Part shown: positions 1 to 64,000 of the stretch, in pieces
Layout: every line of letters begins with the position of its first letter
Numbering within the stretch: position 1 is the stretch's first letter
Source: Novosphingobium sp. IK01
Lineage (GTDB): Bacteria > Pseudomonadota > Alphaproteobacteria > Sphingomonadales > Sphingomonadaceae
DNA length: 64,000 bases
Direction: 5' to 3'
NCBI RefSeq assembly: GCF_033242265.1
Contig: NZ_BTFW01000001.1
Location: 806,001-870,000 of the forward strand
Notes under the pieces: generated by a model
Told to the model about the DNA's origin: nothing
Database searches by the model: none
Seen by the model: only the letters and a program-made list of their open reading frames with translations
Made by a program: the position numbers and the translations under genes

Positions 1-2
1 AG

Positions 3-572
3 CTTCACGCCGTGTTCAACAAGGAAGGTACCTTCAAGGGTATCTCCTCGCACTACAGCGGTGCGGGCTTCTCGCAGATGCACTTCGTGACCCGCTCGGT
101 CTCCGACCAGGACTTCAATGCCTGGGTTGCTTCGGTGAAGGCTGACAAGTCGGCCACCACCCTCGACCGCGCCGCCTACCTCCAGCTCGACAAGCCCAGC
201 GTCGCCGAGCCGGTGCGTCACTACGCCACGGTTTCTCCCACCCTGTTCGACGCCGTCGTCGACCTGTGCGTCCAGCCTGGCCGCATCTGCCAGAGCCAGA
301 TGGCCATGATCGACGCCAAGGGCGGTGTGAGCAAGGAAGCCGCACGGCTCAACGTTGCCGCGCTCACTTACGACAAATCGGGCCGCGCGGCTGCCACGAC
401 CATCCTGCCCGGCAGCGTGGTTGCCCAGACCGACCGTTTCGTGAAGGCCTATTGCAGCGACAACCGTCCGATGTCCGCACCCAGCGGCGAGACGGCTGCG
501 CCCAAGACGCTCGACCACCTGCGTGGTGCCGGTGTCAGCCTGGCCAATCCGCAGCTCCAGCCCGCCTCGTGA
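3..572 (+). CDS. cyoA: Cytochrome bo3-type ubiquinol oxidase subunit II, C-terminal part (cut by window edge)
   Basis: The reading frame is open from the first bases, so the true start lies left of the window. About 189 residues of the C-terminal half remain. They carry the family's conserved stretch around 'GISSHYSGAGFSQMHF', part of the periplasmic cupredoxin domain of CyoA. Quinol oxidase subunit II lacks the CuA-binding residues of cytochrome c oxidases, and none are visible here. The protein is anchored in the inner membrane and packs on CyoB. The stop lies 70 bp before cyoB on the same strand, so it heads the cyoABCD operon. The tail after 'DLCVQPGRIC' looks like the normal family end. 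Identification is firm because of the adjacent cyoBCD genes. Confidence 0.93.
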   Translation, partial: LHAVFNKEGTFKGISSHYSGAGFSQMHFVTRSVSDQDFNAWVASVKADKSATTLDRAAYLQLDKPSVAEPVRHYATVSPTLFDAVVDLCVQPGRICQSQMAMIDAKGGVSKEAARLNVAALTYDKSGRAAATTILPGSVVAQTDRFVKAYCSDNRPMSAPSGETAAPKTLDHLRGAGVSLANPQLQPAS

Positions 573-642
573 GAGGTGGGCCTGGCCCCTCTTATTTGAT
601 TACGCCGCGCCAGACCCGTTCCGGCCCTGCCATTTCTGACCG

Positions 643-2703
643 ATGGATACCGCGATGACCGCTGTCCCCCTTCCAGCCACTGCCCCGCCGCAGTGGACAC
701 CGCTCCTGGGAAGAATTTCCCTTGAGCAGCTTCCCTTCCTCCACGAGCCCATCGTGGCCGCCACGTTTGCGGGTGTGATCCTTGGCGGGATCGCGCTGGT
801 GGGCGTGCTCACCTATTTCCGCCTCTGGGGCTATCTCTGGAAGGAGTGGTTCACCAGCGTCGATCACAAGAAGATCGGGATCATGTACATGATCCTGGGT
901 CTGGTCATGTTCGTGCGCGGCTTTGCCGACGCGCTGATGATGCGCCTCCAGCAGGCGCTGGCCTTCAACGGCAGCCAGGGTTACCTCAACCCGCATCACT
1001 TCGACCAGGTCTTCACCGTTCACGGCGTGATCATGATCTTCTTCGCGGCCATGCCGTTCGTCACTGGTCTGATGAACTACGTGGTTCCGCTCCAGATCGG
1101 TGCGCGCGACGTGTCCTTCCCGTTCCTCAACAACTTCAGCTTCTGGATGACCACGGGCGGCGCCGTGCTGGTCATGGCCTCGCTGTTCCTTGGTGAGTTC
1201 GGGCAGACCGGCTGGCTGGCGTTCCCGCCCCTTTCGGGCGCGACCTACAGCCCGGGCGTGGGCGTCGACTACTACATCTGGTCGCTCCAGATCGCCGGTG
1301 TCGGCACCACCCTGTCGGGCATCAACCTGCTCGCCACGATCATCAAGATGCGCGCACCTGGCATGACCATGATGCGCATGCCGGTCTTCACCTGGACCGC
1401 GCTGTGCACCAACGTCCTGATCATCGCCTCCTTCCCGGTGCTGACCGCCGTTCTCGTGCTGCTCTCGCTCGACCGTTACGTGGGGACCAACTTCTTCACC
1501 AACGACTTCGGCGGCAGCCCGATGATGTACGTGAACATGATCTGGATCTGGGGTCACCCGGAAGTGTACATCCTGATCCTGCCGCTGTTCGGCGTGTTCT
1601 CGGAAATCACCTCGACCTTCTCGGGCAAGCGCCTGTTCGGCTATACCTCGATGGTCTACGCGTCCATCGTCATCACCATCCTCTCCTACCTCGTCTGGCT
1701 GCACCACTTCTTCACCATGGGTTCGGGTGCCAGCGTCAACAGCTTCTTCGGGATCACCACCATGGTCATCTCGATCCCGACCGGGGCCAAGCTGTTCAAC
1801 TGGCTCTTCACCATGTACCGTGGCCGCATCCGCTACGAACTGCCGATGATGTGGACCATCGCGTTCATGTTCACCTTCACCATCGGTGGCATGACCGGCG
1901 TTCTGCTCGCCGTTCCCCCGGCCGACTTCGTTCTCCACAACTCGCTGTTCCTCATCGCCCACTTCCACAACGTGATCATCGGCGGCGTCGTCTTCGGCAC
2001 CTTCGCGGCGATCAACTACTGGTGGCCCAAGGCGTTCGGCTTCAAGCTGAACAAGTTCTGGGGCATGGTCAGCTTCTGGTGCTGGGTCCCCGGCTTCTGG
2101 CTGGCGTTCACCCCGCTCTACATGATGGGCCTGATGGGCGTGACCCGTCGTACCCGCGTGTTCGACGATCCCAGCCTCCAGCCCTACTTCATCGTCGCCC
2201 TGCTCGGCGCCCTGCTGATCGGTGCGGGTATCGCCGCCATGGTCATCCAGTACGGTGTGTCGATCTGGAAGCGTGAAGCCCTTGCCGACAAGACCGGTGG
2301 CGACCCCTGGAATGGCCGCAGCCTCGAATGGTCGACCAGCTCGCCCCCGCCCAACTACAACTTCGCGTTCACCCCGATCGTCCACGACCTGGATGCCTGG
2401 GCCGACATGAAGCAGGCCAAGGTCGGTCGTCCGACCGAAGGCTACCGCCCGATCCACATGCCCCGCAACACGGGCGCCGGTGTGGTCCTGGCTGGTCTGA
2501 GCACGATCCTTGGCTTCGGTCTGATCTGGCACATCTGGTGGATCGCCGCCCCGGCCCTCGTGGCGCTGATCCTGGGCAGCATCATCCATACCTTCAACTA
2601 CAAGCGCGATTACCACATTCCCGTCGATGTCGTCGCCGCCAAGGAAGCGGAACGCACGGCTGAACTGGAACGCCTTGGCAAGACCCAGGGAGCCGCTGCA
2701 TGA
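643..2703 (+). CDS. cyoB: Cytochrome bo3-type ubiquinol oxidase subunit I
   Basis: A 686-residue heme-copper oxidase catalytic subunit that oxidises ubiquinol, reduces oxygen to water and pumps protons in the inner membrane. All key residues are present at a constant +21 offset from E. coli CyoB. The quinol-site Arg92 and Asp96 lie in 'RGFAD', with His119 nearby. The low-spin heme ligands are His127 and His442, and the high-spin heme ligand is His440. The CuB ligands are His305, His354 and His355. Glu307 ends the D proton channel, and Tyr309 is the residue cross-linked to a CuB histidine. The quinol residues separate it from cytochrome c oxidases. No strong ribosome site precedes ATG 643; ATG 655 is an alternative start. 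The stop overlaps the cyoC start by 4 bp. Confidence 0.97.
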
Positions 2704-3341
2704 GCGACGCCACCCATCACGACGTCTCGGGCGTCCCCAGCAAGCTGGGGCGCTACTGGGACCTGAACGAGCATGACCACCCCGAGGGCCACAGCACCAT
2801 GCTGGGCTTCTGGGTCTACCTGATGAGCGACTGCCTCATCTTCGCCATGCTCTTTGCCGCTTTCGGCGTGCTCGGTGGCAACTATGCCGCCGGGCCCGGC
2901 CCGAAGGAACTGTTCGAGCTGCCGCTGGTGGCCGTGAACACCTCGATGCTGCTGTTCTCGTCGATCACCTATGGCTTTGCCATGCTGGCGATGCAGCGCG
3001 GTTCGGTCTCGCAGACCCAGATGTGGCTGCTGGTCACCGCCGTTTTCGGCGCGGCCTTCCTGTCGATCGAACTCTACGAATTCTCGAACCTGATCCACGA
3101 AGGTGCAACGCCCCAGCGCAGCGCGTTCCTCTCGGCCTTCTTCACGCTGGTCGGCACCCACGGTCTCCACGTGACCTTCGGCCTGATCTGGCTGTTCACG
3201 ATGGTCGTGCAGGTTTCACGCAAGGGCCTGATCCAGGCCAACAAGCGTCGCCTGATGTGCCTGTCGCTGTTCTGGCACTTCCTCGACGTCGTGTGGATCG
3301 GCGTCTTCACCTTCGTCTACCTGATGGGGATGCTGCGATGA
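2700..3341 (+). CDS. cyoC: Cytochrome bo3-type ubiquinol oxidase subunit III
   Basis: A 213-residue membrane protein of the COX3 family with about five hydrophobic helices, close in length to E. coli CyoC. It stabilises the oxidase core in the inner membrane and has no redox centre. The family-typical stretches '[18 protein letters not shown]' and '[18 protein letters not shown]' are present. ATG 2700 overlaps the cyoB stop as ATGA, and its own stop overlaps the cyoD start the same way, which indicates translational coupling within one operon. Confidence 0.96.
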
Positions 3342-3742
3342 GCGCTCTCAACCACACCGATCACGGGCACACCGATCATGGTCACGGCGACCATGGCCAC
3401 CATCACGAAGAAGCCCATGGTTCCATGCGCGACTACGTGATCGGCTTCGTGCTCTCGGTCATCCTGACGGCGATCCCCTTCGCCATCGTCATGGGCGGCC
3501 TGATCACCGACCATCACACCGCCGCTCTCGTCATCGCGGGCTTCGCCGCGGTGCAGATCGTCGTCCACATGGTCTACTTCCTGCACATGAACGGCAAGGC
3601 CGAAGGGGGCTGGAACCTGCTGGCCCTGATCTTCACCGGCGTCGTCGTGCTGATCATTCTCTCGGGCTCGCTGTGGGTCATGTATCACATGAACACCAAC
3701 ATGATGCCCATGGGCGCGGAACAAGCCGCGCAGATGGACTGA
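3338..3742 (+). CDS. cyoD: Cytochrome bo3-type ubiquinol oxidase subunit IV with a histidine-rich N-terminus
   Basis: A 134-residue membrane protein with three predicted helices, fitting CyoD, the small subunit that assists CuB insertion and assembly. It is longer than E. coli CyoD (109 residues) because of an N-terminal extension very rich in His with Asp, Gly and Thr (about residues 5-27). The extension begins 'NHTDHGHTDHGHGDHG' and lies before the first helix. Such a tract could bind copper or another metal, which is inference. The start at 3338 overlaps the cyoC stop as ATGA. The SURF1 gene follows 8 bp after the stop. Confidence 0.94.
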   Translation: MSALNHTDHGHTDHGHGDHGHHHEEAHGSMRDYVIGFVLSVILTAIPFAIVMGGLITDHHTAALVIAGFAAVQIVVHMVYFLHMNGKAEGGWNLLALIFTGVVVLIILSGSLWVMYHMNTNMMPMGAEQAAQMD

Positions 3743-3750
3743 TCAAACCG

Positions 3751-4467
3751 ATGAAAACGGGCAGTTCCCCCACACGGCGGGTGCTGCCCGTTTTCGTTCT
3801 GCTGGTGTTCATGGGCCTGTTCCTGGCCCTGGGCACCTGGCAGGTCAGGCGCCTCGCCTGGAAAGAGGCGCTGATTGCCGACGTGGACCGGGCGCTCCAC
3901 GCCGCGCCGATTGCTCCGGCCGCACTTCCTGCCGGCGATGTCGCCCCCTTCTCCTATCACCGCCTGATCCTCTCGGGCCATTTCCTGCCCCAAGCCACTG
4001 TCCTCGTCACGGCGACCAGCCCACTGGGCAACGGCTATTGGGTCATGGTCCCGCTTGCCGCGCACCAAGGTGGCGTGCCGGTCTGGATCAACCGCGGCTT
4101 CGTGCCGCTGGGCACCCGTCTTGATGCGGCCCGTGGCGCCGTCCCCACCGGGGACGTGAGCGTGACCGGCCTGCTGCGTCCGAGTGAACCCAAAGGCACC
4201 CTGTTTCGCGCCAACCGCCCGTCCGACGAGCGCTGGTACGCGCGCGACCTTCCGGTCATGGCCGCCACCCGCCATCTGGGCACCGAGCCGCGCTATTTCG
4301 TCGACGCGCAGAGCGAGACCCCGCGCCCCACCGTGGCGCCCGTGCCGGTGCCGGGCCTGACGGTCATCGCCTTCCCCAACAACCACCTGTCCTACGCGCT
4401 GACCTGGTTCGCTCTGGCGGCCCTCTCGCTTGCCGCGACAATCGTGGTATGGCGCAAGGCTCGATGA
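3751..4467 (+). CDS. SURF1-family oxidase assembly protein
   Basis: A 238-residue protein with the SURF1 layout: an N-terminal helix (about residues 12-30, ending 'LALGTWQVRRLAWKEAL'), a large periplasmic domain with 'NRGFVP', and a C-terminal helix before 'WRKAR'. 'GTWQ.RR..WK' is the SURF1 signature. In bacteria SURF1 proteins bind heme a and help insert it; Paracoccus has a dedicated copy (Surf1q) for its ba3 quinol oxidase. Its place directly after cyoD implies that it serves this oxidase. I chose ATG 3751 over the longer frame from 3673, because the longer one runs into cyoD and lacks family similarity. The stop overlaps the regB start as ATGA. Confidence 0.9.
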   Translation: MKTGSSPTRRVLPVFVLLVFMGLFLALGTWQVRRLAWKEALIADVDRALHAAPIAPAALPAGDVAPFSYHRLILSGHFLPQATVLVTATSPLGNGYWVMVPLAAHQGGVPVWINRGFVPLGTRLDAARGAVPTGDVSVTGLLRPSEPKGTLFRANRPSDERWYARDLPVMAATRHLGTEPRYFVDAQSETPRPTVAPVPVPGLTVIAFPNNHLSYALTWFALAALSLAATIVVWRKAR

Positions 4468-5789
4468 CCCCCATAAACCAGACACCCGGCCAGACACCCG
4501 GCCAGACGCCCGCTCCCCGCTCCATCTACCCCGCCGCCAGCGCCCGCAACATGGCGCTGCTGGTCCAGTTGCGCTGGGTCGCCGCCGCCGGACAACTGAT
4601 CGCCATCTGGGTGAGCGTCTCGGTGCTCGGCCTCCGGCTCGAAATCGCACCGCTGGTCGCCGTTCCGGTGCTGATGATCGTGATCAACGGCATCACCCTC
4701 CTGCTCGACCGGGGACGGGTGGGCTACAGCCACGTCGAACTGCTCGGCGCGCTCACGCTCGACATGCTGGCACTGGCCTGGCAGATCTATTTCAGCGGCG
4801 GCACGGCCAACCCGTTCACGTTCCTGTTCCTGATGCAGATCGTCATCGGCGCCATCCTGCTCCCCCCCAGCTGGAGCGGCATCGTGGCTGGCATGGCCGC
4901 GCTGATCGTCGCGCGCCTCGCCTTTGCGCACCGTCCGGTAATCCTTCCGGCAGGCACGTTCGACGGCTACATGGAGCTGTTCCAGCTCGGCAACCTCGTG
5001 TGCTTCCTGCTCATGGCCGTGCTGCTGGTGTTCTTCGTGATCCGCATGGACCGCAACCGCCGCCAGAGCGAGGCGGCGCTCGCCACGCTGCGCCAGGAAG
5101 CCGCCGAGGAACAGCACATCGTGCGCCTTGGCCTGCTGGCCTCGGGCGCGGCCCACGAGCTGGGCACGCCGATGGCCACGATGTCGGTGATCCTGGGCGA
5201 CTGGCAGCGCCATCCGGCCATCGCCGCCGACCCGGACTTGCGCGACGAGGTCCAGGACATGGCCTCCGAGCTCAGGCGCTGCAAGGCGATCCTCTCGGGC
5301 ATCCTGATGAGCGCGGGCGAAGCGCGCGGCGACAACCCGCAGATCACCACGCTGGGCGAATTCCTCGGCACGATCGCCGACGAATGGAACGAACGCTGCC
5401 ACGGTGCCGTCCATTTCATCAACAAGGTCGAGAGCGAGCGCCCCATCGTGGCCGACCCGGCGCTGCGCCAGATCATCGGCAACGTAATCGACAACGCCCT
5501 CGAAGTTTCGCCCCATCTTGTCGAATTCCGGGCAGAAATGGATGGCGGAGACATCCGCTTGACCGTACTGGACCGGGGACCGGGTTTCGCCCCCGAGATG
5601 CTCGCCTCGTTCGGGCGCCCCTACAACTCCACCAAGGGCCGCGAGGGCGGCGGGCTGGGGCTGTTTCTGGTGGTGAACGTGATCCGCAAGCTGGGCGGCC
5701 GCGTCGAAGTGAACAACCGGGCGACGGGCGGTGCCGTGGTGCGGTTGGTTATCCCAATGGCCTCGCTGGCCTATCGCACCGGGGAATGA
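4464..5789 (+). CDS. regB: Redox-responsive sensor histidine kinase of the RegB/PrrB/ActS family
   Basis: A 441-residue membrane kinase. About six hydrophobic helices fill roughly residues 30-195. A loop holds 'GGTANPF', the GGxxNPF quinone-sensing heptapeptide of RegB. The phosphorylated His231 sits in 'AAHELGTPMATMS'. Cys273 in 'LRRCKAIL' matches the redox-active cysteine of Rhodobacter RegB (Cys265). The ATPase domain ends with 'GGGLGLFLVVNVI'. RegB phosphorylates RegA when the quinone pool or thiols signal low oxygen, controlling respiration, photosynthesis, carbon and nitrogen genes. The start at 4464 is chosen for its ATGA overlap with the SURF1 stop; ATG 4449 is an alternative. Its position behind the cyo genes suggests control of terminal oxidase supply. 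Confidence 0.94.
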   Translation: MTPINQTPGQTPGQTPAPRSIYPAASARNMALLVQLRWVAAAGQLIAIWVSVSVLGLRLEIAPLVAVPVLMIVINGITLLLDRGRVGYSHVELLGALTLDMLALAWQIYFSGGTANPFTFLFLMQIVIGAILLPPSWSGIVAGMAALIVARLAFAHRPVILPAGTFDGYMELFQLGNLVCFLLMAVLLVFFVIRMDRNRRQSEAALATLRQEAAEEQHIVRLGLLASGAAHELGTPMATMSVILGDWQRHPAIAADPDLRDEVQDMASELRRCKAILSGILMSAGEARGDNPQITTLGEFLGTIADEWNERCHGAVHFINKVESERPIVADPALRQIIGNVIDNALEVSPHLVEFRAEMDGGDIRLTVLDRGPGFAPEMLASFGRPYNSTKGREGGGLGLFLVVNVIRKLGGRVEVNNRATGGAVVRLVIPMASLAYRTGE

Positions 5790-6370
5790 TGATGGATGAT
5801 CCCGCAAGCAACCAGCCCGAAAAAAGCCCGGCATGGGACGATGACGTCCCCCACCTGGTGATCGTCGAGGACGATCCGGCCTTCGCGCGCACCTTGCGCC
5901 GCTCGTTCGAACGGCGTGGCTATCTGGTCGATCCTGCGGCAACCCCGGACGAACTCGAAGCCCTGCTCGACGCACGCGATTACCAGTTCGCGGTGGTCGA
6001 CCTCAAGCTGGGCACGGGTTCGGGGCTGACTTGCGTGCAGATGCTGGCTGAACGCGATCCTGAGACCCGCATCGTCGTGCTCACCGGCTTCGCCTCGATC
6101 TCGACGGCGGTCGAAGCAATCAAGCTGGGCGCGTCTCACTATCTGGCCAAGCCCGCCAATACCGACGACATCGAGGAAGCCTTCGGTCGCGTCGGCGGCG
6201 ATCCGACCGTCCCGCTCGACACGCGCAAGACGTCGATCAAGACGGTCGAATGGGAATATATCCATTCCACCCTCGTCGAATGCGATTTCAACATCTCCGA
6301 AGCCGCGCGGCGCCTGGGCATGCACCGCCGCACGCTGGCCCGCAAACTCGAAAAGCGCCCCTTGCGCTGA
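5786..6370 (+). CDS. regA: Redox response regulator of the RegA/PrrA/ActR family
   Basis: A 194-residue response regulator, the usual RegA length. The receiver domain has an acidic pocket 'VEDD' and phospho-acceptor Asp72 in 'VVDLKLG', with the conserved Lys in 'YLAKPANT'. A short linker leads to a Fis-type helix-turn-helix near 'NISEAARRLGMHRRTLARKL', the almost invariant DNA-reading element of RegA/PrrA. It is the partner of the upstream RegB and should bind DNA as a phosphorylated dimer. Three in-frame ATGs stand at 5786, 5789 and 5792; the first overlaps the regB stop as ATGA. It is the last gene of the operon and is followed by a perfect 11-bp hairpin. Confidence 0.95.
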   Translation: MMMDDPASNQPEKSPAWDDDVPHLVIVEDDPAFARTLRRSFERRGYLVDPAATPDELEALLDARDYQFAVVDLKLGTGSGLTCVQMLAERDPETRIVVLTGFASISTAVEAIKLGASHYLAKPANTDDIEEAFGRVGGDPTVPLDTRKTSIKTVEWEYIHSTLVECDFNISEAARRLGMHRRTLARKLEKRPLR

Positions 6371-6376
6371 TCTCCT

Positions 6377-6408
6377 GAGGCGAAGGAAAGACTGCTCTCC
6401 TTCGCCTC
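6377..6408. terminator. Hairpin between convergent regA and prlC
   Basis: Perfect 11-bp inverted repeat: gaggcgaagga at 6377-6387 and its complement at 6398-6408, with a 10-nt loop. It lies in the 50-bp gap where regA (plus) and prlC (minus) converge and could end both transcripts. No clear T-tract follows on either strand, so strictly Rho-independent action is uncertain. Confidence 0.6.
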
Positions 6409-6420
6409 GGATCGGGCACC

Positions 6421-8463
6421 TCAGGCCGCCAGCCCGCGCACCCGCAACAGAGCCCCCGGATCGGGCGCCTGCCCGCGGAATGCCACGTAATTGTCCATGG
6501 CTCCGCGGCCGCCACCCTGCGAGAGCACTTCGCGGCGGAAGGCCTGTCCCAGTTCGCCCTGCCGCTCGGGCGCGGCGGCAAACTGTTCGTAGGCGTCCGA
6601 CGAGAGCAGTTCGGCCCAGAGGTACGAATAATAGCCCGCCGCATAGCCACCGGCGAAAATGTGGCTGAAGGCATGGGCAAAGCGGTTCCATGCCGGATAG
6701 CGAACCACTGCCACTTCGGCGCGCACCGCGTCGAGCATGGCCTGAACATCGGGCGCCTCGCCCGCGGCCACATGCAACCGCATGTCGAACAGCGCGAACT
6801 CGATCTGGCGCAGGACCGCCAGCGCGCCCATGAAGCCACGCGCCGCGTCGAGCCGGGCGATCAGGTCGTCGGGCAGTGGCTCGCCAGTCTCGACATGGGC
6901 CGAGGCGGCCTTGAGCACGCGGGCATCGAACGCAAAGTTTTCGAGGAACTGGCTGGGCAGTTCGACCGCATCCCATTCCACCCCGCTGATCCCGCCGATC
7001 GAAGGCAGGTCGCCCTCGCCCAGCAGATGGTGGAGGCAGTGCCCCATCTCGTGGAACAGCGTCACCACGTCGCTGTGCTGGAGCAGGACCGGCTGTCCCG
7101 GTGCGGGCGGCGCGAAATTGGTGACCAGATAGGCCATCGGGATCTGCGCCTGCGCGCCCGCGCGGCTCGGCGAGCGGCACACGTTCATCCACGCCCCGCC
7201 GCGCTTGCCCTCGCGAGCAAAGAAATCGGCATGGAGGCGGGCAAAGGGCGCGTCCTCACCCGCGCGGAACAGCGCAAAGGCCCGCACGTCGCCATGCCAC
7301 AGCCCTTGCGCGGGCTCCTCGCGCACACGGACGCCGAACAGGTGTTCGACATGGTCGAACAGCGCCGCCAGCACGCGTTCGAGCGGCAGGTAGCGGCGCA
7401 CTTCCGACTGGTCGAGCGCATGGCGGGCAAGCCGTGCGCGCTCGCTGGCATAGGCCATGTCCCAGGGCTCAAGGCTCTCGATGCCCAGTTCGGCGCGGGC
7501 GAAGGCGGCAAGGTCGGCCAGTTCAGCCTCGGCCAGCGGACGCGCCCGGCGGGCCAGATCGAGCAGGAAGGCCTCGACCTCCTGCGGGCTCCCGGCCATC
7601 TTGGTCGCCAGCGAGAGCGCGGCGGCGTTGTCCTGTCCGAGCAGCCGGGCCGAAGCGGCGCGCAAGGCCAGCAACTGGTCCATGCGCGGCCCGTTATCGA
7701 ACTGTCTGGCATGCGGCCCCTGATCGGACGCGCGCGTGGCATAGGCCTGCTGGACCTGCTCGCGCAGCGCACGGTCCTGCGCATACGTCAGGATCGCGAT
7801 GACCACGGGCGCGTGAAGCGTGATCATCCAGCCTTCTTCGTGCCCCTTGGAGCGCGCCATCGCGGCCATTCCGGCCAGATCGGCCTCGGGCACCCCGGCC
7901 AGACGTGCAGCGTCGGTGATGTGGAGGGTCCAGGCCTCGGTCGCATCCATCACGGCATTGGCATATTCGGTGGTCAGGCGGCCCTGCTCGATCTGGTTTT
8001 CGGCAAACGCGCGGGCCTCCTCGCCATCGAGCGCGACGCCCGAGAGTTCGAAATCACGCAAGGCCAGCTCGCGCGCACGGGCGGCCAGCGGATCGAGCGA
8101 GGCCGGATCGATCGCGCGGATCGCCTCGTAGAGCGCGCGGTCCTGTCCGACAGCGGCAAAATGCGCGGCCACCAGCGGCTGCGCCTGCGCATGGGCGGCG
8201 CGCAGTTCGGGGGTATTGGTCACCGCGAGCAGGTGGCCGACCGTGCGCCATGCCTCGCCAAACCGGCGGTCGGCCTCTTCCTTGTCGGCCAGCATCGCCG
8301 GATCGCCCGCGCGGGCGGTAAAGGCCGCCATGGCCGCGCCGTGATCGGCGATCAGGCTGGTCACCGCCGGAACGATCTCCTCGGGACGGATGGCGGCGAA
8401 GGCAGGCTGGCCGTGGGGCGCAAGCAAGGCAAAATCGAGGTCGGTCGCGGCAGCTTGGGTCAT
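6421..8463 (-). CDS. prlC: Oligopeptidase A, M3-family zinc metallopeptidase
   Basis: A 680-residue cytosolic zinc peptidase, the same length as E. coli PrlC. It cleaves short peptides, including degraded signal peptides. The HExxH zinc motif is 'FHEMGHCLHH' at about residues 470-479, and the third ligand Glu lies in the following 'SGVEWDAVELPSQFLENF' stretch. The conserved 'GKRGGAWM' substrate-binding region precedes it. The frame can be extended upstream, but ATG 8463 gives the family N-terminus ('FALLAPHGQPAFAAIRPEEI'). A close relative is peptidyl-dipeptidase Dcp; overall length and the N-terminal region favour oligopeptidase A. The gene ends just after the hairpin shared with regA. Confidence 0.92.
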   Translation of the reverse strand: MTQAAATDLDFALLAPHGQPAFAAIRPEEIVPAVTSLIADHGAAMAAFTARAGDPAMLADKEEADRRFGEAWRTVGHLLAVTNTPELRAAHAQAQPLVAAHFAAVGQDRALYEAIRAIDPASLDPLAARARELALRDFELSGVALDGEEARAFAENQIEQGRLTTEYANAVMDATEAWTLHITDAARLAGVPEADLAGMAAMARSKGHEEGWMITLHAPVVIAILTYAQDRALREQVQQAYATRASDQGPHARQFDNGPRMDQLLALRAASARLLGQDNAAALSLATKMAGSPQEVEAFLLDLARRARPLAEAELADLAAFARAELGIESLEPWDMAYASERARLARHALDQSEVRRYLPLERVLAALFDHVEHLFGVRVREEPAQGLWHGDVRAFALFRAGEDAPFARLHADFFAREGKRGGAWMNVCRSPSRAGAQAQIPMAYLVTNFAPPAPGQPVLLQHSDVVTLFHEMGHCLHHLLGEGDLPSIGGISGVEWDAVELPSQFLENFAFDARVLKAASAHVETGEPLPDDLIARLDAARGFMGALAVLRQIEFALFDMRLHVAAGEAPDVQAMLDAVRAEVAVVRYPAWNRFAHAFSHIFAGGYAAGYYSYLWAELLSSDAYEQFAAAPERQGELGQAFRREVLSQGGGRGAMDNYVAFRGQAPDPGALLRVRGLAA

Positions 8464-8552
8464 GGAAAAGTTCGCGGCTCCAGTCTGTGTCCTGATCTCC
8501 AAGATAGGAAGCCCGCGCGGTTTGTCTGCCCCGTCAGGGCCCACTGACACGA

Positions 8553-9443
8553 TTATTTTGTGCGCAAGCCTGCCGCGCGCACCGCCTCGTCGAGAAAATC
8601 GGCCACCGCCCGCACCCGTGGCAGGCGCCGCAATTCGGCATGGACGACCAGCCAATAGGCCCGCTGGGGCGCGATTTCGGGCAGGATCCGCACGAGTTGC
8701 GGATCATCGCGCGCGGCAAATTCATGCAACAGGCCGATCCCGCCCCCCGCGCGCACCGCAGCCAGTTGCACGGTTGCCGAGGTGCAGCGGAATTGCCCGA
8801 CAAGGCCCGGCGCCACTTCGTCGAGATAGCGCAGTTCGGGAAAGTCGATCAGGTCGTCGATATAGGAAATCAGCCGGTGCGCGGCCAGGTCGGCGATGGT
8901 TTCGGGCTGGCCATGCTCGGCCAGATAGCCCGGCGAGGCATAGAAGCCGACGGTGAACTGCCCGAGCATCCGCGCATAGAGCCGCCCGCGCGGGGGCCGC
9001 TTGAGGGTCACGGCCAGATCGGCCTCGCGCTGCGAAAGGCTGACCGTGCGGCTTTCGGGCGCGAGCTCCAGTTCGATGCGCGGGTGGCGGGCCATGAAGG
9101 CACCGATGCGCGGGGCCAGCAGATAGGTGCCAAACGCGGCAGGCGTCGCCACGCGCACGGTGCCGGTCAGGGCATTGTCGACCCCGCCGAGCGCGCTGTC
9201 GGCGGCCTGGGTCTCGGCCTCGATCCGTTCGGCATGGAGCAGGAGCGCGCGCCCCGCCTCGGTCAGCCGCGCCCCGCTGGGCGAGCGGTCGACCAGCCTT
9301 GCCCCGAGCCCCTGTTCGAGCCCGTCGATCCGGCGCGAGACTGTCGAATGATCGAGCCCGAGCGCGCGCGCCGCTCCCGTCAACCGGCCATGGCGCGCCA
9401 CTTCGAGGAATATCCGCAAATCGTCCCAATGCCTGATCCGCAT
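8553..9443 (-). CDS. LysR-family transcriptional regulator
   Basis: A 296-residue LysR-type regulator. The N-terminal winged helix-turn-helix ('GRLTGAARALGLDHSTVSRRIDGL' region, about residues 18-42) is followed by the linker helix and a periplasmic-binding-protein-like effector domain ending 'RVRAVADFLDEAV'. ATG 9443 places the helix-turn-helix at the normal distance from the N-terminus; the longer frame from 9521 would run through the divergent promoter. It is transcribed away from mmsA with two palindromes in the 123-bp gap. By the usual LysR arrangement it probably controls mmsA and itself. The effector is not known, though an intermediate of valine, inositol or propionate metabolism would fit the neighbour. 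Confidence 0.9.
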   Translation of the reverse strand: MRIRHWDDLRIFLEVARHGRLTGAARALGLDHSTVSRRIDGLEQGLGARLVDRSPSGARLTEAGRALLLHAERIEAETQAADSALGGVDNALTGTVRVATPAAFGTYLLAPRIGAFMARHPRIELELAPESRTVSLSQREADLAVTLKRPPRGRLYARMLGQFTVGFYASPGYLAEHGQPETIADLAAHRLISYIDDLIDFPELRYLDEVAPGLVGQFRCTSATVQLAAVRAGGGIGLLHEFAARDDPQLVRILPEIAPQRAYWLVVHAELRRLPRVRAVADFLDEAVRAAGLRTK

Positions 9444-9464
9444 GTTTCCCCGAGCCCCGCCCGT

Positions 9465-9480
9465 TGTGCAAATTCGCACA
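9465..9480. promoter_or_regulatory. Palindromic operator candidate between lysR and mmsA
   Basis: The 16-bp near-palindrome TGTGCAAATTCGCACA has one mismatched pair inside otherwise symmetric arms. It lies 22 bp upstream of the LysR gene start and about 87 bp upstream of mmsA. The position fits a LysR-type binding site shared by divergent genes, although the spacing is not the textbook T-N11-A. A perfect second palindrome lies 23 bp further on. Confidence 0.5.
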
Positions 9481-9502
9481 GCCTGTTTGGCGAAATTGCC
9501 GC

Positions 9503-9512
9503 TATCATGATA
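9503..9512. promoter_or_regulatory. Second palindrome in the lysR-mmsA gap
   Basis: A perfect 10-bp palindrome TATCATGATA about 55 bp before the mmsA start. It could be an operator half of a composite site or part of the mmsA promoter region. The function is inferred only from position and symmetry. Confidence 0.35.
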
Positions 9513-9566
9513 TTTGCGCACGATCTAGGCCATGGCCAACCGCCCCGTTCGTACCGGAGAGTTCCC

Positions 9567-11069
9567 ATGCGCCAGATCGACCATTTCCTGAACGGCCAGA
9601 CCGTTCCCGCCACTTCGGGCCGCACCAGCCCGGTCTACGATCCCTGCACCGGCGCAATCCAGGCGCAAGTGGGGCTGGCCAGCCTCGACGACATCGAGCA
9701 GGCTGTCGCCCTCGCGCAGGCCGCCCAGCCCGCCTGGGCCGCGCTCAACCCGCAGCGCCGCGCACGCGTCATGTTCGAGTTCAAGCGCCTGATCGAACGC
9801 GACATGGACAAGCTGGCCTTCGTCCTCTCGGCCGAACACGGCAAGGTCATCGCCGACAGCAAGGGCGACATCCAGCGCGGCCTCGAAGTGATCGAGTTCG
9901 TCTGCGGCGTGCCCCATCTCCAGAAGGGCGACTATACCGAGGGCGCCGGACCGGGGATCGACGTCTATTCGATGCGCCAACCGCTCGGCGTGGTGGCCGG
10001 GATCACCCCGTTCAACTTCCCTGCGATGATCCCGCTGTGGATGGCCGGGCCCGCGCTGGCCACCGGCAATGCCTTCATCCTCAAGCCCTCGGAACGCGAT
10101 CCCTCGGTGCCCAACATGCTGGCAGAGCTGTTCCTGGAAGCAGGTGGTCCGCTCGGCGTGTTCAATGTCGTCCATGGCGACAAGGTCGCCGTCGATGCGC
10201 TGCTCGACCATCCCGCGATCAAGGCGGTCAGCTTTGTCGGTTCGTCCGACATCGCCAACTATGTTTACCAGCGCGGCGCGGCGGCGGGCAAGCGCATGCA
10301 GTGCATGGGCGGGGCCAAGAACCACGGCATCGTCCTGCCCGACGCCGATTTCGATCAGGTGGTCAGCGATATTCTGGGCGCGGCCTATGGCTCGGCGGGC
10401 GAACGCTGCATGGCGCTCCCGGTCGTCGTGCCGGTCGGCGAAAAGACCGCCGATGAGCTGCGCGAACGCCTGATCAGGGGGATCGCCGGGCTCAAGGTCG
10501 GCGTGTCGACCGACCCGCAGGCGCATTATGGCCCCGTCGTCTCGGCCCAGCACAAGGCGCGCATCGAAGCCTATATCCAGATGGGTGTCGACGAAGGCGC
10601 GGACCTCGTCCTCGACGGGCGCGGGTTCACCCTGCCCGGCCACGAGGAAGGGTTCTTCCTTGCCCCCACGTTCTTCGACCGCGTGACCCCGGCGATGAAG
10701 ACCTATCAGGATGAAATCTTCGGCCCGGTCCTCCAGATGGTCCGCGCGGCCAGTGTCGAGGAGGCCATCGCGCTGGCCAGTGACCATCCCTATGGCAACG
10801 GCGTGGCGATGTTCACCCGCAACGGCGCCGCCGCCCGTGCCTTTGCCGCGCAAGTGCAGGTGGGCATGGTCGGCATCAACGTGCCGATCCCGGTTCCGGT
10901 CGCCTATCACAGCTTCGGCGGATGGAAGCGCTCGGGCTTTGGCGATCTCAACCAGTATGGCATGGACGGCATCCGCTTCTTCACCCGAACCAAGACGGTC
11001 ACCCAGCGCTGGCCCGATACGGCAGACGGCGTGATCGACCAGAGCTTCGTGATCCCCACGATGCGCTGA
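9567..11069 (+). CDS. mmsA: CoA-acylating methylmalonate-semialdehyde dehydrogenase
   Basis: A 500-residue aldehyde dehydrogenase converting methylmalonate semialdehyde (or malonate semialdehyde) with NAD+ and CoA to propionyl-CoA (or acetyl-CoA) in valine, beta-alanine or inositol catabolism. Catalytic Cys281 lies in 'GSAGERCMALPVVVPVG', the MMSDH signature. The usual general-base Glu region of aldehyde dehydrogenases is replaced by 'GGAKNHGIVLPDAD', also typical of MMSDH. ATG 9567 is preceded by a good ribosome site (ggaga at 9556-9560). A LysR gene is divergent, which suggests substrate-induced expression. No other valine-pathway genes are adjacent, so which pathway it serves is open. A long hairpin follows the stop. 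Confidence 0.95.
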   Translation: MRQIDHFLNGQTVPATSGRTSPVYDPCTGAIQAQVGLASLDDIEQAVALAQAAQPAWAALNPQRRARVMFEFKRLIERDMDKLAFVLSAEHGKVIADSKGDIQRGLEVIEFVCGVPHLQKGDYTEGAGPGIDVYSMRQPLGVVAGITPFNFPAMIPLWMAGPALATGNAFILKPSERDPSVPNMLAELFLEAGGPLGVFNVVHGDKVAVDALLDHPAIKAVSFVGSSDIANYVYQRGAAAGKRMQCMGGAKNHGIVLPDADFDQVVSDILGAAYGSAGERCMALPVVVPVGEKTADELRERLIRGIAGLKVGVSTDPQAHYGPVVSAQHKARIEAYIQMGVDEGADLVLDGRGFTLPGHEEGFFLAPTFFDRVTPAMKTYQDEIFGPVLQMVRAASVEEAIALASDHPYGNGVAMFTRNGAAARAFAAQVQVGMVGINVPIPVPVAYHSFGGWKRSGFGDLNQYGMDGIRFFTRTKTVTQRWPDTADGVIDQSFVIPTMR

Positions 11070-11089
11070 GGGCTCCCCGGCCATGATCT

Positions 11090-11127
11090 GCAAGAGGCGC
11101 CGGACAGGACGATCCGGGGCCTCTTGC
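11090..11127 (+). terminator. Long hairpin after mmsA
   Basis: A 15-bp stem with one mismatch: the left arm gcaagaggcgccgga begins at 11090, the loop is 8 nt, and the right arm ends at 11127. It starts 20 bp after the mmsA stop. No T-tract follows, so termination might need Rho, or the hairpin may protect the mRNA 3' end. Its inner part, near GGCCCCGGA, resembles two other hairpins in this window. Confidence 0.5.
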
Positions 11128-11198
11128 GCCCAATGGGAGGGGCTCTTTCCCGGCGAAAACTGGACTCAGGCCAAGCCGGGCCTATAATTACATCCATA

Positions 11199-11834
11199 AT
11201 GAACAAAATTGAATCCGGCGACGTCAATGGGGTCGCATGCACCAGTGGCCGCGGACGTCCCCGGCAGTTCGACCCCGACGCGGCCCTCGTGGCCGCGCTC
11301 AAGGTGTTCTGGGCAAGGGGATACGAAGGTGCCTCGCTGTCCGAACTGACCGAAGCCATGGGCATCACCCGGCCCAGCCTCTATGCCTGCTTCGGCAACA
11401 AGGAAGCCCTGTTTCGCAAGGCCCTGGACTTGTACGAGAACAGCCAGCTGGTCTTCGTGCGCGAGGGGCTGGCGCAACCCAATTCACGCCAGGCCGTCGA
11501 GGATGTCCTGCGCCGTGCGCTCGTGCTGCTGACCGGGGGATCGTCTCACCGGGCCTGTTTCGGCGTAATGAGCGCCGTGGCTTGCAGCACGTTCGACGAA
11601 TCGATGCGAACCGAAGTGATCGCCCGGCGCGCGGCCTATGACCAGGAATTCATCACGCGGTTCCGCCGCGCCGAGATCGAGGGCGACTTGCCCGAAGGAC
11701 AGACCGCAGAATCGATGGCCGCCTATGTGCTTTGCGTTCTCAATGGCTTGAGCGTCATGGCCAGTTCTGGCGCCAGCCACGAGCAACTGCATCTGGTGGC
11801 CAGCACCGCGCTCAGCCTGTGGAAGGCGAATTGA
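11199..11834 (+). CDS. TetR-family transcriptional regulator
   Basis: A 211-residue TetR-type repressor. The helix-turn-helix is 'GASLSELTEAMGITRPSLYACFGNKEALF', given here as its two halves 'GASLSELTEAMGITRPS' and 'LYACFGNKEALF', at about residues 45-75. It is followed by a helical ligand-binding domain with 'HRACFGVMSAVACS'. ATG 11199 is preferred over 11124 because the longer form overlaps the hairpin after mmsA and lacks family similarity. AT-rich sequence cctataatta just upstream could be its own promoter. No target gene is obvious: downstream is a 950-bp ORF-free region, and upstream is mmsA. Confidence 0.88.
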   Translation: MNKIESGDVNGVACTSGRGRPRQFDPDAALVAALKVFWARGYEGASLSELTEAMGITRPSLYACFGNKEALFRKALDLYENSQLVFVREGLAQPNSRQAVEDVLRRALVLLTGGSSHRACFGVMSAVACSTFDESMRTEVIARRAAYDQEFITRFRRAEIEGDLPEGQTAESMAAYVLCVLNGLSVMASSGASHEQLHLVASTALSLWKAN

Positions 11835-11897
11835 CCGCGCCCGCCAGGATCGTACAGTCGAGGCCTGCTGCATGGATACTCGATGGTATATTAGCGG

Positions 11898-11926
11898 TTG
11901 ACGCACCATCGGAGCGTTTCTATACC
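11898..11926 (+). promoter_or_regulatory. Sigma70-like promoter with no ORF downstream
   Basis: TTGACG at 11898-11903 (5 of 6 to the consensus), a 17-bp spacer, and TATACC at 11921-11926. This is the best consensus promoter I noticed in an intergenic region here. It points rightward into 850 bp without an obvious gene before HU. Confidence 0.5.
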
Positions 11927-12446
11927 GATTGGTACTGAATGCTTGCAGGCCGAGCCGGCCCCCCCTCCTATTTGCCGGCGCCCCTCCCCCCCCGATGGTC
12001 TCGCGGGTGTTCAGCCTGCGATGCGTGCCCTGCGCATCGGTCAAAGACCGGTAAAAATCCTGGCTTTGCATGATCGAAGCCGATTGTTCCGGAAATGGCG
12101 CCGGTTCCGTCCTGGCGCGCTCGTGCCCGCTTGCGCGTGATGACGGAACCGGAACCGCCCTTCACCGATCCTCCACAGTTTTCCGGCTCATCCCCGCGCT
12201 TGCCCTGCGACAGGGGCCCGACTCTGCGCACGCAGCTTCGCCTTGCGCCCAGGGGCCGCCACCGGACATCCGCGCGCACCAATTATCCCATCCATTGTGG
12301 TTGCTTTGGCTCGTTTCACCGCTTTTCAGCAGCATCCATCCACAGGATCGTCCCCGCGCCCGGACGAGGACCTCGCCCGACACAGGGCTGGCCGCAAAAT
12401 GCGGTCCAAGGCCGCCTTCCCGGCCCCTTGCCGGAAGCGGAGAGCA

Positions 12447-12476
12447 GTTGCGCATGCGACAATGCCGCATCGCAAC
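12447..12476. other. Bulged hairpin in the ORF-free region
   Basis: An 11-bp stem with a single-base bulge: GTTGCG, extra C, ATGCG on the left and CGCATCGCAAC on the right, with a 7-nt loop. A second, smaller hairpin (cttcccgg / ccggaag) lies just before it at about 12416-12437. Two adjacent hairpins downstream of a promoter suggest a structured RNA, but this is inference. Confidence 0.35.
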
Positions 12477-12785
12477 AAACTGGATCAAAAGCCCTTTGCA
12501 TCAGGCTGGATTGCCCCGCGCTGCACTGCGGCCTCAGCGCGATCCCGGCTGCAAGGGGAACAGAATCGCTGCCGCACCGCGCGCCATGGGGCCCGGCCCG
12601 CTGCCGGTATTCACGATGCCCGCACATGGCTGCCATTCCACGGCGGTTTTCCCGTGCCGGCCCCTCTCATCAACCGTTAAATGTGGTTCGAAACGACGTA
12701 AAACCACGGTTCTTCGCGTGTCATGCGATTTACAGCGCGCAAATCTGGCGTTAGGCCCCACCCAGAATTTTGGAGAAACGCTACC

Positions 12786-13061
12786 ATGAACACTACTGAA
12801 CTTGTCGATGCCGTCGCCGCCAGCCAGGGCATTGCCAAGGCCGAAGTGCGCAAGACGGTCGACGCCGTGTTTGCCGCGATCGCGGAAGCCGCTGCCAAGG
12901 GCGAAGAAATCTCGCTGAACGCATTCGGCAAGTTCAAGGTCAAGGACGTGCCGGCCCGCGAAGGCCGCAACCCCTCGACCGGCGAACCGATCCAGATCGC
13001 TGCTTCGCGCAAGCTCAGCTTCGCGCCCGCCAAGGCGCTGAAGGACAAGCTGAACGGCTGA
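12786..13061 (+). CDS. hup: HU-family DNA-binding protein
   Basis: A 91-residue nucleoid protein of the HU/IHF fold. The N-terminal helices ('NTTELVDAVAASQGIAKAEV') are followed by the beta arm with the signature 'GRNPSTGEPIQIAASRKLSF', whose conserved Pro intercalates into bent DNA. The length is normal for HU, and the arm sequence fits HU rather than IhfA or IhfB. A clear ribosome site (ggagaaa, about 12772) stands before ATG 12786. It is the first gene after the ORF-free region and probably has its own promoter. The small gene at 13096 follows 34 bp later. Confidence 0.95.
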   Translation: MNTTELVDAVAASQGIAKAEVRKTVDAVFAAIAEAAAKGEEISLNAFGKFKVKDVPAREGRNPSTGEPIQIAASRKLSFAPAKALKDKLNG

Positions 13062-13095
13062 TCGCCGCGCTGGCTTTCTCTCGGAAAGGCGTTTC

Positions 13096-13368
13096 GTGGA
13101 TTTCGACGACCAGATGCGTCGCTATTTCGGTGTGACCGATCCTGCATCGGCCACACCGGAGGCCATGGCCGCCGGCATGGAACGCCTTTCCGTGGAGTTT
13201 GGTCTGGAGACCGATCCGGGCCGACGCTTCGCGATGTGGGCGCTCATGCACATCCTGGGCAATGCGCCCGATCTCGACGTGGCCTTCCCCGATCCGGGTG
13301 AACGCGACGCGGCCCGCAATTTCATGGACATGCTGGACCAGATCGCCTCAGGTCTGCCCCAAGGGTAA
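13096..13368 (+). CDS. Small conserved protein of unknown function
   Basis: A 90-residue acidic soluble protein starting at GTG 13096, with 'ggaaaggcg' upstream as a weak ribosome site. It is helical by eye, with 'FGLETDPGRRFAMWALMHILGNAPDLDVAF' as its most patterned part (given as 'FGLETDPGRRFAMWALM' then 'HILGNAPDLDVAF'). No signal peptide, membrane segment or metal motif is visible. I do not recognise a named family. It may be cotranscribed with HU. It converges on the Gre-type gene with only 6 bp between stops. Codon use matches its neighbours, so it looks like a real gene. Confidence 0.7.
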   Translation: MDFDDQMRRYFGVTDPASATPEAMAAGMERLSVEFGLETDPGRRFAMWALMHILGNAPDLDVAFPDPGERDAARNFMDMLDQIASGLPQG

Positions 13369-13374
13369 GCCGGT

Positions 13375-13869
13375 TTACGGCTGCGCCCTGATCTCCAGCA
13401 CCTCGATGGCCTCGGCCTTCCCCGCAAAATCGACCCGTTCGCCCTCTTCGGCGCCCATGATCGCGCGCGCCAGCGGCGCGGCATAGGCCAGCAGGCCCGA
13501 GGCCGGATCGGCTTCGTCGTCGCCCACGATGGTCACCACGCGTTCGCGCCCGTTCATCGACAGGCGCACCTGACAGCCGAATTCCACGCTTGTGCCATCG
13601 GGCACGGGCATGACTTGCGCGCTGGCCTGCCGCGTGCGCCAATAGCGCAACTCGCGGCGGATCGCCTTCACGGCCTCGTCCTCGCTGCCGGCTTGCTGCG
13701 CAGGCAATCTGGCCAGAAGATCGGCCAGCCCCGCCTCGCGCCGGGCGACTTCCTCCTGAATCAGCGCGAGGCCGCGAGCGGTCACCAGATTGGGGCCCGG
13801 CGGGATCGGCAGTTCGAAACGCGGCTCGAGATGTTCGTCGTCGCTCTCGCGCCGGAATGCCACGCTCAT
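13375..13869 (-). CDS. GreA/GreB-family transcription elongation factor-like protein
   Basis: A 164-residue protein with an N-terminal extension ('FRRESDDEHLEPRFELPIPP'), a coiled-coil region around 'LIQEEVARREAGLADLLARL', and a C-terminal FKBP-like domain ('VEFGCQVRLSMNGRERVVTI' and following). This is the layout of the sphingomonad and proteobacterial GreA/GreB-like proteins, which bind the RNA polymerase secondary channel. The acidic coil tip is probably near 'GSEDEAVKA'. Whether it stimulates RNA cleavage like GreA or acts otherwise cannot be told. ATG 13869 overlaps the Hsp70 stop by 4 bp (TCAT on the plus strand), so the two are likely coupled. Confidence 0.82.
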   Translation of the reverse strand: MSVAFRRESDDEHLEPRFELPIPPGPNLVTARGLALIQEEVARREAGLADLLARLPAQQAGSEDEAVKAIRRELRYWRTRQASAQVMPVPDGTSVEFGCQVRLSMNGRERVVTIVGDDEADPASGLLAYAAPLARAIMGAEEGERVDFAGKAEAIEVLEIRAQP

Positions 13870-15227
13870 GCCGTGTCTCCCTCGCCCTCGGCTCCATCGC
13901 CGCCGGCGGTCCATTCTTCCATGTCGGGTTCCTCGCCGATCAGCGCAAGCCCGTGGGCAATCGAGGTCAGTTCCTCGCCGCTTTCGATGCGCCCCTCGCC
14001 AAAACGCTCGACGAACAGGCGCCGGACGGCCGGGATCAGCGACGAACCGCCGGTCAGGAAGACATGGTCGACCTCGTGCGCGGCGACACCGGCACGGGCC
14101 AGCGCGACATCGACGGTCTGGGCGATCCGCTCCAGATCAGGGGCGATCCAGCTCTCGAACTCGGCGCGGGTCACCTGCGCATGGAGCGTCAGGTTCTCGT
14201 TCTCGAAGGCGAGCGTCGCATTTTCCTCGCCCGAAAGCGCGCGCTTGAGGCGGCCCACCGCCTCATAGAGCGGATAGCCCAGTTCCTTGTCGACGACCGC
14301 GATCATGCGGTCGATGGCTGCCGGATCGGTCGCCGCACGGCGCAGGCGGGCCAGTTCCTCCAGCGTGCGCCGGTTGCGCATCAGGGCCAGACGCGACCAG
14401 TCGCCGAAATCGGTGAAATGCCCGTCGGGAATGTCGACCAGCTTGTCGAACGAACGATAGGTGCCGCCCTTGCCCAGGATCGGCAGGACCAGCTTGTCCA
14501 TGATGCGGTAATCGAACCGGTCCCCGGCCAGCCCGATCCCCGCCGAGCCAAGCGGCTGGCAGCGACGCGCCGTGCCCGCCGGCGCCACCCGCACGAGCGA
14601 GAAGTCGCTCGTACCGCCGCCGAAGTCGGCCACCAGCAGCGTGGCCGCGCGCGACAGGCGCCGGGCAAAGCTGAACGCTGCCCCCAGCGGTTCGTAGACA
14701 TAGTGCACCGGGCGCCCGAGGCTGGCGAACATCGCGTCATAGCGCCTGCGCGCAAGCGCCTCGTCGGGCCGGGCGCCGACAAAGCGCACCGGACGCCCGA
14801 CGACGACCCGTGCGGGCAGGCTGGCCAGCGCCTGCCCGCCACAGCGCACCAGATGGCGCAGGAAAATCTCGCCCAGTTCCTCGAACCGCAGGCGCTTCTC
14901 GAACAGGTTCGCGTGCTCGAATGTCGGGCTTGCCGCCACCGACTTGAACGACTGGAGAAAGCGGCTCCCTTGCGGAAAATCGAGAAATTCGGCGATGGCC
15001 CAGGGACCGGCGGCATGGGCCAGACTGCCTCGCGGACCATCGTCCTGCCAGAAGCACAGCGCCGTGCGAAAGACCTTCGCGAGGCCTTCGGGCGTGGTGA
15101 AATCGACTAGGGCGGCGTCGGGCACCCCTTCGGGACCGGCCATGCTGCGCGCGATGACCGAATTGGTAGTGCCGAAGTCGATCCCGACCGCTCCGGGTGC
15201 CGGCGAGTGAGCGGCCATGGACGCCAT
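13866..15227 (-). CDS. YegD-like Hsp70-family protein without a substrate-binding domain
   Basis: A 453-residue actin-fold ATPase. The Hsp70 phosphate-1 loop is 'GIDFGTTNSVIA' (about residues 15-26), phosphate-2 is 'LVADFGGGTSDFSLV', and the adenosine loop is 'VFLTGGSSLIPAVRRLF' near the C-terminus. After the nucleotide-binding domain only an acidic tail remains, so the beta-sandwich and lid of DnaK are missing, as in YegD-type proteins. The client and partner are unknown. The start is ATG 15227, with ATG 15218 possible. It is transcribed into the Gre-type gene with a 4-bp overlap, and divergently from the SRAP-like gene. Confidence 0.87.
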   Translation of the reverse strand: MASMAAHSPAPGAVGIDFGTTNSVIARSMAGPEGVPDAALVDFTTPEGLAKVFRTALCFWQDDGPRGSLAHAAGPWAIAEFLDFPQGSRFLQSFKSVAASPTFEHANLFEKRLRFEELGEIFLRHLVRCGGQALASLPARVVVGRPVRFVGARPDEALARRRYDAMFASLGRPVHYVYEPLGAAFSFARRLSRAATLLVADFGGGTSDFSLVRVAPAGTARRCQPLGSAGIGLAGDRFDYRIMDKLVLPILGKGGTYRSFDKLVDIPDGHFTDFGDWSRLALMRNRRTLEELARLRRAATDPAAIDRMIAVVDKELGYPLYEAVGRLKRALSGEENATLAFENENLTLHAQVTRAEFESWIAPDLERIAQTVDVALARAGVAAHEVDHVFLTGGSSLIPAVRRLFVERFGEGRIESGEELTSIAHGLALIGEEPDMEEWTAGGDGAEGEGDTA

Positions 15228-15344
15228 CTTCCTATCTCCTCTTCAGGGCGGGGGCCTATGACAGGGGCCGGCCACCTGTGCAAGCAACGGATGGGACTGG
15301 AATGCGGGTGGACAGAACACCGGTTCGGCGCGCAAAAGCCCGCG

Positions 15345-15944
15345 ATGCCCGTTTCCTACACACTCGACGCCAGTGCCCAAGCGATTGGCCGGGCGCTGAA
15401 CGCCGATCCGGCGGGCGATGTCTGGTCAGGCGGGACACTCCACGCCGGAAGCTATGCCCCGGTCGTGCTGCGCGGGAGCGACGGGCGCCGACGCCTCCTC
15501 CCCCGCCAATGGGGCGTGCCCCCGCCACCGCCGCACACCATGGCCACGCGCCATGTCGTCACCACCTTGCGCAATATCGAAAGCCCGTTCTGGATCGGCA
15601 CCTTGCGCCACCCGCGCATGCGCTGCCTGGTCCCCGCGACTCACTTTCTGGCAAGCCGTCCCCGCCACGGCGCCCCGCGCTGGTGGGCCGCCGCGCCGCA
15701 GGAAGGCGGGGATGGCGCGATCATGGCCTTTGCCGGGGTCTGGCGCGATTCCGAAGTGCCCAGCTTTGCCATTGTCACCGTTGCGCCCGATGACCTCTCG
15801 GGCCCGGACGACCTGCCCGCCGTGGTGCCCCTTGTGCTCTCGCCCGCCGAACAGGAGCGCTGGCTCACGCAGGAATGGAGCAAGGCCGAAGCCCTGGTGC
15901 GCCCCCTTCATCCCGACCGGATCCGCCCCCTTGGCACGCCCTGA
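15345..15944 (+). CDS. SRAP (YedK/HMCES-like, DUF159) family protein with altered active site
   Basis: A 199-residue protein aligned by eye with SRAP proteins, which cap abasic sites in single-stranded DNA through Cys2. Matching blocks are 'SYTL' at the N-terminus, 'RQWGVP' (54-59), 'RCLVPATHF' (93-101) and 'IMAFAGVWRD' (126-135). The expected catalytic residues are missing. Cys2 is Pro2 from ATG 15345, the NARAE block reads 'TLRNIES', the Glu of GFYEW is replaced in 'HFLAS', and no His is seen where HDRMP should be. An upstream ATG at 15291 would add a Cys-containing leader but does not restore MCGR. It may be a non-catalytic DNA binder or a decaying paralogue. Confidence 0.68.
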   Translation: MPVSYTLDASAQAIGRALNADPAGDVWSGGTLHAGSYAPVVLRGSDGRRRLLPRQWGVPPPPPHTMATRHVVTTLRNIESPFWIGTLRHPRMRCLVPATHFLASRPRHGAPRWWAAAPQEGGDGAIMAFAGVWRDSEVPSFAIVTVAPDDLSGPDDLPAVVPLVLSPAEQERWLTQEWSKAEALVRPLHPDRIRPLGTP

Positions 15945-16303
15945 AATGGCCCGGAGCATGATTTGGCAAGAATGAGGACAAAGTACGACAAATTCGTACA
16001 ATTCTTCGGCGCGGTTTGTTGCTAGCTTCTGTGTTGCAGCGTGCAGAGGAGGGGCCGCAAATGCCTCCAACCTTGCGAGCACTGCACAAACGTCTGAAAT
16101 TCACTCAAAAAATCTCGCCTCGTGCAAGAACTTCGCGGTGAAGAAGACAAATTTTATGACAAACTGAGTTTTTTTCGGAAACCGACCTTGGCTTTGAGCG
16201 TTTCCTGTTCCAGTGGGGGGCCTCGCGGACCGACACGTCACATCGGACCCGGGCGTTCAAACCCGGCTCCCAAAAACAGGGCGATCATCTGGATCGAGCG
16301 GCA
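15945..16303. other. Intergenic region before the lipid kinase, with a palindrome
   Basis: About 360 bp with no convincing gene. It is more AT-rich than its surroundings, especially about 15960-16020 and 16080-16190, as expected for promoters. It contains the inverted repeat described at 15983-15999. A short frame at 16122-16307 has no recognisable protein features. Confidence 0.5.
15983..15999. promoter_or_regulatory. Inverted repeat GTACGA-N5-TCGTAC
   Basis: Perfect 6-bp arms separated by CAAAT, forming a 17-bp dyad in an AT-rich promoter-like region about 320 bp upstream of the lipid-kinase gene. It has the size and symmetry of a dimeric repressor site. It does not match the alphaproteobacterial LexA box (GTTC-N7-GTTC). 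The regulator is unknown. Confidence 0.4.
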
Positions 16304-17314
16304 ATGAAACTGGACTTCATGCATCAGGGCGGCGGAGTGACCAAGCTCCATGCCAGGGACTTCGCGCCCAGCGAGGACAACCATCCGATCCCGCGGGTCG
16401 GGGTGATCAGCAACCCGCGCAGCCACCGCAATCGCGGGCGGGCGCGCCCTACGGCCCTGCCCGAAGCCTATGTGATCAAACGCGAGCCTTCGTCCCGCAA
16501 CGAATTGATGAGCGTTCTCACGCAGTTCGTCAACGAAGGAGTCGAACTGATCGTCATCGACGGTGGCGACGGGACCGTGCGCGATGTGCTCAGCGTCGCC
16601 CATGGCGTCTACCGTGGCAAGTTGCCGCGCATCGCGGTGATCCCCTCGGGCAAGACCAATGCCCTCACCTACGATCTGGGCCTGCCCTCGCACTGGAACC
16701 TGGGCGATGCCATCGCGGCCCATGCGGCCGACCACACGATCGACCGCGCGCCGATCCACATCCACTGGAACAACAACGCCCTTCCCGACCAGCTCGGCTT
16801 CATCTTCGGCCTCGGCGTGTTCAGCCGCGCCACGATGCTCGCCCAGAACGTCCACCGCAAGGGGCTGTTCAATGGCGTGGCGGTGTTCTTCACACTGGCC
16901 ATGGCCTTCCTCAAGAGCCTGTTCGGCGGTGATCGCAACAGCTGGCGGCGCGGCGACATGGCGCGTGTCTCGCGCAACGGGGTCGAGATCTTTGCCGAAC
17001 GCGTCTACCTGATCCTCGCCTCGACCTTGCGAAAAATGCCCGCCGGGCTGCGCCCGTTCGGACGGGTGCGCGACGGGCTCAAGTTCCTGACCGTCAAGGC
17101 GCCCCCCCGTGCGCTGGCGCGCAATATCCTGCCGGTGCTGACCGGGGCGGAAACCCCCGAACTGGAGGCCGACGGCTATCTGCGCCGCGATGCCGACCGT
17201 ATCTACCTCTCGCTCGACCGCAGCTTCATCCTCGATGGCGAGCAGTTCCCCGGTGGCAACCTGATCGTCAGCCGGGGCGAACCGATCCACTTCGTGGTCC
17301 CGGCCAATGCTTGA
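16304..17314 (+). CDS. Diacylglycerol-kinase-family lipid kinase
   Basis: A 336-residue protein with the NAD-kinase/DAGK fold. It has 'ISNPRS' (about 35-40), the nucleotide-binding 'GGDGTV' (87-92) and 'IPSGKTNALTYDLGLP' (113-128), which replaces the common GTGND motif. It should phosphorylate a membrane lipid hydroxyl such as diacylglycerol, ceramide or a related lipid with ATP. Caulobacter uses a DAGK-family enzyme (CpgB) as ceramide kinase, so ceramide is a plausible substrate in a sphingolipid-making order. Specificity cannot be read from sequence. ATG 16304 is used, with ATG 16319 possible. The stop overlaps the next gene by 8 bp, implying an operon with two nucleotidyltransferase-like genes. 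Confidence 0.85.
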   Translation: MKLDFMHQGGGVTKLHARDFAPSEDNHPIPRVGVISNPRSHRNRGRARPTALPEAYVIKREPSSRNELMSVLTQFVNEGVELIVIDGGDGTVRDVLSVAHGVYRGKLPRIAVIPSGKTNALTYDLGLPSHWNLGDAIAAHAADHTIDRAPIHIHWNNNALPDQLGFIFGLGVFSRATMLAQNVHRKGLFNGVAVFFTLAMAFLKSLFGGDRNSWRRGDMARVSRNGVEIFAERVYLILASTLRKMPAGLRPFGRVRDGLKFLTVKAPPRALARNILPVLTGAETPELEADGYLRRDADRIYLSLDRSFILDGEQFPGGNLIVSRGEPIHFVVPANA

Positions 17315-18218
17315 ACGCGCACTGGACGCCCGGCTTTCACAGCCGGTGCGCCCCGAGATAACGCTGGCCGCCCAGCGCCTTGCCGCTGATCTGGGTGGCG
17401 ATGCCGTGCTGTTCTATGGCTCCAACCTGCGCCGGGGCGATCTGGAGGGCGTGGTCGATTTCTACGTGCTGCGCCGCCGCCCGGCGCGCGGGATCAGCGC
17501 GGTGATCTGGCCCGACGTGGGCTATCATGAAATTCCTGTCGACGGGCAGACCGTGCGCGCCAAAGTGGCCGTCATGTCGCTCGGCCAGTTTCGCCGCGCC
17601 GCCGCCGGACGCGGCATCGACACGACCATCTGGACCCGTTTCTGCCAACCGGCGCGCCTGCTGATGGCCAGCGACGGCGCCATGCACAAGGCCGTCGTGG
17701 CCGGGCTGGCCGATGCCATGGCAACCGCCGCGCGCTTTGCCCTCGCGCTCGGGCCCGCCACGGGACAGGCGCAGGACTGGTGGCTGGCCCTGTTCCGCGA
17801 GACCTACCGCGCCGAACTGCGCGTCGAGCGCCAGTCGCGCGCCGACAGCGTTCTGGCTGCCGATCCCGAACACTATCGCACCCTGTTGCCGCTGGCCTGG
17901 GAATGGCTGGGCGTGCCTTTCACCCGGACCGGCGAGACCTTCGCCCCGCAGGTCGATCCGCAGCGGCTGGCCGCCTGGCGCCGGGCCTGGGCCTTGCGGC
18001 GCGCGCTCGGGCGCCCGCTCAATGTCGTGCGCCTGATCAAGGCCGCCTTCACATTTGCCGGGGCCACCCGCTATGCCCTGTGGAAGATCGAACGCCACAG
18101 CGGCATTCATATCCCCCTGACCCCATGGCGGGAAAAGCACCCGATCCTGGCCGCGCCTGCGGTTCTCGCCCGCCTCTGGCTGGCCCGCCGTCAGGACAAG
18201 GCGCCAAGGCAGGCCTGA
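17307..18218 (+). CDS. Tam41-like nucleotidyltransferase (possible lipid-phosphate cytidylyltransferase)
   Basis: A 303-residue soluble protein. An N-terminal nucleotidyltransferase signature is visible: 'LFYGSNLRRGDLEGVVDFYV', with Gly38-Ser39 and Asp51. Further blocks resemble mitochondrial Tam41 (CTP:phosphatidate cytidylyltransferase): 'RAKVAVMSLGQF', 'WTRFCQPARLL', and 'TYRAELRVERQSRADSVL' followed by 'EHYRTLLP'. Tam41 makes CDP-diacylglycerol without transmembrane segments. If the similarity holds, this enzyme would activate the product of the kinase upstream, with which it overlaps by 8 bp. The assignment is by eye; a divergent relative of other function is possible. The MobA-like gene follows 47 bp later. 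Confidence 0.6.
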   Translation: MLERALDARLSQPVRPEITLAAQRLAADLGGDAVLFYGSNLRRGDLEGVVDFYVLRRRPARGISAVIWPDVGYHEIPVDGQTVRAKVAVMSLGQFRRAAAGRGIDTTIWTRFCQPARLLMASDGAMHKAVVAGLADAMATAARFALALGPATGQAQDWWLALFRETYRAELRVERQSRADSVLAADPEHYRTLLPLAWEWLGVPFTRTGETFAPQVDPQRLAAWRRAWALRRALGRPLNVVRLIKAAFTFAGATRYALWKIERHSGIHIPLTPWREKHPILAAPAVLARLWLARRQDKAPRQA

Positions 18219-18265
18219 AGCGCCCCTTCTGTCTGATCGCAACTTCGAGCAGGAAAACATTGAAC

Positions 18266-19015
18266 ATGAGCGGTTTTTCGGCACTGGTCCTCGCCGGATC
18301 GCGGCCCGGCCCCGATCCCGTGGCGCAAGTCGCCGGTGTCGCCACCAAAGTTCTGGCAACCGTTGGCGGAAAGCCCATGCTCACCCGCGTGATCGCTGCC
18401 CTGCGGGCCGCCGGGGCCACGCGCATCGCCGTTGCCGCCTCGCACCCGCAAGTCGTGGCGCTGGCCCGGTCGCTGGGCTGCGAAGTGATCGAAGCCGCCG
18501 ATGGGCCGAGCGAGAGCGCCGGGCGCGGCTTTGCCCTGCTGGGCGCGCCGATGCTGCTGACCACCGCCGATCACGCCCTGCTCGAAGGCGAATGGATCAC
18601 CGATTTCCGCGCCGCCATCGCCCCGCAGACCGATGTCGCGGTCCTGCTCGCCCGCCGCGATGTCGTCGAGGCCGCCGTGCCCGATACCCGGCGCACCTGG
18701 CTGCGTTTTGCCGACGGGCAGTGGTCGGGCTGCAACCTGTTCCACTTCGCCACCCCGCGCGCGGCGGCGGCTTTTTCGCTGTGGCAGGCGGTCGAGCGTG
18801 ACCGCAAGCACCCCTGGCGGATCGTCCGCCGCCTCGGCCCCTGGCTGCTGCTGCGCTATCTGGCCGGGCGCCTCTCGCTCGCCGATGCCATGGCCCATCT
18901 GGGCCGCAAGGCGGGGGTCGTCGTCGAGGCCGTGGCCAGCCCGCATGGCCTCGCCGCCGTCGATGTCGACAAGCCCGACGACCTCACCCTGGCCCGCCGG
19001 ATCGCCGGGCAATAA
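18266..19015 (+). CDS. MobA-like NTP transferase
   Basis: A 249-residue glycosyltransferase-A-fold nucleotidyltransferase. The N-terminal signature is 'ALVLAGSRPG' followed by 'ATKVLATVGGKPML', equivalent to the LAGG-x-GxR-x-K loop of MobA and sugar or alcohol nucleotidyltransferases. 'LLTTADHALL' matches the metal-binding Asp strand, and 'VDVDKPDDL' near the C-terminus is typical for the family. It should transfer a nucleotide from CTP, GTP or another NTP to a phosphorylated small molecule. The context of lipid kinase and Tam41-like protein suggests activation of a head group rather than molybdopterin. ATG 18266 has 'agga' 11 bp upstream. The stop lies 17 bp from the convergent flippase gene. 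Confidence 0.8.
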   Translation: MSGFSALVLAGSRPGPDPVAQVAGVATKVLATVGGKPMLTRVIAALRAAGATRIAVAASHPQVVALARSLGCEVIEAADGPSESAGRGFALLGAPMLLTTADHALLEGEWITDFRAAIAPQTDVAVLLARRDVVEAAVPDTRRTWLRFADGQWSGCNLFHFATPRAAAAFSLWQAVERDRKHPWRIVRRLGPWLLLRYLAGRLSLADAMAHLGRKAGVVVEAVASPHGLAAVDVDKPDDLTLARRIAGQ

Positions 19016-19032
19016 GCTTCAGGCCTGCATGA

Positions 19033-20364
19033 TCAGACTGGGGCCTGCGCGTCGAGGCCATGGCGCATGGCATAGTGCCAGAGCACCGCACCAAGGGTCA
19101 GGCTGGCCGCAACCGCGCCGACAAAGACACTGATGCTGGCCCCCAGCGCCCCGATGCGCGGCAGCAGGACCAGCATGAGCCCCAGTTGCAGGGCCACCGC
19201 CACCCCGCGCGCCACGGTTGCCGAAAGCGCGCGGTGGACCGAAAGCAGGATGGGCTCGAAACTGGCCGCCGCCAGTTCGATGGCCCCGGCCCCGGCCAGC
19301 CAGAGCAGATAGATATAGCCGGCGCCAAAAGCATGGCCGCCCACCAGCATCAGCAAGCGATGCCCGAACAGCGCGACCACCCCGATCACCACGCCCGCCG
19401 CCGCGATCGAGGCCAGCCCCACCCGCAAGACCCCCATGCGGAATCGCGCGCGCGAGGCGCTGCGGATCGTGCGGACGATCTCGGGAAAGGCGGCCCGCGT
19501 CACCAGGATCGACAGCTTGGACAGGGCATTGGCCAATTGCGCGGCCAGACGGAAGGCGCCCGCCGCCGCCGGCCCGGCAAACCCGCCCACCAGCAGGAGC
19601 GGGGCCTGCCGGGCGGCCAGCCCCAGCGTCGACTGGCCGTTGGTACTGGCCAGAATGCGCAGCATGCCCGGATTTTCAGCGCGCACTTCGCGCAGCGAAC
19701 CACGGGCCGCCAGCATCGGGCCGACATCGCCGGTCTGGGCGGCCAGCGCCCATGTCGCCAGCAGCGTGAGGACTTCGGCGAGCGCCCAGGCGCTCAGGAA
19801 CCCGGCCAGCGTGGGCATCAGGGCTTGCGCCAGACAGGCTCCGATCAACCGCCCGACCGGCTGGACGCTGTCGGCCAGCGCAGCCAGACGGAACCGGTCG
19901 CGCATGCGCAGGATGCCCGTGGGGGTCGAGCGCAAGGTGATCAACTGGACCACCACATAGCCAAACGCATAAGGCACCAGCGCCGGGTCCATGCCGAACG
20001 GGCGCGGCCAGAGCAGGAACAGCGCCGCAACCAGCCCGATCCCCACCCCCGCGCTCATCAGTTCGACGAAGGCGGCGGCCTGTTCGAGCCGCCAGACCGC
20101 CTCGCGGCGCCCCGCGCCTTCGTGTTCGAGGCCATACTGGACGACGACCTTCCACGTCTCGAAGCTCACCAGCGTCGCAAGGGTCTGCGCCGTCCCGGTG
20201 ATCAGCGCGAAGCGCCCGAAATCGGCCAGTCCGAGCGCGCGCGTGACCATGCCGATATAGACCAGCGAGAGCACCGCCATCAGCGCATTGCTGGCCAGCA
20301 GCCAGCCCAGATTGCGCAGGACAGACTGGAACCGCCCGCTTTTCTTGATGCCATCGGTTTTCAT
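19033..20364 (-). CDS. Polysaccharide/lipid flippase of the Wzx (MOP) type
   Basis: A 443-residue membrane protein with about 12 hydrophobic helices and the N-terminal pattern of lipopolysaccharide-biosynthesis flippases: 'LGWLLASNALMAVLSLVYIG' then 'VTRALGLADFGRFALI'. Proteins of this superfamily move undecaprenyl-linked sugars or lipids across the inner membrane. It overlaps the upstream CDP-glycerol-transferase-like gene by 4 bp, so the two are coupled. It is convergent with the NTP-transferase gene. The cargo is unknown, but a product of the neighbouring enzymes is an obvious candidate. Confidence 0.85.
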   Translation of the reverse strand: MKTDGIKKSGRFQSVLRNLGWLLASNALMAVLSLVYIGMVTRALGLADFGRFALITGTAQTLATLVSFETWKVVVQYGLEHEGAGRREAVWRLEQAAAFVELMSAGVGIGLVAALFLLWPRPFGMDPALVPYAFGYVVVQLITLRSTPTGILRMRDRFRLAALADSVQPVGRLIGACLAQALMPTLAGFLSAWALAEVLTLLATWALAAQTGDVGPMLAARGSLREVRAENPGMLRILASTNGQSTLGLAARQAPLLLVGGFAGPAAAGAFRLAAQLANALSKLSILVTRAAFPEIVRTIRSASRARFRMGVLRVGLASIAAAGVVIGVVALFGHRLLMLVGGHAFGAGYIYLLWLAGAGAIELAAASFEPILLSVHRALSATVARGVAVALQLGLMLVLLPRIGALGASISVFVGAVAASLTLGAVLWHYAMRHGLDAQAPV

Positions 20365-21542
20365 GCCGCGCCCGCCAGTTCAACGAGCGCCTCTGCCGCC
20401 CGCTGCGTGGCCGGATGGCCGCTCTCATAGGAGACGGTATCGGCAAAGATCGCCTCCTGCACCGGGCGCAAGGCTTCCTGCCGGGCTTGCGCGCCGGGGA
20501 TCAGGGCTGTCAGCCCGGCGGCATCGCGTGCCACTTCGCCCGCGTCCCACGCCGGATAGCGCCCTTCGCGCGAGCGGGGATCGTCGGAAAAGACATCGAG
20601 GAACAGCAAGGGGCGCGGATGAACGAGGAACTCGTAGATCTGGCTCGACACGTCACCGATATAGCCGTCGGCGGAAAGGGTATAGGTCATGTCGACCAGT
20701 CGCGTGCTGCCGGTGTCGATCAGGATATTGGCCGCCTCGTCCCAGCGCGGGGCCAGATCGGGGCGCAGGCGGGCCGTGCGATATTCCAGCGAGACATGCA
20801 GTTTCTTCTTGAAGAGCATGATATGCGGGGCAAAAATGATATTGAAGGCTTGCCCTTCACGCGTCAGGAACCAGTCGAGCAGCGCCGGACCATGATCGTA
20901 CCAGCTCGAAAGCAGCGGATCGAAATGCGGATTGTAGACGAAAACGGGATTGTCGTTTTCAAACAGGCGCTCGCGGCGCGAAAGATCGATGGTGTCGAAC
21001 TTGGGATAGCCGACTACCCGGATCTTTTCGGGGGCTGCCACGCCGCGCGCCACCAGTTCGCGCGCGGTCTTGGCCCCGCTGACCAGAATGCGGTCGAACC
21101 CGCCCTTGTCGGGATGGAACGAGACCATCCGGTCGCCCGAGCCATGGGGCACATAGGCAAAGCGGGCGCCCCTACCCGCCCGGTGCGCCACCTCGTCGCG
21201 GATCGAAAGACATGTGCGCTCGGCGCTGACGACCACCCGCGCGGCATTGATCCGGCCCGCATGATGGCGCAGCCGCATCAGACGGCGCACCGGGGCCACC
21301 TTGTTGGGCAGGGCCAGCGCCGTTTCCAGCCAGCCGGGAAGGCCGATGTCGAGCCAGGTCACCCCGCGCCCGGCTTCCGCGCCCAGGATCGCGGCCACCC
21401 GATCACGGATGGCCGGGGTGGCCGTGGCACACGTCACCGTCAGGCCCGTTCGGCTTTCGTACAGCGCGCGCGCGATACCCGCGATATGCGCCACCTGATG
21501 GGGCGCATCGTGATTGAACAGAAAAAGGACCTCATCCGCCAT
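20361..21542 (-). CDS. CDP-glycerol glycerophosphotransferase-like protein
   Basis: A 393-residue protein with the GT-B-like layout of teichoic-acid polymerase-type transferases. It has 'VPHGSGDRM' (131-139), 'VVGYPKFD' (176-183), a 'YNPHFDP' strand (203-209) and the C-terminal motif 'ADGYIGDVSSQIYEFL' (291-306). That motif parallels the D-x-S-S segment of TagB/TagF enzymes, which transfer glycerol phosphate from CDP-glycerol. No membrane helix is seen. ATG 21542 gives the family-like N-terminus 'DEVLFLFNHDAPHQVAHI'; upstream frame sequence is low-complexity. It is the first gene of a two-gene unit with the flippase. The CDP-linked donor may come from the MobA-like enzyme, which is inference. 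Confidence 0.72.
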   Translation of the reverse strand: MADEVLFLFNHDAPHQVAHIAGIARALYESRTGLTVTCATATPAIRDRVAAILGAEAGRGVTWLDIGLPGWLETALALPNKVAPVRRLMRLRHHAGRINAARVVVSAERTCLSIRDEVAHRAGRGARFAYVPHGSGDRMVSFHPDKGGFDRILVSGAKTARELVARGVAAPEKIRVVGYPKFDTIDLSRRERLFENDNPVFVYNPHFDPLLSSWYDHGPALLDWFLTREGQAFNIIFAPHIMLFKKKLHVSLEYRTARLRPDLAPRWDEAANILIDTGSTRLVDMTYTLSADGYIGDVSSQIYEFLVHPRPLLFLDVFSDDPRSREGRYPAWDAGEVARDAAGLTALIPGAQARQEALRPVQEAIFADTVSYESGHPATQRAAEALVELAGAA

Positions 21543-21640
21543 GATGGTCGCGGTCTCCCAAATCCGCGCCAATTGCAACCTTTTGCTGATGGCTGGCGCC
21601 TCCCCCTGCCCCCGCGCGCCGGCACAGCCCGGAGAACCCG

Positions 21641-22195
21641 ATGAAACCCCACCTGCCCCTTTTCCGCCACCCCGGCCTTGCTTCCAGAGCGGGGCTCGCC
21701 ACGCCTGCTGCCGCCACACTGGCCGCCGCCTTACTGGCCGTGATGGCGAGCGCCCCCTCCCGGGCCGAGACCCGCACCCCCGACCGCACCTGCAAGCCCG
21801 GCCACCCTTCCCTCAGCGTGACCGTGACCGGCTTTTCCGGCACGACCGGCAAAGTGCGGGCCCAGCTCTATGGACCGGGCGGCGAGCATTTCCTCGACAA
21901 GGGGGCGTGGTCGATGCGGATCGAACGCCAGCGCGAAGAGGCCGGCCCCATGCATTTCTGCTTCCCCATCGACCAGCCGGGCCGCTATGCCGTGGCGATC
22001 CGCCACGATGCCAATGTCAACGGCAAGTCGGACTGGAATGATGGCGGCGGCTTTACCGGCAACCCGCGCCTTTCGCTGTTCCACCTCAAGCCCGATTTCG
22101 ACAAGGCCGCCGTGGAAGTGGGCTCGCAACCGGTTCAGGCCAAAATCATCATGCAATATCGACGGGGGCTGTCGATTGGCCCCATCGCCCCTTGA
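21641..22195 (+). CDS. DUF2141-family secreted protein
   Basis: A 184-residue protein with an N-terminal signal peptide (hydrophobic 'AAATLAAALLAVMA' about residues 23-36, likely cut near 'SRAE'). A DUF2141-like domain follows: 'LSVTVTGFSGTTGKVRAQLY', 'PGRYAVAIRHDANVNGKSDW' and 'GGGFTGNPRL'. The Asp/Asn-rich 'HDANVNGKSDWND' loop looks like a calcium site. It is likely periplasmic or outer-membrane associated. Its biochemical role is unknown. It is divergent from the transferase-flippase pair, with 98 bp between starts. A ribosome site 'ggaga' precedes ATG 21641. The same fold is often found near carotenoid or envelope-lipid genes. Confidence 0.82.
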   Translation: MKPHLPLFRHPGLASRAGLATPAAATLAAALLAVMASAPSRAETRTPDRTCKPGHPSLSVTVTGFSGTTGKVRAQLYGPGGEHFLDKGAWSMRIERQREEAGPMHFCFPIDQPGRYAVAIRHDANVNGKSDWNDGGGFTGNPRLSLFHLKPDFDKAAVEVGSQPVQAKIIMQYRRGLSIGPIAP

Positions 22196-22226
22196 TGCCA
22201 GGCGCGATGCCCGGCGGCAAAGCCCC

Positions 22227-22991
22227 TCAGGGCCGCGCATCCTCCGGGGCGTCGTCCGGGTGTCCGGCCAGTTGCCCCGGCAGCACGAGGCGCACAAGGT
22301 CACCCGCACGCGGGCTGGGCAGAAAGGTCAGTGCCGGGGCATAGGCGATCTCGAACAACAGGGCGCCGAGCATCTCGGGCGAGGACGGGCCATGGGGAAA
22401 GCGCGCGCGCAAGTGCTCTCCCAGACGCCGCCAGCCGTTTCGCACGATGGCTTCAAGGTGTTCAGAGCACGAAGCCGACACAGAAGCGGGCGCCGTAGCA
22501 GGATCAGAACCGGCAGGTCCGGGCGACAAGGACCGCGCCAGTTCAAGCACCGGAAACGACCAGCCGCCGTGGCGCGACCGTTCGTTGGCCCACTGGGCGA
22601 CTTCCTCGATCACCGCCTCGCGCGTGGGAGCCTCGTCGATCCGGGCGAGCAGGGCGCCGAGGTTTTCGTTCGCCTCGGCGCCAAAGGCGGTGAGGAATAT
22701 CGCCTCCTTGTCCTCGAAATTCGAATAGACCGCGCCCTTGGTATAGCCGGCGGCTTGCGCGATCCGGTCGATCGAGGTGATCGCATAGCCATCACGGCGG
22801 AACAGGTCGGAGGCGGCCTCGACCAGCCGCTCGCGCGTGATCGCCTGTCGCTCTGCCCGTGTCTGCCGCTCTGATGCGAGCCGCTCGGCCTGTGTCAGTC
22901 GCTCAATCCGTGTCAATCTTGCCAAATCATCCCCCTTGGCGCACCCGAAACCCGATGGCGCGCGCCATCGGCGCGCCCAAATGACCCGCAT
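22227..22991 (-). CDS. TetR-family transcriptional regulator
   Basis: A 254-residue repressor. Its helix-turn-helix is 'ITSIDRIAQAAGYTKGAVYS' followed by 'NFEDKEAIFL', typical of TetR. The N-terminus before it is unusual: a charged stretch with repeating ER and RL pairs ('RIERLTQAERLASERQTRAE'). ATG 22991 lacks a ribosome site; a TTG at 22925 follows an 'aaggggg' stretch and may be the real start, shortening the protein by 22 residues. It lies 30 bp after the diguanylate cyclase stop on the same strand and could be cotranscribed with it. The target is unknown. Confidence 0.82.
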   Translation of the reverse strand: MRVIWARRWRAPSGFGCAKGDDLARLTRIERLTQAERLASERQTRAERQAITRERLVEAASDLFRRDGYAITSIDRIAQAAGYTKGAVYSNFEDKEAIFLTAFGAEANENLGALLARIDEAPTREAVIEEVAQWANERSRHGGWSFPVLELARSLSPGPAGSDPATAPASVSASCSEHLEAIVRNGWRRLGEHLRARFPHGPSSPEMLGALLFEIAYAPALTFLPSPRAGDLVRLVLPGQLAGHPDDAPEDARP

Positions 22992-23021
22992 AGCAGGCCC
23001 GGATACACCGGCAAAAGGGAC

Positions 23022-25007
23022 TTATTCGATACCCGCCGAGCGTTGCAGGCCGGCCATTACCGGGCGAAGGTGGCTGTCGATCTCGGGGGCCATGACCACC
23101 CGGTTGCGTCCCTGATGCTTGGCAGCATAGAGCGCGGCATCCGCGGTGCGGTAGAGCGTGGCGAAATCGTCGCCCGGCCGGGCCATGGCCACCCCGATGC
23201 TGACCGTTACCGTGCGCTCGCCAAGGGCGGCACGATGATCGCAGGCCTCGATCCCTGCCCGCACGCTCTCGGCCAGTTGCAGTGCGGCAAAACGACCCAT
23301 GCCATTGGCCAGAACGGCGAATTCCTCGCCCCCCAGCCGCGCGACCACGCACATGCCCTCGTCCCAGCGTTCGAGCCTGCGCGCCAGCGTTACCAGCACG
23401 GCATCGCCCGCCTCGTGGCCGAACGTGTCGTTGATCCCCTTGAAGCGGTCGACATCGAGCACCATCAGCGCGACAGCATCTTCATCGGCCCCATTCGCCC
23501 CTTCCGCATTGCGCTGCGAATGGCCGCGGCGGGCATCGACAGGCGCAGGAGCATGGGCAGGCGCATGAGCCAGCCGCTTCATGACCGGGGCAATGCTATC
23601 GATGAACCCGCGCCGGTTGCGCAGGCCGGTCAACGGATCGCGCCGGGCCTGCTCCTGCGCGGCAGCCTGTGCGGCGAGCGCACGATCACGCTCGATCCGC
23701 ATGCGCGTGAACCCGCGCGTGGCCGCCACCGAGAGCCAGACCGTCTGCCACGAGGCGGAAACCAGCACCAGCATCTGTGCCCCGCCACCCCAGAACCACT
23801 GGTCGGTGTTGTAGAAGCCCGACAGGAACATCACCAGGATCGGGAAAAGCCAGGCTCCGAGGAACGAGCGCGCCGCCCGGCTGCCCCGCCGCATCGCGAT
23901 GACCAGACACGCGATGATCTCGATCAGCAGTCCGAGCGCCAGCACCCCGGTTGAGGTCGCCACAAGCTCCATCGGCCCGCTGCGCATCATCCCGAGAGGA
24001 ATGCCCAGCAGCCCGCACACCAGCGCCGTGCCCGACGTGCTCCGCAGCAGCCAGCGCGGCACCAGTCCCGGCTCGATCGAGGTGGTCAGGCTCAGCGTGG
24101 CAAAAAAGATCGCCATGCACGAAAGCCCCGTGCAGATCTGCGCCGAAACCGCCCCGGCCAGCCCCGGCACGAAGAACAGGTGAAACTGCGACCACATCGC
24201 GCCCCAGACCACCATCGCGGCCGCCCAGGCCCCCTGCCAGGCCGGGAACATCCGGCGCACGGCAATCGCCAGCCCCAGATTGTAGAGCGCGCCCACTGCC
24301 AGCAGCATCAGCGCCGCACCGATCATGCTGGCCATGGCTGTCGCCTGCAATTCCGACTGCCCGCGGTCGACCAGCCGCATGCGCAGCATTTCGGCGCTGC
24401 CCAGTCGGTCGAAGCGCATCGTGATCCCCGTCAGGGGCACTTCCCGCTGGGTCGGCACGAAAGCGATCTGTCCGCCCAGCCGCCAGCGTGCGCCATAATC
24501 GCCGCTGCGCACGTCCTGCCACTCGGTCGTCCCGTCGGCATAGCCGAACCCGACCAGCAGTCGGTCGAAGCGCGAGGAATGGACCATGAGGACCGGTGTC
24601 TCGTCCAGAGACCCGACAGCCCCGGCCCTGGCCCGCAGCCACAGGCTGCCGTGCTGGAAATCGTGGGGTTCACCCGAACATTCGAAGTGCGATGGCATGA
24701 CCGCGTCATGCGCCGGGGTGGGCCCGGAGGCATGGCACAGCGCGGAAAGCGGCAACCATTGCTGGGCCGACCAGACCATCGGCACTTGCGCGTGGGCAGA
24801 TGCGGTTTCCGCTTCGGCCCGCGTGGCCATCCCCAGCATGGCCACCAGCGCCAGCATGATCGCCAGCACCAGCCGGACAGCCTGGGGGATGCCCCCGTTC
24901 CCGAGCGACCCGCTACCGGACAGGGGGGCACTGTCCGGGTTCCGGCGAGAATCGCCAGAGCCCGAAGCGCAAGCGCGCATGAAAGAAGCAGAACCCAAAC
25001 CCGTCAT
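23022..25007 (-). CDS. Membrane diguanylate cyclase with 7TMR-DISM-like sensor
   Basis: A 661-residue protein. It has a signal-like hydrophobic segment (about residues 43-66), a periplasmic domain of about 150 residues, then roughly seven helices (about 225-430), the arrangement of 7TMR-DISM receptors. A GGDEF domain follows, with 'RDPLTGLRNRRGFID', 'DVDRFKGINDTFGHEAGDAV' and the active-site motif 'ARLGGEEFAVL'. It should make cyclic di-GMP from GTP. The inhibitory RxxD motif expected five residues before GGEEF is absent, so product inhibition may be weak. The linker before the catalytic motifs is long and Ala/His-rich ('LAHAPAHAPAPVDARR'). ATG 25007 has a good ribosome site (aggaaa). Confidence 0.9.
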   Translation of the reverse strand: MTGLGSASFMRACASGSGDSRRNPDSAPLSGSGSLGNGGIPQAVRLVLAIMLALVAMLGMATRAEAETASAHAQVPMVWSAQQWLPLSALCHASGPTPAHDAVMPSHFECSGEPHDFQHGSLWLRARAGAVGSLDETPVLMVHSSRFDRLLVGFGYADGTTEWQDVRSGDYGARWRLGGQIAFVPTQREVPLTGITMRFDRLGSAEMLRMRLVDRGQSELQATAMASMIGAALMLLAVGALYNLGLAIAVRRMFPAWQGAWAAAMVVWGAMWSQFHLFFVPGLAGAVSAQICTGLSCMAIFFATLSLTTSIEPGLVPRWLLRSTSGTALVCGLLGIPLGMMRSGPMELVATSTGVLALGLLIEIIACLVIAMRRGSRAARSFLGAWLFPILVMFLSGFYNTDQWFWGGGAQMLVLVSASWQTVWLSVAATRGFTRMRIERDRALAAQAAAQEQARRDPLTGLRNRRGFIDSIAPVMKRLAHAPAHAPAPVDARRGHSQRNAEGANGADEDAVALMVLDVDRFKGINDTFGHEAGDAVLVTLARRLERWDEGMCVVARLGGEEFAVLANGMGRFAALQLAESVRAGIEACDHRAALGERTVTVSIGVAMARPGDDFATLYRTADAALYAAKHQGRNRVVMAPEIDSHLRPVMAGLQRSAGIE

Positions 25008-25091
25008 AAGGGGTTTCCTGCCACAAACCTCTCAGTAAATAATTACCGTCTTTCCAATGCAGTGAATTATTCTCTCAATTTTGGATCAATT
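25008..25091. other. AT-rich spacer between TonB receptor and diguanylate cyclase genes
   Basis: An AT-rich island in otherwise GC-rich DNA. It holds the inverted repeat AATAATT (25038-25044) and AATTATT (25065-25071) with a 20-nt loop. This may be a weak terminator for the receptor gene, a promoter for the cyclase gene, or both. No clear -35/-10 pair was found. Confidence 0.4.
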
Positions 25092-27596
25092 TCAGAAACG
25101 AACTCGCCCTCCCACCTGAATCGCACGCGGCGCGCCCGGCGCAAAAAAGGTGGAATTGAGCAGCGGCCTTTCCCCATCGATGACCGGCCCGGCAAAGGGC
25201 CGCGCGACGACCTGCCCCTGGGCATCGAAGGCCGTGGCGCCCAATTGGGCCGCCGTGGCATAGTCCTTGTCGAGCAGGTTGCGTACGGTGGCAAACAGGC
25301 TCAGCCCCTTGCGCGGCCGCACTTCGACGCCAAGGTTCATGACCGCAAAAGGCGCGGTCTTGCCCGCTCCCAGATAATAGGTGCCGTCCGGCTCGTGCGC
25401 GTTGTTCTCGTTGCCGCGCGCAAAGACGCCCGACTGGGCCGTCATGTCGAGATGGAAGGACAGCCACGAGCGCGCCTCCCAGTCCACCGCGGCCTTCACC
25501 GTGTTGCGGGCGAGCAGCGGGATGCGGTCCCCCGGCGCGATGGCAATGCTGCCATCGAAGCCCGGTCCTTCCCCATCGTTGCTGCTGTTGGCCGAGCCAT
25601 TGACCACTTCGGGCGAACGGTAGGTCGCGTCGAGCAGCGTATAGCTGGCCGAGAGCGAAACCTTGCCCAGCCGCGCATCGGCGGAAACCTCGATCCCCTG
25701 TCGCCGCGTCTTGCCGAAATTGCGGAAGTAGCCATAGCCCGAAGCATTGTCGGCCACGAACAGGATATCGTCGCTGCTGTCGGTGCGGAACAGGCTGACA
25801 TGCCCCCGCACCGGCCCGGCCACGCCATCGAACCGCAGTTCGAGCGTGCGGGCCACCACTTGCGCGAGCGGGGGATCGCCAGCCAGGGCATTGGGCAGGC
25901 GACAGGGGCTTTCGGGATCGGAACAGCCCAGTTCGATGGCCGAGGGCGCGCGCGAGGCCTGGCTCCACGAGAACGACAGACCCGAGCCCGCATGATCGCG
26001 CACCGAGAGCGTGGCCGCCGGATTGAACCGCTGATAGACCGGATTGCTGTCGAGCGAGCCGGTTCCGCCGCCCGGCGTGATGCGGTCGCGGTTGGTAAGC
26101 GCCACCCGGTCATAGCGTCCGGCCAGATCGAGGCTGACCGGTCCGGCCAGAACCACATGATCGAGCGCATAGGCCGAAAAGGTCGACGTGACCGCGTGAA
26201 GGTCGACCCGCGCGTCGAGTGCGTCTTCGGAATCCTGCGTGCCATCGGCAAAGGCACCCGGCCCGTCAACGGCGGCAATCGTGCGGTTGGGCAGGATATA
26301 GCCGAACTGGGTCGACTGGGTGAAATCGGCGACACTGCGCACATAGGACAGCCCCCCGGTCAGCCGGTGTTCCATCCCGGCCAGATGCCCGGCCCATTCG
26401 AGTTCGAACGTGACGCCCCATTCGCTCTGGCGGGTCTGCGAGCGGTTGATTAGCCCGTCGCACTTCTCGTTGGGCTCGCTATTGAGCAGGACATTGGCGA
26501 TGCAGCGCCATTTGGGGAATGGTGTGTTGGCCTGGCTTTCGCCGGCAAGGGGGAAGCCGGAATAGCCCGCCTGCGCCAGAGCCGCGCGCTCCTGCGCATT
26601 GGGCTGGTAGAGACTTTGCCCGAGCGCATCGTCGTTGACATCGCCATTGTAGGTCCGGGTATGGATCGTGCGCCAGAAGCCATTGCCGCGCAAGGTCAGG
26701 TTCCGGGCCAGCCCCGTCTCGCCCTTGAGCACCAGCATGCCCATACGGTTGCGGGTGTTGTCGGGCGCGGTGTAGATGCTCGAACGGTCGGCGGCGAGCA
26801 GACGCATTTCCTGAAGGCCGTTGCCGTTGAGGTCGGTATCGGCAAAATGGCCGGACAGCGCGATGTTCGTCGTGCCCTCGCTCCAGCCCAGCTTGGCAAA
26901 GGCGCGTGAGGCACGCGAGGGGGACAGCGCGCGCCAGCCGTCCTCGTGGAAATTGTCACCGGCCACGAACCAGTCGATCCCGTTGGCAAAGACCCCGCCC
27001 GCCTGCGCGCTGGCCTGGATCCGCCCGAAAGAGCCGCCGCTCACTTCCGCGCCGAAGCCGGGATCGCTGCGCCCGCTCTTGGTGCGCAGGACCAGCACCC
27101 CGCCCAGCGCGTTGCGCCCGAACTGGGGCGCGGCGCCCGAAACGAGGTCGATGTCGGACAAGGCCCCGGTCGGGATCAGGTCCCAGCTCACCACATCGGC
27201 AAAGGGCTGGTTGACGCGCACCCCGTCGAGATAGACCGAAAGCCCCTGCGGCGTGCCCAGCAGCGGCGATGCGGTCAGCCCGCGATAGTTGACATCGGGC
27301 TGGAGCGGATTGCCCTGAACCTCGTTGATCGTCACCCCCGGTGCGGTGCGGGCCAGATGTTCGGCAATGCTGATCGCGCTTGTGGTGCGCAGCGCCTGCG
27401 CATTGCCCACTTCGAGCGCCTCGCCCGACAGCGGGCTGGCCAGCACGAGGATTTCGCGCTCGACGGCCTCGCCTGTACCAACCTCGGGCAGCGCTTCAGC
27501 AGGCGCTTCGGCCGGTTTCGCCATCGCCGGTGCAACCCATGGGCCCATCATGGCCATCAGCGACACGCCCGCGCCGATCCAGACCTTTCCGATCAT
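25092..27596 (-). CDS. TonB-dependent outer-membrane receptor
   Basis: An 834-residue protein with a signal peptide ending near 'VAPAMAKPA'. The plug domain shows 'TAPGVTINEVQGN', 'NYRGLTASPLLGTPQGLSVY', 'LDGVRVNQPFADVVSWDLIP' and 'VSGAAPQFGRNALGGVLVL'. A long beta-barrel follows and ends 'IQVGGRVRF', with the terminal Phe expected for BAM-dependent insertion. ATG 27596 follows a strong ribosome site (ggaggt); the in-frame GTG at 27602 overlaps that site and is less likely. It would import a scarce substrate with energy from TonB-ExbBD. The substrate is not evident. It lies right after a two-component system on the same strand, with repeats in the gap, so regulation by that system is likely. 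Confidence 0.92.
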   Translation of the reverse strand: MIGKVWIGAGVSLMAMMGPWVAPAMAKPAEAPAEALPEVGTGEAVEREILVLASPLSGEALEVGNAQALRTTSAISIAEHLARTAPGVTINEVQGNPLQPDVNYRGLTASPLLGTPQGLSVYLDGVRVNQPFADVVSWDLIPTGALSDIDLVSGAAPQFGRNALGGVLVLRTKSGRSDPGFGAEVSGGSFGRIQASAQAGGVFANGIDWFVAGDNFHEDGWRALSPSRASRAFAKLGWSEGTTNIALSGHFADTDLNGNGLQEMRLLAADRSSIYTAPDNTRNRMGMLVLKGETGLARNLTLRGNGFWRTIHTRTYNGDVNDDALGQSLYQPNAQERAALAQAGYSGFPLAGESQANTPFPKWRCIANVLLNSEPNEKCDGLINRSQTRQSEWGVTFELEWAGHLAGMEHRLTGGLSYVRSVADFTQSTQFGYILPNRTIAAVDGPGAFADGTQDSEDALDARVDLHAVTSTFSAYALDHVVLAGPVSLDLAGRYDRVALTNRDRITPGGGTGSLDSNPVYQRFNPAATLSVRDHAGSGLSFSWSQASRAPSAIELGCSDPESPCRLPNALAGDPPLAQVVARTLELRFDGVAGPVRGHVSLFRTDSSDDILFVADNASGYGYFRNFGKTRRQGIEVSADARLGKVSLSASYTLLDATYRSPEVVNGSANSSNDGEGPGFDGSIAIAPGDRIPLLARNTVKAAVDWEARSWLSFHLDMTAQSGVFARGNENNAHEPDGTYYLGAGKTAPFAVMNLGVEVRPRKGLSLFATVRNLLDKDYATAAQLGATAFDAQGQVVARPFAGPVIDGERPLLNSTFFAPGAPRAIQVGGRVRF

Positions 27597-27649
27597 CCTC
27601 ACCTCCGGTTTTTCTCGTTGAAAGCGCTCGTAACAGACCGCAACGACAC

Positions 27650-27681
27650 AAACCTGAAGGTTTCCTCAGACTGACCTAAGG
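27650..27681. promoter_or_regulatory. Operator-like repeats upstream of the TonB receptor gene
   Basis: A perfect palindrome AAACCTGAAGGTTT at 27650-27663, with CCTGAAGG (27653-27660) repeated as CCTAAGG at 27675-27681. The 22-bp spacing is about two helical turns. OmpR-type regulators commonly bind such direct repeats. The second repeat overlaps the end of the response-regulator gene. The repeats lie about 55-85 bp before the receptor start. Confidence 0.45.
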
Positions 27682-28344
27682 TATGATATCCAGCCGAAAG
27701 CCCTGCCCGCGCACGGTCGTTACGGCAATGCCCGTCCCGGCCAGCCGCTTGCGCAGCGTGCTGATGGCGACATCGAGGGCATTGTCGGTGATCTCGGCCT
27801 CGACACCCCAGACCGCATCGAACAGATCCTGACGGGTCGCCGTGCCCCCGCGTTCCCGCGCCAGATGGAGCAGCAGGGCCTGGCTGCGCGGTTCGAGCGC
27901 GAGCGGCTCGCCCTGCCAGCACGCGGCCCCGGTGACGGCATCGATCTCCAGCCCCTCCCAGACGACGGGCGCGGGCTGGCGCTGGGCGGACCGGCGCACC
28001 AGCACGGCCACCCGCGCGGCCAGCTCGGCAAAGGCGAATGGCTTGGCCAGATAATCGTCGGCTCCGGCGTCGAACCCGTCGAGCCGGTCATCAAGCCCGC
28101 CGCGCGCGGTCAGCATCAGGATCGGCATGTCGTGCCCGGCAGCGCGGATCTGGCGGCACAGGGCAAAGCCATCGGCATCGGGCAGGCCAATGTCGAGCAC
28201 CACGGTCGCCACCGCCTCGCGCCCGAGCAGGTCGAGCACCCCTTCCCCCTGCCGCAACCAGCGCGTGGGAAAGCCCTTGCCCGTCAGCCCCTGTACGACC
28301 GCGCGGCCGATCGCCACGTCGTCCTCGACCACCAGAACACTCAT
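27676..28344 (-). CDS. OmpR-family response regulator
   Basis: A 222-residue two-domain regulator. The receiver has 'VVEDD' (5-9), phospho-acceptor Asp51 in 'VVLDIGLPDADG', and the conserved Lys in 'DDYLAKPF'. The winged-helix DNA-binding domain ends with 'ISTLRKRLAGTGIAVTTVRG' and 'QGFRLDIIP'. Its start overlaps the kinase stop by 4 bp (ATGA), so the pair is translationally coupled. The likely target is the TonB receptor gene immediately downstream, given the repeats in the gap; this is inference. Confidence 0.93.
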   Translation of the reverse strand: MSVLVVEDDVAIGRAVVQGLTGKGFPTRWLRQGEGVLDLLGREAVATVVLDIGLPDADGFALCRQIRAAGHDMPILMLTARGGLDDRLDGFDAGADDYLAKPFAFAELAARVAVLVRRSAQRQPAPVVWEGLEIDAVTGAACWQGEPLALEPRSQALLLHLARERGGTATRQDLFDAVWGVEAEITDNALDVAISTLRKRLAGTGIAVTTVRGQGFRLDIIP

Positions 28345-29735
28345 GCCACCCCCTCCAGAGGCCCCTCCAGAGGCCCCTCCAGCGGCAGGTCGAAACGCAC
28401 CACGCAGCCGCCGACCCCTTGTTCATCCCTCGCGACATTGGCCGCCCGCACCTGCCCGCCATGCTGTTCGACGACCCACCGGGCCAGCGCCAGCCCCAAT
28501 CCGCTGCCCCCGCGCTCGCGCCCGGCCTGCGCCTGATAATAGGCGTCGAAGATGCGCGGCAAGTCCGCCGCCACGATGCCGGGGCCGCGATCGGTCACGC
28601 AGACGGCCACCCGCGCATCCCCGATCCGCTCGACCGCGACGACCAGCACCGAATGCATCGGCGCGAACTTGAGCCCGTTTTCGATCACCGCGAGCAAGGC
28701 CTGCCGCAGCCAGCGCGCATCCCCCGTCATCGGCAAGCCCGATGCGGCATCATCAGGCAGCACCAGCGCCAGTTCCACCTCGACAGACCGGGCATAGGCC
28801 TTCGCCTCGGCCAGAGCCTCTCCCACACACTGTGCAAGGTCGAACCGCGCCTGCGCGAGCACGAGTTGCCCTTCATCGGCCCCGGCGAGCCCGAGCAGTT
28901 CATCGATCCGGTGCGAGAGGAACGTGGCCCCCGCCACGGCCTGATGGAGCGCCTCGCGCAGCATCGTGGTATCGTCCCCTGCCGCTTCGAGCGCGACTTC
29001 GGCGGCGCTGCGCAAGCCTGCAACGGGCGTGCGCAATTCGTGGCTGGCCTTGGCAAAGAACAACCGGCGCGAGGCATCGACCGCCGCAATCCGCGCGGTG
29101 CGCGCCTCCACCAGCGCACCAAGCGTCCGGTTCGAACGCCACAGCAGCCAGCCGCCCACCCCCGCACAGGCGAGCGCCACCCCCGCCAACAGGACCGCCA
29201 GAACGACACTGCGCCTGCCCGCCAGTGCCAGCGCCGCGCGCACCGCGCGCACTTCGGCGGCCTCGCGCCGGTCGATCGCGCGAGCAAGGGTCAGGAAGCG
29301 GGCCCGGCTGGCGCCGTCCTGCCAGCGGGCATGGGCCAGCCGTTCGAGCAGGGCCGCATCCCCGGCCTCGCGCAATTGTTCTGCATCCGTTCCGATTGAC
29401 TGCGCTTCCTGCGCGATCAGGCCCCGATAAGACCGCAAAGCGTCCTCCAGCCCGGCCTGATCCGGCGATCCTGGTTCAGGCGCCCCTGGTTCACGGGTGC
29501 CAGGTTCACGGGCCCCAGGTTCTCGGGCTAACGCCACGATCCGCGCCACTGCCGCCGCCTGCTGCTCGGACAGGCTGGCCCGCGCGAATTGCCGGTCGGC
29601 ATGGGCCGCGCTCAGCGCAAAGCCGACCACCAGCCCGGCCAGCGCCATGACCAGCACGCCAAACAGCACCGCTGCCAGCGGCATTCCCCCGCTCCGGCGC
29701 GGTGGTGGATTGGCCCCTTCCAGAGCGTCAGGCAT
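28341..29735 (-). CDS. Sensor histidine kinase with repeat-rich periplasmic and C-terminal segments
   Basis: A 464-residue kinase. It has a first membrane helix (about 20-43), a periplasmic sensor region of about 130 residues, a second helix (about 178-200), the dimerisation helix with 'FFAKASHELRTPVAGLRSAA' (His phosphorylated), and an ATPase domain with 'NGLKFAP', 'DRGPGI' and 'GGSGLGLALARWVV'. Two low-complexity stretches stand out: 'REPGAREPGTREPG' in the sensor region and 'LEGPLEGPLEG' at the C-terminus, both encoded by DNA tandem repeats. It pairs with the overlapping response regulator. ATG 29735 or ATG 29684 may be the start. Confidence 0.9.
   Translation of the reverse strand: MPDALEGANPPPRRSGGMPLAAVLFGVLVMALAGLVVGFALSAAHADRQFARASLSEQQAAAVARIVALAREPGAREPGTREPGAPEPGSPDQAGLEDALRSYRGLIAQEAQSIGTDAEQLREAGDAALLERLAHARWQDGASRARFLTLARAIDRREAAEVRAVRAALALAGRRSVVLAVLLAGVALACAGVGGWLLWRSNRTLGALVEARTARIAAVDASRRLFFAKASHELRTPVAGLRSAAEVALEAAGDDTTMLREALHQAVAGATFLSHRIDELLGLAGADEGQLVLAQARFDLAQCVGEALAEAKAYARSVEVELALVLPDDAASGLPMTGDARWLRQALLAVIENGLKFAPMHSVLVVAVERIGDARVAVCVTDRGPGIVAADLPRIFDAYYQAQAGRERGGSGLGLALARWVVEQHGGQVRAANVARDEQGVGGCVVRFDLPLEGPLEGPLEGVA
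28350..28385. repeat. 12-bp tandem repeat, 3 copies, in the kinase 3' end
   Basis: Three tandem copies of cccctccagagg (plus strand), the last with one substitution. They encode Pro-Leu-Glu-Gly units at the C-terminus of the histidine kinase, just before its stop. A multiple-of-three unit keeps the frame if copies are gained or lost. Confidence 0.85.
29470..29529. repeat. 15-bp tandem repeat, 4 copies, in the kinase sensor domain
   Basis: Four consecutive 15-bp units related to ccaggttcacgggcc (29470-29484, 29485-29499, 29500-29514, 29515-29529). They encode Arg/Pro-Glu-Pro-Gly-x units in the periplasmic part of the kinase. The copies have diverged by a few bases, so the array is not brand-new. 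Confidence 0.85.
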
Positions 29736-29833
29736 GGACTTCAGACATAACAGGGACGGCGGACACCTTCATGTTTCTCCGCCGCCCTTGTCAAAGGGCC
29801 AGCGCGAAAAGCCAAGCCCCCTTCCGTCAATTG

Positions 29834-31348
29834 TCAGCCTTTGCCCGGCTCGGCCCCCTTCGTTGCGGGCACCGTTGCGGGCAACGCCGCAGCATTCGCA
29901 TCGGCTTTGCCCGGTGTCCGCAGCGACCAGCCGCCGCCCACCGCGCGGAACAGCCGCACGCTGGCCTGAAGCCGGCGCGTCTCGACCCGGATCGCCTGCT
30001 GGCGCGTGCGCAGCGCGGTGGTCTGGGCATTCACGACATCGAGATAGCTGACCGCGCCACGCTCGTAGCGCCGCGTCGCCAGCGTCTCGACCTGCCCGGC
30101 CTGCTGGGCGGCACGGGTTTCGGCCATGGCTTCATCGCCGAGGTGGTGGAGCTGCGAAAGCCCGTCCTCGACATCCTGCACCGCCGAAAGCACCTTGCCG
30201 CGATACGTCGCCGCCGCCGCTTCCCAATCGGCCCGCGCCTCGCGAACACGGGCATGACGCCGCCCGCCATCGAGCAGGGTAAACGCGACATTGGGGCCGA
30301 TCGACCAGAACGTGGTGGGCGCGGTGAACAGGTTGGCCACCGACGTGGTCTGCGTGCCGATCTGCCCGCCCAGCAACAGCGAGGGGAAGAAGGCCGCCTT
30401 GGCCACCCCGATGCGCTGGTTGGCCGCCGCCACCCGCCGCTCGGCTGCCGCGATGTCGGGCCTGCGTTCAAGGAGGGTCGAGGGAACGCTGACCGGCACT
30501 TCGGGCATGGGCAAGGGCCGGGCCGAAGCGGGCACCGAAAAGCCGGTCGCCGGTGTCCCCACGAGGGTCGCCACCGCATGTTCGGCCAGCGCGCGGGCAT
30601 TGCGCGCTTCGGCCAGCGCGGCCTTGGCCTCGGCCAGCTGGGCGCCCGACTGGCCGATTTCCATGCCGTTGGCGATGCCCCCGGCAAAACGCCGCTCGGT
30701 CATGTGGTCGGCGCGGCTATAGGCCGCCACGGTCGAGGTGAGCAGCTCGATCTCGCGATCCTGCCCGCGCAGCACGATATAGCCCTCGGCCAGTTCGGCC
30801 TGCAATTGCAGGCGCGTGTCGGCCAGATCGTCGGCAGCGGCCTGGGCATCGGCGCGCCCGGCCGAGATATTGGCCCGCACCCGGCCCCAGACGTCGGCCT
30901 CGTAGCTGCCGCTCGCGCTGACCGTATGCGCGCCATAATAATCGGGCTGAAGGCTTCCGTTTGAGCGCAACGGGCGCTGATCCGACTGGCGGTTGGCGGT
31001 CAGCGTCCCGCCAAGGCCCACTTGCGGGAACAGGTCCGCGCGTGCCTCGCGCAGCATCGCGCGGGCCCGGTCGTGCCGGGCGAGCGCGGCGGCGAGCGAG
31101 GGGCTGTCGGTCAGCAGCCGCTGTTCGAGGGCATCGAGCTGCGGGTCCTGATAGGCCGTCCACCAGGTCTCGCTGGGCATATCCTGCGCCGGATTGGCCG
31201 GAACCCACGGCCCCATGCCGTCGAATTTGGGCGCAAGAGCCACCTTGGGCGGCTCGTAGTGGGGGGCGAACGAACACCCCGCCAGTCCCTGGGCCAGGGT
31301 GAGAATGCCCGCTGCTCCGGCGAGCGGGCGCCACCGTGCCTTAGCCAT
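29834..31348 (-). CDS. Outer-membrane efflux lipoprotein (NodT/OprM type)
   Basis: A 504-residue TolC-family channel lipoprotein. The lipobox 'LAGC' puts the acylated Cys at residue 25. Two OEP repeats follow, with 'DYYGAHTVSASGSYEADVWG' and 'ERRPDIAAAERRVAAANQRIGVAKA' (read as 'ERRPDIAAAERRV' then 'AAANQRIGVAKA'), the standard RND-type outer-membrane factor signatures. It forms the exit duct for the pump encoded upstream. ATG 31348 overlaps the adaptor stop by 8 bp and gives a compact lipoprotein signal; ATG 31366 is an alternative. The Pro/Ala/Lys-rich tail is low complexity. Confidence 0.93.
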   Translation of the reverse strand: MAKARWRPLAGAAGILTLAQGLAGCSFAPHYEPPKVALAPKFDGMGPWVPANPAQDMPSETWWTAYQDPQLDALEQRLLTDSPSLAAALARHDRARAMLREARADLFPQVGLGGTLTANRQSDQRPLRSNGSLQPDYYGAHTVSASGSYEADVWGRVRANISAGRADAQAAADDLADTRLQLQAELAEGYIVLRGQDREIELLTSTVAAYSRADHMTERRFAGGIANGMEIGQSGAQLAEAKAALAEARNARALAEHAVATLVGTPATGFSVPASARPLPMPEVPVSVPSTLLERRPDIAAAERRVAAANQRIGVAKAAFFPSLLLGGQIGTQTTSVANLFTAPTTFWSIGPNVAFTLLDGGRRHARVREARADWEAAAATYRGKVLSAVQDVEDGLSQLHHLGDEAMAETRAAQQAGQVETLATRRYERGAVSYLDVVNAQTTALRTRQQAIRVETRRLQASVRLFRAVGGGWSLRTPGKADANAAALPATVPATKGAEPGKG

Positions 31349-32519
31349 GATGCGCCTCGTCGACACGCACGGCCTGACCTTGCGCGATGGAATCGGGGGG
31401 ATTGTCGACGATCCGGGCCCCCGGCGTCAGCCCCGAGACCACCTCGACCGTCTTGCCCAGATCGCGACCGATCTGGATCGGCACCATCCGCACCTTGTTG
31501 TCCGGCCCCACCGTGGCGACTTCCGTACCCGACGAGCGGAACAGCAGCGCGCTTGCGGGGATCGAGACCGCGCCAGCTTGCGCTGGCACCTTGAAGCTCA
31601 CCTGGGCATAGCCGCCCGCGCGCAGGGCATGGGCCTTGTTGTCGGCCAGCAGCTGGACCTGAAGCGCGCCGTTGACCGGGTTGATCGCATCCGACGTCCC
31701 CACGACCCGCGCCGCGAATGTCTCGCCGGGATGGTCAGGCACGGTCAGCGTCGCGTCCAGCCCTGCCTTCATCGCCGCCGCATAGGCCTGCGGCACGCCG
31801 ACATAGAGACGGATGCGGCTGGTATCGGCCACGGTGAACATCGGCTGCTGGGTGGTCGCGCCCGGCCCCACCAGATCGCCGATGTCGGTCGTGCGCTGGG
31901 TAACCACACCGGCAAAGGGCGCGCGCACGGTGGCATAGGCCTTGAACGCGAGCAGCCGGTCGAGATCGGCCCTGGCCCCGCGCACGGTCGCCACCTGCAC
32001 CGCCAGATTGCCGTTGCGCTCATCGGCTTCCTGCTGCGAGACGGAATGATCGGTCAGCAGGTCGTTCCAGCGCGCGGCGGTGCTGCGGGCGAGCGCGGCG
32101 CTCGCCTGTGCCTTGGCCAGCGCGGCCCGCGCGGCGATGATCTGCTGGTCGAGTTCGGGGGTCTCGATCCGGGCCAGCGGCGTGCCCTGTTCGACCGCCG
32201 CGCCGATATCGCGATCCCACGACTGCATGTAGCCGGCCACGCGCGCAAAGATATGCGCGGTGTTCCAGGCGGCCATCGTGCCGGGCAGGGTCAGGTCGCC
32301 ATTGGCCGCAACCGGATTGGCGGTGATCAGATGGACGGTCGGCACGGCCTGCTGCTCGCTCCACGCGCTGGCATCGAGTGCCTCCCCGTGGCGGGTGTAG
32401 AGCCCGGCGGCAACCACCGCCACGGCCAGTACCCCGGCCACGATCCCGGCGGTCCTGAGCCCGCGCGGCGGTTTGCCCGACAGCAAGTCTGCTTCCGGCC
32501 TGTGGGTTTCATTCTGCAT
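31341..32519 (-). CDS. RND efflux periplasmic adaptor (membrane fusion protein)
   Basis: A 392-residue adaptor. One N-terminal helix (about residues 23-40) anchors it. Then come the barrel-sandwich half ('GYMQSWDRDIGAAVEQGTPL'), an alpha-hairpin rich in Ala/Gln ('ARAALAKAQASAALARSTA'), the second half ('YATVRAPFAGVVTQRTTDIG') and C-terminal beta domains. It bridges the inner-membrane pump and the outer-membrane channel. ATG 32519 is chosen for its N-terminus 'MQNETHRPEAD' and its 11-bp overlap with the pump gene end. The longer frame up to 32639 lies entirely inside the pump gene. Confidence 0.93.
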   Translation of the reverse strand: MQNETHRPEADLLSGKPPRGLRTAGIVAGVLAVAVVAAGLYTRHGEALDASAWSEQQAVPTVHLITANPVAANGDLTLPGTMAAWNTAHIFARVAGYMQSWDRDIGAAVEQGTPLARIETPELDQQIIAARAALAKAQASAALARSTAARWNDLLTDHSVSQQEADERNGNLAVQVATVRGARADLDRLLAFKAYATVRAPFAGVVTQRTTDIGDLVGPGATTQQPMFTVADTSRIRLYVGVPQAYAAAMKAGLDATLTVPDHPGETFAARVVGTSDAINPVNGALQVQLLADNKAHALRAGGYAQVSFKVPAQAGAVSIPASALLFRSSGTEVATVGPDNKVRMVPIQIGRDLGKTVEVVSGLTPGARIVDNPPDSIAQGQAVRVDEAHHG

Positions 32520-35500
32520 GGACAAGGTCTCCCTTGGTGGGAACCGGCGCGTCCGGGGCATGTGCGGCATCCCGGCGGTGGTTGCGATGGACGATGGAGA
32601 AGACCACGGGCACGAAGACCAGCGTGGCGAAAGTGGCACAGATCAGGCCGCCGATCACGGCGCGGCCCAGCGGGGCGTTCTGTTCGCCGCCCTCGCCAAG
32701 GCCCAGGGCCATGGGCCCCATGCCGATGATCATGGCAAGGGCCGTCATCAGCACCGGACGGAAACGGGTGGAGCCCGCCTCGATCGCCGCTGCCGTGGCA
32801 TTGCCCAGCTCGGCCAGCTTTTCACGGGCAAAGCTGATCACCAGCACCGAGTTGGCCGTGGCCACGCCCATGCACATGATGGCCCCGGTCAAGGCTGGCA
32901 CGGACAGCGGCGTATGGGTGGCAAACAGCGTCCAGACGATCCCGGCCAGCGCGGCCGGCAGCGCCGAGATGATCACCGCCGGGTCGGTCCAGCTCTGGAA
33001 GTTGACGACGATCAGCAGGTAGATCAGCACGATGGCGCCAACCAGCCCGAGGATGAGGCCGGTGAAGGCCGCATTCATGGTCTGGACCTGGCCGCGGATG
33101 ATCACGCTCGATCCCTTGGGCAGCTGGGCCTTGGTATCGTCGAGAACCTTCTGCACCTGCCCGGCCACCGCGCCAAGGTCGCGCCCCTGGATCGTGGCAT
33201 AGACGTCGAACGCGGGGCGCACTGCATAGTGCGTGATCAGGGCCGCCGTCGGCGTCCGGTGCATCGTGCCCAGCGCCCCCAGAAGCTGAACGCTGTTCGG
33301 GCTCGACGAGGTGATCGGCAGCGTTTGCAGCGCATTGACCGAATCCGTGCGATATTGCGGGGTCTGCACCACGATCGGATAGGACACCCCGTTCTTCGGG
33401 TTGAGCCAGAACGTCGGCGCGACCTGCGAACTGCCGGCCAGATTGACCGAAAGGCTGCGGGTCACGTCGTTTTCGGTCACGCCAAGGCGGTCGGCCTGGG
33501 CGCGGTCGATGTCGAAGTTGAGCTGGGGCGAATTGCTGGCCTGTTGCAGACGCACGTCGGCAATGCCGCCAATGTGCTGCATGCGGCCAGCCACCAGCCG
33601 GGCATAGGCCTCGTTGTCCTTCACATTGGCGCCGGTGATCGTCACGTCGATCGGGGCAGGCGCACCGAAGTTGAGGATCTGGCTGATGATGTCGGCAGGC
33701 AGGAACGAGAAGGTCGTGCCGGGGAACAGGCGCGGCAGCTTCTCGCGCAGCGCGCGGACATAGCCCTCGGTCGGACGATGGTCCTCGCCCAGCGTGACCA
33801 GAATGTCGCCATCCTGCGCGCCGATGCCACCACTGTTCATGTAGGCCGTGTTGATGCCCGAGGACGACAGGCCGATGTTGTCGACAATCGAGACCAGCTG
33901 GTCATGGGGCACCTCGCGGCGGATTTCGTCCTCGACCTTGTCGAACAGGGCCGCAGTCTCTTCCAGACGCGTGCCGACCGGCGCGCGCACATGAAGGCTG
34001 ATCTGCCCGGAGTCGATGCTCGGGAAGAAATTGCGCCCCAGAAACGGCACCAGTGCCAGCGACAACAGGACCACCGCGAGGAAGCCGGGCACGAAGACCC
34101 GGCGCCGCGCGAGGGCAAAGCGCAAGGCGCCGACATACCAGGTGCGGATCGCCTCGAAGCGGGTCTCGAAACCGTGCTGGAACGCGCGCAACCCATGGAC
34201 GATGCGGTTCCCGCCCGGATTGGCCCCGGCCAGCGCATCGTGGCTGACCATGGTCTGGGCGTCATGGCCCGAACCATGGGCGCGCAGCAGGAAATTGCTC
34301 ATCGTGGGCACCAGCGTGCGCGAGAGCACGAAGCTGGCGATCATCGCGAAGACGACCGACTTGGCCATCGGCGCGAACAGGAAGCCCGCCACGCCCGGCA
34401 GGAAGAACATCGGCACGAAGGCGATGCAGATGCACAGCAGCGAGACGAAAGCCGGGCCGACGATCTGCTGTGCCCCGTCGAGGATCGACTCAGCCACGCC
34501 CTTGCCCTGTTCGAGGTGCCAGTTGATGTTCTCGATGGTCACCGTCGCGTCGTCGACGAGGATGCCCACCGCCAGCGCCAGGCCGCCCAGCGTCATGATG
34601 TTGAGCGTCTCGCCCGACAGCGCGAGGCCCGCCACCGCCGCCAGAATGGCCAGCGGGATCGAGGTCGCGATGATCACCGTCGAGCGCCACGAGCCCAGGA
34701 ACAGGAGGATCATCAGGCTGGTGAGGGCCGCCGCCATCACGCCTTCGCGCACCACCCCGGAAATCGCCGCCTTCACGAACAGCGACTGGTCGGAGAGCAA
34801 CTGGATCTTCAGGTCGGCGGGCAGCGTCTCGCGCAGCTTGGGCAGCAGCGCCTTGACGTTCTCGACGATGTCCACCGTCGAGGCCGAGCCCGCCTTGAGG
34901 ATCGTCATGAGCACCGCGCGGCCCCCGTCGACGCGCACTTCGTTGACCTGCGGGGGCGAACCGTCGTGAACATGGGCAACGTCGCCGATGGTCACGGTGG
35001 TGCCGTCGGTCGTGCGGATCGGCAGCGCGTTGAGGGTGTCGATCACCTGCGGGCTGTTGTTGAGGCGGATCTGGTACTCGTACTCGCCGATCTTGGTGGT
35101 CCCGGCTGGCACGATCTGGTTTTGCGCGGCGAGCGCGGCGCCCACGTCAGCCGCCGAAAGGTGGCGCTGCAACAGGGCGGCGGGGTCGAGGTCGATCTGG
35201 ATCTGGCGTTCACGCCCGCCATAGGGCGAAGGCACGGCCGCGCCCTGCACGGTCGCCAGCTGCGGGCGGATCGAGTTCTGGCCAAGGTCGTAGATCGCCT
35301 GTTCCGACAGGCTCCCCGACGAGAGCGCCATTTGCAGGATCGGCACCGTCGAAGCCGAATAGTTGAGGATCAGCGGCGGGGTCATGCCCGGCGGCATCTG
35401 CTTGAGCACCGTCTGCGAAACCGAAGTCACCTGCGCGGTGGCCGTGCGGATGTCGACGCCGGGGCGGAAGAAGATCTTGACCACGCCTACGCCGTTCATC

Positions 35501-35757
35501 GACTGGCTTTCGATATGGTCGATGTCGTTGACGGTCGAAGTGAGCGAACGCTCGTAGTAATAGACCACACGGCCCGACATGTCCTGGGGCGAAAGGCCCT
35601 TGTACTGCCAGACCGCCGCGATCACGGGGATGCGGATGTCCGGGAAAATATCGGTCGGGGTGCGTATCCAGGCAATCGAGCCCGAAAGCACGATCAGGAT
35701 GGCTAGGACGACGAAGGTATAGGGCTTGCCGAGGGCAAGCTTGACCAGTTGCAGCAT
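32509..35757 (-). CDS. RND-family multidrug/heavy-metal-type efflux pump, inner-membrane subunit
   Basis: A 1082-residue AcrB/MdtF-superfamily transporter with a duplicated plan: helix 1 near residues 14-32, large periplasmic loops, and two six-helix bundles. 'RTPTDIFPDIRIPVIAAVWQ' is the usual N-terminal periplasmic block. 'LALAVGILVDDATVTIENIN' holds the Asp pair of the proton relay on helix 4. It exports drugs, solvents or other small molecules by proton antiport; the substrate is not predictable. ATG 35757 ('MLQLVKLALGKPYTF') fits the family; the frame extends 36 residues further upstream without similarity. It forms an operon with the adaptor and channel, downstream of a two-component system on the same strand. 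Confidence 0.94.
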   Translation of the reverse strand: MLQLVKLALGKPYTFVVLAILIVLSGSIAWIRTPTDIFPDIRIPVIAAVWQYKGLSPQDMSGRVVYYYERSLTSTVNDIDHIESQSMNGVGVVKIFFRPGVDIRTATAQVTSVSQTVLKQMPPGMTPPLILNYSASTVPILQMALSSGSLSEQAIYDLGQNSIRPQLATVQGAAVPSPYGGRERQIQIDLDPAALLQRHLSAADVGAALAAQNQIVPAGTTKIGEYEYQIRLNNSPQVIDTLNALPIRTTDGTTVTIGDVAHVHDGSPPQVNEVRVDGGRAVLMTILKAGSASTVDIVENVKALLPKLRETLPADLKIQLLSDQSLFVKAAISGVVREGVMAAALTSLMILLFLGSWRSTVIIATSIPLAILAAVAGLALSGETLNIMTLGGLALAVGILVDDATVTIENINWHLEQGKGVAESILDGAQQIVGPAFVSLLCICIAFVPMFFLPGVAGFLFAPMAKSVVFAMIASFVLSRTLVPTMSNFLLRAHGSGHDAQTMVSHDALAGANPGGNRIVHGLRAFQHGFETRFEAIRTWYVGALRFALARRRVFVPGFLAVVLLSLALVPFLGRNFFPSIDSGQISLHVRAPVGTRLEETAALFDKVEDEIRREVPHDQLVSIVDNIGLSSSGINTAYMNSGGIGAQDGDILVTLGEDHRPTEGYVRALREKLPRLFPGTTFSFLPADIISQILNFGAPAPIDVTITGANVKDNEAYARLVAGRMQHIGGIADVRLQQASNSPQLNFDIDRAQADRLGVTENDVTRSLSVNLAGSSQVAPTFWLNPKNGVSYPIVVQTPQYRTDSVNALQTLPITSSSPNSVQLLGALGTMHRTPTAALITHYAVRPAFDVYATIQGRDLGAVAGQVQKVLDDTKAQLPKGSSVIIRGQVQTMNAAFTGLILGLVGAIVLIYLLIVVNFQSWTDPAVIISALPAALAGIVWTLFATHTPLSVPALTGAIMCMGVATANSVLVISFAREKLAELGNATAAAIEAGSTRFRPVLMTALAMIIGMGPMALGLGEGGEQNAPLGRAVIGGLICATFATLVFVPVVFSIVHRNHRRDAAHAPDAPVPTKGDLVHAE

Positions 35758-35979
35758 GGCGTTCCCATGGGGTTTGGCCTGCTCCGCAGCCCGCTCGTCC
35801 ATGCAATCCCGTGAAGGAGCAGAACGAGGGATACGCGACACAGGCGCCAGAAACGACGGCCTCACCCGGAAAGGGCGATGCCTACCCCTTGCTCATGAAC
35901 GACCATGCCGCACCGCACCAATGAAATGAATTTCACATGGCCGGGCCTTCCCATGTATCCGACCCGCGCGGGCTCCCGG

Positions 35980-37407
35980 TCAAAGGGCGCCATCAGCCCC
36001 CTTGCCACCGAAGGCCCGCGCATGAAGCCGCGCGGCCAGCCCGCCAGACCGGCCCGCGTCCCCATCCCCCCCCGCCACCGGACGGGACGCGGCCAATTCG
36101 AGCGTATACTGGTGCAAGTGGGCAATCGCGGCCACCACGCTGAGCCCCAGCCCCGAACCGGGCACCGCCGGAGAGGCCGCCCCACGGTCGAACCGGCGCA
36201 CCACCGCCTCGACCTGCTCGGGCGGGATGCCGGGCCCGTCGTCGCGCACCTCGATCACCACATCCCCTTCGCGTTCCGCCTCGCCGCAGATCACCGAGAC
36301 GACCACATCCCCGCCCGCCGGGCTGAACTTGATCGCATTGTCGACCAGATTGCTCAACGCCTCGACCATCAACTGGGCATCGCAGAACAGCACGGCGTGC
36401 ATCACCGTTCCCGACAGCAGGCGCACCCCCTGTTCCTCGGCCAGCGGAGCATAGAGATCGATCACCACATCGACGAGCCCGTCGATCCCGACCGCGCCAA
36501 AGCCCTGCCTGCGATGCCCGGCTTCCAGTTCGGAAATCCGCAGGAGCGCGGCAAAGCGGGCCAGCACGGTGTCGAGCCCATCCATCGCCGCCTCGATCCG
36601 GCTGGTCCCGGCAGGCGGCATATCGGGCGCGCGGGCAGCGCGGTAGAGCTGGTTGCGCACGCGGGTGAGCGGGGTGCGCAAGTCGTGGGCAATCGCATCG
36701 GTGACCGACTTGACCTGCTCCATCGAGCCCTCGACTTCGCCGATCATGTGGTTGACCGTCTCGGCAAAGAGGTCGAGCTCGTCGCCGCGCCCCTCGATCG
36801 GCATGCGTGCATCGAGTCGTCCGCCCGCGATCTCGGCGGCCACCCGCTGCAAGCGGTCCACCCGGCGCAAGGGCCCCAGGCTCAGCGCCAGCCCCGTCAG
36901 CAGCAGCAGCGGAACCACCACGAACCCTGTCACCAGCAGCATGAGCAGCACATGGTCGCGCAAGGCAGGCAGCAGGCTGATGTCGCGCCCGACGATGATC
37001 ACCCTCCCGTCGGGCTGGCGCTTGGCCAGAATGCGCAAAGGCGCCCTGACATCGGCACCGGTGTCGCGATAATAGGGCGTGCCGATCGCTTCGGGCGGGC
37101 TCGCCCCCAGATCCCCGGCCAGCCAGCGCCCCCCGGCCGAGAGCAGCCCGTAATGGCCGAACCGGCTTCCGCTGCCCACCGACCGCTCGATGACCTCCGG
37201 CAGATTGGCTGGCGGCACTTCTTCGAGATGGGCCATCTCGCTGCGCAGGATCTGGTCGACGCGCACGTCCAGATCGTTGGCCGTCAGGCTGTAGACCAGC
37301 AGCAAGGCCAGCAGCACCCCCATGACCCCGGCCATGCCGAACATCACCGTCAGGCGGAACGTGCTGGTCTTGCTGACCGCCGAAAGACGGGGCCAGCCCC
37401 TAGGCAC
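35980..37407 (-). CDS. Sensor histidine kinase of the second two-component system
   Basis: A 475-residue kinase. Helix 1 is near residues 18-42, a periplasmic sensor has about 110 residues, and helix 2 ('LLMLLVTGFVVVPLLLLTGL') leads to a HAMP domain ('PLRRVDRLQRVAAEIAGG'). The phosphorylated His lies in 'AIAHDLRTPLTRVRNQL'. The ATPase domain has 'NLVDNAIKFSP', 'DDGPGIP' and 'GSGLGLSVVAAIAHLH'. It follows its response regulator by 8 bp and lies 222 bp upstream of the RND pump on the same strand. Sensing of a pump substrate or envelope stress and control of the pump is the natural reading, though unproven. Confidence 0.92.
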   Translation of the reverse strand: MPRGWPRLSAVSKTSTFRLTVMFGMAGVMGVLLALLLVYSLTANDLDVRVDQILRSEMAHLEEVPPANLPEVIERSVGSGSRFGHYGLLSAGGRWLAGDLGASPPEAIGTPYYRDTGADVRAPLRILAKRQPDGRVIIVGRDISLLPALRDHVLLMLLVTGFVVVPLLLLTGLALSLGPLRRVDRLQRVAAEIAGGRLDARMPIEGRGDELDLFAETVNHMIGEVEGSMEQVKSVTDAIAHDLRTPLTRVRNQLYRAARAPDMPPAGTSRIEAAMDGLDTVLARFAALLRISELEAGHRRQGFGAVGIDGLVDVVIDLYAPLAEEQGVRLLSGTVMHAVLFCDAQLMVEALSNLVDNAIKFSPAGGDVVVSVICGEAEREGDVVIEVRDDGPGIPPEQVEAVVRRFDRGAASPAVPGSGLGLSVVAAIAHLHQYTLELAASRPVAGGDGDAGRSGGLAARLHARAFGGKGADGAL

Positions 37408-37415
37408 GCTGGTTC

Positions 37416-38099
37416 CTAGCTGCCATCGAAACGATACCCTTCGCCCTTGACCGTCTCGATCAGCGACGAGCGGCCCGGCACGATGTCGATCTTCTTGCGC
37501 AGGCGCGCGATATGGACCGCGATCAGGTTGGCCCCCGGATCGAAATAATAGCCCCAGACCCGCTCGAAGATGATCTGCCGGGGCATCGTTTCCCCGGCAT
37601 TGCGCACGAGAAATTCGAGCAGGCGGAATTCCATGTGCAACAGTCGCACCGGCGTCCCGTCCACGCGGACCTCGCGCGCGATCAGGTCGATCTCGACGGG
37701 CCCGGCCACCAGCAGGGCCGTTGCCGCGCTCATCTGCCGCTGGCGCCGCAACAGGACTTCCACCCGCATCGCCATCTCGTCGGGCGCGAAAGGCTTGATC
37801 AGATAATCGTCGCCGCCCGCTCGCAGGCCCGCGATCCGCTCGTCGACATCGCCCAGCGCACTGATCATCAGCACCGGCAGGGCCAGCCCCGCCGCCCGCA
37901 ACCGGGCCACGACCGAAAGGCCGTCAAGGCCGGGCAGCATGCGGTCGAGCGTCACCGCATCGAACGGCTCGCGCAAGGCCATCTCGACCCCGGCAGCCCC
38001 GTCCCCGGCCGAGCGCACCTCGTGGCCGTGCCCGGTCAGTTCGGTCACGATTTCGGCGGCGGTATCGGGATCGTCCTCGATGACAAGAATACGGGCCAT
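37416..38099 (-). CDS. OmpR-family response regulator of the RND locus
   Basis: A 227-residue regulator. The receiver has 'VIEDDPD' (6-12), Asp52 in 'VTLDRMLPGLDG', and Lys in 'DDYLIKPF'. The winged-helix domain ends 'LIAVHIARLRKKIDIV' then 'ETVKGEGYRFDGS', giving the helix and wing of the DNA-binding unit. ATG 38099 matches the family N-terminus; the upstream extension overlaps the promoter. Gene order regulator, kinase, RND pump, adaptor, channel on one strand suggests a self-contained efflux regulon. Confidence 0.93.
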   Translation of the reverse strand: MARILVIEDDPDTAAEIVTELTGHGHEVRSAGDGAAGVEMALREPFDAVTLDRMLPGLDGLSVVARLRAAGLALPVLMISALGDVDERIAGLRAGGDDYLIKPFAPDEMAMRVEVLLRRQRQMSAATALLVAGPVEIDLIAREVRVDGTPVRLLHMEFRLLEFLVRNAGETMPRQIIFERVWGYYFDPGANLIAVHIARLRKKIDIVPGRSSLIETVKGEGYRFDGS

Positions 38100-38222
38100 G
38101 CCCCGCTTCCTACCCCCGAACACGACCGCTGGCCAGACCACCGGCACCGGACATGCCAAGCCATATATCATCATGCACAGCACGCTGGCCTTCCCGCGCA
38201 TGAGCGCCTAGGAGATCCCGCC

Positions 38223-38663
38223 ATGACCCAAGAAGCATCCGATCCTGCAACCCCCACCCCCTACGACCTGCTGGGCGGCGAAGCCATGGTGCGCGCGGTG
38301 TGCGCGCGTTTCTACGCGCTCATGGACGAATTGCCCGAAGCGGCAGCCTGCCGCGCGGTCCATCCTCCCTCGCTCGTCAACGCCGAGCGCAAGCTCTATG
38401 AATATCTGACCGGCTGGCTGGGCGGCCCGCCGCTCTACACCAGCCAGTATGGCCATCCGCGCCTGCGCATGCGCCATTTCATGGCGCCCATCGGCGCAGA
38501 CGAGATCGAGGGCTGGCTGGCCTGCTTCCACCGCGCCTGGGGCGAACTGGTGCCCGCTTCGCCGCTGTCGGCCAGCATCCTCGAGAAAGTCGATGCGCTC
38601 GGCTGGCACATGGCCAACAAGCCCGACACGCAAAGGCCCGAAGAAACCCAGGCCAGCGCCTGA
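38223..38663 (+). CDS. Group 2 truncated haemoglobin
   Basis: A 146-residue globin of the trHbO type. The N-terminal 'YDLLGGEAMVRAVCARFYAL' and the segment 'YLTGWLGGPPLYTSQYGHPR' followed by 'LRMRHFMAPIG' (proximal His in MRHF) are diagnostic. It binds oxygen, CO or NO at heme in the cytosol. Group 2 globins are linked to NO or peroxide detoxification or oxygen handling. A strong ribosome site (aggag, 38210-38214) precedes ATG 38223. It is divergent from the response regulator gene, with about 120 bp between, and ends in a classic terminator, so it is probably a single-gene unit. Confidence 0.94.
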   Translation: MTQEASDPATPTPYDLLGGEAMVRAVCARFYALMDELPEAAACRAVHPPSLVNAERKLYEYLTGWLGGPPLYTSQYGHPRLRMRHFMAPIGADEIEGWLACFHRAWGELVPASPLSASILEKVDALGWHMANKPDTQRPEETQASA

Positions 38664-38689
38664 CCCGTTCATGCCCGGCTACCGGGTCC

Positions 38690-38716
38690 GGGGGCGCTTG
38701 CGCGCCCCCTTTTTTT
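38690..38716 (+). terminator. Rho-independent terminator of the globin gene
   Basis: Perfect 8-bp GC stem GGGGGCGC (38690-38697) and GCGCCCCC (38702-38709), loop TTGC, followed by seven T residues (38710-38716). This is the clearest intrinsic terminator in the window. The aminotransferase gene converges from the right at 38748. Confidence 0.92.
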
Positions 38717-38747
38717 CTGGTCCCCGAGACTCAGCGCCTCGCGAAAC

Positions 38748-39914
38748 TCAGGCCCGCAAGATCGGGTCCACCGCTGCGCAAAAACGCTGCATCTCGGCGG
38801 GCGAGCCGATGGTGATCCGCGACATCGTCGGCCAGATCGTCCAGGACCGCCCGATGACGACCCCGCGCGCCTCGAACGCCGCCTTGATCGGGGCTGCCGG
38901 GCGCCCCCAGTCGACCATCAGCATGTTGGCCTCGCTCGGCAGGACCTTGAACCCGCGCCCGCGCAAAAACTCCGCCGTCGTTGCCCGCGTGCGCGCGGTG
39001 AGCGTGCGGCGCGCGGCGATCAGGTCCGGGCGCTTGAGGCTCGCCGTCGCGCAGACCAGCGCGGGCACCGGCAGCTGCCCCATCAGGACATGCCCGTCGG
39101 CCATCATCAGCTTTTCGAGCAGTTCAGGCCGCCCGATGGAAAGCCCCATGCGCATCCCCGCCATGCCGAAGATCTTCGAGAACGTGCGCAAGATCACCAC
39201 ATCGGCGCCCGAGCGCACGAAATCCATGCCCGACTCGGCTTCCGAGAAGTGCAGGTAGGCCTCGTCGAGAAGCACGATCGAACCGGCCGGCTTGTTGGCC
39301 AGCAACCAGGCGATGTCTTCCTTCGGGGTCAGCGAACCGGTCGGATTGTTGGGGTTGCAGATGTAGAACAGCCCGGCTTTCGGATTGGCCGCGACCATCG
39401 CGCGCACATCGTGCGCCTGGTCGGACGCACGCAGCGGCACCTTGACCAGCGGCACCCCCATATATTCTGCCGTCGTCCACGCGACCTCGAAGGTCGGATT
39501 GGCGGTCACCAGCCCGCGCTCGGGGCTGCACATCCCCAGGACGGAGCGTACCAGCGGGCTGGTCGACCCGGCCCAGGGCACGACATGGTCGACCGGCACC
39601 TTCTCCATCGAGGCCACGAGCTTGATGAGGGCATCGCACTCGCCATCGGGATCGTAATAATTGCAATGGGGCGTCACCTCCCGCACCGCAGCAACCGCAT
39701 CGGGGACCGGCCCCTCCCAGTATTCGTTGCTGCCAATCCGCGCCATGCCCGGCGCGCCCCGGCTCGGGAGCGCCACCGGCGCTGCAAGCGCCCGCTCGCC
39801 CATGGCCAGGCTGCCGCCCAGCAAGGCAGCCATCTGGAACATCCGCCGACGGTCGAGCGCCAGCCCCCCGGAAGCTTCGGAAGAGACAGATTCGGACCCG
39901 ACGTAATCAGCCAT
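38748..39914 (-). CDS. Tat-exported PLP-dependent aminotransferase (HisC-like, class I/II)
   Basis: A 388-residue fold-type I aminotransferase. Motifs are 'ICNPNNPTGSLTP', 'VLLDEAYLHF' (Asp binding the pyridine nitrogen) and 'LRTFSKIFGMAGMRMG' (Lys forming the PLP aldimine). The sequence is nearest to histidinol-phosphate aminotransferases. Unusually, the N-terminus has a twin-arginine signal: 'DRRRMFQMAALLGGSLAMG' (21-39) with a cleavage-like 'ALAA' near residue 44. The Tat route fits a cofactor-loaded enzyme folded before export. The periplasmic substrate is unknown. ATG 39914 is used; the few upstream residues do not affect the signal. Confidence 0.88.
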   Translation of the reverse strand: MADYVGSESVSSEASGGLALDRRRMFQMAALLGGSLAMGERALAAPVALPSRGAPGMARIGSNEYWEGPVPDAVAAVREVTPHCNYYDPDGECDALIKLVASMEKVPVDHVVPWAGSTSPLVRSVLGMCSPERGLVTANPTFEVAWTTAEYMGVPLVKVPLRASDQAHDVRAMVAANPKAGLFYICNPNNPTGSLTPKEDIAWLLANKPAGSIVLLDEAYLHFSEAESGMDFVRSGADVVILRTFSKIFGMAGMRMGLSIGRPELLEKLMMADGHVLMGQLPVPALVCATASLKRPDLIAARRTLTARTRATTAEFLRGRGFKVLPSEANMLMVDWGRPAAPIKAAFEARGVVIGRSWTIWPTMSRITIGSPAEMQRFCAAVDPILRA

Positions 39915-40052
39915 GGCGCACATTCCTCCACTGCAACAATGCAATGGGAAACAAGGTGTAACGACTTGCGACGGCGGTCAACCCAGTCCTTGTGCAGTGC
40001 GGCAAAATACCCGGCGTGACAGGATACCTGCCAGCGCCTAGGAACACTGTCC

Positions 40053-40829
40053 ATGACCCAAACCACCCCCGCACTCGCCCGCCTGCTGGCGATCATGGCC
40101 CGCCTGCGCGATCCGCAAGGCGGTTGCGAATGGGATCTGGCGCAAAGCTTCGCGACGATCGCCCCCTACACGATCGAGGAAGCCTACGAAGTGGCCGACG
40201 CCATCGCCCGCAACGACATCGCCGACTTGCGCGAGGAACTGGGCGACCTGCTCCTGCAAGTCGTCTTCCACAGCCGGATCGCGCAGGAAGCAGGCCATTT
40301 CGACTTCGACGCCGTGGCCGCGGCCATCGCCGACAAGATGGAGGCCCGCCACCCCCATATTTTCGCCGCGCAAGACGACACTGGTCAATCCCGGCAGGAC
40401 CGCTGGGAAAATGCCAAGGAGGCCGAACGCGCGGCCAAGGGCGCGCAAAGCGCGCTCGATGGCGTCGCCCTCGCGCTGCCCGCGCTCATGCGCGCCGAAA
40501 AGCTGCAAAAGCGCGCCGCCCGCGTCGGCTTCGACTGGCCCGACACATCAGGCCCGCGCGCCAAGGTGATCGAGGAACTCGACGAACTGGCCGCCGCGGC
40601 CACCCCTGAGGAAAAGCTCGACGAAGCCGGAGACCTGCTCTTCGCCGCCGTCAACCTCGCCCGTGCGCATGGTGTCGCCCCCGAAGAAGCCCTCCGCCAC
40701 GCCAACGCCAAATTCGAACGCCGCTTCCGCGGAATGGAGGCCCTGGCCCAGGGCACGTTCCCCACGCTCGACCTCGAAGCGCAGGAAGCCCTCTGGCAAG
40801 CGGTCAAAGCCACCGAACGGCAAGCCTGA
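40053..40829 (+). CDS. mazG: Nucleoside triphosphate pyrophosphohydrolase MazG
   Basis: A 258-residue protein with two MazG helical domains, as in E. coli MazG (263 residues). It removes pyrophosphate from (d)NTPs, cleaning abnormal nucleotides and lowering ppGpp indirectly. The first domain begins 'LRDPQGGCEWDLAQSF' and has the metal-binding Glu pattern 'TIEEAYEVADAI' with 'REELGDLLLQVVFH'. The second has 'VIEELDELAAA' and 'DEAGDLLFAAVNLAR', where ExxE and ExxD positions bind magnesium. It is divergent from the Tat aminotransferase. It converges on hflX with a shared hairpin. Confidence 0.95.
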   Translation: MTQTTPALARLLAIMARLRDPQGGCEWDLAQSFATIAPYTIEEAYEVADAIARNDIADLREELGDLLLQVVFHSRIAQEAGHFDFDAVAAAIADKMEARHPHIFAAQDDTGQSRQDRWENAKEAERAAKGAQSALDGVALALPALMRAEKLQKRAARVGFDWPDTSGPRAKVIEELDELAAAATPEEKLDEAGDLLFAAVNLARAHGVAPEEALRHANAKFERRFRGMEALAQGTFPTLDLEAQEALWQAVKATERQA

Positions 40830-40842
40830 CACCAAAGCAAAA

Positions 40843-40866
40843 GGCCCCGGACTGAAATCCGGGGCC
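40843..40866 (-). terminator. Hairpin terminator downstream of hflX
   Basis: Perfect 9-bp stem GGCCCCGGA / TCCGGGGCC with a 6-nt loop, between convergent mazG and hflX. Read on the minus strand it is followed by TTTTGCTTTGG, a fair T-tract, so it most likely ends the dusB-to-hflX transcript. It may also stop mazG readthrough. Confidence 0.75.
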
Positions 40867-40883
40867 CACTCGCTGCCTGCCCC

Positions 40884-42221
40884 TCAAAGCCGGGTAAACC
40901 GCCCCAGATCGGCCGGGCTCATGCGCACCGACACCCGCAAGGCATTTTCGCCCTCGATCGGCTGCTCGCCCAGAACCTCGCCATGGGCATGAAGCCACGC
41001 AAGGCGCTGCCCGTCGGCCATCGGCACAGTCAGTTCGAGCACTTGCGCGCCCCCGGTCAGAATATCGCTGAGCACCTCAAGCAGGGCATCCGTGCCCTCG
41101 CCGGTCATCGCCGAAATCGGCACGACGCGGTTTTCCGGCACGCCATGGGCGATGATGTCGGCACGCAAGGCCTTGTCCTCGTCGCTCAGCAAGTCCCACT
41201 TGTTCCACGCCTCGATGATCGGAACCGAGGCCCCTTCCTCGCCAATCACGCCAAGGTCGGCGAGGATTTCCTCGACTTCGGCTTTCTGCTGAGCGGTCGC
41301 GGGGTTGGAAATGTCGCGGACATGGACGATCACGTCGGCCGCCGTCACTTCTTCGAGCGTCGCACGGAAAGCCGCGACGAGCTGGGTCGGCAGGTCGGAA
41401 ATGAAGCCCACCGTGTCCGACAGGATCGCCTTTTCGACACCGGGCAGGCGGATCGCGCGCATCGTCGGGTCGAGCGTGGCAAACAGCAGGTCCTGCGCCA
41501 TCACATCCGCCCCGGTCAGGCGGTTGAACAGCGTCGACTTGCCCGCATTGGTATAGCCGACAAGGGCGATAATCGGCCAGGGCGCGCGCTGACGCCGCTC
41601 GCGATGCAGACCGCGGGTGCGACGAACCTGTTCGAGTTCGCGGCGCAGGCGCCCCATGCGGTTGCGGATCATCCGCCGGTCGGCCTCAATCTGGGTCTCG
41701 CCGGGGCCGCCCAGGAACCCGAACCCGCCGCGCTGGCGTTCAAGGTGGGTCCACGAGCGGACCAGTCGCCCGGCCTGATAGTCGAGATGCGCCAGTTCGA
41801 CCTGCAAGCGCCCTTCGGCGGTCGCCGCGCGCTCGCCAAAGATTTCGAGGATCAACCCGGTGCGGTCGATCACCTTGCGCTTGAGCTTGTCTTCGAGGTT
41901 GCGCTGCTGGATCGCCGAAAGCGACCCGTCGACGATGACCAGTTCGGCCTCGTTCTGGGCGATGGAGATCGCCAGACGCTCGACCTGCCCTTCACCGAAC
42001 AGCGTGCCGGGGCGCACCGCGCGAATGGGAACGATGAAGGCATCGACGACCTCGATGCCGATGGCGCGGGCCAGCCCTTGCCCTTCTTCCAGACGCGCCT
42101 CGGCGTCTTCGCCAAGGCCACCGCGCTGGCGAATGTCGGGCAGGACGACGATGGCCCGTGCGCCACGGGTGACCTCGCCTTCGAGATCACCCGCGTTGCG
42201 ACCAAATTCAAACGTGCTCAG
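40884..42221 (-). CDS. hflX: Ribosome-associated GTPase HflX, probably starting at CTG
   Basis: A GTPase of about 445 residues that binds and splits stalled 70S ribosomes. The HflX N-domain includes '[20 protein letters not shown]'. The G domain has G1 '[13 protein letters not shown]', G3 'DTVGF' and G4 'NKWD'. No ATG, GTG or TTG exists in frame before GTG 42017. That codon would delete about 68 residues of conserved N-domain, visible in the upstream frame as '[17 protein letters not shown]' and '[20 protein letters not shown]'. The only sensible start is CTG 42221, which overlaps the hfq TGA as CTGA. So the gene is complete if CTG initiates. Confidence 0.9.
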
Positions 42222-42808
42222 TTGGCTTCGCCTTCCCAGTCGCCGGTCAGATCGACATGGCCCGCAGGCTGGATCGTCGAGACGGCATGCTTGTAGGCCA
42301 GCTGCACATAGCCTTCGCGTTCGAGCAGCATGCAGAACAGGTCATAGGCCGCGACCTTGCCCTGAAGCATCACGCCATTGACGAGGAACATGGTGACCTG
42401 CACGCCCGCATCGCGCACGCTCGACAGGAACACTTCCTGAAGCAGGCGCTTGCGGCCGCCTTCGCCTTCGCCACCCTGGAAATGGGCGACCGAAAGCTGC
42501 TGGCCGGGCATGATCGTCGAAATGGCGTGCTTGTAGACCAGCTGCGACTGGCCATCGCGGCGCAGCAGGATCGAGAAATTGTCGAACCAGGTGACGATGC
42601 CCTGAAGCTTGACTCCCTTGACCAGGAACATGGTCACGGGAATCTTGTTCTTGCGCAGGTGGTTGAGGAAAACGTCCTGAAGGTTCTGGCCCTTCACGCT
42701 GCCACCCGCATGCGTCGGGGCAGGAGCGGGAGCCGAGGGCACGGCATCTTCGGGTTCAGCGGCTTCCGACTTGGCACGAGGGCGAGCGGACAGCGTCTTG
42801 CCGGTCAT
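42218..42808 (-). CDS. hfq: Tandem-domain RNA chaperone Hfq
   Basis: A 196-residue Hfq with two Sm domains in one chain, at about residues 41-103 and 121-183. The copies align without gaps at an exact 80-residue offset, with 33 of 59 positions identical by hand count. Both keep the N-terminal 'LQ(D/E)VFL' and the Sm2 motif 'YKHA(I/V)STI' (92-99 and 172-179), so both can line the proximal U-binding pore. Lateral-rim basic residues are kept in copy 1 ('LRKNK') but mostly lost in copy 2 ('VRDAG'). A Pro/Ala-rich N-terminal tail precedes copy 1. Three chains would give a pseudo-hexamer. ATG 42808 has 'ggag' upstream. The gene lies in the standard ntrX-hfq-hflX context. Confidence 0.96.
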
Positions 42809-43073
42809 TATATGTGACTCCATCATATTGGCGCGCCTTGAAAAGGCTTGCGCGATCTGGCGGGCCATCGCGATTGTGCATCGCAAAACCCCGCCGGGTT
42901 CGCGGCCTTTTTATGGCCCGATGGCGCCCGCGTAAACCGGCTTTTTGCCGCCCCGACGCGCCGTCACACAAAAACCCCTGCATAAATCACATAAATGCAC
43001 ATGCCTCGCAAAGGCAGGAATCCGGGGCAGTCACAGCGCCTGCGCCCGCCCCCCGCAACTCAGTCTTCTTCAC

Positions 43074-44459
<1,386 letters not shown>

Positions 44460-44523
44460 GGAAGTGATCAGACCCTATCGAAAATGCCGCTCAAAATATT
44501 CAAACAACAAGAAATTATGCACG

Positions 44524-46803
44524 TTACGAGACAACCGCCTCGTTGGTGGCGCCGCCCGCGCCTGAAGCCCCGTTGCCCGAGGATGCCTGCGCCAGCGGAT
44601 CGCGTGCGAACCGCATGGTTACCCGCGTGCCGCCTTCGGGCTCCGAGGCAAAGGCCATCGTGCCGCCATGTTCCTCGACGATCTTGTTGACGATCGCGAG
44701 GCCCAGCCCGGTGCCCTTTTCGCGCGTGGTCACGTAAGGTTCGAGAATGCGCTCGCGCTCGGCAGGAAGGCCAATGCCATTGTCGATGACATTGACCGTC
44801 ACCGCCTGCTCATCGGCCGTCAGCATGACCGCCACGCGCCCGCGATAGCCCTCGCTGCCGCCAAGGTTGCCCAGCCTGACGCGCTGTTGTTCAATCGCTT
44901 CGACCGCATTCTTGAGAACATTGGTCATGACCTGCCCGAACTGGTGACGGTCGCATTCGAAGGGGACCATGGGCGCCTGGCTGGAGAACGAGAAATCGAT
45001 CTCGCCATGGGCCACTTCCTGAAGGAACAGCGCCTGACGCACGAGATCGCTGGCATCCTCGGCGCGGAACACCGGCTTGGGCAGGCGGGCGAACGAGGAA
45101 AACTCGTCGACCATCTTGCGCAAGTCGCCCACCTGCCGGATGATCGTCGCGGTCAGTTCCTCGAACAGTTCGGGATCGGTCACGATCTGGCGGCGATAGC
45201 GGCGCTTGAGGCGCTCGGTCGCCAGCTGGATCGGGGTCAGCGGATTCTTGATCTCGTGGGCGATGCGCCGGGCCACGTCCGACCAGGCGGCGCGGCGCTG
45301 GGTGATGATCTGGCGGGTGATGTCCTCGAAGGTGATCACATGGCCATGGCGGTCCGCTGTCGCCTTGACCGCCAGCGTCAGCAATTCACCCTGGCGGGCA
45401 TACTGGATGATCCCGCTCGGCTCGCCGCTGGCGACCATCTGGGCGATCTGGGGCGCGATCTCGGCAAGGGCGTGGCCCTCGCCATGGGCATCCGGGCCAT
45501 CGAGCAGAAGCTTCTGGGCCGAGGAATTCATCAGCAGGATCGTGCCATCGGTGCCCACCGAGATGATCCCCGCGGTGATCGCCTCCAGCACGGTCTCGAT
45601 GAAGACGCGACGCACGTCGAGCTGGGCATTGGCGTTGACGAGGGCTTGCGTCTGCCCTTCGAGCTGGGCGGTCATGCGGTTGAACGCACGGGTCAGCAGG
45701 CCGACTTCGTCGATCTTCTTGCCCGGTGCCACGCGCATGGCAAAATTGCCGCTGCCCACGCTGCGTGCGGCCTTGACCAGCTCGATCAGCGGCGCGACCT
45801 GCCGGTCGGCAAAGCGCAGCGCCACCCACACCGCCAGCAGGACCAGCGCAAGGCTGATCAGGAACAGCGCGATGTTGAAACGCAATTGCAGCGCCCGCGC
45901 ACTGCGCGTGAGCGTATCATAGGCGCTCAGCACGCTCTTGGCGCGCTCGAACTGGCTCAGCGCCAGCCTGTCCGAATTGCGCGCCACGTAAAGATAAATG
46001 CCGCGCGAATGGTCGATCGTGGTCACCGCCTCGATCCGCTGGGCCGAAGCGCTCACGACGACCTGCTCGCCGGCATCGAGCTTGCGCAATTCGTCGGGCG
46101 TGATCCGCTCGCGGTTGTCCTTGCCATTGGGATCGACGATGGCCGCCGTGCGCAAGGTGCCATCGGCGGCGCGCTCGACAATCGCGCTCTCGTCCATCTT
46201 GCGGCTGTAGACCTGCCACGAATAGCCCGCCGCGAAATCCTGGCTGGTGATCGGCGCCTGATCGAAATAACCGCGAATGTCGCCAGCCATGGCCACGCTC
46301 TCGCGCCCCACATCGCGTAGCTTGTCGGCATAATAGCCATTGGCAAGGCTGCTGGCATTCTCCAGCATCCCGCGCGAATCCTTGGAAAACCAGAACTCCA
46401 CGCCCGACTGGAACATCAGCGAGGCAAAGATCACCACCAGCAGCGTGGGGATCGCCGCGATCAGCGAGAACAGCCAGACCAGCCGCACATGCAGCCGCCC
46501 GCTCGTCCCCAGACCGCTGCGCGCCGCGCGCGCCAGCGCCAGACGCCGCCCGCCCAGCACGATCAGCGCCATGGCCGGAACCAGCGAGCCCACCAGCAGG
46601 ACCGAGGTAACCCGCGCGGGCAGCAACTGGTTGGCGGTGCCATCGGCGGTCACCGTCTGCCACGCCACCGACAGCATGGTGATCAGCGCAGTACCCGCAA
46701 CCATTTCGAGCAGGATGAACACGTTCGCCCGGCGCAAGGCTATGAGCAGCCTGCGCCACCAGCGCGGCAGCCGTTTACCCGAGCGGAATGCATTGGCGAC
46801 CAT
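44524..46803 (-). CDS. ntrY: Sensor histidine kinase NtrY
   Basis: A 759-residue membrane kinase. Several N-terminal helices (up to about residue 130) precede a periplasmic domain of about 180 residues. A further helix ('FNIALFLISLALVLLAVWVA'), HAMP and PAS ('AITAGIISVGTDGTILLMNS') domains follow. The phosphorylated His is in '[18 protein letters not shown]', and the ATPase domain ends 'GTGLGLAIVNKIVEEHGG'. This is the normal NtrY plan. It phosphorylates NtrX. ATG 46803 is preferred to the TTG at 46833. It lies 77 bp after ntrC on the same strand. Confidence 0.95.
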   Translation of the reverse strand: MVANAFRSGKRLPRWWRRLLIALRRANVFILLEMVAGTALITMLSVAWQTVTADGTANQLLPARVTSVLLVGSLVPAMALIVLGGRRLALARAARSGLGTSGRLHVRLVWLFSLIAAIPTLLVVIFASLMFQSGVEFWFSKDSRGMLENASSLANGYYADKLRDVGRESVAMAGDIRGYFDQAPITSQDFAAGYSWQVYSRKMDESAIVERAADGTLRTAAIVDPNGKDNRERITPDELRKLDAGEQVVVSASAQRIEAVTTIDHSRGIYLYVARNSDRLALSQFERAKSVLSAYDTLTRSARALQLRFNIALFLISLALVLLAVWVALRFADRQVAPLIELVKAARSVGSGNFAMRVAPGKKIDEVGLLTRAFNRMTAQLEGQTQALVNANAQLDVRRVFIETVLEAITAGIISVGTDGTILLMNSSAQKLLLDGPDAHGEGHALAEIAPQIAQMVASGEPSGIIQYARQGELLTLAVKATADRHGHVITFEDITRQIITQRRAAWSDVARRIAHEIKNPLTPIQLATERLKRRYRRQIVTDPELFEELTATIIRQVGDLRKMVDEFSSFARLPKPVFRAEDASDLVRQALFLQEVAHGEIDFSFSSQAPMVPFECDRHQFGQVMTNVLKNAVEAIEQQRVRLGNLGGSEGYRGRVAVMLTADEQAVTVNVIDNGIGLPAERERILEPYVTTREKGTGLGLAIVNKIVEEHGGTMAFASEPEGGTRVTMRFARDPLAQASSGNGASGAGGATNEAVVS

Positions 46804-46880
46804 CGTGACTGCTTTACAACGCCGCTGTTGCAAAAATGCAAGTCATTTTGTCGCGCCCGCCCGTCCCTGTCGGGCGAGCC

Positions 46881-48353
46881 TTACCGGATGGTCAGGGCAT
46901 CCTCGGGCGCGATCCCCAGATCGCCCAGACGTTTGCGCAAGGTATTGCGGTTGATCCCCAGAAGCTGGGCCGCGCGCAACTGGTTCCCCCCGGTCTGGGC
47001 CAGCGCATGGAGAAACAGCGGGCGCTCGAACGCGGCCAGTGCCGCGTCATAGAGGGTTCCGGCCTCGGGTCGGGCTTCCTCGATGAAACGGGCAAGGGCT
47101 GTGGCAAAATCCTCGCGGCCATCACCCGCGATGCCTTCGCCATCGGCCTCGCCCGGAAACAGCCCGGCCTCCCCGGCGCGCGGAAGGGCGGGCACGTCGC
47201 CAGCCAGCAACGGCTCGATGGCGGCCTCGTCGATCACGTCATCGCGCGCGAGCAGGGCCAGACGGAAGATCACGTTGCGCAACTCGCGCACATTGCCCCG
47301 CCAGGGCTGCCGCGCGAGCAGCGCCGCGCCGCCGGCCGAAAGCTGGCGCCGGGGCAGCCCGTCAGCCGCCGCACGAGCGAGGAAATGCCGCGAGAGCGCC
47401 TCCACGTCGTCGGCCCGCTCGCGCAAGGGCGGCAGCTCGATCGGCACGACCGCGAGGCGATAATAGAGATCCTCGCGGAACTGGCCCGAGGCAATCATCG
47501 GCACGAGATCGCGGTTGGTCGCCGCGATGATCCGGCAGTCGAGCGCGATTTCCTCGGTCCCGCCCACGCGGCGGATGCGCCCGGATTGCAGCGCGCGCAG
47601 CAGCCGGGTCTGCGCTTCGAGCGGCATGTCGCCGATTTCGTCGAGGAACAGCGTGCCGCGCGCGGCCTGCTCGAACTTGCCGACATGGCGCGCCACAGCC
47701 CCGGTAAACGCGCCCTTTTCGTGGCCGAACAGCTCGCTCTCGATCAGCTCATGCGGAATGGCTGCCGTGTTGACCGCCACGAACGGCCCTTCGCGCCGGC
47801 TGCCGAGCTGGTGGATCGCTTCGGCCACGAGTTCCTTGCCGGTGCCCGATTCGCCCAGGATCAGCACCGTCAGGTCGTTGCGCAGCACGCGCGTGATCAT
47901 CCGGTAGACCGCCTGCATCGCCGGACTGCGCCCGACCAGCGGCAGGGCCTGCCCCAGCTCCTCGTCGGCCCCGGAGAGGTCCGCCGCCTCGTTCGAGCCG
48001 AGCGCCTGTCGCACCGTGCGGACCAGTTCCTCAAGGTCGAAAGGCTTGGGGAAATACTCGAAAGCCCCCGTCTCGCTCGCCCGCACCGCCGTATCGAGGG
48101 TATTCTGCGCCGAAAGGATGATCACCTGCATCCGCGGAAACGCCGCGCGCACGGGGGGCAGGCTGGCAATGCCATCGCCATCGGTCAGCATCACGTCGGT
48201 GAGCATCAGGCCATAGGAATGCGCCGCCAGCAGCCGGTCGCGCCCGGCGATGCTGTCGCAGCGATCGACGCGCAGCCCTTCGGCCTCAAGCGCGGCGGTA
48301 ATGACGATCGCGATCGAGGCATCGTCCTCGACCAGCAAGATGGCCTCGGTCAT
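46881..48353 (-). CDS. ntrC: Nitrogen regulator NtrC, sigma54 activator
   Basis: A 490-residue enhancer-binding protein. Receiver Asp53 lies in 'LMLTDVMLTDGDG'. The AAA+ domain has Walker A 'GESGTGKELVAEAI', the sigma54 loop 'GAFTGA' in 'GHEKGAFTGAVARH', and Walker B 'GTLFLDEIGDMPL'. The C-terminal Fis-type helix-turn-helix is 'GGNQLRAAQLLGINRNTLRK' followed by 'RLGDLGI'. NtrB phosphorylates it under nitrogen limitation, and it then activates nitrogen-assimilation promoters. The presence of GAFTGA distinguishes it from the neighbouring NtrX. Its start overlaps the ntrB stop by 4 bp. Confidence 0.96.
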   Translation of the reverse strand: MTEAILLVEDDASIAIVITAALEAEGLRVDRCDSIAGRDRLLAAHSYGLMLTDVMLTDGDGIASLPPVRAAFPRMQVIILSAQNTLDTAVRASETGAFEYFPKPFDLEELVRTVRQALGSNEAADLSGADEELGQALPLVGRSPAMQAVYRMITRVLRNDLTVLILGESGTGKELVAEAIHQLGSRREGPFVAVNTAAIPHELIESELFGHEKGAFTGAVARHVGKFEQAARGTLFLDEIGDMPLEAQTRLLRALQSGRIRRVGGTEEIALDCRIIAATNRDLVPMIASGQFREDLYYRLAVVPIELPPLRERADDVEALSRHFLARAAADGLPRRQLSAGGAALLARQPWRGNVRELRNVIFRLALLARDDVIDEAAIEPLLAGDVPALPRAGEAGLFPGEADGEGIAGDGREDFATALARFIEEARPEAGTLYDAALAAFERPLFLHALAQTGGNQLRAAQLLGINRNTLRKRLGDLGIAPEDALTIR

Positions 48354-49585
48354 CGTCCCTTCCCTGCCTCTTTTTCCTGCGGATCGCGTTTTTCCGGGGC
48401 ATCCTCGGCAACCGACCCGGCCACGGGCAGATGCAGGCGGAAATGGGTCCAGCCCCCTTCCTCGTCGCGGTCGTGGGTGATCCGCCCGTTCATCTCGCGC
48501 ACCAGTTTCTGCACCAGCGCCAGTCCCAGCCCCTGTCCGTGCTTCTTGGCGGTCACGAAGGGCTCGAAGATATGGTCGCGCAAGGTCGGGTCCACACCGG
48601 GCCCGTTGTCGCTGACCCTGACCTCGATCGGCAGGCGCAGCGCCCGCTGCCCGCGCGAATGGACCTGAATGCCGCTGGCAAAGCGCGTGCGGATCATGAT
48701 CTGCCGCCCGCCCATTCCCTCATCCCGTCCTTCGCAGGCTTCCCGCGCATTGGTCATCAGGTTGAGCATGACCTGCACGAGCGCATCGGGATTGGCCATG
48801 ACCGGGGGCAGCGAGGGATCGAATTCCTCGCGGACGGGGACCACCCCACGATCGCTCGCCGCATCGCTCGCGGCAATGATCGCCTCGGCGCGGCGGATGG
48901 CGACATGGAGGTTGCAGGGCACCGCAGGCTCGCGGATGCGCCGCGAAAGCGATTGCATGGTGTCGATCAGCTTGGCGATCCGGTCGACTTCCGCGGTGAT
49001 CAGCCCGGTCAGTGCGCGATCCGCCTCGCCCAGCTTGCGGTCGAGCAGTTGCGCCGCGCCGCGAATGCCCGCCAGCGGGTTCTTGATCTCGTGGGCGAGC
49101 ACTTCGGGCGCGCGCAAGGCGCCGGTTTCGCCCTCGCCCGCGCCATGGACATCGTCGCCCAGCCCCTCGACCCCGCTCATCTCGTGCAGCACGAGCATCT
49201 GCCAGCCCGGATGATGCGCGACCGGCGCGGTCATCAGGTCGAGTGCGCGCGCGCTTTGCCCGGCCAGACCGACCCGCACCTTGCGCGCGACCAGATGGGT
49301 CTGGGCATCGGCCAGACGGCTCACGATCAAGGGCTCGTCGAACACCAGCACCTGTTCGAGCGGCCGGTTGACCAGTCGCCGCACGCTCTGCCCGAGCAGT
49401 TGCTCCGCCGCCGGATTGACCGCCGCCACGACCATCGCCGGATCGAGCAGCAGGACCGCCAGCGGAAAACTGGCGATCATCCTGTTGGGATCTGGCATCC
49501 GGTTCGGATCGGGCATCCGGCCCGCATCGGGCACAGGACCGGTTTCGGCCCTGTCCACACGATCCGGTTGCCCCTGCTGGCTCAT
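48350..49585 (-). CDS. ntrB: Nitrogen sensor histidine kinase NtrB
   Basis: A 411-residue soluble kinase. A PAS domain (about 40-140, '[20 protein letters not shown]') precedes the dimerisation helix with His in '[19 protein letters not shown]' and an ATPase domain with '[12 protein letters not shown]', 'DNGPGVDP' and '[16 protein letters not shown]'. PII controls its kinase and phosphatase activity toward NtrC. The N-terminus has a repeated '[13 protein letters not shown]' encoded by 18-bp tandem units. ATG 49585 overlaps the dusB stop by 4 bp, completing a chain of overlaps from dusB to ntrC. Confidence 0.95.
49481..49534. repeat. 18-bp tandem repeat in the ntrB 5' end
   Basis: Three adjacent 18-bp units (49481-49498, 49499-49516, 49517-49534) related to ccggttcggatcgggcat. 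They encode a repeated Met-Pro-Asp-Pro-Asn-Arg in the NtrB N-terminus before the PAS domain. The copies differ at several bases. Confidence 0.8.
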
Positions 49586-50601
49586 GCCGCCGCGCGGGCC
49601 TCCACCAGAGGGGCGTAGAACGCTTCGAGGCTGTCGAGCACGTCCCTGGGATTGTCGATGAAGTTGACGCGGTTGCGGAACTCGGCCGAGCCGGTCAGGC
49701 CCTTGGTGTACCAGCCCAGATGCTTGCGCGCCATGTTGACGCCGGTGACGGTGCCATAATGCTCCTGCATCGCGTGATAGTGCTCGACGATCAGGCGATA
49801 CTGTTCCTCAAGGCTCGGGTCTTCACGCAGCGTGCCGGTTTCCAGCCAGTGCATGACCTGCCCGAGCAGCCACGGGCGGCCATAGGCCCCGCGCCCGATC
49901 ATCACCCCGTCAGCCCCGCTCTGGGCGAGAGCCTGGGCCACGTCGTCCACGCCGCAGATGTCGCCGTTGACGATCACCGGCACCGAGACGGCTTCCTTGA
50001 CACGGGCGACAAAGCCCCAGTCGGCGCTGCCCTTGTACATCTGGTTGCGGGTACGGCCATGAACGGTGATCATCTGCGCGCCCAGATCCTGGGCGATGCG
50101 CGCCAGTTCAGGGGCGTTGAGGCTGTCGTGGCACCAGCCCATGCGCATCTTGACCGTGACCGGGACCTTGACCGCCTTGACCGTCGCCTCGATCAGCCGC
50201 GCGGCAAGCGGCACATCGCGCATCAGCGCCGAGCCGGCGTCGCCATTGACGACCTTGCGCACCGGGCAGCCCATGTTGATGTCGATGATCGCCGCGCCCT
50301 TGTCTTCCGAGAGCTTGGCCGCCTCGGCCATCTGCTCGGGCTCGCAGCCCACGAGTTGCATCGAGACGGGCTCTTCCATCGGGTGCCAGGCGGCCTTCTG
50401 GATCGACTGGCGCGTTTCGCGGATGGCCGCCGGGCTGGCGATCATCTCGGTCACGTTGAGGCCCGAGCCAAAGCGGCGGACCATCGTGCGGAACGGAAGA
50501 TCCGAAACCCCGGTCATCGGCGCGAGCACGACGGGGCTGTCGATACGGACGGGGCCGACCTGCAAAGGGGCGAGCCTGGGGGGAACGGGTGCCTGAGTCA
50601 T
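49582..50601 (-). CDS. dusB: tRNA-dihydrouridine synthase B (NifR3)
   Basis: A 339-residue FMN enzyme reducing uridine to dihydrouridine in tRNA. The catalytic Cys lies in '[18 protein letters not shown]'. The barrel start '[20 protein letters not shown]' and '[20 protein letters not shown]' (FMN phosphate site) are conserved. DusB, formerly NifR3, heads the ntrBCYX operon in many Alphaproteobacteria, as here. ATG 50601 is used; an in-frame GTG at 50607 would add two residues. It is divergent from ispDF with 117 bp between starts, where the operon promoter must lie. Confidence 0.95.
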
Positions 50602-50718
50602 GATCACGTATTGCCTAAAAAACAGGCAGGCGCCTTAATCCAAGACAGCGTGCCCGGCAAGCTTGTCGGCAAGAGCGCTTGCCCGATGGGGGGACCTGCT
50701 GGTAGAGGCGCCCCTCGA

Positions 50719-51951
50719 ATGACCACACCTCCCCCCCCTTCACCATCGGTTCAGCCCTCCCCTGCCGCCCCCTCCGCCGCCGCCATCGTCGTGGCTGCGG
50801 GCAAGGGCCTGCGCGCGGGTGGCGCCGTGCCCAAGCAGTTCGCGATCTGGCATGGCAAGCCGCTGGTTCGCCACAGTGTCGAGGCGCTCGTCGCGGCGGG
50901 CATCGCCCCCATCGTCGTGGCGATCCCGGCCGGCTGGGAACAGACCGCCGCAGCCAGCCTGCAAGGCCTGCCCGACCTCGTGTTCATCCACGGCGGCGCC
51001 ACGCGGCAGGAATCGGTCGCCCATGCGCTCGAAGCCCTGGCCGACAGCGCGCCCGCCCATGTCCTGATCCACGACGCCGCGCGCCCGGTGCTGCCCGCCG
51101 CCGTGATCGCGGGCCTGATCGCCGCGCTCGACACCGTGCCGGGCGCGATCCCCGTGCTGCCGGTGGTCGACAGCGTGGTGCGCGGCGCGCAGGGCCTGCG
51201 CGACCACATGGTTGCGCGCGAGGACCTCTACCGCGTGCAGACCCCGCAAGCGTTTCATTATGACGCGATCCTTGCCGCCCACCGCGCGTGGGGTAAACAG
51301 GTGGGGGAAGCACAAGACAACAAGCCCGCCGAAGCGGGAGACGACGCCCAAGTCGCCGCCGCCGCAGGCCTGGCCGTGGCCCTCGTTCCGGGCGACGAAG
51401 CCCTGCGCAAGGTGACTTTCGCCAGCGATCTGGAGACCGAGACAATGCCTGTTGCGCCCACCGCGCCCATCGCCCTTCCTCGAACCGGTATGGGCTTTGA
51501 TGTCCATCGCCTTGAATCGGGGCAGGAACTCTGGCTCTGCGGGATCAAGATCGATCACACCATGGGCCTGTCGGGTCATTCCGACGCCGACGTTGCGATC
51601 CATGCCCTCGTCGATGCGATCCTGGGTGCCATCGCGGCGGGCGACATCGGCGACCACTTCCCGCCGTCCGACCCGCAGTGGAAGGGCGCCTCGTCCGACC
51701 GGTTCCTCGCCCATGCTGCCCACCTCGTCGACCAGAGCGGCCACCAGATCGCCCATGTCGACGTGACGATCATCTGCGAAGCGCCCAAGATCGGCCCGCA
51801 CAAGGCCGCCATGCGCGCGCGCCTTGCCGAAATCCTCAAGCTTCCGCTCGACCGGGTGAGCGTCAAGGCCACCACCACCGAACGCCTCGGCCTGACCGGA
51901 CGCGGCGAAGGCATCGCGGCCCAGGCCGTCGCCACGGTGATGCCGAAATGA
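50719..51951 (+). CDS. ispDF: Bifunctional IspD/IspF enzyme of the MEP isoprenoid pathway
   Basis: A 410-residue fusion. The N-terminal IspD part (about 20-235) makes CDP-methylerythritol, with nucleotide loop 'AAIVVAAGKGLRAGGAVPKQ' and 'LIHDAARPV'. The C-terminal IspF part (about 255-410) makes the cyclic diphosphate; Asp261 and His263 in 'GFDVHRLE' bind the metal, and 'LGLTGRGEGIAAQAVATV' ends it. The intervening kinase IspE is encoded elsewhere. IspDF fusions are common in Alphaproteobacteria and Campylobacter. A Pro/Ser-rich tail starts the protein. The stop overlaps the next gene by 4 bp. Confidence 0.97.
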   Translation: MTTPPPPSPSVQPSPAAPSAAAIVVAAGKGLRAGGAVPKQFAIWHGKPLVRHSVEALVAAGIAPIVVAIPAGWEQTAAASLQGLPDLVFIHGGATRQESVAHALEALADSAPAHVLIHDAARPVLPAAVIAGLIAALDTVPGAIPVLPVVDSVVRGAQGLRDHMVAREDLYRVQTPQAFHYDAILAAHRAWGKQVGEAQDNKPAEAGDDAQVAAAAGLAVALVPGDEALRKVTFASDLETETMPVAPTAPIALPRTGMGFDVHRLESGQELWLCGIKIDHTMGLSGHSDADVAIHALVDAILGAIAAGDIGDHFPPSDPQWKGASSDRFLAHAAHLVDQSGHQIAHVDVTIICEAPKIGPHKAAMRARLAEILKLPLDRVSVKATTTERLGLTGRGEGIAAQAVATVMPK

Positions 51952-52550
51952 CCGTGCGCCGCGCCGCCCTCATCGCTGCCCTGGCCGCCATGGCCGGCGC
52001 GCAGACGGTACAGGCGGCGCCCGCACCCGGCCCCGCATCGAACAGGGCCCCCTGCCTCGACAACAGCGATGTCGAGGCCATCGTGACTTATGCCCTGCCC
52101 TCGGCCATGGGCAGCGCGATGAGCGCCTGCGCGCCCCACCTTTCGCCCCAGGGCTTCTTTGCCCGCGAAGGCCAGGGCCTGCTCACCCGCTATGCCGCCG
52201 CCAAGCCCGCCGCCTGGCCCCATGCCAAGGCCGCGCTGCTCAAGCTCGCGCAACAAGGCGGCACGGGCGCGAACGGCAAGATCGACCCCACGATCGCCAG
52301 CATGGCCCATCTGCCCGATACGGCGCTGCAACCCTTTGCCGACGGCATGGTCGGCCAACTGGTGAGCGAACGCCTCAAGCCCGACCAGTGCGGCGCGCTC
52401 GAAATGGCCACGCGCCTGCTCGCCCCGCTCCCGCCGGGCAATACCGCCGCTCTCGTCGGCTTCGTTTTACACCTGACCGCGCCGCGGCCGGGAACCACCG
52501 GTGCGCCGGTGGGTAAATCCGGGCTCCCTTTGTGCCCGACAGACCTGTGA
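51948..52550 (+). CDS. Secreted protein of unknown function
   Basis: A 200-residue protein with a signal peptide ('RRAALIAALAAMAGAQTVQA', likely cut after AQA or near 'AAPAP'). The mature part is Ala-rich with two or three conserved-looking Cys ('APCLDNSD', 'MSACAPHL', 'DQCGALEMA'), which may form disulfides in the periplasm. No catalytic motif is visible and I do not recognise a family. ATG 51948 overlaps the ispDF stop as ATGA, so it is in the same operon. A cinA-like gene follows 17 bp after its stop. Confidence 0.75.
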   Translation: MTVRRAALIAALAAMAGAQTVQAAPAPGPASNRAPCLDNSDVEAIVTYALPSAMGSAMSACAPHLSPQGFFAREGQGLLTRYAAAKPAAWPHAKAALLKLAQQGGTGANGKIDPTIASMAHLPDTALQPFADGMVGQLVSERLKPDQCGALEMATRLLAPLPPGNTAALVGFVLHLTAPRPGTTGAPVGKSGLPLCPTDL

Positions 52551-52567
52551 CAAGCGAAAGTCCCCTT

Positions 52568-53146
52568 ATGGATTGCCTACTTCCCCAGGACATCGTGGCG
52601 CTGGCCCAGCGCGTGATCGACGAAAACCGTGACGCGGGGCGCACCGTCGCCCTTGCCGAAAGCTGCACCGGCGGCCTCGTCGCCGCCGCGCTGACCGAAA
52701 TCGCGGGCTCGTCGAGCGTGGTCGACCGCGGCTTCGTGACCTATTCGAACGAGGCCAAGCACGAGCAACTGGGCGTCTCGCTCGACGTGATCGACGCTGT
52801 GGGCGCGGTCTCGGTCGCGGTGGCCTGGTCGATGGCGCAAGGCGCGCTGGCGCACTCGGGCGCCGATGTCGCCGTGGCGATCACCGGCATTGCCGGGCCC
52901 GATGGCGGCTCGGAGCAGAAGCCGGTGGGCACGGTCGTTTTCGCGCGGGCCGAACGCGGGCAGAACCCCGAAGACATCATGGCCGAAACCCGCCTGTTCG
53001 ACGATTGCCACACCCGCAGCGCCGTGCGCCATGCCGCCACGCTCTGCGCGCTCGAACTGCTGCTTCCGCTCGCCGATACGCTGGTTCCGGCCGAGCCGAC
53101 CGATGAGCTTCCCGAACCGGGCGAAGAAAACAACCTCGTCCCCTGA
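52568..53146 (+). CDS. pncC: CinA C-terminal-type nicotinamide-nucleotide amidase
   Basis: A 192-residue protein with only the CinA C-terminal (PncC) domain, which deamidates nicotinamide mononucleotide to nicotinate mononucleotide for NAD recycling. The signature 'VALAESCTGGLVAAALTEIA' (substrate loop with catalytic Ser) and 'AVAITGIAGPDGGSEQKPVG' are intact. The tail after about residue 175 is acidic and not conserved. ATG 52568 gives the normal N-terminus; a GTG at 52532 would overlap the upstream gene. It is the last gene of the ispDF unit and ends at a perfect 14-bp hairpin. Confidence 0.92.
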   Translation: MDCLLPQDIVALAQRVIDENRDAGRTVALAESCTGGLVAAALTEIAGSSSVVDRGFVTYSNEAKHEQLGVSLDVIDAVGAVSVAVAWSMAQGALAHSGADVAVAITGIAGPDGGSEQKPVGTVVFARAERGQNPEDIMAETRLFDDCHTRSAVRHAATLCALELLLPLADTLVPAEPTDELPEPGEENNLVP

Positions 53147-53158
53147 CAGGAGCAACCT

Positions 53159-53197
53159 CCGGTCGTTGCCCCCGATCAGACGTGGGGCAACGACCGG
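53159..53197. terminator. Perfect 14-bp hairpin between convergent pncC and ratA-like genes
   Basis: CCGGTCGTTGCCCC at 53159-53172 pairs exactly with 53184-53197 across an 11-nt loop. The genes on each side converge here. The stem is strong, but no T-tract follows on either side, so it may act as a bidirectional barrier or mRNA 3' end. Confidence 0.7.
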
Positions 53198-53228
53198 AAA
53201 CAGCCGACAGGATCAGGCCCCCCCAGAG

Positions 53229-53690
53229 TCAGGTCAGGGCCTCGTTCCCGTAAAGCCGCTCGGCCCGCGTCTCGAACGCGGCCACCATCTTGCGGAACGC
53301 GCGATCCAGATATTGCCCGGCGATCTTCTCGAACAGGGCATTGCGGAAGCTGAACTCGACCGTGAAGGCGATCGTGCAGCCTCCGTTGTCCGCGTCCTCG
53401 AAAACCCAGTTGTTCGACAGGCTCTTCATCGGCCCGTCGAGATAGTCGACCTCGATGCGCCCCGGATCACCATCACGGGGCGCATGCTTGTGCACGCGCG
53501 AGGTGAACTTTTCGCGCAGAGCGTTGAAGCCGACCATCATGTCGGCCACCATTTCGGTCTCGCTGTCCGACTTGATCCGCGTGGCCACGACCCAGGGCAG
53601 GAACTCCGGGTAGCGGCGCACATCGGCGACGAGATCGTACATCTGCCGGGCCGACCAGGCCAGGCTCCGTCTTTCGGCAATGCGGGGCAT
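53229..53690 (-). CDS. ratA: RatA/Coq10-type START-domain protein
   Basis: A 153-residue protein of the Coq10/RatA family. The typical N-terminal 'YDLVADVRRYPEFLPWVVAT', the central 'DYLDGPMKSLSNNWVF' and the C-terminal 'AFRKMVAAFETRAERLYG' are visible. In mitochondria and many Proteobacteria Coq10 binds ubiquinone; E. coli RatA was described as a ribosome-association toxin. In an alphaproteobacterium the ubiquinone role is at least as likely, so the symbol reflects common annotation rather than proven toxicity. No antitoxin gene is adjacent. It lies 4 bp after lipA on the same strand and is probably cotranscribed. Confidence 0.88.
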   Translation of the reverse strand: MPRIAERRSLAWSARQMYDLVADVRRYPEFLPWVVATRIKSDSETEMVADMMVGFNALREKFTSRVHKHAPRDGDPGRIEVDYLDGPMKSLSNNWVFEDADNGGCTIAFTVEFSFRNALFEKIAGQYLDRAFRKMVAAFETRAERLYGNEALT

Positions 53691-53694
53691 GGAA

Positions 53695-54675
53695 TCAGGC
53701 CGCGCCGGTGCGAGCGGCAGCCTTGGCCAGCTGTGCCTCGCGCGCGGCCTTCATCTGGGCAAAATCCTCGCCCGCGTGATAGCTCGAACGCGTAAGCGGG
53801 CTCGACGCGACCTGAAGGAAGCCCTTGGCCCGCGCGATCGCGCCATAGGCATCGAAGGCCTTGGGCGTCACGAATTCCATGACCTTGGTGTGCTTGGGCG
53901 TGGGCTGGAGGTACTGGCCCATGGTCAGGAAGTCGATCTGCGCCGAGCGCATGTCGTCCATCACCTGATGCACTTCGAGACGTTCCTCGCCAAGGCCGAG
54001 CATGATGCCCGATTTCGTGAAGATCATCGGGTTCAGGCGCTTGACCTGTTCGAGCAGGCGCAGCGAGGCATAATAGCGCGCGCCGGGACGGATCGTGGGA
54101 TAGAGACGCGGGACGGTCTCGAGATTGTGATTGTAGACGTCGGGCCCGGCTTCGACGATGGCGGCGACGGCGCGCTCCATCTTGTTGCGGAAATCGGGGG
54201 TCAGGATCTCGATGGTGGTCGAAGGGGTCTGCTCGCGCAGGGCCCTGATCACCTTGACGAACTGGCCTGCGCCGCCGTCGGGCAGGTCGTCGCGGTCGAC
54301 CGAGGTGATCACGATGTGCTCAAGGCCCATCTGCGCCGCGGCCTCGCCCACATGGCCCGGCTCGGACGCATCGACCATGCGCGGCATGCCCGTCTTCACA
54401 TTGCAGAACGCACAGGCGCGCGTGCACACGTCGCCCAGAATCATCACCGTGGCGTGCTTCTTGGTCCAGCATTCGCCGATATTGGGACAGGCCGCCTCTT
54501 CGCACACGGTATTGAGCTTGAGGTCGCGCATGAGCTGGCGCGTCTCGCCATAGCCTTTGCTGCCCGGCGCCTTCACGCGGATCCAGTCGGGCTTGCGGTT
54601 GCGCTCGGGTCGGGCCTGATCAACGGTCTCGACAGAAGCCTGGGCGATGGTGCGATTGCTGGCGGGTTCGGTCAT
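53695..54675 (-). CDS. lipA: Lipoyl synthase
   Basis: A 326-residue radical-SAM enzyme inserting two sulfurs into octanoyl groups on lipoyl domains. The auxiliary cluster cysteines are Cys58, Cys63 and Cys69 ('[12 protein letters not shown]'). The radical-SAM cluster is Cys84, Cys88 and Cys91 ('CTRACAFC'). The C-terminal '[15 protein letters not shown]' carries the conserved RSSY Ser. The length is normal. ATG 54675 is chosen; ATGs at 54693 and 54744 lie in the promoter shared with the divergent carbonic anhydrase gene. Its product is needed for pyruvate dehydrogenase, part of which is encoded at the right edge. Confidence 0.97.
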
Positions 54676-54742
54676 GGGGGTGCAGATAGGCATAACTTCG
54701 AGCACTTGAAAGTGCCAATCGAACACGGCATGCCCGTTTGCC

Positions 54743-55396
54743 ATGGCACAGCAGACTTCTCCCGAGCTGGAACAGCTCCTCGATGGTTATCGCCGCTTCC
54801 GCAGCGATGGCTGGACCCCCCACCACGACCGCTGGGAACGCCTTCGCGAGGGCCAGGAACCCAGGGTCATGATCATCGCCTGCTCCGACAGCCGCGTGGA
54901 CCCCGCCCAGATCTTCGATACCGATCCGGGCGAGATGTTCGTCGTGCGCAACGTGGCCGCGATGGTCCCTCCGTTTGAAACCACGCCCGGCCACCACGGC
55001 GTTTCCGCCGCGCTCGAATATGCCGTCCAGGTCCTCAAGGTGAACGAAGTGATCGTCATGGGCCATGGCATGTGCGGCGGTTGCCGCGCGGCCTTGACCC
55101 AGGAACTGGCCGGTTGCGAGCCGGGCAACGGCGGCTTCGTGGCCGACTGGATCTCGATGCTCGATGAAGCGCGCGCGCCCGTGGTCGCCGCTCATGGCAC
55201 CACCGGCCGCACCGCCGAGCGCGCGATGGAAATGGCCGGGGTCAAGGCCAGCCTTGCCAACTTGCGCACGTTCCCCTGCGTCAAGCACAAGGAAGCCAAC
55301 GGCACGCTTCGCCTGCGCGGTGCCTTCTTCGCCATTTCCGATGGCGTGCTGCACCTGCTCGACGAAGAGACCGGCGAATTCGCCCCGGCGATCTGA
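54743..55396 (+). CDS. Beta-class carbonic anhydrase
   Basis: A 217-residue zinc enzyme interconverting CO2 and bicarbonate. Zinc ligands are Cys47, His108 and Cys111, in '[11 protein letters not shown]' and '[10 protein letters not shown]'; the Asp49-Arg51 dyad is intact. The length and C-terminus fit the bacterial Can type. It supplies bicarbonate to carboxylases. It is divergent from lipA with 67 bp between starts, and ends at a bidirectional terminator. Confidence 0.95.
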
Positions 55397-55421
55397 TCGC
55401 CGCTCGCTTCTGCGAATACAA

Positions 55422-55453
55422 AAAAAGGGCGGCTCTTGCGGGCCGCCCTTTTT
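55422..55453. terminator. Bidirectional intrinsic terminator
   Basis: AAAAAGGGCGGC at 55422-55433 pairs perfectly with GCCGCCCTTTTT at 55442-55453 across an 8-nt loop. Because A's and T's flank the GC stem, it works in both directions. It separates the carbonic anhydrase gene (plus) from the periplasmic repeat-protein gene (minus). Confidence 0.93.
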
Positions 55454-55474
55454 CTCTACCGCAAGACCGGCCGC

Positions 55475-56803
55475 TTACTTCGCGGCGGTCCTGGTATCGG
55501 CATAGACCGTCCAGAGCTTGGCCAGCGGCGCGCGCACGCCGCCCACGGTCGCGAACGCGGCCTTGGCTTCGGCGGTCTTGCCTTCGTCGAGCAGGGCGAT
55601 GCCCAAGCGCGTTTCGGTGCGGTCCTTGTCGGCCACGCCCTTCTTGAGCGCGGTCGTGTAGAGTTCCTCGGCCTTGGCCGCCTCGCCATAGGACAAGTAG
55701 GCGTCGCCCGCGATGGCGGCCAGCTTGCCATCGGCAGCGGCATTGGCATCGCGCTCGAGGCTGGTGAGCGAGGCCTTGTCGCCCGCCGCGATGCGGCCCT
55801 TGGCCTGGGCGATCGAGTCCGCCACGAACGGGTCAGTCGCCGAGATCGCGCCCGCAGCGATGCCCTGCTGGGCCACCTTGATCACTTCGGCCGGCTGGCG
55901 ACGGGGGTCGGCGGCCTGGATATATTCGATGTATTCACGCGCGGTGTACTGCTTGTCGACACCCAGCGCGCCCGTGCGCAGGAACAGGCGGCCCAGATCG
56001 ACCGATTCCTCCTTGCCGAACGTGCTGAATTCACGAACGAGCTGGCCGGCGCCCAGCCAGTTGAGCGGGGTCGGGTCGACCGAAACGGTCAGCGTCGCCC
56101 ATTCGATGGCCTGCGGGCCGAGCTTGGCGTTGTAGGCGATCACCTGACCGCGCTTGTACCAGTTGACCGGCACGGTGCCATTGGCAGCCTTGCGCACGGC
56201 GATCGCAGCCTTGAGCGCGTCGAGGGCCTGGGCGGGCTGGTTCTGCTTGACGAACGAGTCGGCGAGGATTTCGGCGGCGTTGTCCTCGTTGTAGTTGGCG
56301 TCGACCGCCGCGCGCAGCGCCTTGGTCGCGGTCGCATAGTCGCCGTTCTGATAGGCCGTGGCGCCCAGGAAATACTGCACCATGCTCACACGGTCGGCGG
56401 GCATCTGGCCGCTGTCGGCCATGTGCTGGAGGCCCTTCTGCTGAAGCTTGGTGTCGCCCGTGGCGCCGCCCAGAACCTGCTGCCAGTTGCCCACGATCAT
56501 GAAATCGAGCGGGGTCTTGGCCGCCGCCTCGACAGCAGCCAGACCCGGAACGAGGTTCTGCGCGGCAGCCTTGTACTCGGCGTCGGCAGCCTTGCCCTTG
56601 GTGGCCACCCAGGCGTTGAACTGCTGCTGATACGGCCCGGCAGCGGCCAGGAATTCCTTGGAATTGGCGCCAGCGGCCGGCTTGGCATCCTTGGCCATCG
56701 CCGGAACCGCCCCCAGGCTCATGCCAAGGCCCGAGGCCAGCGCCACGGCCATCGCCGCGCGGGCAATCGCGCCCTTACCCGAACTCCACACAGAACCGTG
56801 CAT
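55475..56803 (-). CDS. Exported TPR-like repeat protein of unknown function
   Basis: A 442-residue protein with a signal peptide ('AIARAAMAVALASGLGMSLG', likely cleaved after 'AMA'). The mature part is almost all helical, with Ala-rich tetratricopeptide-like units such as 'GATAYQNGDYATATKALRAA' and 'LSYGEAAKAEELYTTALKKG'. It probably scaffolds other proteins in the periplasm; no enzymatic motif is seen. ATG 56803 lies 8 bp after an AGGAG ribosome site, whereas ATG 56809 is too close to it. It is convergent with the carbonic anhydrase and shares its terminator. Its partner is unknown. Confidence 0.8.
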   Translation of the reverse strand: MHGSVWSSGKGAIARAAMAVALASGLGMSLGAVPAMAKDAKPAAGANSKEFLAAAGPYQQQFNAWVATKGKAADAEYKAAAQNLVPGLAAVEAAAKTPLDFMIVGNWQQVLGGATGDTKLQQKGLQHMADSGQMPADRVSMVQYFLGATAYQNGDYATATKALRAAVDANYNEDNAAEILADSFVKQNQPAQALDALKAAIAVRKAANGTVPVNWYKRGQVIAYNAKLGPQAIEWATLTVSVDPTPLNWLGAGQLVREFSTFGKEESVDLGRLFLRTGALGVDKQYTAREYIEYIQAADPRRQPAEVIKVAQQGIAAGAISATDPFVADSIAQAKGRIAAGDKASLTSLERDANAAADGKLAAIAGDAYLSYGEAAKAEELYTTALKKGVADKDRTETRLGIALLDEGKTAEAKAAFATVGGVRAPLAKLWTVYADTRTAAK

Positions 56804-57209
56804 TGTCATGTCTCCTGTTCGACCCCCGGCGGGACGGACGAACGGGCTGATACGCAGGGACCAGCCATTGCGCATCGGTCATGCCCGATCCCCTGTTAAC
56901 CCCCGCCGATCATTTCAGGTCGGCCTCTTAAAACCCGGTCGGCCCGTTTTTGGGCCTGACTGCCGCTTGATACGCACAATGACGCCCTTGGCAACTCTTG
57001 AAGAGAATAGGAACCTTGCCGTGAACCGCGATTGAATGACGTTCGCCCCACTCCTCAGGCCCCCGTCGCCTGTGCTCCACATGTGTGGAAAAGTGCCCCA
57101 TCCTCCGCGCGAAGTCGCACCGTTTGCTGGCCTTTTGCGCACAAGAGGCCTAGGGCCTGTGGTTCTCTGGACGATATGACACAAAAGCCAGCACAGTGAG
57201 CCCTGCATA
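56804..57209. other. Intergenic region upstream of gyrA
   Basis: About 400 bp without a convincing gene, between the divergent repeat-protein and gyrA genes. It holds a perfect dyad TCCACA-TG-TGTGGA (57076-57089) and, overlapping its right half, a minus-strand TTTTCCACA. The sequence near the gyrA start repeats 'agtgag' twice. No clear -35/-10 pair was found. The gyrA promoter must lie here. Confidence 0.5.
57076..57092. promoter_or_regulatory. Dyad with a DnaA-box-like sequence upstream of gyrA
   Basis: The dyad TCCACATGTGTGGA spans 57076-57089. The minus strand at 57084-57092 reads TTTTCCACA, which fits the relaxed DnaA box TTWTNCACA. It lies about 120 bp before the gyrA start. DnaA or another dimeric regulator could link gyrase supply to replication, which is speculative. 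A single box can occur by chance. Confidence 0.35.
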
Positions 57210-59975
57210 GTGAGCGACGACATCACCCCGATCGATCCTACCCCCGGCATTCCCGAAGCCGAATTCCAGCGGATCGACATCGTCGATGAAATGAAAACCA
57301 GCTACCTCGATTACGCGATGAGCGTGATCGTGGCCCGCGCGCTGCCCGACGTGCGCGACGGGTTGAAGCCGGTTCATCGTCGTATCCTGTGGACCAGCCA
57401 CGAAAACGGCTTCACCTCGGGCAAGCCCTATCGCAAGTCGGCGCGTATCGTCGGCGACACCATGGGTAAATATCACCCCCATGGCGACGCGGCGATCTAC
57501 GACGCGCTCGCGCGCATGACCCAGGACTGGTCGCTGCGCCTGCCGCTGATCGACGGCCAGGGCAACTTCGGCTCGATGGACCCCGATCCGCCGGCCTCGA
57601 TGCGCTACACCGAAGCGCGCCTCGCCAAGGTCGCCGACAGCCTGCTCGCGGACATCGACAAGGACACCGTCGATTTCCAGCCCAACTACGACGGCGCCGA
57701 GCACGAACCGCAAGTTCTCCCCGCGCGCTTCCCCAACCTGCTGGTCAACGGCGCGGGCGGCATCGCGGTGGGCATGGCCACCAATATCCCGCCCCACAAC
57801 CTGGGCGAAGTGATCGACGGGTGCCTGGCCTACATGGACAACCCGCTGATCTCGATCGATGAGCTGATCCAGATCATTCCGGGCCCCGATTTCCCCACTG
57901 CCCCGCTGATCATGGGCGCGAGCGGCGCGCGCAAGGCCTATACCGAAGGCCGCGGCTCGATCATGATGCGCTGCCGCCACGAGATCGAGGAAGGCCGGGG
58001 CCGCGACGCCAACCGCCGCTCGATCGTGCTCACCTCGATTCCCTTCCAGGTCGGCAAGTCGAACCTCGTCGAGAAGATCGCCGAAGCCGCCAAGGACAAG
58101 CGGATCGAGGGCATCTCGGACATCCGCGACGAATCCAACCGCGAGGGCGTGCGCGTCGTCGTCGACCTGAAGCGCGACGCCTCGCCCGAGGTCGTGCTCA
58201 ACCAGCTCTGGCGCAACACCCCTGCCCAGTCCAATTTCCCGGCCAACATGCTCGCCATCCGTGGCGGGCGCCCGGAAATCCTCAACCTCAAGGACATCAT
58301 CGAAAGCTTCGTGCGCTTCCGCGAGGAAGTGATCACGCGGCGCACCAAGTTCGAGCTGAACAAGGCGCGCGACCGCGCCCATATCCTGCTCGGCCTCGTG
58401 GTGGCGGTCACCAACCTCGATGAAGTCGTCAGGATCATCCGTGGCTCGGCCAACCCGGCGCTGGCTCGCGAGGCCCTGCTTGCCCGCGAATGGCCGATGG
58501 GTGAAATCGCCTCCTATATCCGCCTCGTCGAAGCGATCGAGGACGATGCCGTCGCCACCGAGGGCACCTATCGCCTCTCGGAAATCCAGGTCCGCGCGAT
58601 CCTCGATCTGCGCCTCCACCGCCTGACCGCGCTGGGCCGCGACGAAATCGGCGACGAGCTGGAAAAGCTCGCCATCGCCATCGCCGAATACCTCTCGATC
58701 CTCGCCGACCGCCAGAAGCTCTATGCGGTCATGCGCGAGGAACTGGTCGAGGTGAAGGCGGCCTATGCCACCCCGCGCCTCTCGCAGATCGCCCCGGCCG
58801 CCGACGGCATCGACGACGAAGACCTGATCGAGCGCGAGGACATGGTCGTGACGATCACCCTCGACGGCTATATCAAGCGCACCCCGCTCTCGACCTTCCG
58901 CGCCCAGGCGCGCGGCGGCAAGGGCCGTTCGGGCATGGCCACCAAGGACGAGGATGCCGTGGGCACGATGTTCGTGGCCAGCACGCATACCCCGGTGCTG
59001 TTCTTCTCGACGGCGGGCAAGGTCTATCGCCTGAAAGTCTGGCGCCTTCCCGAAGGGGGCGCGGCCACCCGTGGCCGTCCGGTCGTCAACCTGCTGCCCG
59101 CGCTCGACCAGGGCGAAACCATCGCCGCCGTGCTTCCTTTGCCGGAAGACGAGGCCGAATGGGGCAAGCTCAACGTCATGTTCGCCACGGCCAAGGGCAA
59201 CGTGCGCCGCAACGCGATGGACAGCTTTGCCAACATCCCCTCGAACGGCAAGTTCGCGATGAAGTTCGAGGACGAGACCGAAGACCGCCTGATCGGCGTG
59301 GCGCTGCTCTCCGAAGGCGACGACGTGCTGCTGGCAAGCCGCGCGGGCAAGGCCATCCGCTTCCCCGCCGACGACGTGCGCGAATTCCAGAGCCGCACCT
59401 CGACCGGCGTGCGCGGCATGGCGCTCAAGGACGGCGACGAGGTCATCTCGCTCTCGATCCTCCACCGCGCCGGGGTCAAGGATCAGGACGAACGCGAGGA
59501 TTACCTCCGCTTCGCGCCGTGGAAGGCCGAAAAGGAAGGCGAACCGCAGATGTCCGCCGAGCGCTATCAGGAACTGGTGGGCAAGGAACAGTTCATCCTC
59601 ACCGTCTGCGCCAACGGCTATGGCAAGATGTCGTCGGCCTATGAATATCGCCGCACGGGCCGTGGCGGTCAGGGCATCACCAATATCGACAACATCGGCC
59701 GCAACGGCCCGGTGGTGGCGAGCTTCCCGGCGACCCAGGCCGACCAGTTGATGCTGGTGACCGACCAGGCCAAGCTGATCCGCCTGCCGCTCGGCTCGCT
59801 GCGCGTGATCGGGCGTGGCTCGGCCGGCGTGCGCCTGTTCAACGTCTCGGGCGCCGAACAGGTAGTGAGCGCCGTGCGTCTGGCTGAACCGGACACCGAT
59901 GGCGAAGAAGCCGAACTGGCCGGGATCGCACCGGAAGCAGCCGGCGAAACCGGTGACGAAGGCGGCGCGGAATGA
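57210..59975 (+). CDS. gyrA: DNA gyrase subunit A
   Basis: A 921-residue type II topoisomerase subunit that cuts and rejoins DNA during negative supercoiling. Catalytic Tyr133 lies in '[10 protein letters not shown]' (E. coli Tyr122). The GyrA box is 'QARGGKG' (566-572), which sets gyrase apart from ParC. In the quinolone pocket '[11 protein letters not shown]' has Ala94 where E. coli has Ser83, and Asp98 where it has Asp87. The C-terminal pinwheel is followed by an acidic tail ('[16 protein letters not shown]'). The start is GTG 57210, with only a weak ribosome site. The stop overlaps the DUF952 start as ATGA. Confidence 0.97.
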
Positions 59976-60331
59976 GCGCCGCCATTCCGGCTGAAACCCT
60001 CGCCTACAAGGTGCTGACCGGCGAACAGCGTGCCGAACTCGAAAGCGGCACGTTCGGCGGCGCCCCGGTCGATCTGGCCGATGGCTATATCCACATGTCG
60101 ACCGCCGATCAGGTGACCGCCACGGTGGACAAGCATTTCGCCGGGCAGGGCGACCTTCATGTCGCCACTGTCGATCTCACCGCCTTCGGCCCCAGCCTGA
60201 AGTGGGAAGTCTCGCGCGGCGGGGCGCTGTTCCCCCATCTCTACGTGCCGCTGCCGCTCGCCGCGGTGGTGGCGATGGAGCCGCTTTCGCGCCTGCCCGA
60301 TGGCTCGGTCGCCCTTCCCCAGCCCGAGTAA
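59972..60331 (+). CDS. DUF952-family protein
   Basis: A 119-residue soluble protein of the DUF952 family. The family pattern is visible as 'AYKVLT' at the N-terminus, '[17 protein letters not shown]', '[18 protein letters not shown]' and '[15 protein letters not shown]'. The conserved Asp-Gly-x-Ile-His-x-Ser block suggests a binding or catalytic site, but no activity is established. ATG 59972 overlaps the gyrA stop by 4 bp, so it is coexpressed with gyrase. trmFO follows 7 bp later, giving a three-gene unit. Confidence 0.88.
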
Positions 60332-60338
60332 GCGTTTC

Positions 60339-61697
60339 ATGTCCCATCAGATCCACATCATCGGGGGCGGCATGGCCGGCTCCGAAGCGGCCTGGCAGCT
60401 CGCGCGCCGGGGTTTTCGCGTCCGCCTGTCGGAAATGCGCGGCAGCGGCGAAACCACCGCGGCCCATCAGGGCGACGGATTGGCCGAACTCGTCTGCTCG
60501 AACTCGTTCCGCTCGGACGACGATGAAAAGAACGCGGTCGGCCTGCTCCACCACGAGATGCGCCGCTGCGACAGCCTGATCATGGCCGCCGCCGACAAGG
60601 CGCGCGTGCCCGCAGGCTCGGCCCTCGCGGTCGACCGCGACGTGTTCTCCGCCGCCGTCGAGGCCGCACTGGCGCAGCTTCCCAATATCGAAGTCGTGCG
60701 CGAACGCGTCGACACCCTGCCGGGCGAAGGCATGGCCATCGTCGCCACCGGCCCGCTGACCGCCCCGGCCCTTGCCGGGTCCATCGGGCAGGCCACCGGC
60801 GCCGATGCGCTGGCCTTCTTCGATGCCATCGCGCCGATCGTCTATCGCGACTCCATCGACATGGACATCTGCTGGATGGCGAGCCGCTGGGACAAGGCCT
60901 CAGGCCCGGAAAGCACCGGCAAGGACTATATCAACTGCCCGATGGACAAGGACCAGTACCTTGCCTTCCACCAGGGCCTGATCGACGGCGAAAAGACCGA
61001 GTTCAAGGAATGGGAGGCCAATACCCCCTATTTCGATGGCTGCATGCCCATCGAGGTCATGGCCCAGCGCGGCGTCGAAACCTTGCGCTTCGGCCCGATG
61101 AAGCCGGTCGGCCTCGACAATCCGCGCACCGGGCGCTGGCCCTATGCGGTCGTCCAGCTTCGGCAGGACAACAAGCTGGGCACGCTGTGGAACATGGTCG
61201 GCTTCCAGACCAAGCTCAAGCATGCCGAGCAGGTCCGCCTGTTCCGCACGATCCCCGGCCTTGAAAACGCCGAATTCGCGCGGCTTGGCGGGCTTCACCG
61301 CAACACCTTCATCCATTCGCCCACGCTGCTCGACCGCCAGTTGCGCCTCAAGTCCTCGCCCAACATCCGCTTTGCCGGGCAGATCACCGGCTGCGAAGGC
61401 TATGTCGAAAGCGCCTCGATCGGCATGCTCGCCGGGCTCATGGCGGCCAGCGAACTGGCGGGCCGCGACTGGACGCCCCCGCCCGTCACCTCCGCGCTCG
61501 GCGCCCTGCTCAGCCACATCACCGGCGATGCCGAAGCCCAGACCTATCAGCCGATGAACGTGAACTTCGGCCTGTTCCCGCCGGTCGATCCCTCGGTCAA
61601 GAAAAAGAGCCGCAAGGAAGCCTATACCGCGCGCGGCAAGGCCGATTTTACCCCATGGCTGGAAACCCTTGCCCCTGATCTGCCAACAGCGCCCTGA
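60339..61697 (+). CDS. trmFO: Folate- and FAD-dependent tRNA (uracil-54-C5)-methyltransferase
   Basis: A 452-residue flavoenzyme making ribothymidine at tRNA position 54 with methylene-tetrahydrofolate as carbon donor. The FAD-binding loop is '[19 protein letters not shown]'. Further TrmFO blocks are '[12 protein letters not shown]' (active-site Cys region), '[20 protein letters not shown]' and '[14 protein letters not shown]' near the C-terminus. It replaces the SAM-dependent TrmA of E. coli. ATG 60339 fits the family start; the upstream frame lies inside DUF952. It ends at a perfect 14-bp hairpin. Confidence 0.96.
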
Positions 61698-61708
61698 TCC
61701 TCCCTCAA

Positions 61709-61741
61709 CGCAGGGCCCCGGATCGGGTCCGGGGCCCTGCG
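61709..61741. terminator. Perfect 14-bp hairpin after trmFO
   Basis: CGCAGGGCCCCGGA (61709-61722) pairs with 61728-61741 across a 5-nt loop, starting 12 bp after the trmFO stop. The EF-hand gene converges from the right. No strong T-tract follows. The inner GGCCCCGGA/TCCGGGGCC core is identical to the hairpin after hflX. Confidence 0.75.
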
Positions 61742-61749
61742 TCACGTCC

Positions 61750-62226
61750 TCACTTGCACCGGCAAACCGGCTTCTTCGCCGCCTTGGCCTTCGTCGCGGC
61801 ATATTCGCCCCGTTCCAGCACCCCATCGCCGTTCGCATCGGCGGCCTTGAAGCGATTGCCGGTCGCCACGGCCCATTCCTCGAATGTCAGCAGGTTGTTG
61901 CCATCGACATCGAGCTTGCGGAAATCCTTGACGCGGGGCGCGAGCATCTCGTTGCGGGTGATCCGCCCGTCGCGATCCCTGTCGAGCCGGTCGAAGCGGC
62001 GCTGTTCGCGGGTCTGCTCGCTCGCATGGGGCAAGGCAGGCCCGGCCATGTCGCCCGGATCGGCACTGGGCAGCGCCTCGTCCGCCCCGTCATCGGGTGG
62101 CGCTTCTGCCGAAGGCCCGGCGATCACCGGCGCAGTGGCCTGAACCGCCGCCTGCCCCTGCCACCAGAACACGCCAGCGGCCACCAGCAGCAAAGCCCCC
62201 AGCCCGCCAAGCAAGATCCTGCTCAT
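61750..62226 (-). CDS. Membrane-anchored EF-hand protein
   Basis: A 158-residue protein with one N-terminal helix (about residues 4-22, signal anchor or uncleaved signal), a Pro/Ala/Asp-rich linker, and three calcium loops. Loop 1 is 82-93 ('DRDRDGRITRNE'), loop 2 is 106-117 ('DVDGNNLLTFEE', where the usual central Gly is Asn), and loop 3 is 130-141 ('DANGDGVLERGE'). The tail ends 'KKPVCRCK' with two Cys. It likely binds calcium on the periplasmic side. Its role is unknown. ATG 62226 is chosen for the helix start. It converges on trmFO. Confidence 0.88.
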   Translation of the reverse strand: MSRILLGGLGALLLVAAGVFWWQGQAAVQATAPVIAGPSAEAPPDDGADEALPSADPGDMAGPALPHASEQTREQRRFDRLDRDRDGRITRNEMLAPRVKDFRKLDVDGNNLLTFEEWAVATGNRFKAADANGDGVLERGEYAATKAKAAKKPVCRCK

Positions 62227-62328
62227 CCCGCGCCACTCCCATAACGCCCGCCATGATGGTAGGCGCATGAGAGCCGCGAAAAAGAGGCAACCCCTGCCGA
62301 ATTGGCAGGACCGATCAGAAAAGGGAGA

Positions 62329-62895
62329 TCAGCGGCCCAGCAGGCCGAGGCGCAAGGCGGTCAGGAAGCGCAGGAACGGCGAACCGCCCTCGCCGCGCAG
62401 CGCCAGCCCGCGCAAGAGCACCAGAGGCCGCATCGCGCGCGGCAAACGCGGCGCCGAACCGGGCGCAGGCTCCAGCCCCGTCCATTCGCGCGCCGCCCGC
62501 TCGACAGCGCCCCCCCCGGCTCCGCCGGAAAAGCGCGCGAGCGCGGCCATGATCCCGACCCGCGCGACATCACGCTCAGCCGGGCCTTTCTCGCCCACAT
62601 GAAGGGCTTCGATCCCGTCAACGAGCGCGACCAGCGCCGCCCGTTCGGGATTCCACGGGCCCAGCGCGGCGAGCAGAGGCTCGCCCTTGGGCCATTTGGC
62701 GCTGTCCTCGCCCAGGCGGTCACGCCACCAGGCGAGGCGCAGTTGCACCATGATCGGATCGCGCCCGTCGCGCGCGGTATCGGCCAGGCGCTGTTCAAGC
62801 GCGAAATACCCGATCCACAGCGGACGGGTTGCGGCAGGGGCATAACTTGCCGCCAGCCTTTCGAGCGGCGGCAAGGTATCAATCAGATCATGCAT
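62329..62895 (-). CDS. Short squalene/phytoene-synthase-like protein
   Basis: A 188-residue protein resembling the N-terminal part of squalene/phytoene-synthase-family proteins: 'RPLWIGYFALEQRLADTARD' and 'PIMVQLRLAWWRDRLGED'. The two Asp-rich DxxxD prenyl-diphosphate motifs are not evident, and the length is well below the usual 270-300 residues. It is probably a non-catalytic relative, comparable to the NDUFAF6/COG1562-like proteins, or a shortened gene. It lies 21 bp downstream of pdhB on the same strand and may be cotranscribed with it. Confidence 0.62.
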   Translation of the reverse strand: MHDLIDTLPPLERLAASYAPAATRPLWIGYFALEQRLADTARDGRDPIMVQLRLAWWRDRLGEDSAKWPKGEPLLAALGPWNPERAALVALVDGIEALHVGEKGPAERDVARVGIMAALARFSGGAGGGAVERAAREWTGLEPAPGSAPRLPRAMRPLVLLRGLALRGEGGSPFLRFLTALRLGLLGR

Positions 62896-62916
62896 ATCAA
62901 GAACGTCTCCAACCGC

Positions 62917-64000
62917 TTAGCGGTAGCAGACCTTCTTGACCGCCGCCACGATCTTGCCCGCGTCGATCAACGCGGCCTTTTCGAGGTTGGCGGCATAGGG
63001 CATCGGCACGTCCTCGTTGCACACGCGCAGAACCGGCGCGTCGAGGTTGTCGAAACCTTCTTCCATCGCGATGGCGATGATTTCCGAGGCGACCGAGCAG
63101 ACCGGGAAGCCTTCCTCGGCCACGACCATGCGGTTGGTCTTGGCGAGGCTGGCCAGCACGGTGTCCTTGTCGAGCGGGCGCAGCGTGCGCAGGTCGATCA
63201 CTTCGGCCTCGATGCCTTCGGCGGCGAGCTTTTCAGCCGCTTCGAGCGCAAAGCCGACGCCGATCGAGTACGACACGATCGTCACGTCCTTGCCCTCGCG
63301 CACCACGCGCGCCTTGCCGATCGGCAGGACGAAGTCGTCGAGCGCGGGCACGTCGAACGTGCGGCCATAGACGAGTTCGTTTTCGAGGAAGACCACCGGG
63401 TCAGGGCTGCGGATGGCGGCCTTGAGCAGGCCCTTGGCGTCCGCCGCGTCATAAGGCGCGATGACGATGAGGCCCGGCACGGCGGCGTACCACGGGCCAT
63501 AGTTCTGGCTGTGCTGCGCGCCCACGCGCGCCGCCGCCCCGTTGGGGCCACGGAACACGATCGGGCACCGCATCTGGCCGCCCGACATGTAGTTGGTCTT
63601 GGCCGCCGAGTTGATGATGTGGTCGATCGCCTGCATGGCGAAGTTGAACGTCATGAACTCGATCACGGGCTTGAGGCCACCCATGGCCGCGCCCGCGCCG
63701 ATCCCGGCAAAGCCATATTCGGTGATCGGGGTATCGATCACGCGGCGGGCGCCGAATTCGTCGAGCAGGCCCTGGGTCACCTTGTAGGCACCCTGATACT
63801 CGGCGACTTCCTCGCCCATCACGAAGACGGCGTCGTCGGCGCGCATTTCCTCGGCCATGGCGTCGCGCAGGGCGTCGCGCACGGTCGTCGGCACCATCGT
63901 CGTGCCGGCCGGGATTTCCGGGTCGGCAGCAGGCTTGGTGCTGGTCTTGGGCGCGATGGCCGCTGCGGCCTTGGCCTTGTGGTCAGTACCGTGGTCGGTT
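62917..64000 (-). CDS. pdhB: Pyruvate dehydrogenase E1 component beta subunit (runs off right edge)
   Basis: At least 361 residues are visible, and the frame stays open to the window end, so the N-terminus is missing. The E1-beta core starts near '[20 protein letters not shown]', has '[20 protein letters not shown]' (thiamine-diphosphate Glu region), '[15 protein letters not shown]' and ends '[17 protein letters not shown]'. Before it lies an Ala/Pro/Lys-rich linker ('[15 protein letters not shown]'), typical of alphaproteobacterial PdhB, which carries an N-terminal lipoyl domain beyond the edge. It decarboxylates pyruvate with E1-alpha. Lipoylation needs LipA, encoded at 53.7 kb. Confidence 0.95.

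What the first reader, a model, noticed from the sequence alone, without database searches (positions are those of the whole stretch)
16304..22195. Candidate undescribed lipid-activation and export locus
Six genes fit one envelope pathway: a lipid kinase, a Tam41-like nucleotidyltransferase overlapping it by 8 bp, a MobA-like NTP transferase, a Wzx-type flippase overlapped by a CDP-glycerol-transferase-like gene, and a secreted DUF2141 protein. Read together, a lipid would be phosphorylated and then activated with a nucleotide, joined to a CDP-linked alcohol and flipped outward. Seen: motifs, overlaps and order. Known: DAGK-family enzymes phosphorylate lipids, Tam41 makes CDP-diacylglycerol, and Caulobacter uses a DAGK-family ceramide kinase (CpgB) for anionic sphingolipids. 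Inferred: that these genes act together, possibly on ceramide.
Basis: partly seen in the sequence, partly recalled or inferred. Interest (0 to 1): 0.75.

Follow-up and report, generated by a model that had tools for sequence, protein, structure and literature searches.

The report
Ceramide head-group and export gene cluster
A Novosphingobium-type bacterium carries, side by side, genes that probably put an acidic phosphate-containing head on ceramide lipids and export them; the pathway was already found in Caulobacter, but this locus suggests which parts form its core and what its least understood enzyme does.

The parts
16304..17314 (+). CpgB-type DAGK-family lipid kinase, proposed ceramide kinase
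   Evidence: DAGK_cat 3.3e-12; GGDG invariant in 20 aligned sequences, window included; 44% to the kinase at the CpgB position in C. vibrioides T5M6; only match of that protein in the whole genome at E 0.001 or better, E 2.1e-75
17307..18218 (+). Tam41-like nucleotidyltransferase, CpgC ortholog by position; proposed CTP:ceramide-1-phosphate cytidylyltransferase
18266..19015 (+). MobA/CofC-like NTP transferase, CC_1153 ortholog by position; proposed phosphoglycerate nucleotidyltransferase
   Evidence: NTP_transf_3 6.3e-12; best NCBIfam hit CofC 2.4e-6, far below its cut-off; 52% to the C. vibrioides gene beside CerS; R13, K28, D102, D233, D235 invariant in 19 sequences, window included
19033..20364 (-). 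Wzx-type polysaccharide flippase-like membrane protein; candidate flippase (CC_1166 position)
   Evidence: Polysacc_synt 1.3e-13; 7 hydrophobic segments by a crude scan; 29% over 408 residues to the C. vibrioides gene
20361..21542 (-). TagF/TarL-like GT-B protein; accessory transferase candidate (CC_1167 position)
21641..22195 (+). Probably secreted DUF2141 protein, role unknown
   Evidence: DUF2141 1.5e-19; N-terminal hydrophobic segment; a relative within the fetched flanks in 52 of 80 named loci, 43 of these within 3 kb of the NTase gene

Best explanation
This is the head-group and export part of a phosphosphingolipid (CPG-type) pathway. Proposed steps: (1) kinase: ceramide + ATP -> ceramide-1-phosphate; (2) Tam41-like enzyme: ceramide-1-phosphate + CTP -> CDP-ceramide + PPi; (3) MobA/CofC-like enzyme: NTP + a phosphoglycerate-type acid -> nucleotide-activated acid; (4) a transferase not identified here joins head and lipid; (5) the flippase moves the product across the inner membrane, and the TagF-like and DUF2141 proteins modify it or help export it. 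Ceramide is made by genes elsewhere in the genome. Shown here: gene families, orthology by sequence and position, a predicted Tam41 fold, and co-occurrence. Shown by others in Caulobacter: CpgB activity, and lipid phenotypes of CC_1159/CC_1160, CC_1161 and CC_1153 mutants. Inferred: steps 1-5 in this organism. No CpgA or CpgD ortholog was found, so CPG2 made the Caulobacter way is not expected; a single-head lipid such as CPG is the simplest product.
For: All six families lie in the C. vibrioides T5M6 cluster that runs from an LptC-type gene to the CC_1153-position gene. Relatives of the Caulobacter Spt (51%), AasR (48%) and CerS (42%) genes (named by position) sit elsewhere in the window genome. 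In the same 192 genomes NTase and MobA-like gene: the same 25; all 25 have CerS (30 with CerS in all); Fisher p 7e-32 and 9e-27, kinship ignored. Kinase beside the NTase in 22 of those 25. MobA-like gene within 41 bases of CerS in 20 of 25. Fold match to CTP-bound Tam41 over 222 residues. CpgB is a ceramide kinase; in CC_1161 mutants neither CPG nor CPG2 was detected; CC_1161 bears a CDP-DAG-synthase InterPro label. CofC-type enzymes activate 2-phospholactate, PEP or 3-phosphoglycerate.
Against: No biochemistry for the window proteins. Assignment to CC_ numbers is by gene order, since the fetched record bears no locus tags; CerS in particular was named by position, and Pfam gave it nothing (L083) or only a weak GNAT hit (L084, 0.0096). 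In Caulobacter a CC_1153 mutant still makes CPG and loses CPG2, which fits poorly with a core role. No head-joining transferase was found for genomes without CpgA. The kinase was not seen beside the NTase in 3 of 25 genomes. The TagF-like gene occurs in only 5 of 192 genomes, one of them without the NTase. CC_1157 mutants, possibly the DUF2141 gene, show no high cofitness with the cluster. The NTase is in only 3 of 14 genomes of the own genus. The second LptF/LptG pair of Caulobacter is missing here.
Confidence: 0.72

Rival explanations
1. The kinase and Tam41-like enzyme act on diacylglycerol/phosphatidic acid and serve ordinary phospholipid (CDP-DAG) synthesis.
For: Tam41 makes CDP-DAG in mitochondria, and so does a bacterial Tam41; DAGK-family kinases can act on DAG (family knowledge).
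Against: After weak matches were dropped, the NTase was found only in genomes that also have ceramide synthase (25 of 25 in 192 genomes); it sits in spt/CerS-type clusters in many; the kinase is a CpgB ortholog, and CpgB phosphorylates ceramide.
Confidence: 0.1
2. The + strand trio is a phosphosphingolipid module, but flippase + TagF-like gene belong to an unrelated surface polymer and the DUF2141 gene is a bystander.
For: Flippase and TagF-like families are typical of polysaccharide loci (family knowledge); TagF-like gene in only 5 of 192 genomes; the paper calls CC_1167 and CC_1157 probably unrelated, and CC_1157 mutants show no high cofitness.
Against: Flippase and TagF-like relatives within the fetched flanks of the NTase in 39 and 29 of 80 loci, in rearranged orders; CC_1167 mutants show cofitness 0.57 with spt and 0.54 with CC_1159 in the same paper; DUF2141 near in 52 of 80.
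Confidence: 0.2
3. The MobA-like enzyme acts only in the second head-group step, as the Caulobacter mutant suggests, and has another or no role here.
For: CC_1153 mutants show more CPG and no detectable CPG2.
Against: Same 25 genomes as the NTase, 10 of which lack CpgA and CpgD; next to ceramide synthase in 20 of 25.
Confidence: 0.3

Closest known systems
Caulobacter crescentus ceramide phosphoglycerate (CPG/CPG2) genes CC_1168-CC_1152 (CpgA-D, CC_1153, CC_1158, CC_1166, CC_1167)
   Same: Orthologs by sequence and position of the kinase, CpgC, CC_1153, flippase and CC_1167 genes, plus a DUF2141 gene in the same region
   Different: Here the head-group genes stand apart from the ceramide genes; no CpgA or CpgD ortholog and no second LptF/LptG pair was found in the genome. 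PMC11324152 already describes Zymomonas mobilis as lacking CC_1159 and having scattered genes
Tam41/TAMM41 CDP-diacylglycerol synthase
   Same: Predicted NTase plus second domain as in Tam41; single invariant acidic residue in the NTase part
   Different: 12-15% identity to the solved Tam41 chains; occurs with ceramide genes; no Pfam match of its own
CofC/FbiD phosphohydroxyacid guanylyltransferases
   Same: Best curated NCBIfam profile hit for the MobA-like protein
   Different: Score far below the family cut-off (27.3 of 105 bits); occurs with ceramide synthase; F420 genes were not searched for
TagF/TarL teichoic acid polymerases
   Same: Top structural neighbours
   Different: Single GT-B protein, 12-15% identity; 2-epimerases nearly tied

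Membership tests
CPG phosphosphingolipid locus | CpgB-type kinase gene beside CpgC gene | tested here: met
   8-base overlap in the window; 44% and 54% to the neighbouring C. vibrioides pair
CPG phosphosphingolipid locus | Genome encodes ceramide synthesis (spt, cerS) | tested here: met
   Relatives of the Caulobacter genes at these positions: Spt 51%, CerS 42%, AasR 48%
CPG phosphosphingolipid locus | CpgA and CpgD for the second phosphoglycerate | tested here: not met
   CpgA: no match; CpgD: only a 73-residue match, E 1.2e-11, against 3e-61 or better in the 15 genomes that have it. So not filed as a CPG2 locus
CPG phosphosphingolipid locus | Makes CPG or a related lipid | not testable with these tools
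   Needs lipidomics
Tam41 CDP-DAG synthase | NTase + winged-helix fold with CTP pocket between them | tested here: met
Tam41 CDP-DAG synthase | Only one of the three NTase acidic residues kept | tested here: met
   D51 the only invariant acidic column among residues 1-122 of 28 sequences; criterion from PMC11646218
Tam41 CDP-DAG synthase | Pfam PF09139 membership by sequence | tested here: inconclusive
   1 of 28 aligned sequences hits (7.9e-7); the window protein does not
Tam41 CDP-DAG synthase | Activity with CTP and phosphatidic acid | not testable with these tools
   Needs an enzyme assay
CofC 2-phospho-L-lactate guanylyltransferase | Score over the NCBIfam equivalog cut-off | tested here: not met
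   27.3 against 105 bits
CDP-glycerol glycerophosphotransferase (TagF-like) | Pfam PF04464 over cut-off | tested here: not met
   12 against 22.1 bits
CDP-glycerol glycerophosphotransferase (TagF-like) | TagF fold | tested here: inconclusive
Wzx-type flippase | Polysacc_synt (PF01943) domain with many TM segments | tested here: met
   1.3e-13 over residues 15-298; 7 hydrophobic segments by a crude scan; the NCBIfam Wzx-like model was hit only far below its cut-off (21 of 300 bits)

The most novel reading that the evidence does not exclude
In bacteria without CpgA and CpgD a different chemistry builds the head: the Tam41-like enzyme is a CDP-ceramide synthase, the MobA-like enzyme supplies nucleotide-activated glycerate, and the TagF-like protein adds one or more phosphoglycerate units before a Wzx-type flippase exports the lipid. 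The result would be a ceramide-anchored, teichoic-acid-like molecule in a Gram-negative outer membrane.
Probability: 0.12. Interest if true: 0.85.

Novelty: new member of a known kind. Interest (0 to 1): 0.5.

Why it matters
Anionic sphingolipids help Caulobacter live without lipopolysaccharide and set its polymyxin sensitivity. CpgC is published as acting by an unidentified mechanism, and a 2024 paper says that its authors had not yet identified flippases or transporters for these lipids. This locus names testable candidates for both: CpgC as a Tam41-type CDP-ceramide synthase, and a Wzx-type flippase. The nested distribution (NTase + MobA-like core, separate CpgA + CpgD extension) separates the first head-group step from the second and questions the placing of CC_1153 in the second.

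Tried and rejected
Rejected: the TagF-like gene as the general missing head-group transferase, since it is in only 5 of 192 genomes. Rejected: the MobA-like gene as CpgD; CpgD is a different protein (seen in Caulobacter sp. 602-1, L069, with arginine 16 and lysine 26 as numbered in the paper), and the MobA-like protein matches the CC_1153-position gene (E 2e-64) but that CpgD only by chance (E 6). Rejected: one operon for all six, by strand. Led nowhere: phmmer of the Tam41-like protein against PDB (only stray hits to WD-40 and designed WRAP-T proteins); profile search of PDB (best E 0.28); Rfam on the window (0 matches at gathering score); promoter/terminator and inverted-repeat scans. In one search my guessed reading frame for the Caulobacter flippase was wrong, so that comparison failed; the tblastn value (29%) is used. 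The CerS piece lacks its N-terminus; this affects no count.

Dropped before counts in the 192-genome survey: 2 weak NTase genomes (G041 8e-4, G143 1.1e-4), 6 weak MobA-like genomes (G067, G081, G120, G154, G165, G185; E 1.5e-5 or worse), 1 weak CerS genome (G053, 3.7e-9), and 44 CpgA and 142 CpgD genomes whose matches were much weaker (best dropped E 1.9e-9 and 4.8e-28, worst kept 4.5e-81 and 2.9e-61). G173 was kept as MobA-like on a fragment at a contig end (5e-10). Names of Spt, AasR, CerR and CerS in L083 come from gene order and recall, not from a family scan. Flippase counts are tblastn matches at E 1e-5 and may include other Wzx-type genes.

Paper searches: no paper held both 'CDP-ceramide' and 'bacteria', but an NDP-activated ceramide had been suggested in PMC11324152, so the idea is not new. 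I did not see its supplements, nor Zik et al. 2022.

Full report
What is there. Kinase 16304-17314, Tam41-like 17307-18218 and MobA-like 18266-19015 run on the + strand; the first two overlap by 8 bases. Flippase 19033-20364 and TagF-like 20361-21542 run on the - strand and overlap by 4 bases. DUF2141 21641-22195 is on the + strand. That makes at least three transcription units. Pfam supports kinase, MobA-like, flippase and DUF2141 firmly; the TagF-like match is below threshold and the Tam41-like protein has none.

Where it comes from. The window is in a 3.77-Mb genome of four contigs, rated 100% complete. Its closest named relative among the fetched loci is a metagenome-assembled Novosphingobium capsulatum (SZUA-1509, L029; kinase 98%, the 234 NTase residues on the contig 99%).

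What it is. A scan of genome contigs with an alignment of the Tam41-like protein gave 550 relatives, of which the best 80 were kept, among them Caulobacter vibrioides T5M6 (L083). There all six window families are found within 17 kb, together with LptC-type and LptF/LptG-type genes, a CDP-alcohol phosphotransferase (CpgA position), a metallophosphoesterase and a HIT-domain gene (Pfam), and with genes that I name spt, AasR, CerR and CerS from their order and sequence, not from a family scan. This fits the published order CC_1168-CC_1152 (PMC11324152; outline, sections 8, 9 and 13 and passages seen). There CC_1160 (CpgB) and CC_1161 (CpgC) are needed for ceramide phosphoglycerate, CC_1153 and CC_1152 (CpgD) for CPG2, CC_1166 is a potential flippase, and CC_1167 and CC_1157 are called probably unrelated. 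Whether CC_1157 is the HIT-domain or the DUF2141 gene I could not tell. CpgB is a biochemically shown ceramide kinase (PMC10331486; abstract and one results section) and CpgD a phosphoglycerate cytidylyltransferase (PMC12275187; abstract, results, discussion). A 2026 preprint still gives CpgC an unidentified mechanism (PMC13228409; passages).

Orthology. Window against T5M6: kinase 44%, NTase 54%, MobA-like 52%, TagF-like 35%, DUF2141 32%, flippase 29%. The T5M6 kinase finds only the window kinase in the whole window genome.

Ceramide. The window genome encodes relatives of the Caulobacter Spt (51%), CerS (42%) and AasR (48%) genes at three separate places. Scattered genes in Sphingomonadales are reported in PMC11324152.

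Co-occurrence. The same 192 alphaproteobacterial genomes were searched six times. After dropping weak matches (listed in Tried and rejected), the NTase is in 25, the MobA-like gene in the same 25 (one as a contig-end fragment), CerS in 30 including those 25, CpgA in 15 and CpgD in the same 15, all within the 25. Ten genomes, this one included, have NTase and MobA-like gene without CpgA and CpgD. The p-values ignore kinship. Read by eye, seven families have members with and without the NTase (f1, f23, f27, f41, f55, f76, f78; f41 rests on a dropped weak match), and the MobA-like gene follows it in all seven; CerS is present without the NTase in f1 and f55. The kinase lies beside the NTase in 22 of 25 genomes (not seen in G105, G155, G191), and the MobA-like gene within 41 bases of CerS in 20 of 25. 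In the order, the NTase is in 135 of 197 genomes, but in only 3 of 14 of the own genus.

Linkage in named loci (80, chosen by the NTase; 60 with more than 20 kb held). Kinase 78, DUF2141 52, MobA-like 42 (29 of these directly downstream of the NTase), flippase 39, TagF-like 29; all six in 12, three of them in the window's exact order and the rest rearranged. Misses can be due to short contigs. Re-association in different orders argues for a shared role rather than inherited neighbourhood alone.

The MobA-like enzyme. An arginine, a lysine and three aspartates are invariant in 19 sequences; calling them catalytic is from family knowledge. CofC is its best curated profile, though far below the cut-off, and CofC-type enzymes activate phospholactate, PEP or 3-phosphoglycerate (PMC8498797, passages). 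A phosphoglycerate-activating role is an inference. Against a core role stands the Caulobacter mutant, which makes CPG but no detectable CPG2; partial redundancy with CpgD, which also makes an activated glycerate, could explain this and is untested.

Accessory genes. The TagF-like protein has a GT-B-type fold with TagF and TarL on top, though epimerases are nearly tied. It is in 5 of 192 genomes, 4 with the NTase. CC_1167 mutants have cofitness with spt and CC_1159, which favours a link that the paper discounted; CC_1157 mutants do not. The flippase is a candidate for the sphingolipid flippase that PMC11087976 (passages) had not identified. The genome has one LptF/LptG pair, so the second set of Caulobacter is absent.

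Verdict. A real, functionally coherent locus of a known kind: a phosphosphingolipid head-group and export cluster of the core type, without CpgA and CpgD. New here are the fold evidence for CpgC, the nested core/extension distribution and the recurrent accessory genes. Interest 0.5.

Noticed in passing
L252:14450-15232 and relatives (family 14): A fatty-acid hydroxylase (PF04116, 1.1e-20) has relatives in 13 of the 23 locus sets compared, near the sphingolipid genes; the sections that I read of PMC11324152 do not list it among the 17 genes. Possible ceramide hydroxylase.
   Followed up: partly
L042:4375-5088 and relatives (family 25): A HAD phosphatase (PF12710, 7.9e-27) sits directly beside a TagF-like gene in L042; its family is in 12 of the 80 sequences compared (79 named loci plus the window). 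It could do the job of the Caulobacter metallophosphoesterase CC_1158.
   Followed up: partly
L083:1-1643 against L069:855-1727: Caulobacter vibrioides T5M6 shows no cpgD-like gene in the stretch held beside the CC_1153-position gene, where Caulobacter sp. 602-1 has one.
   Followed up: no
G029, G137, G139, G155 clusters: Second (in G029 and G139 also third) CpgA-like CDP-alcohol phosphotransferases lie near the sphingolipid genes, suggesting further head-group diversity.
   Followed up: no
L035, L042, L046, L073, L087, L090, L095, L097: Eight Sphingomonas loci carry two adjacent TagF-like genes.
   Followed up: no
window 13866-15227 (-), 15207-15944 (+): Upstream neighbours look by eye like an Hsp70-type protein and a YedK/HMCES-type protein (named from memory, not scanned); no link to lipids is apparent.
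   Followed up: no
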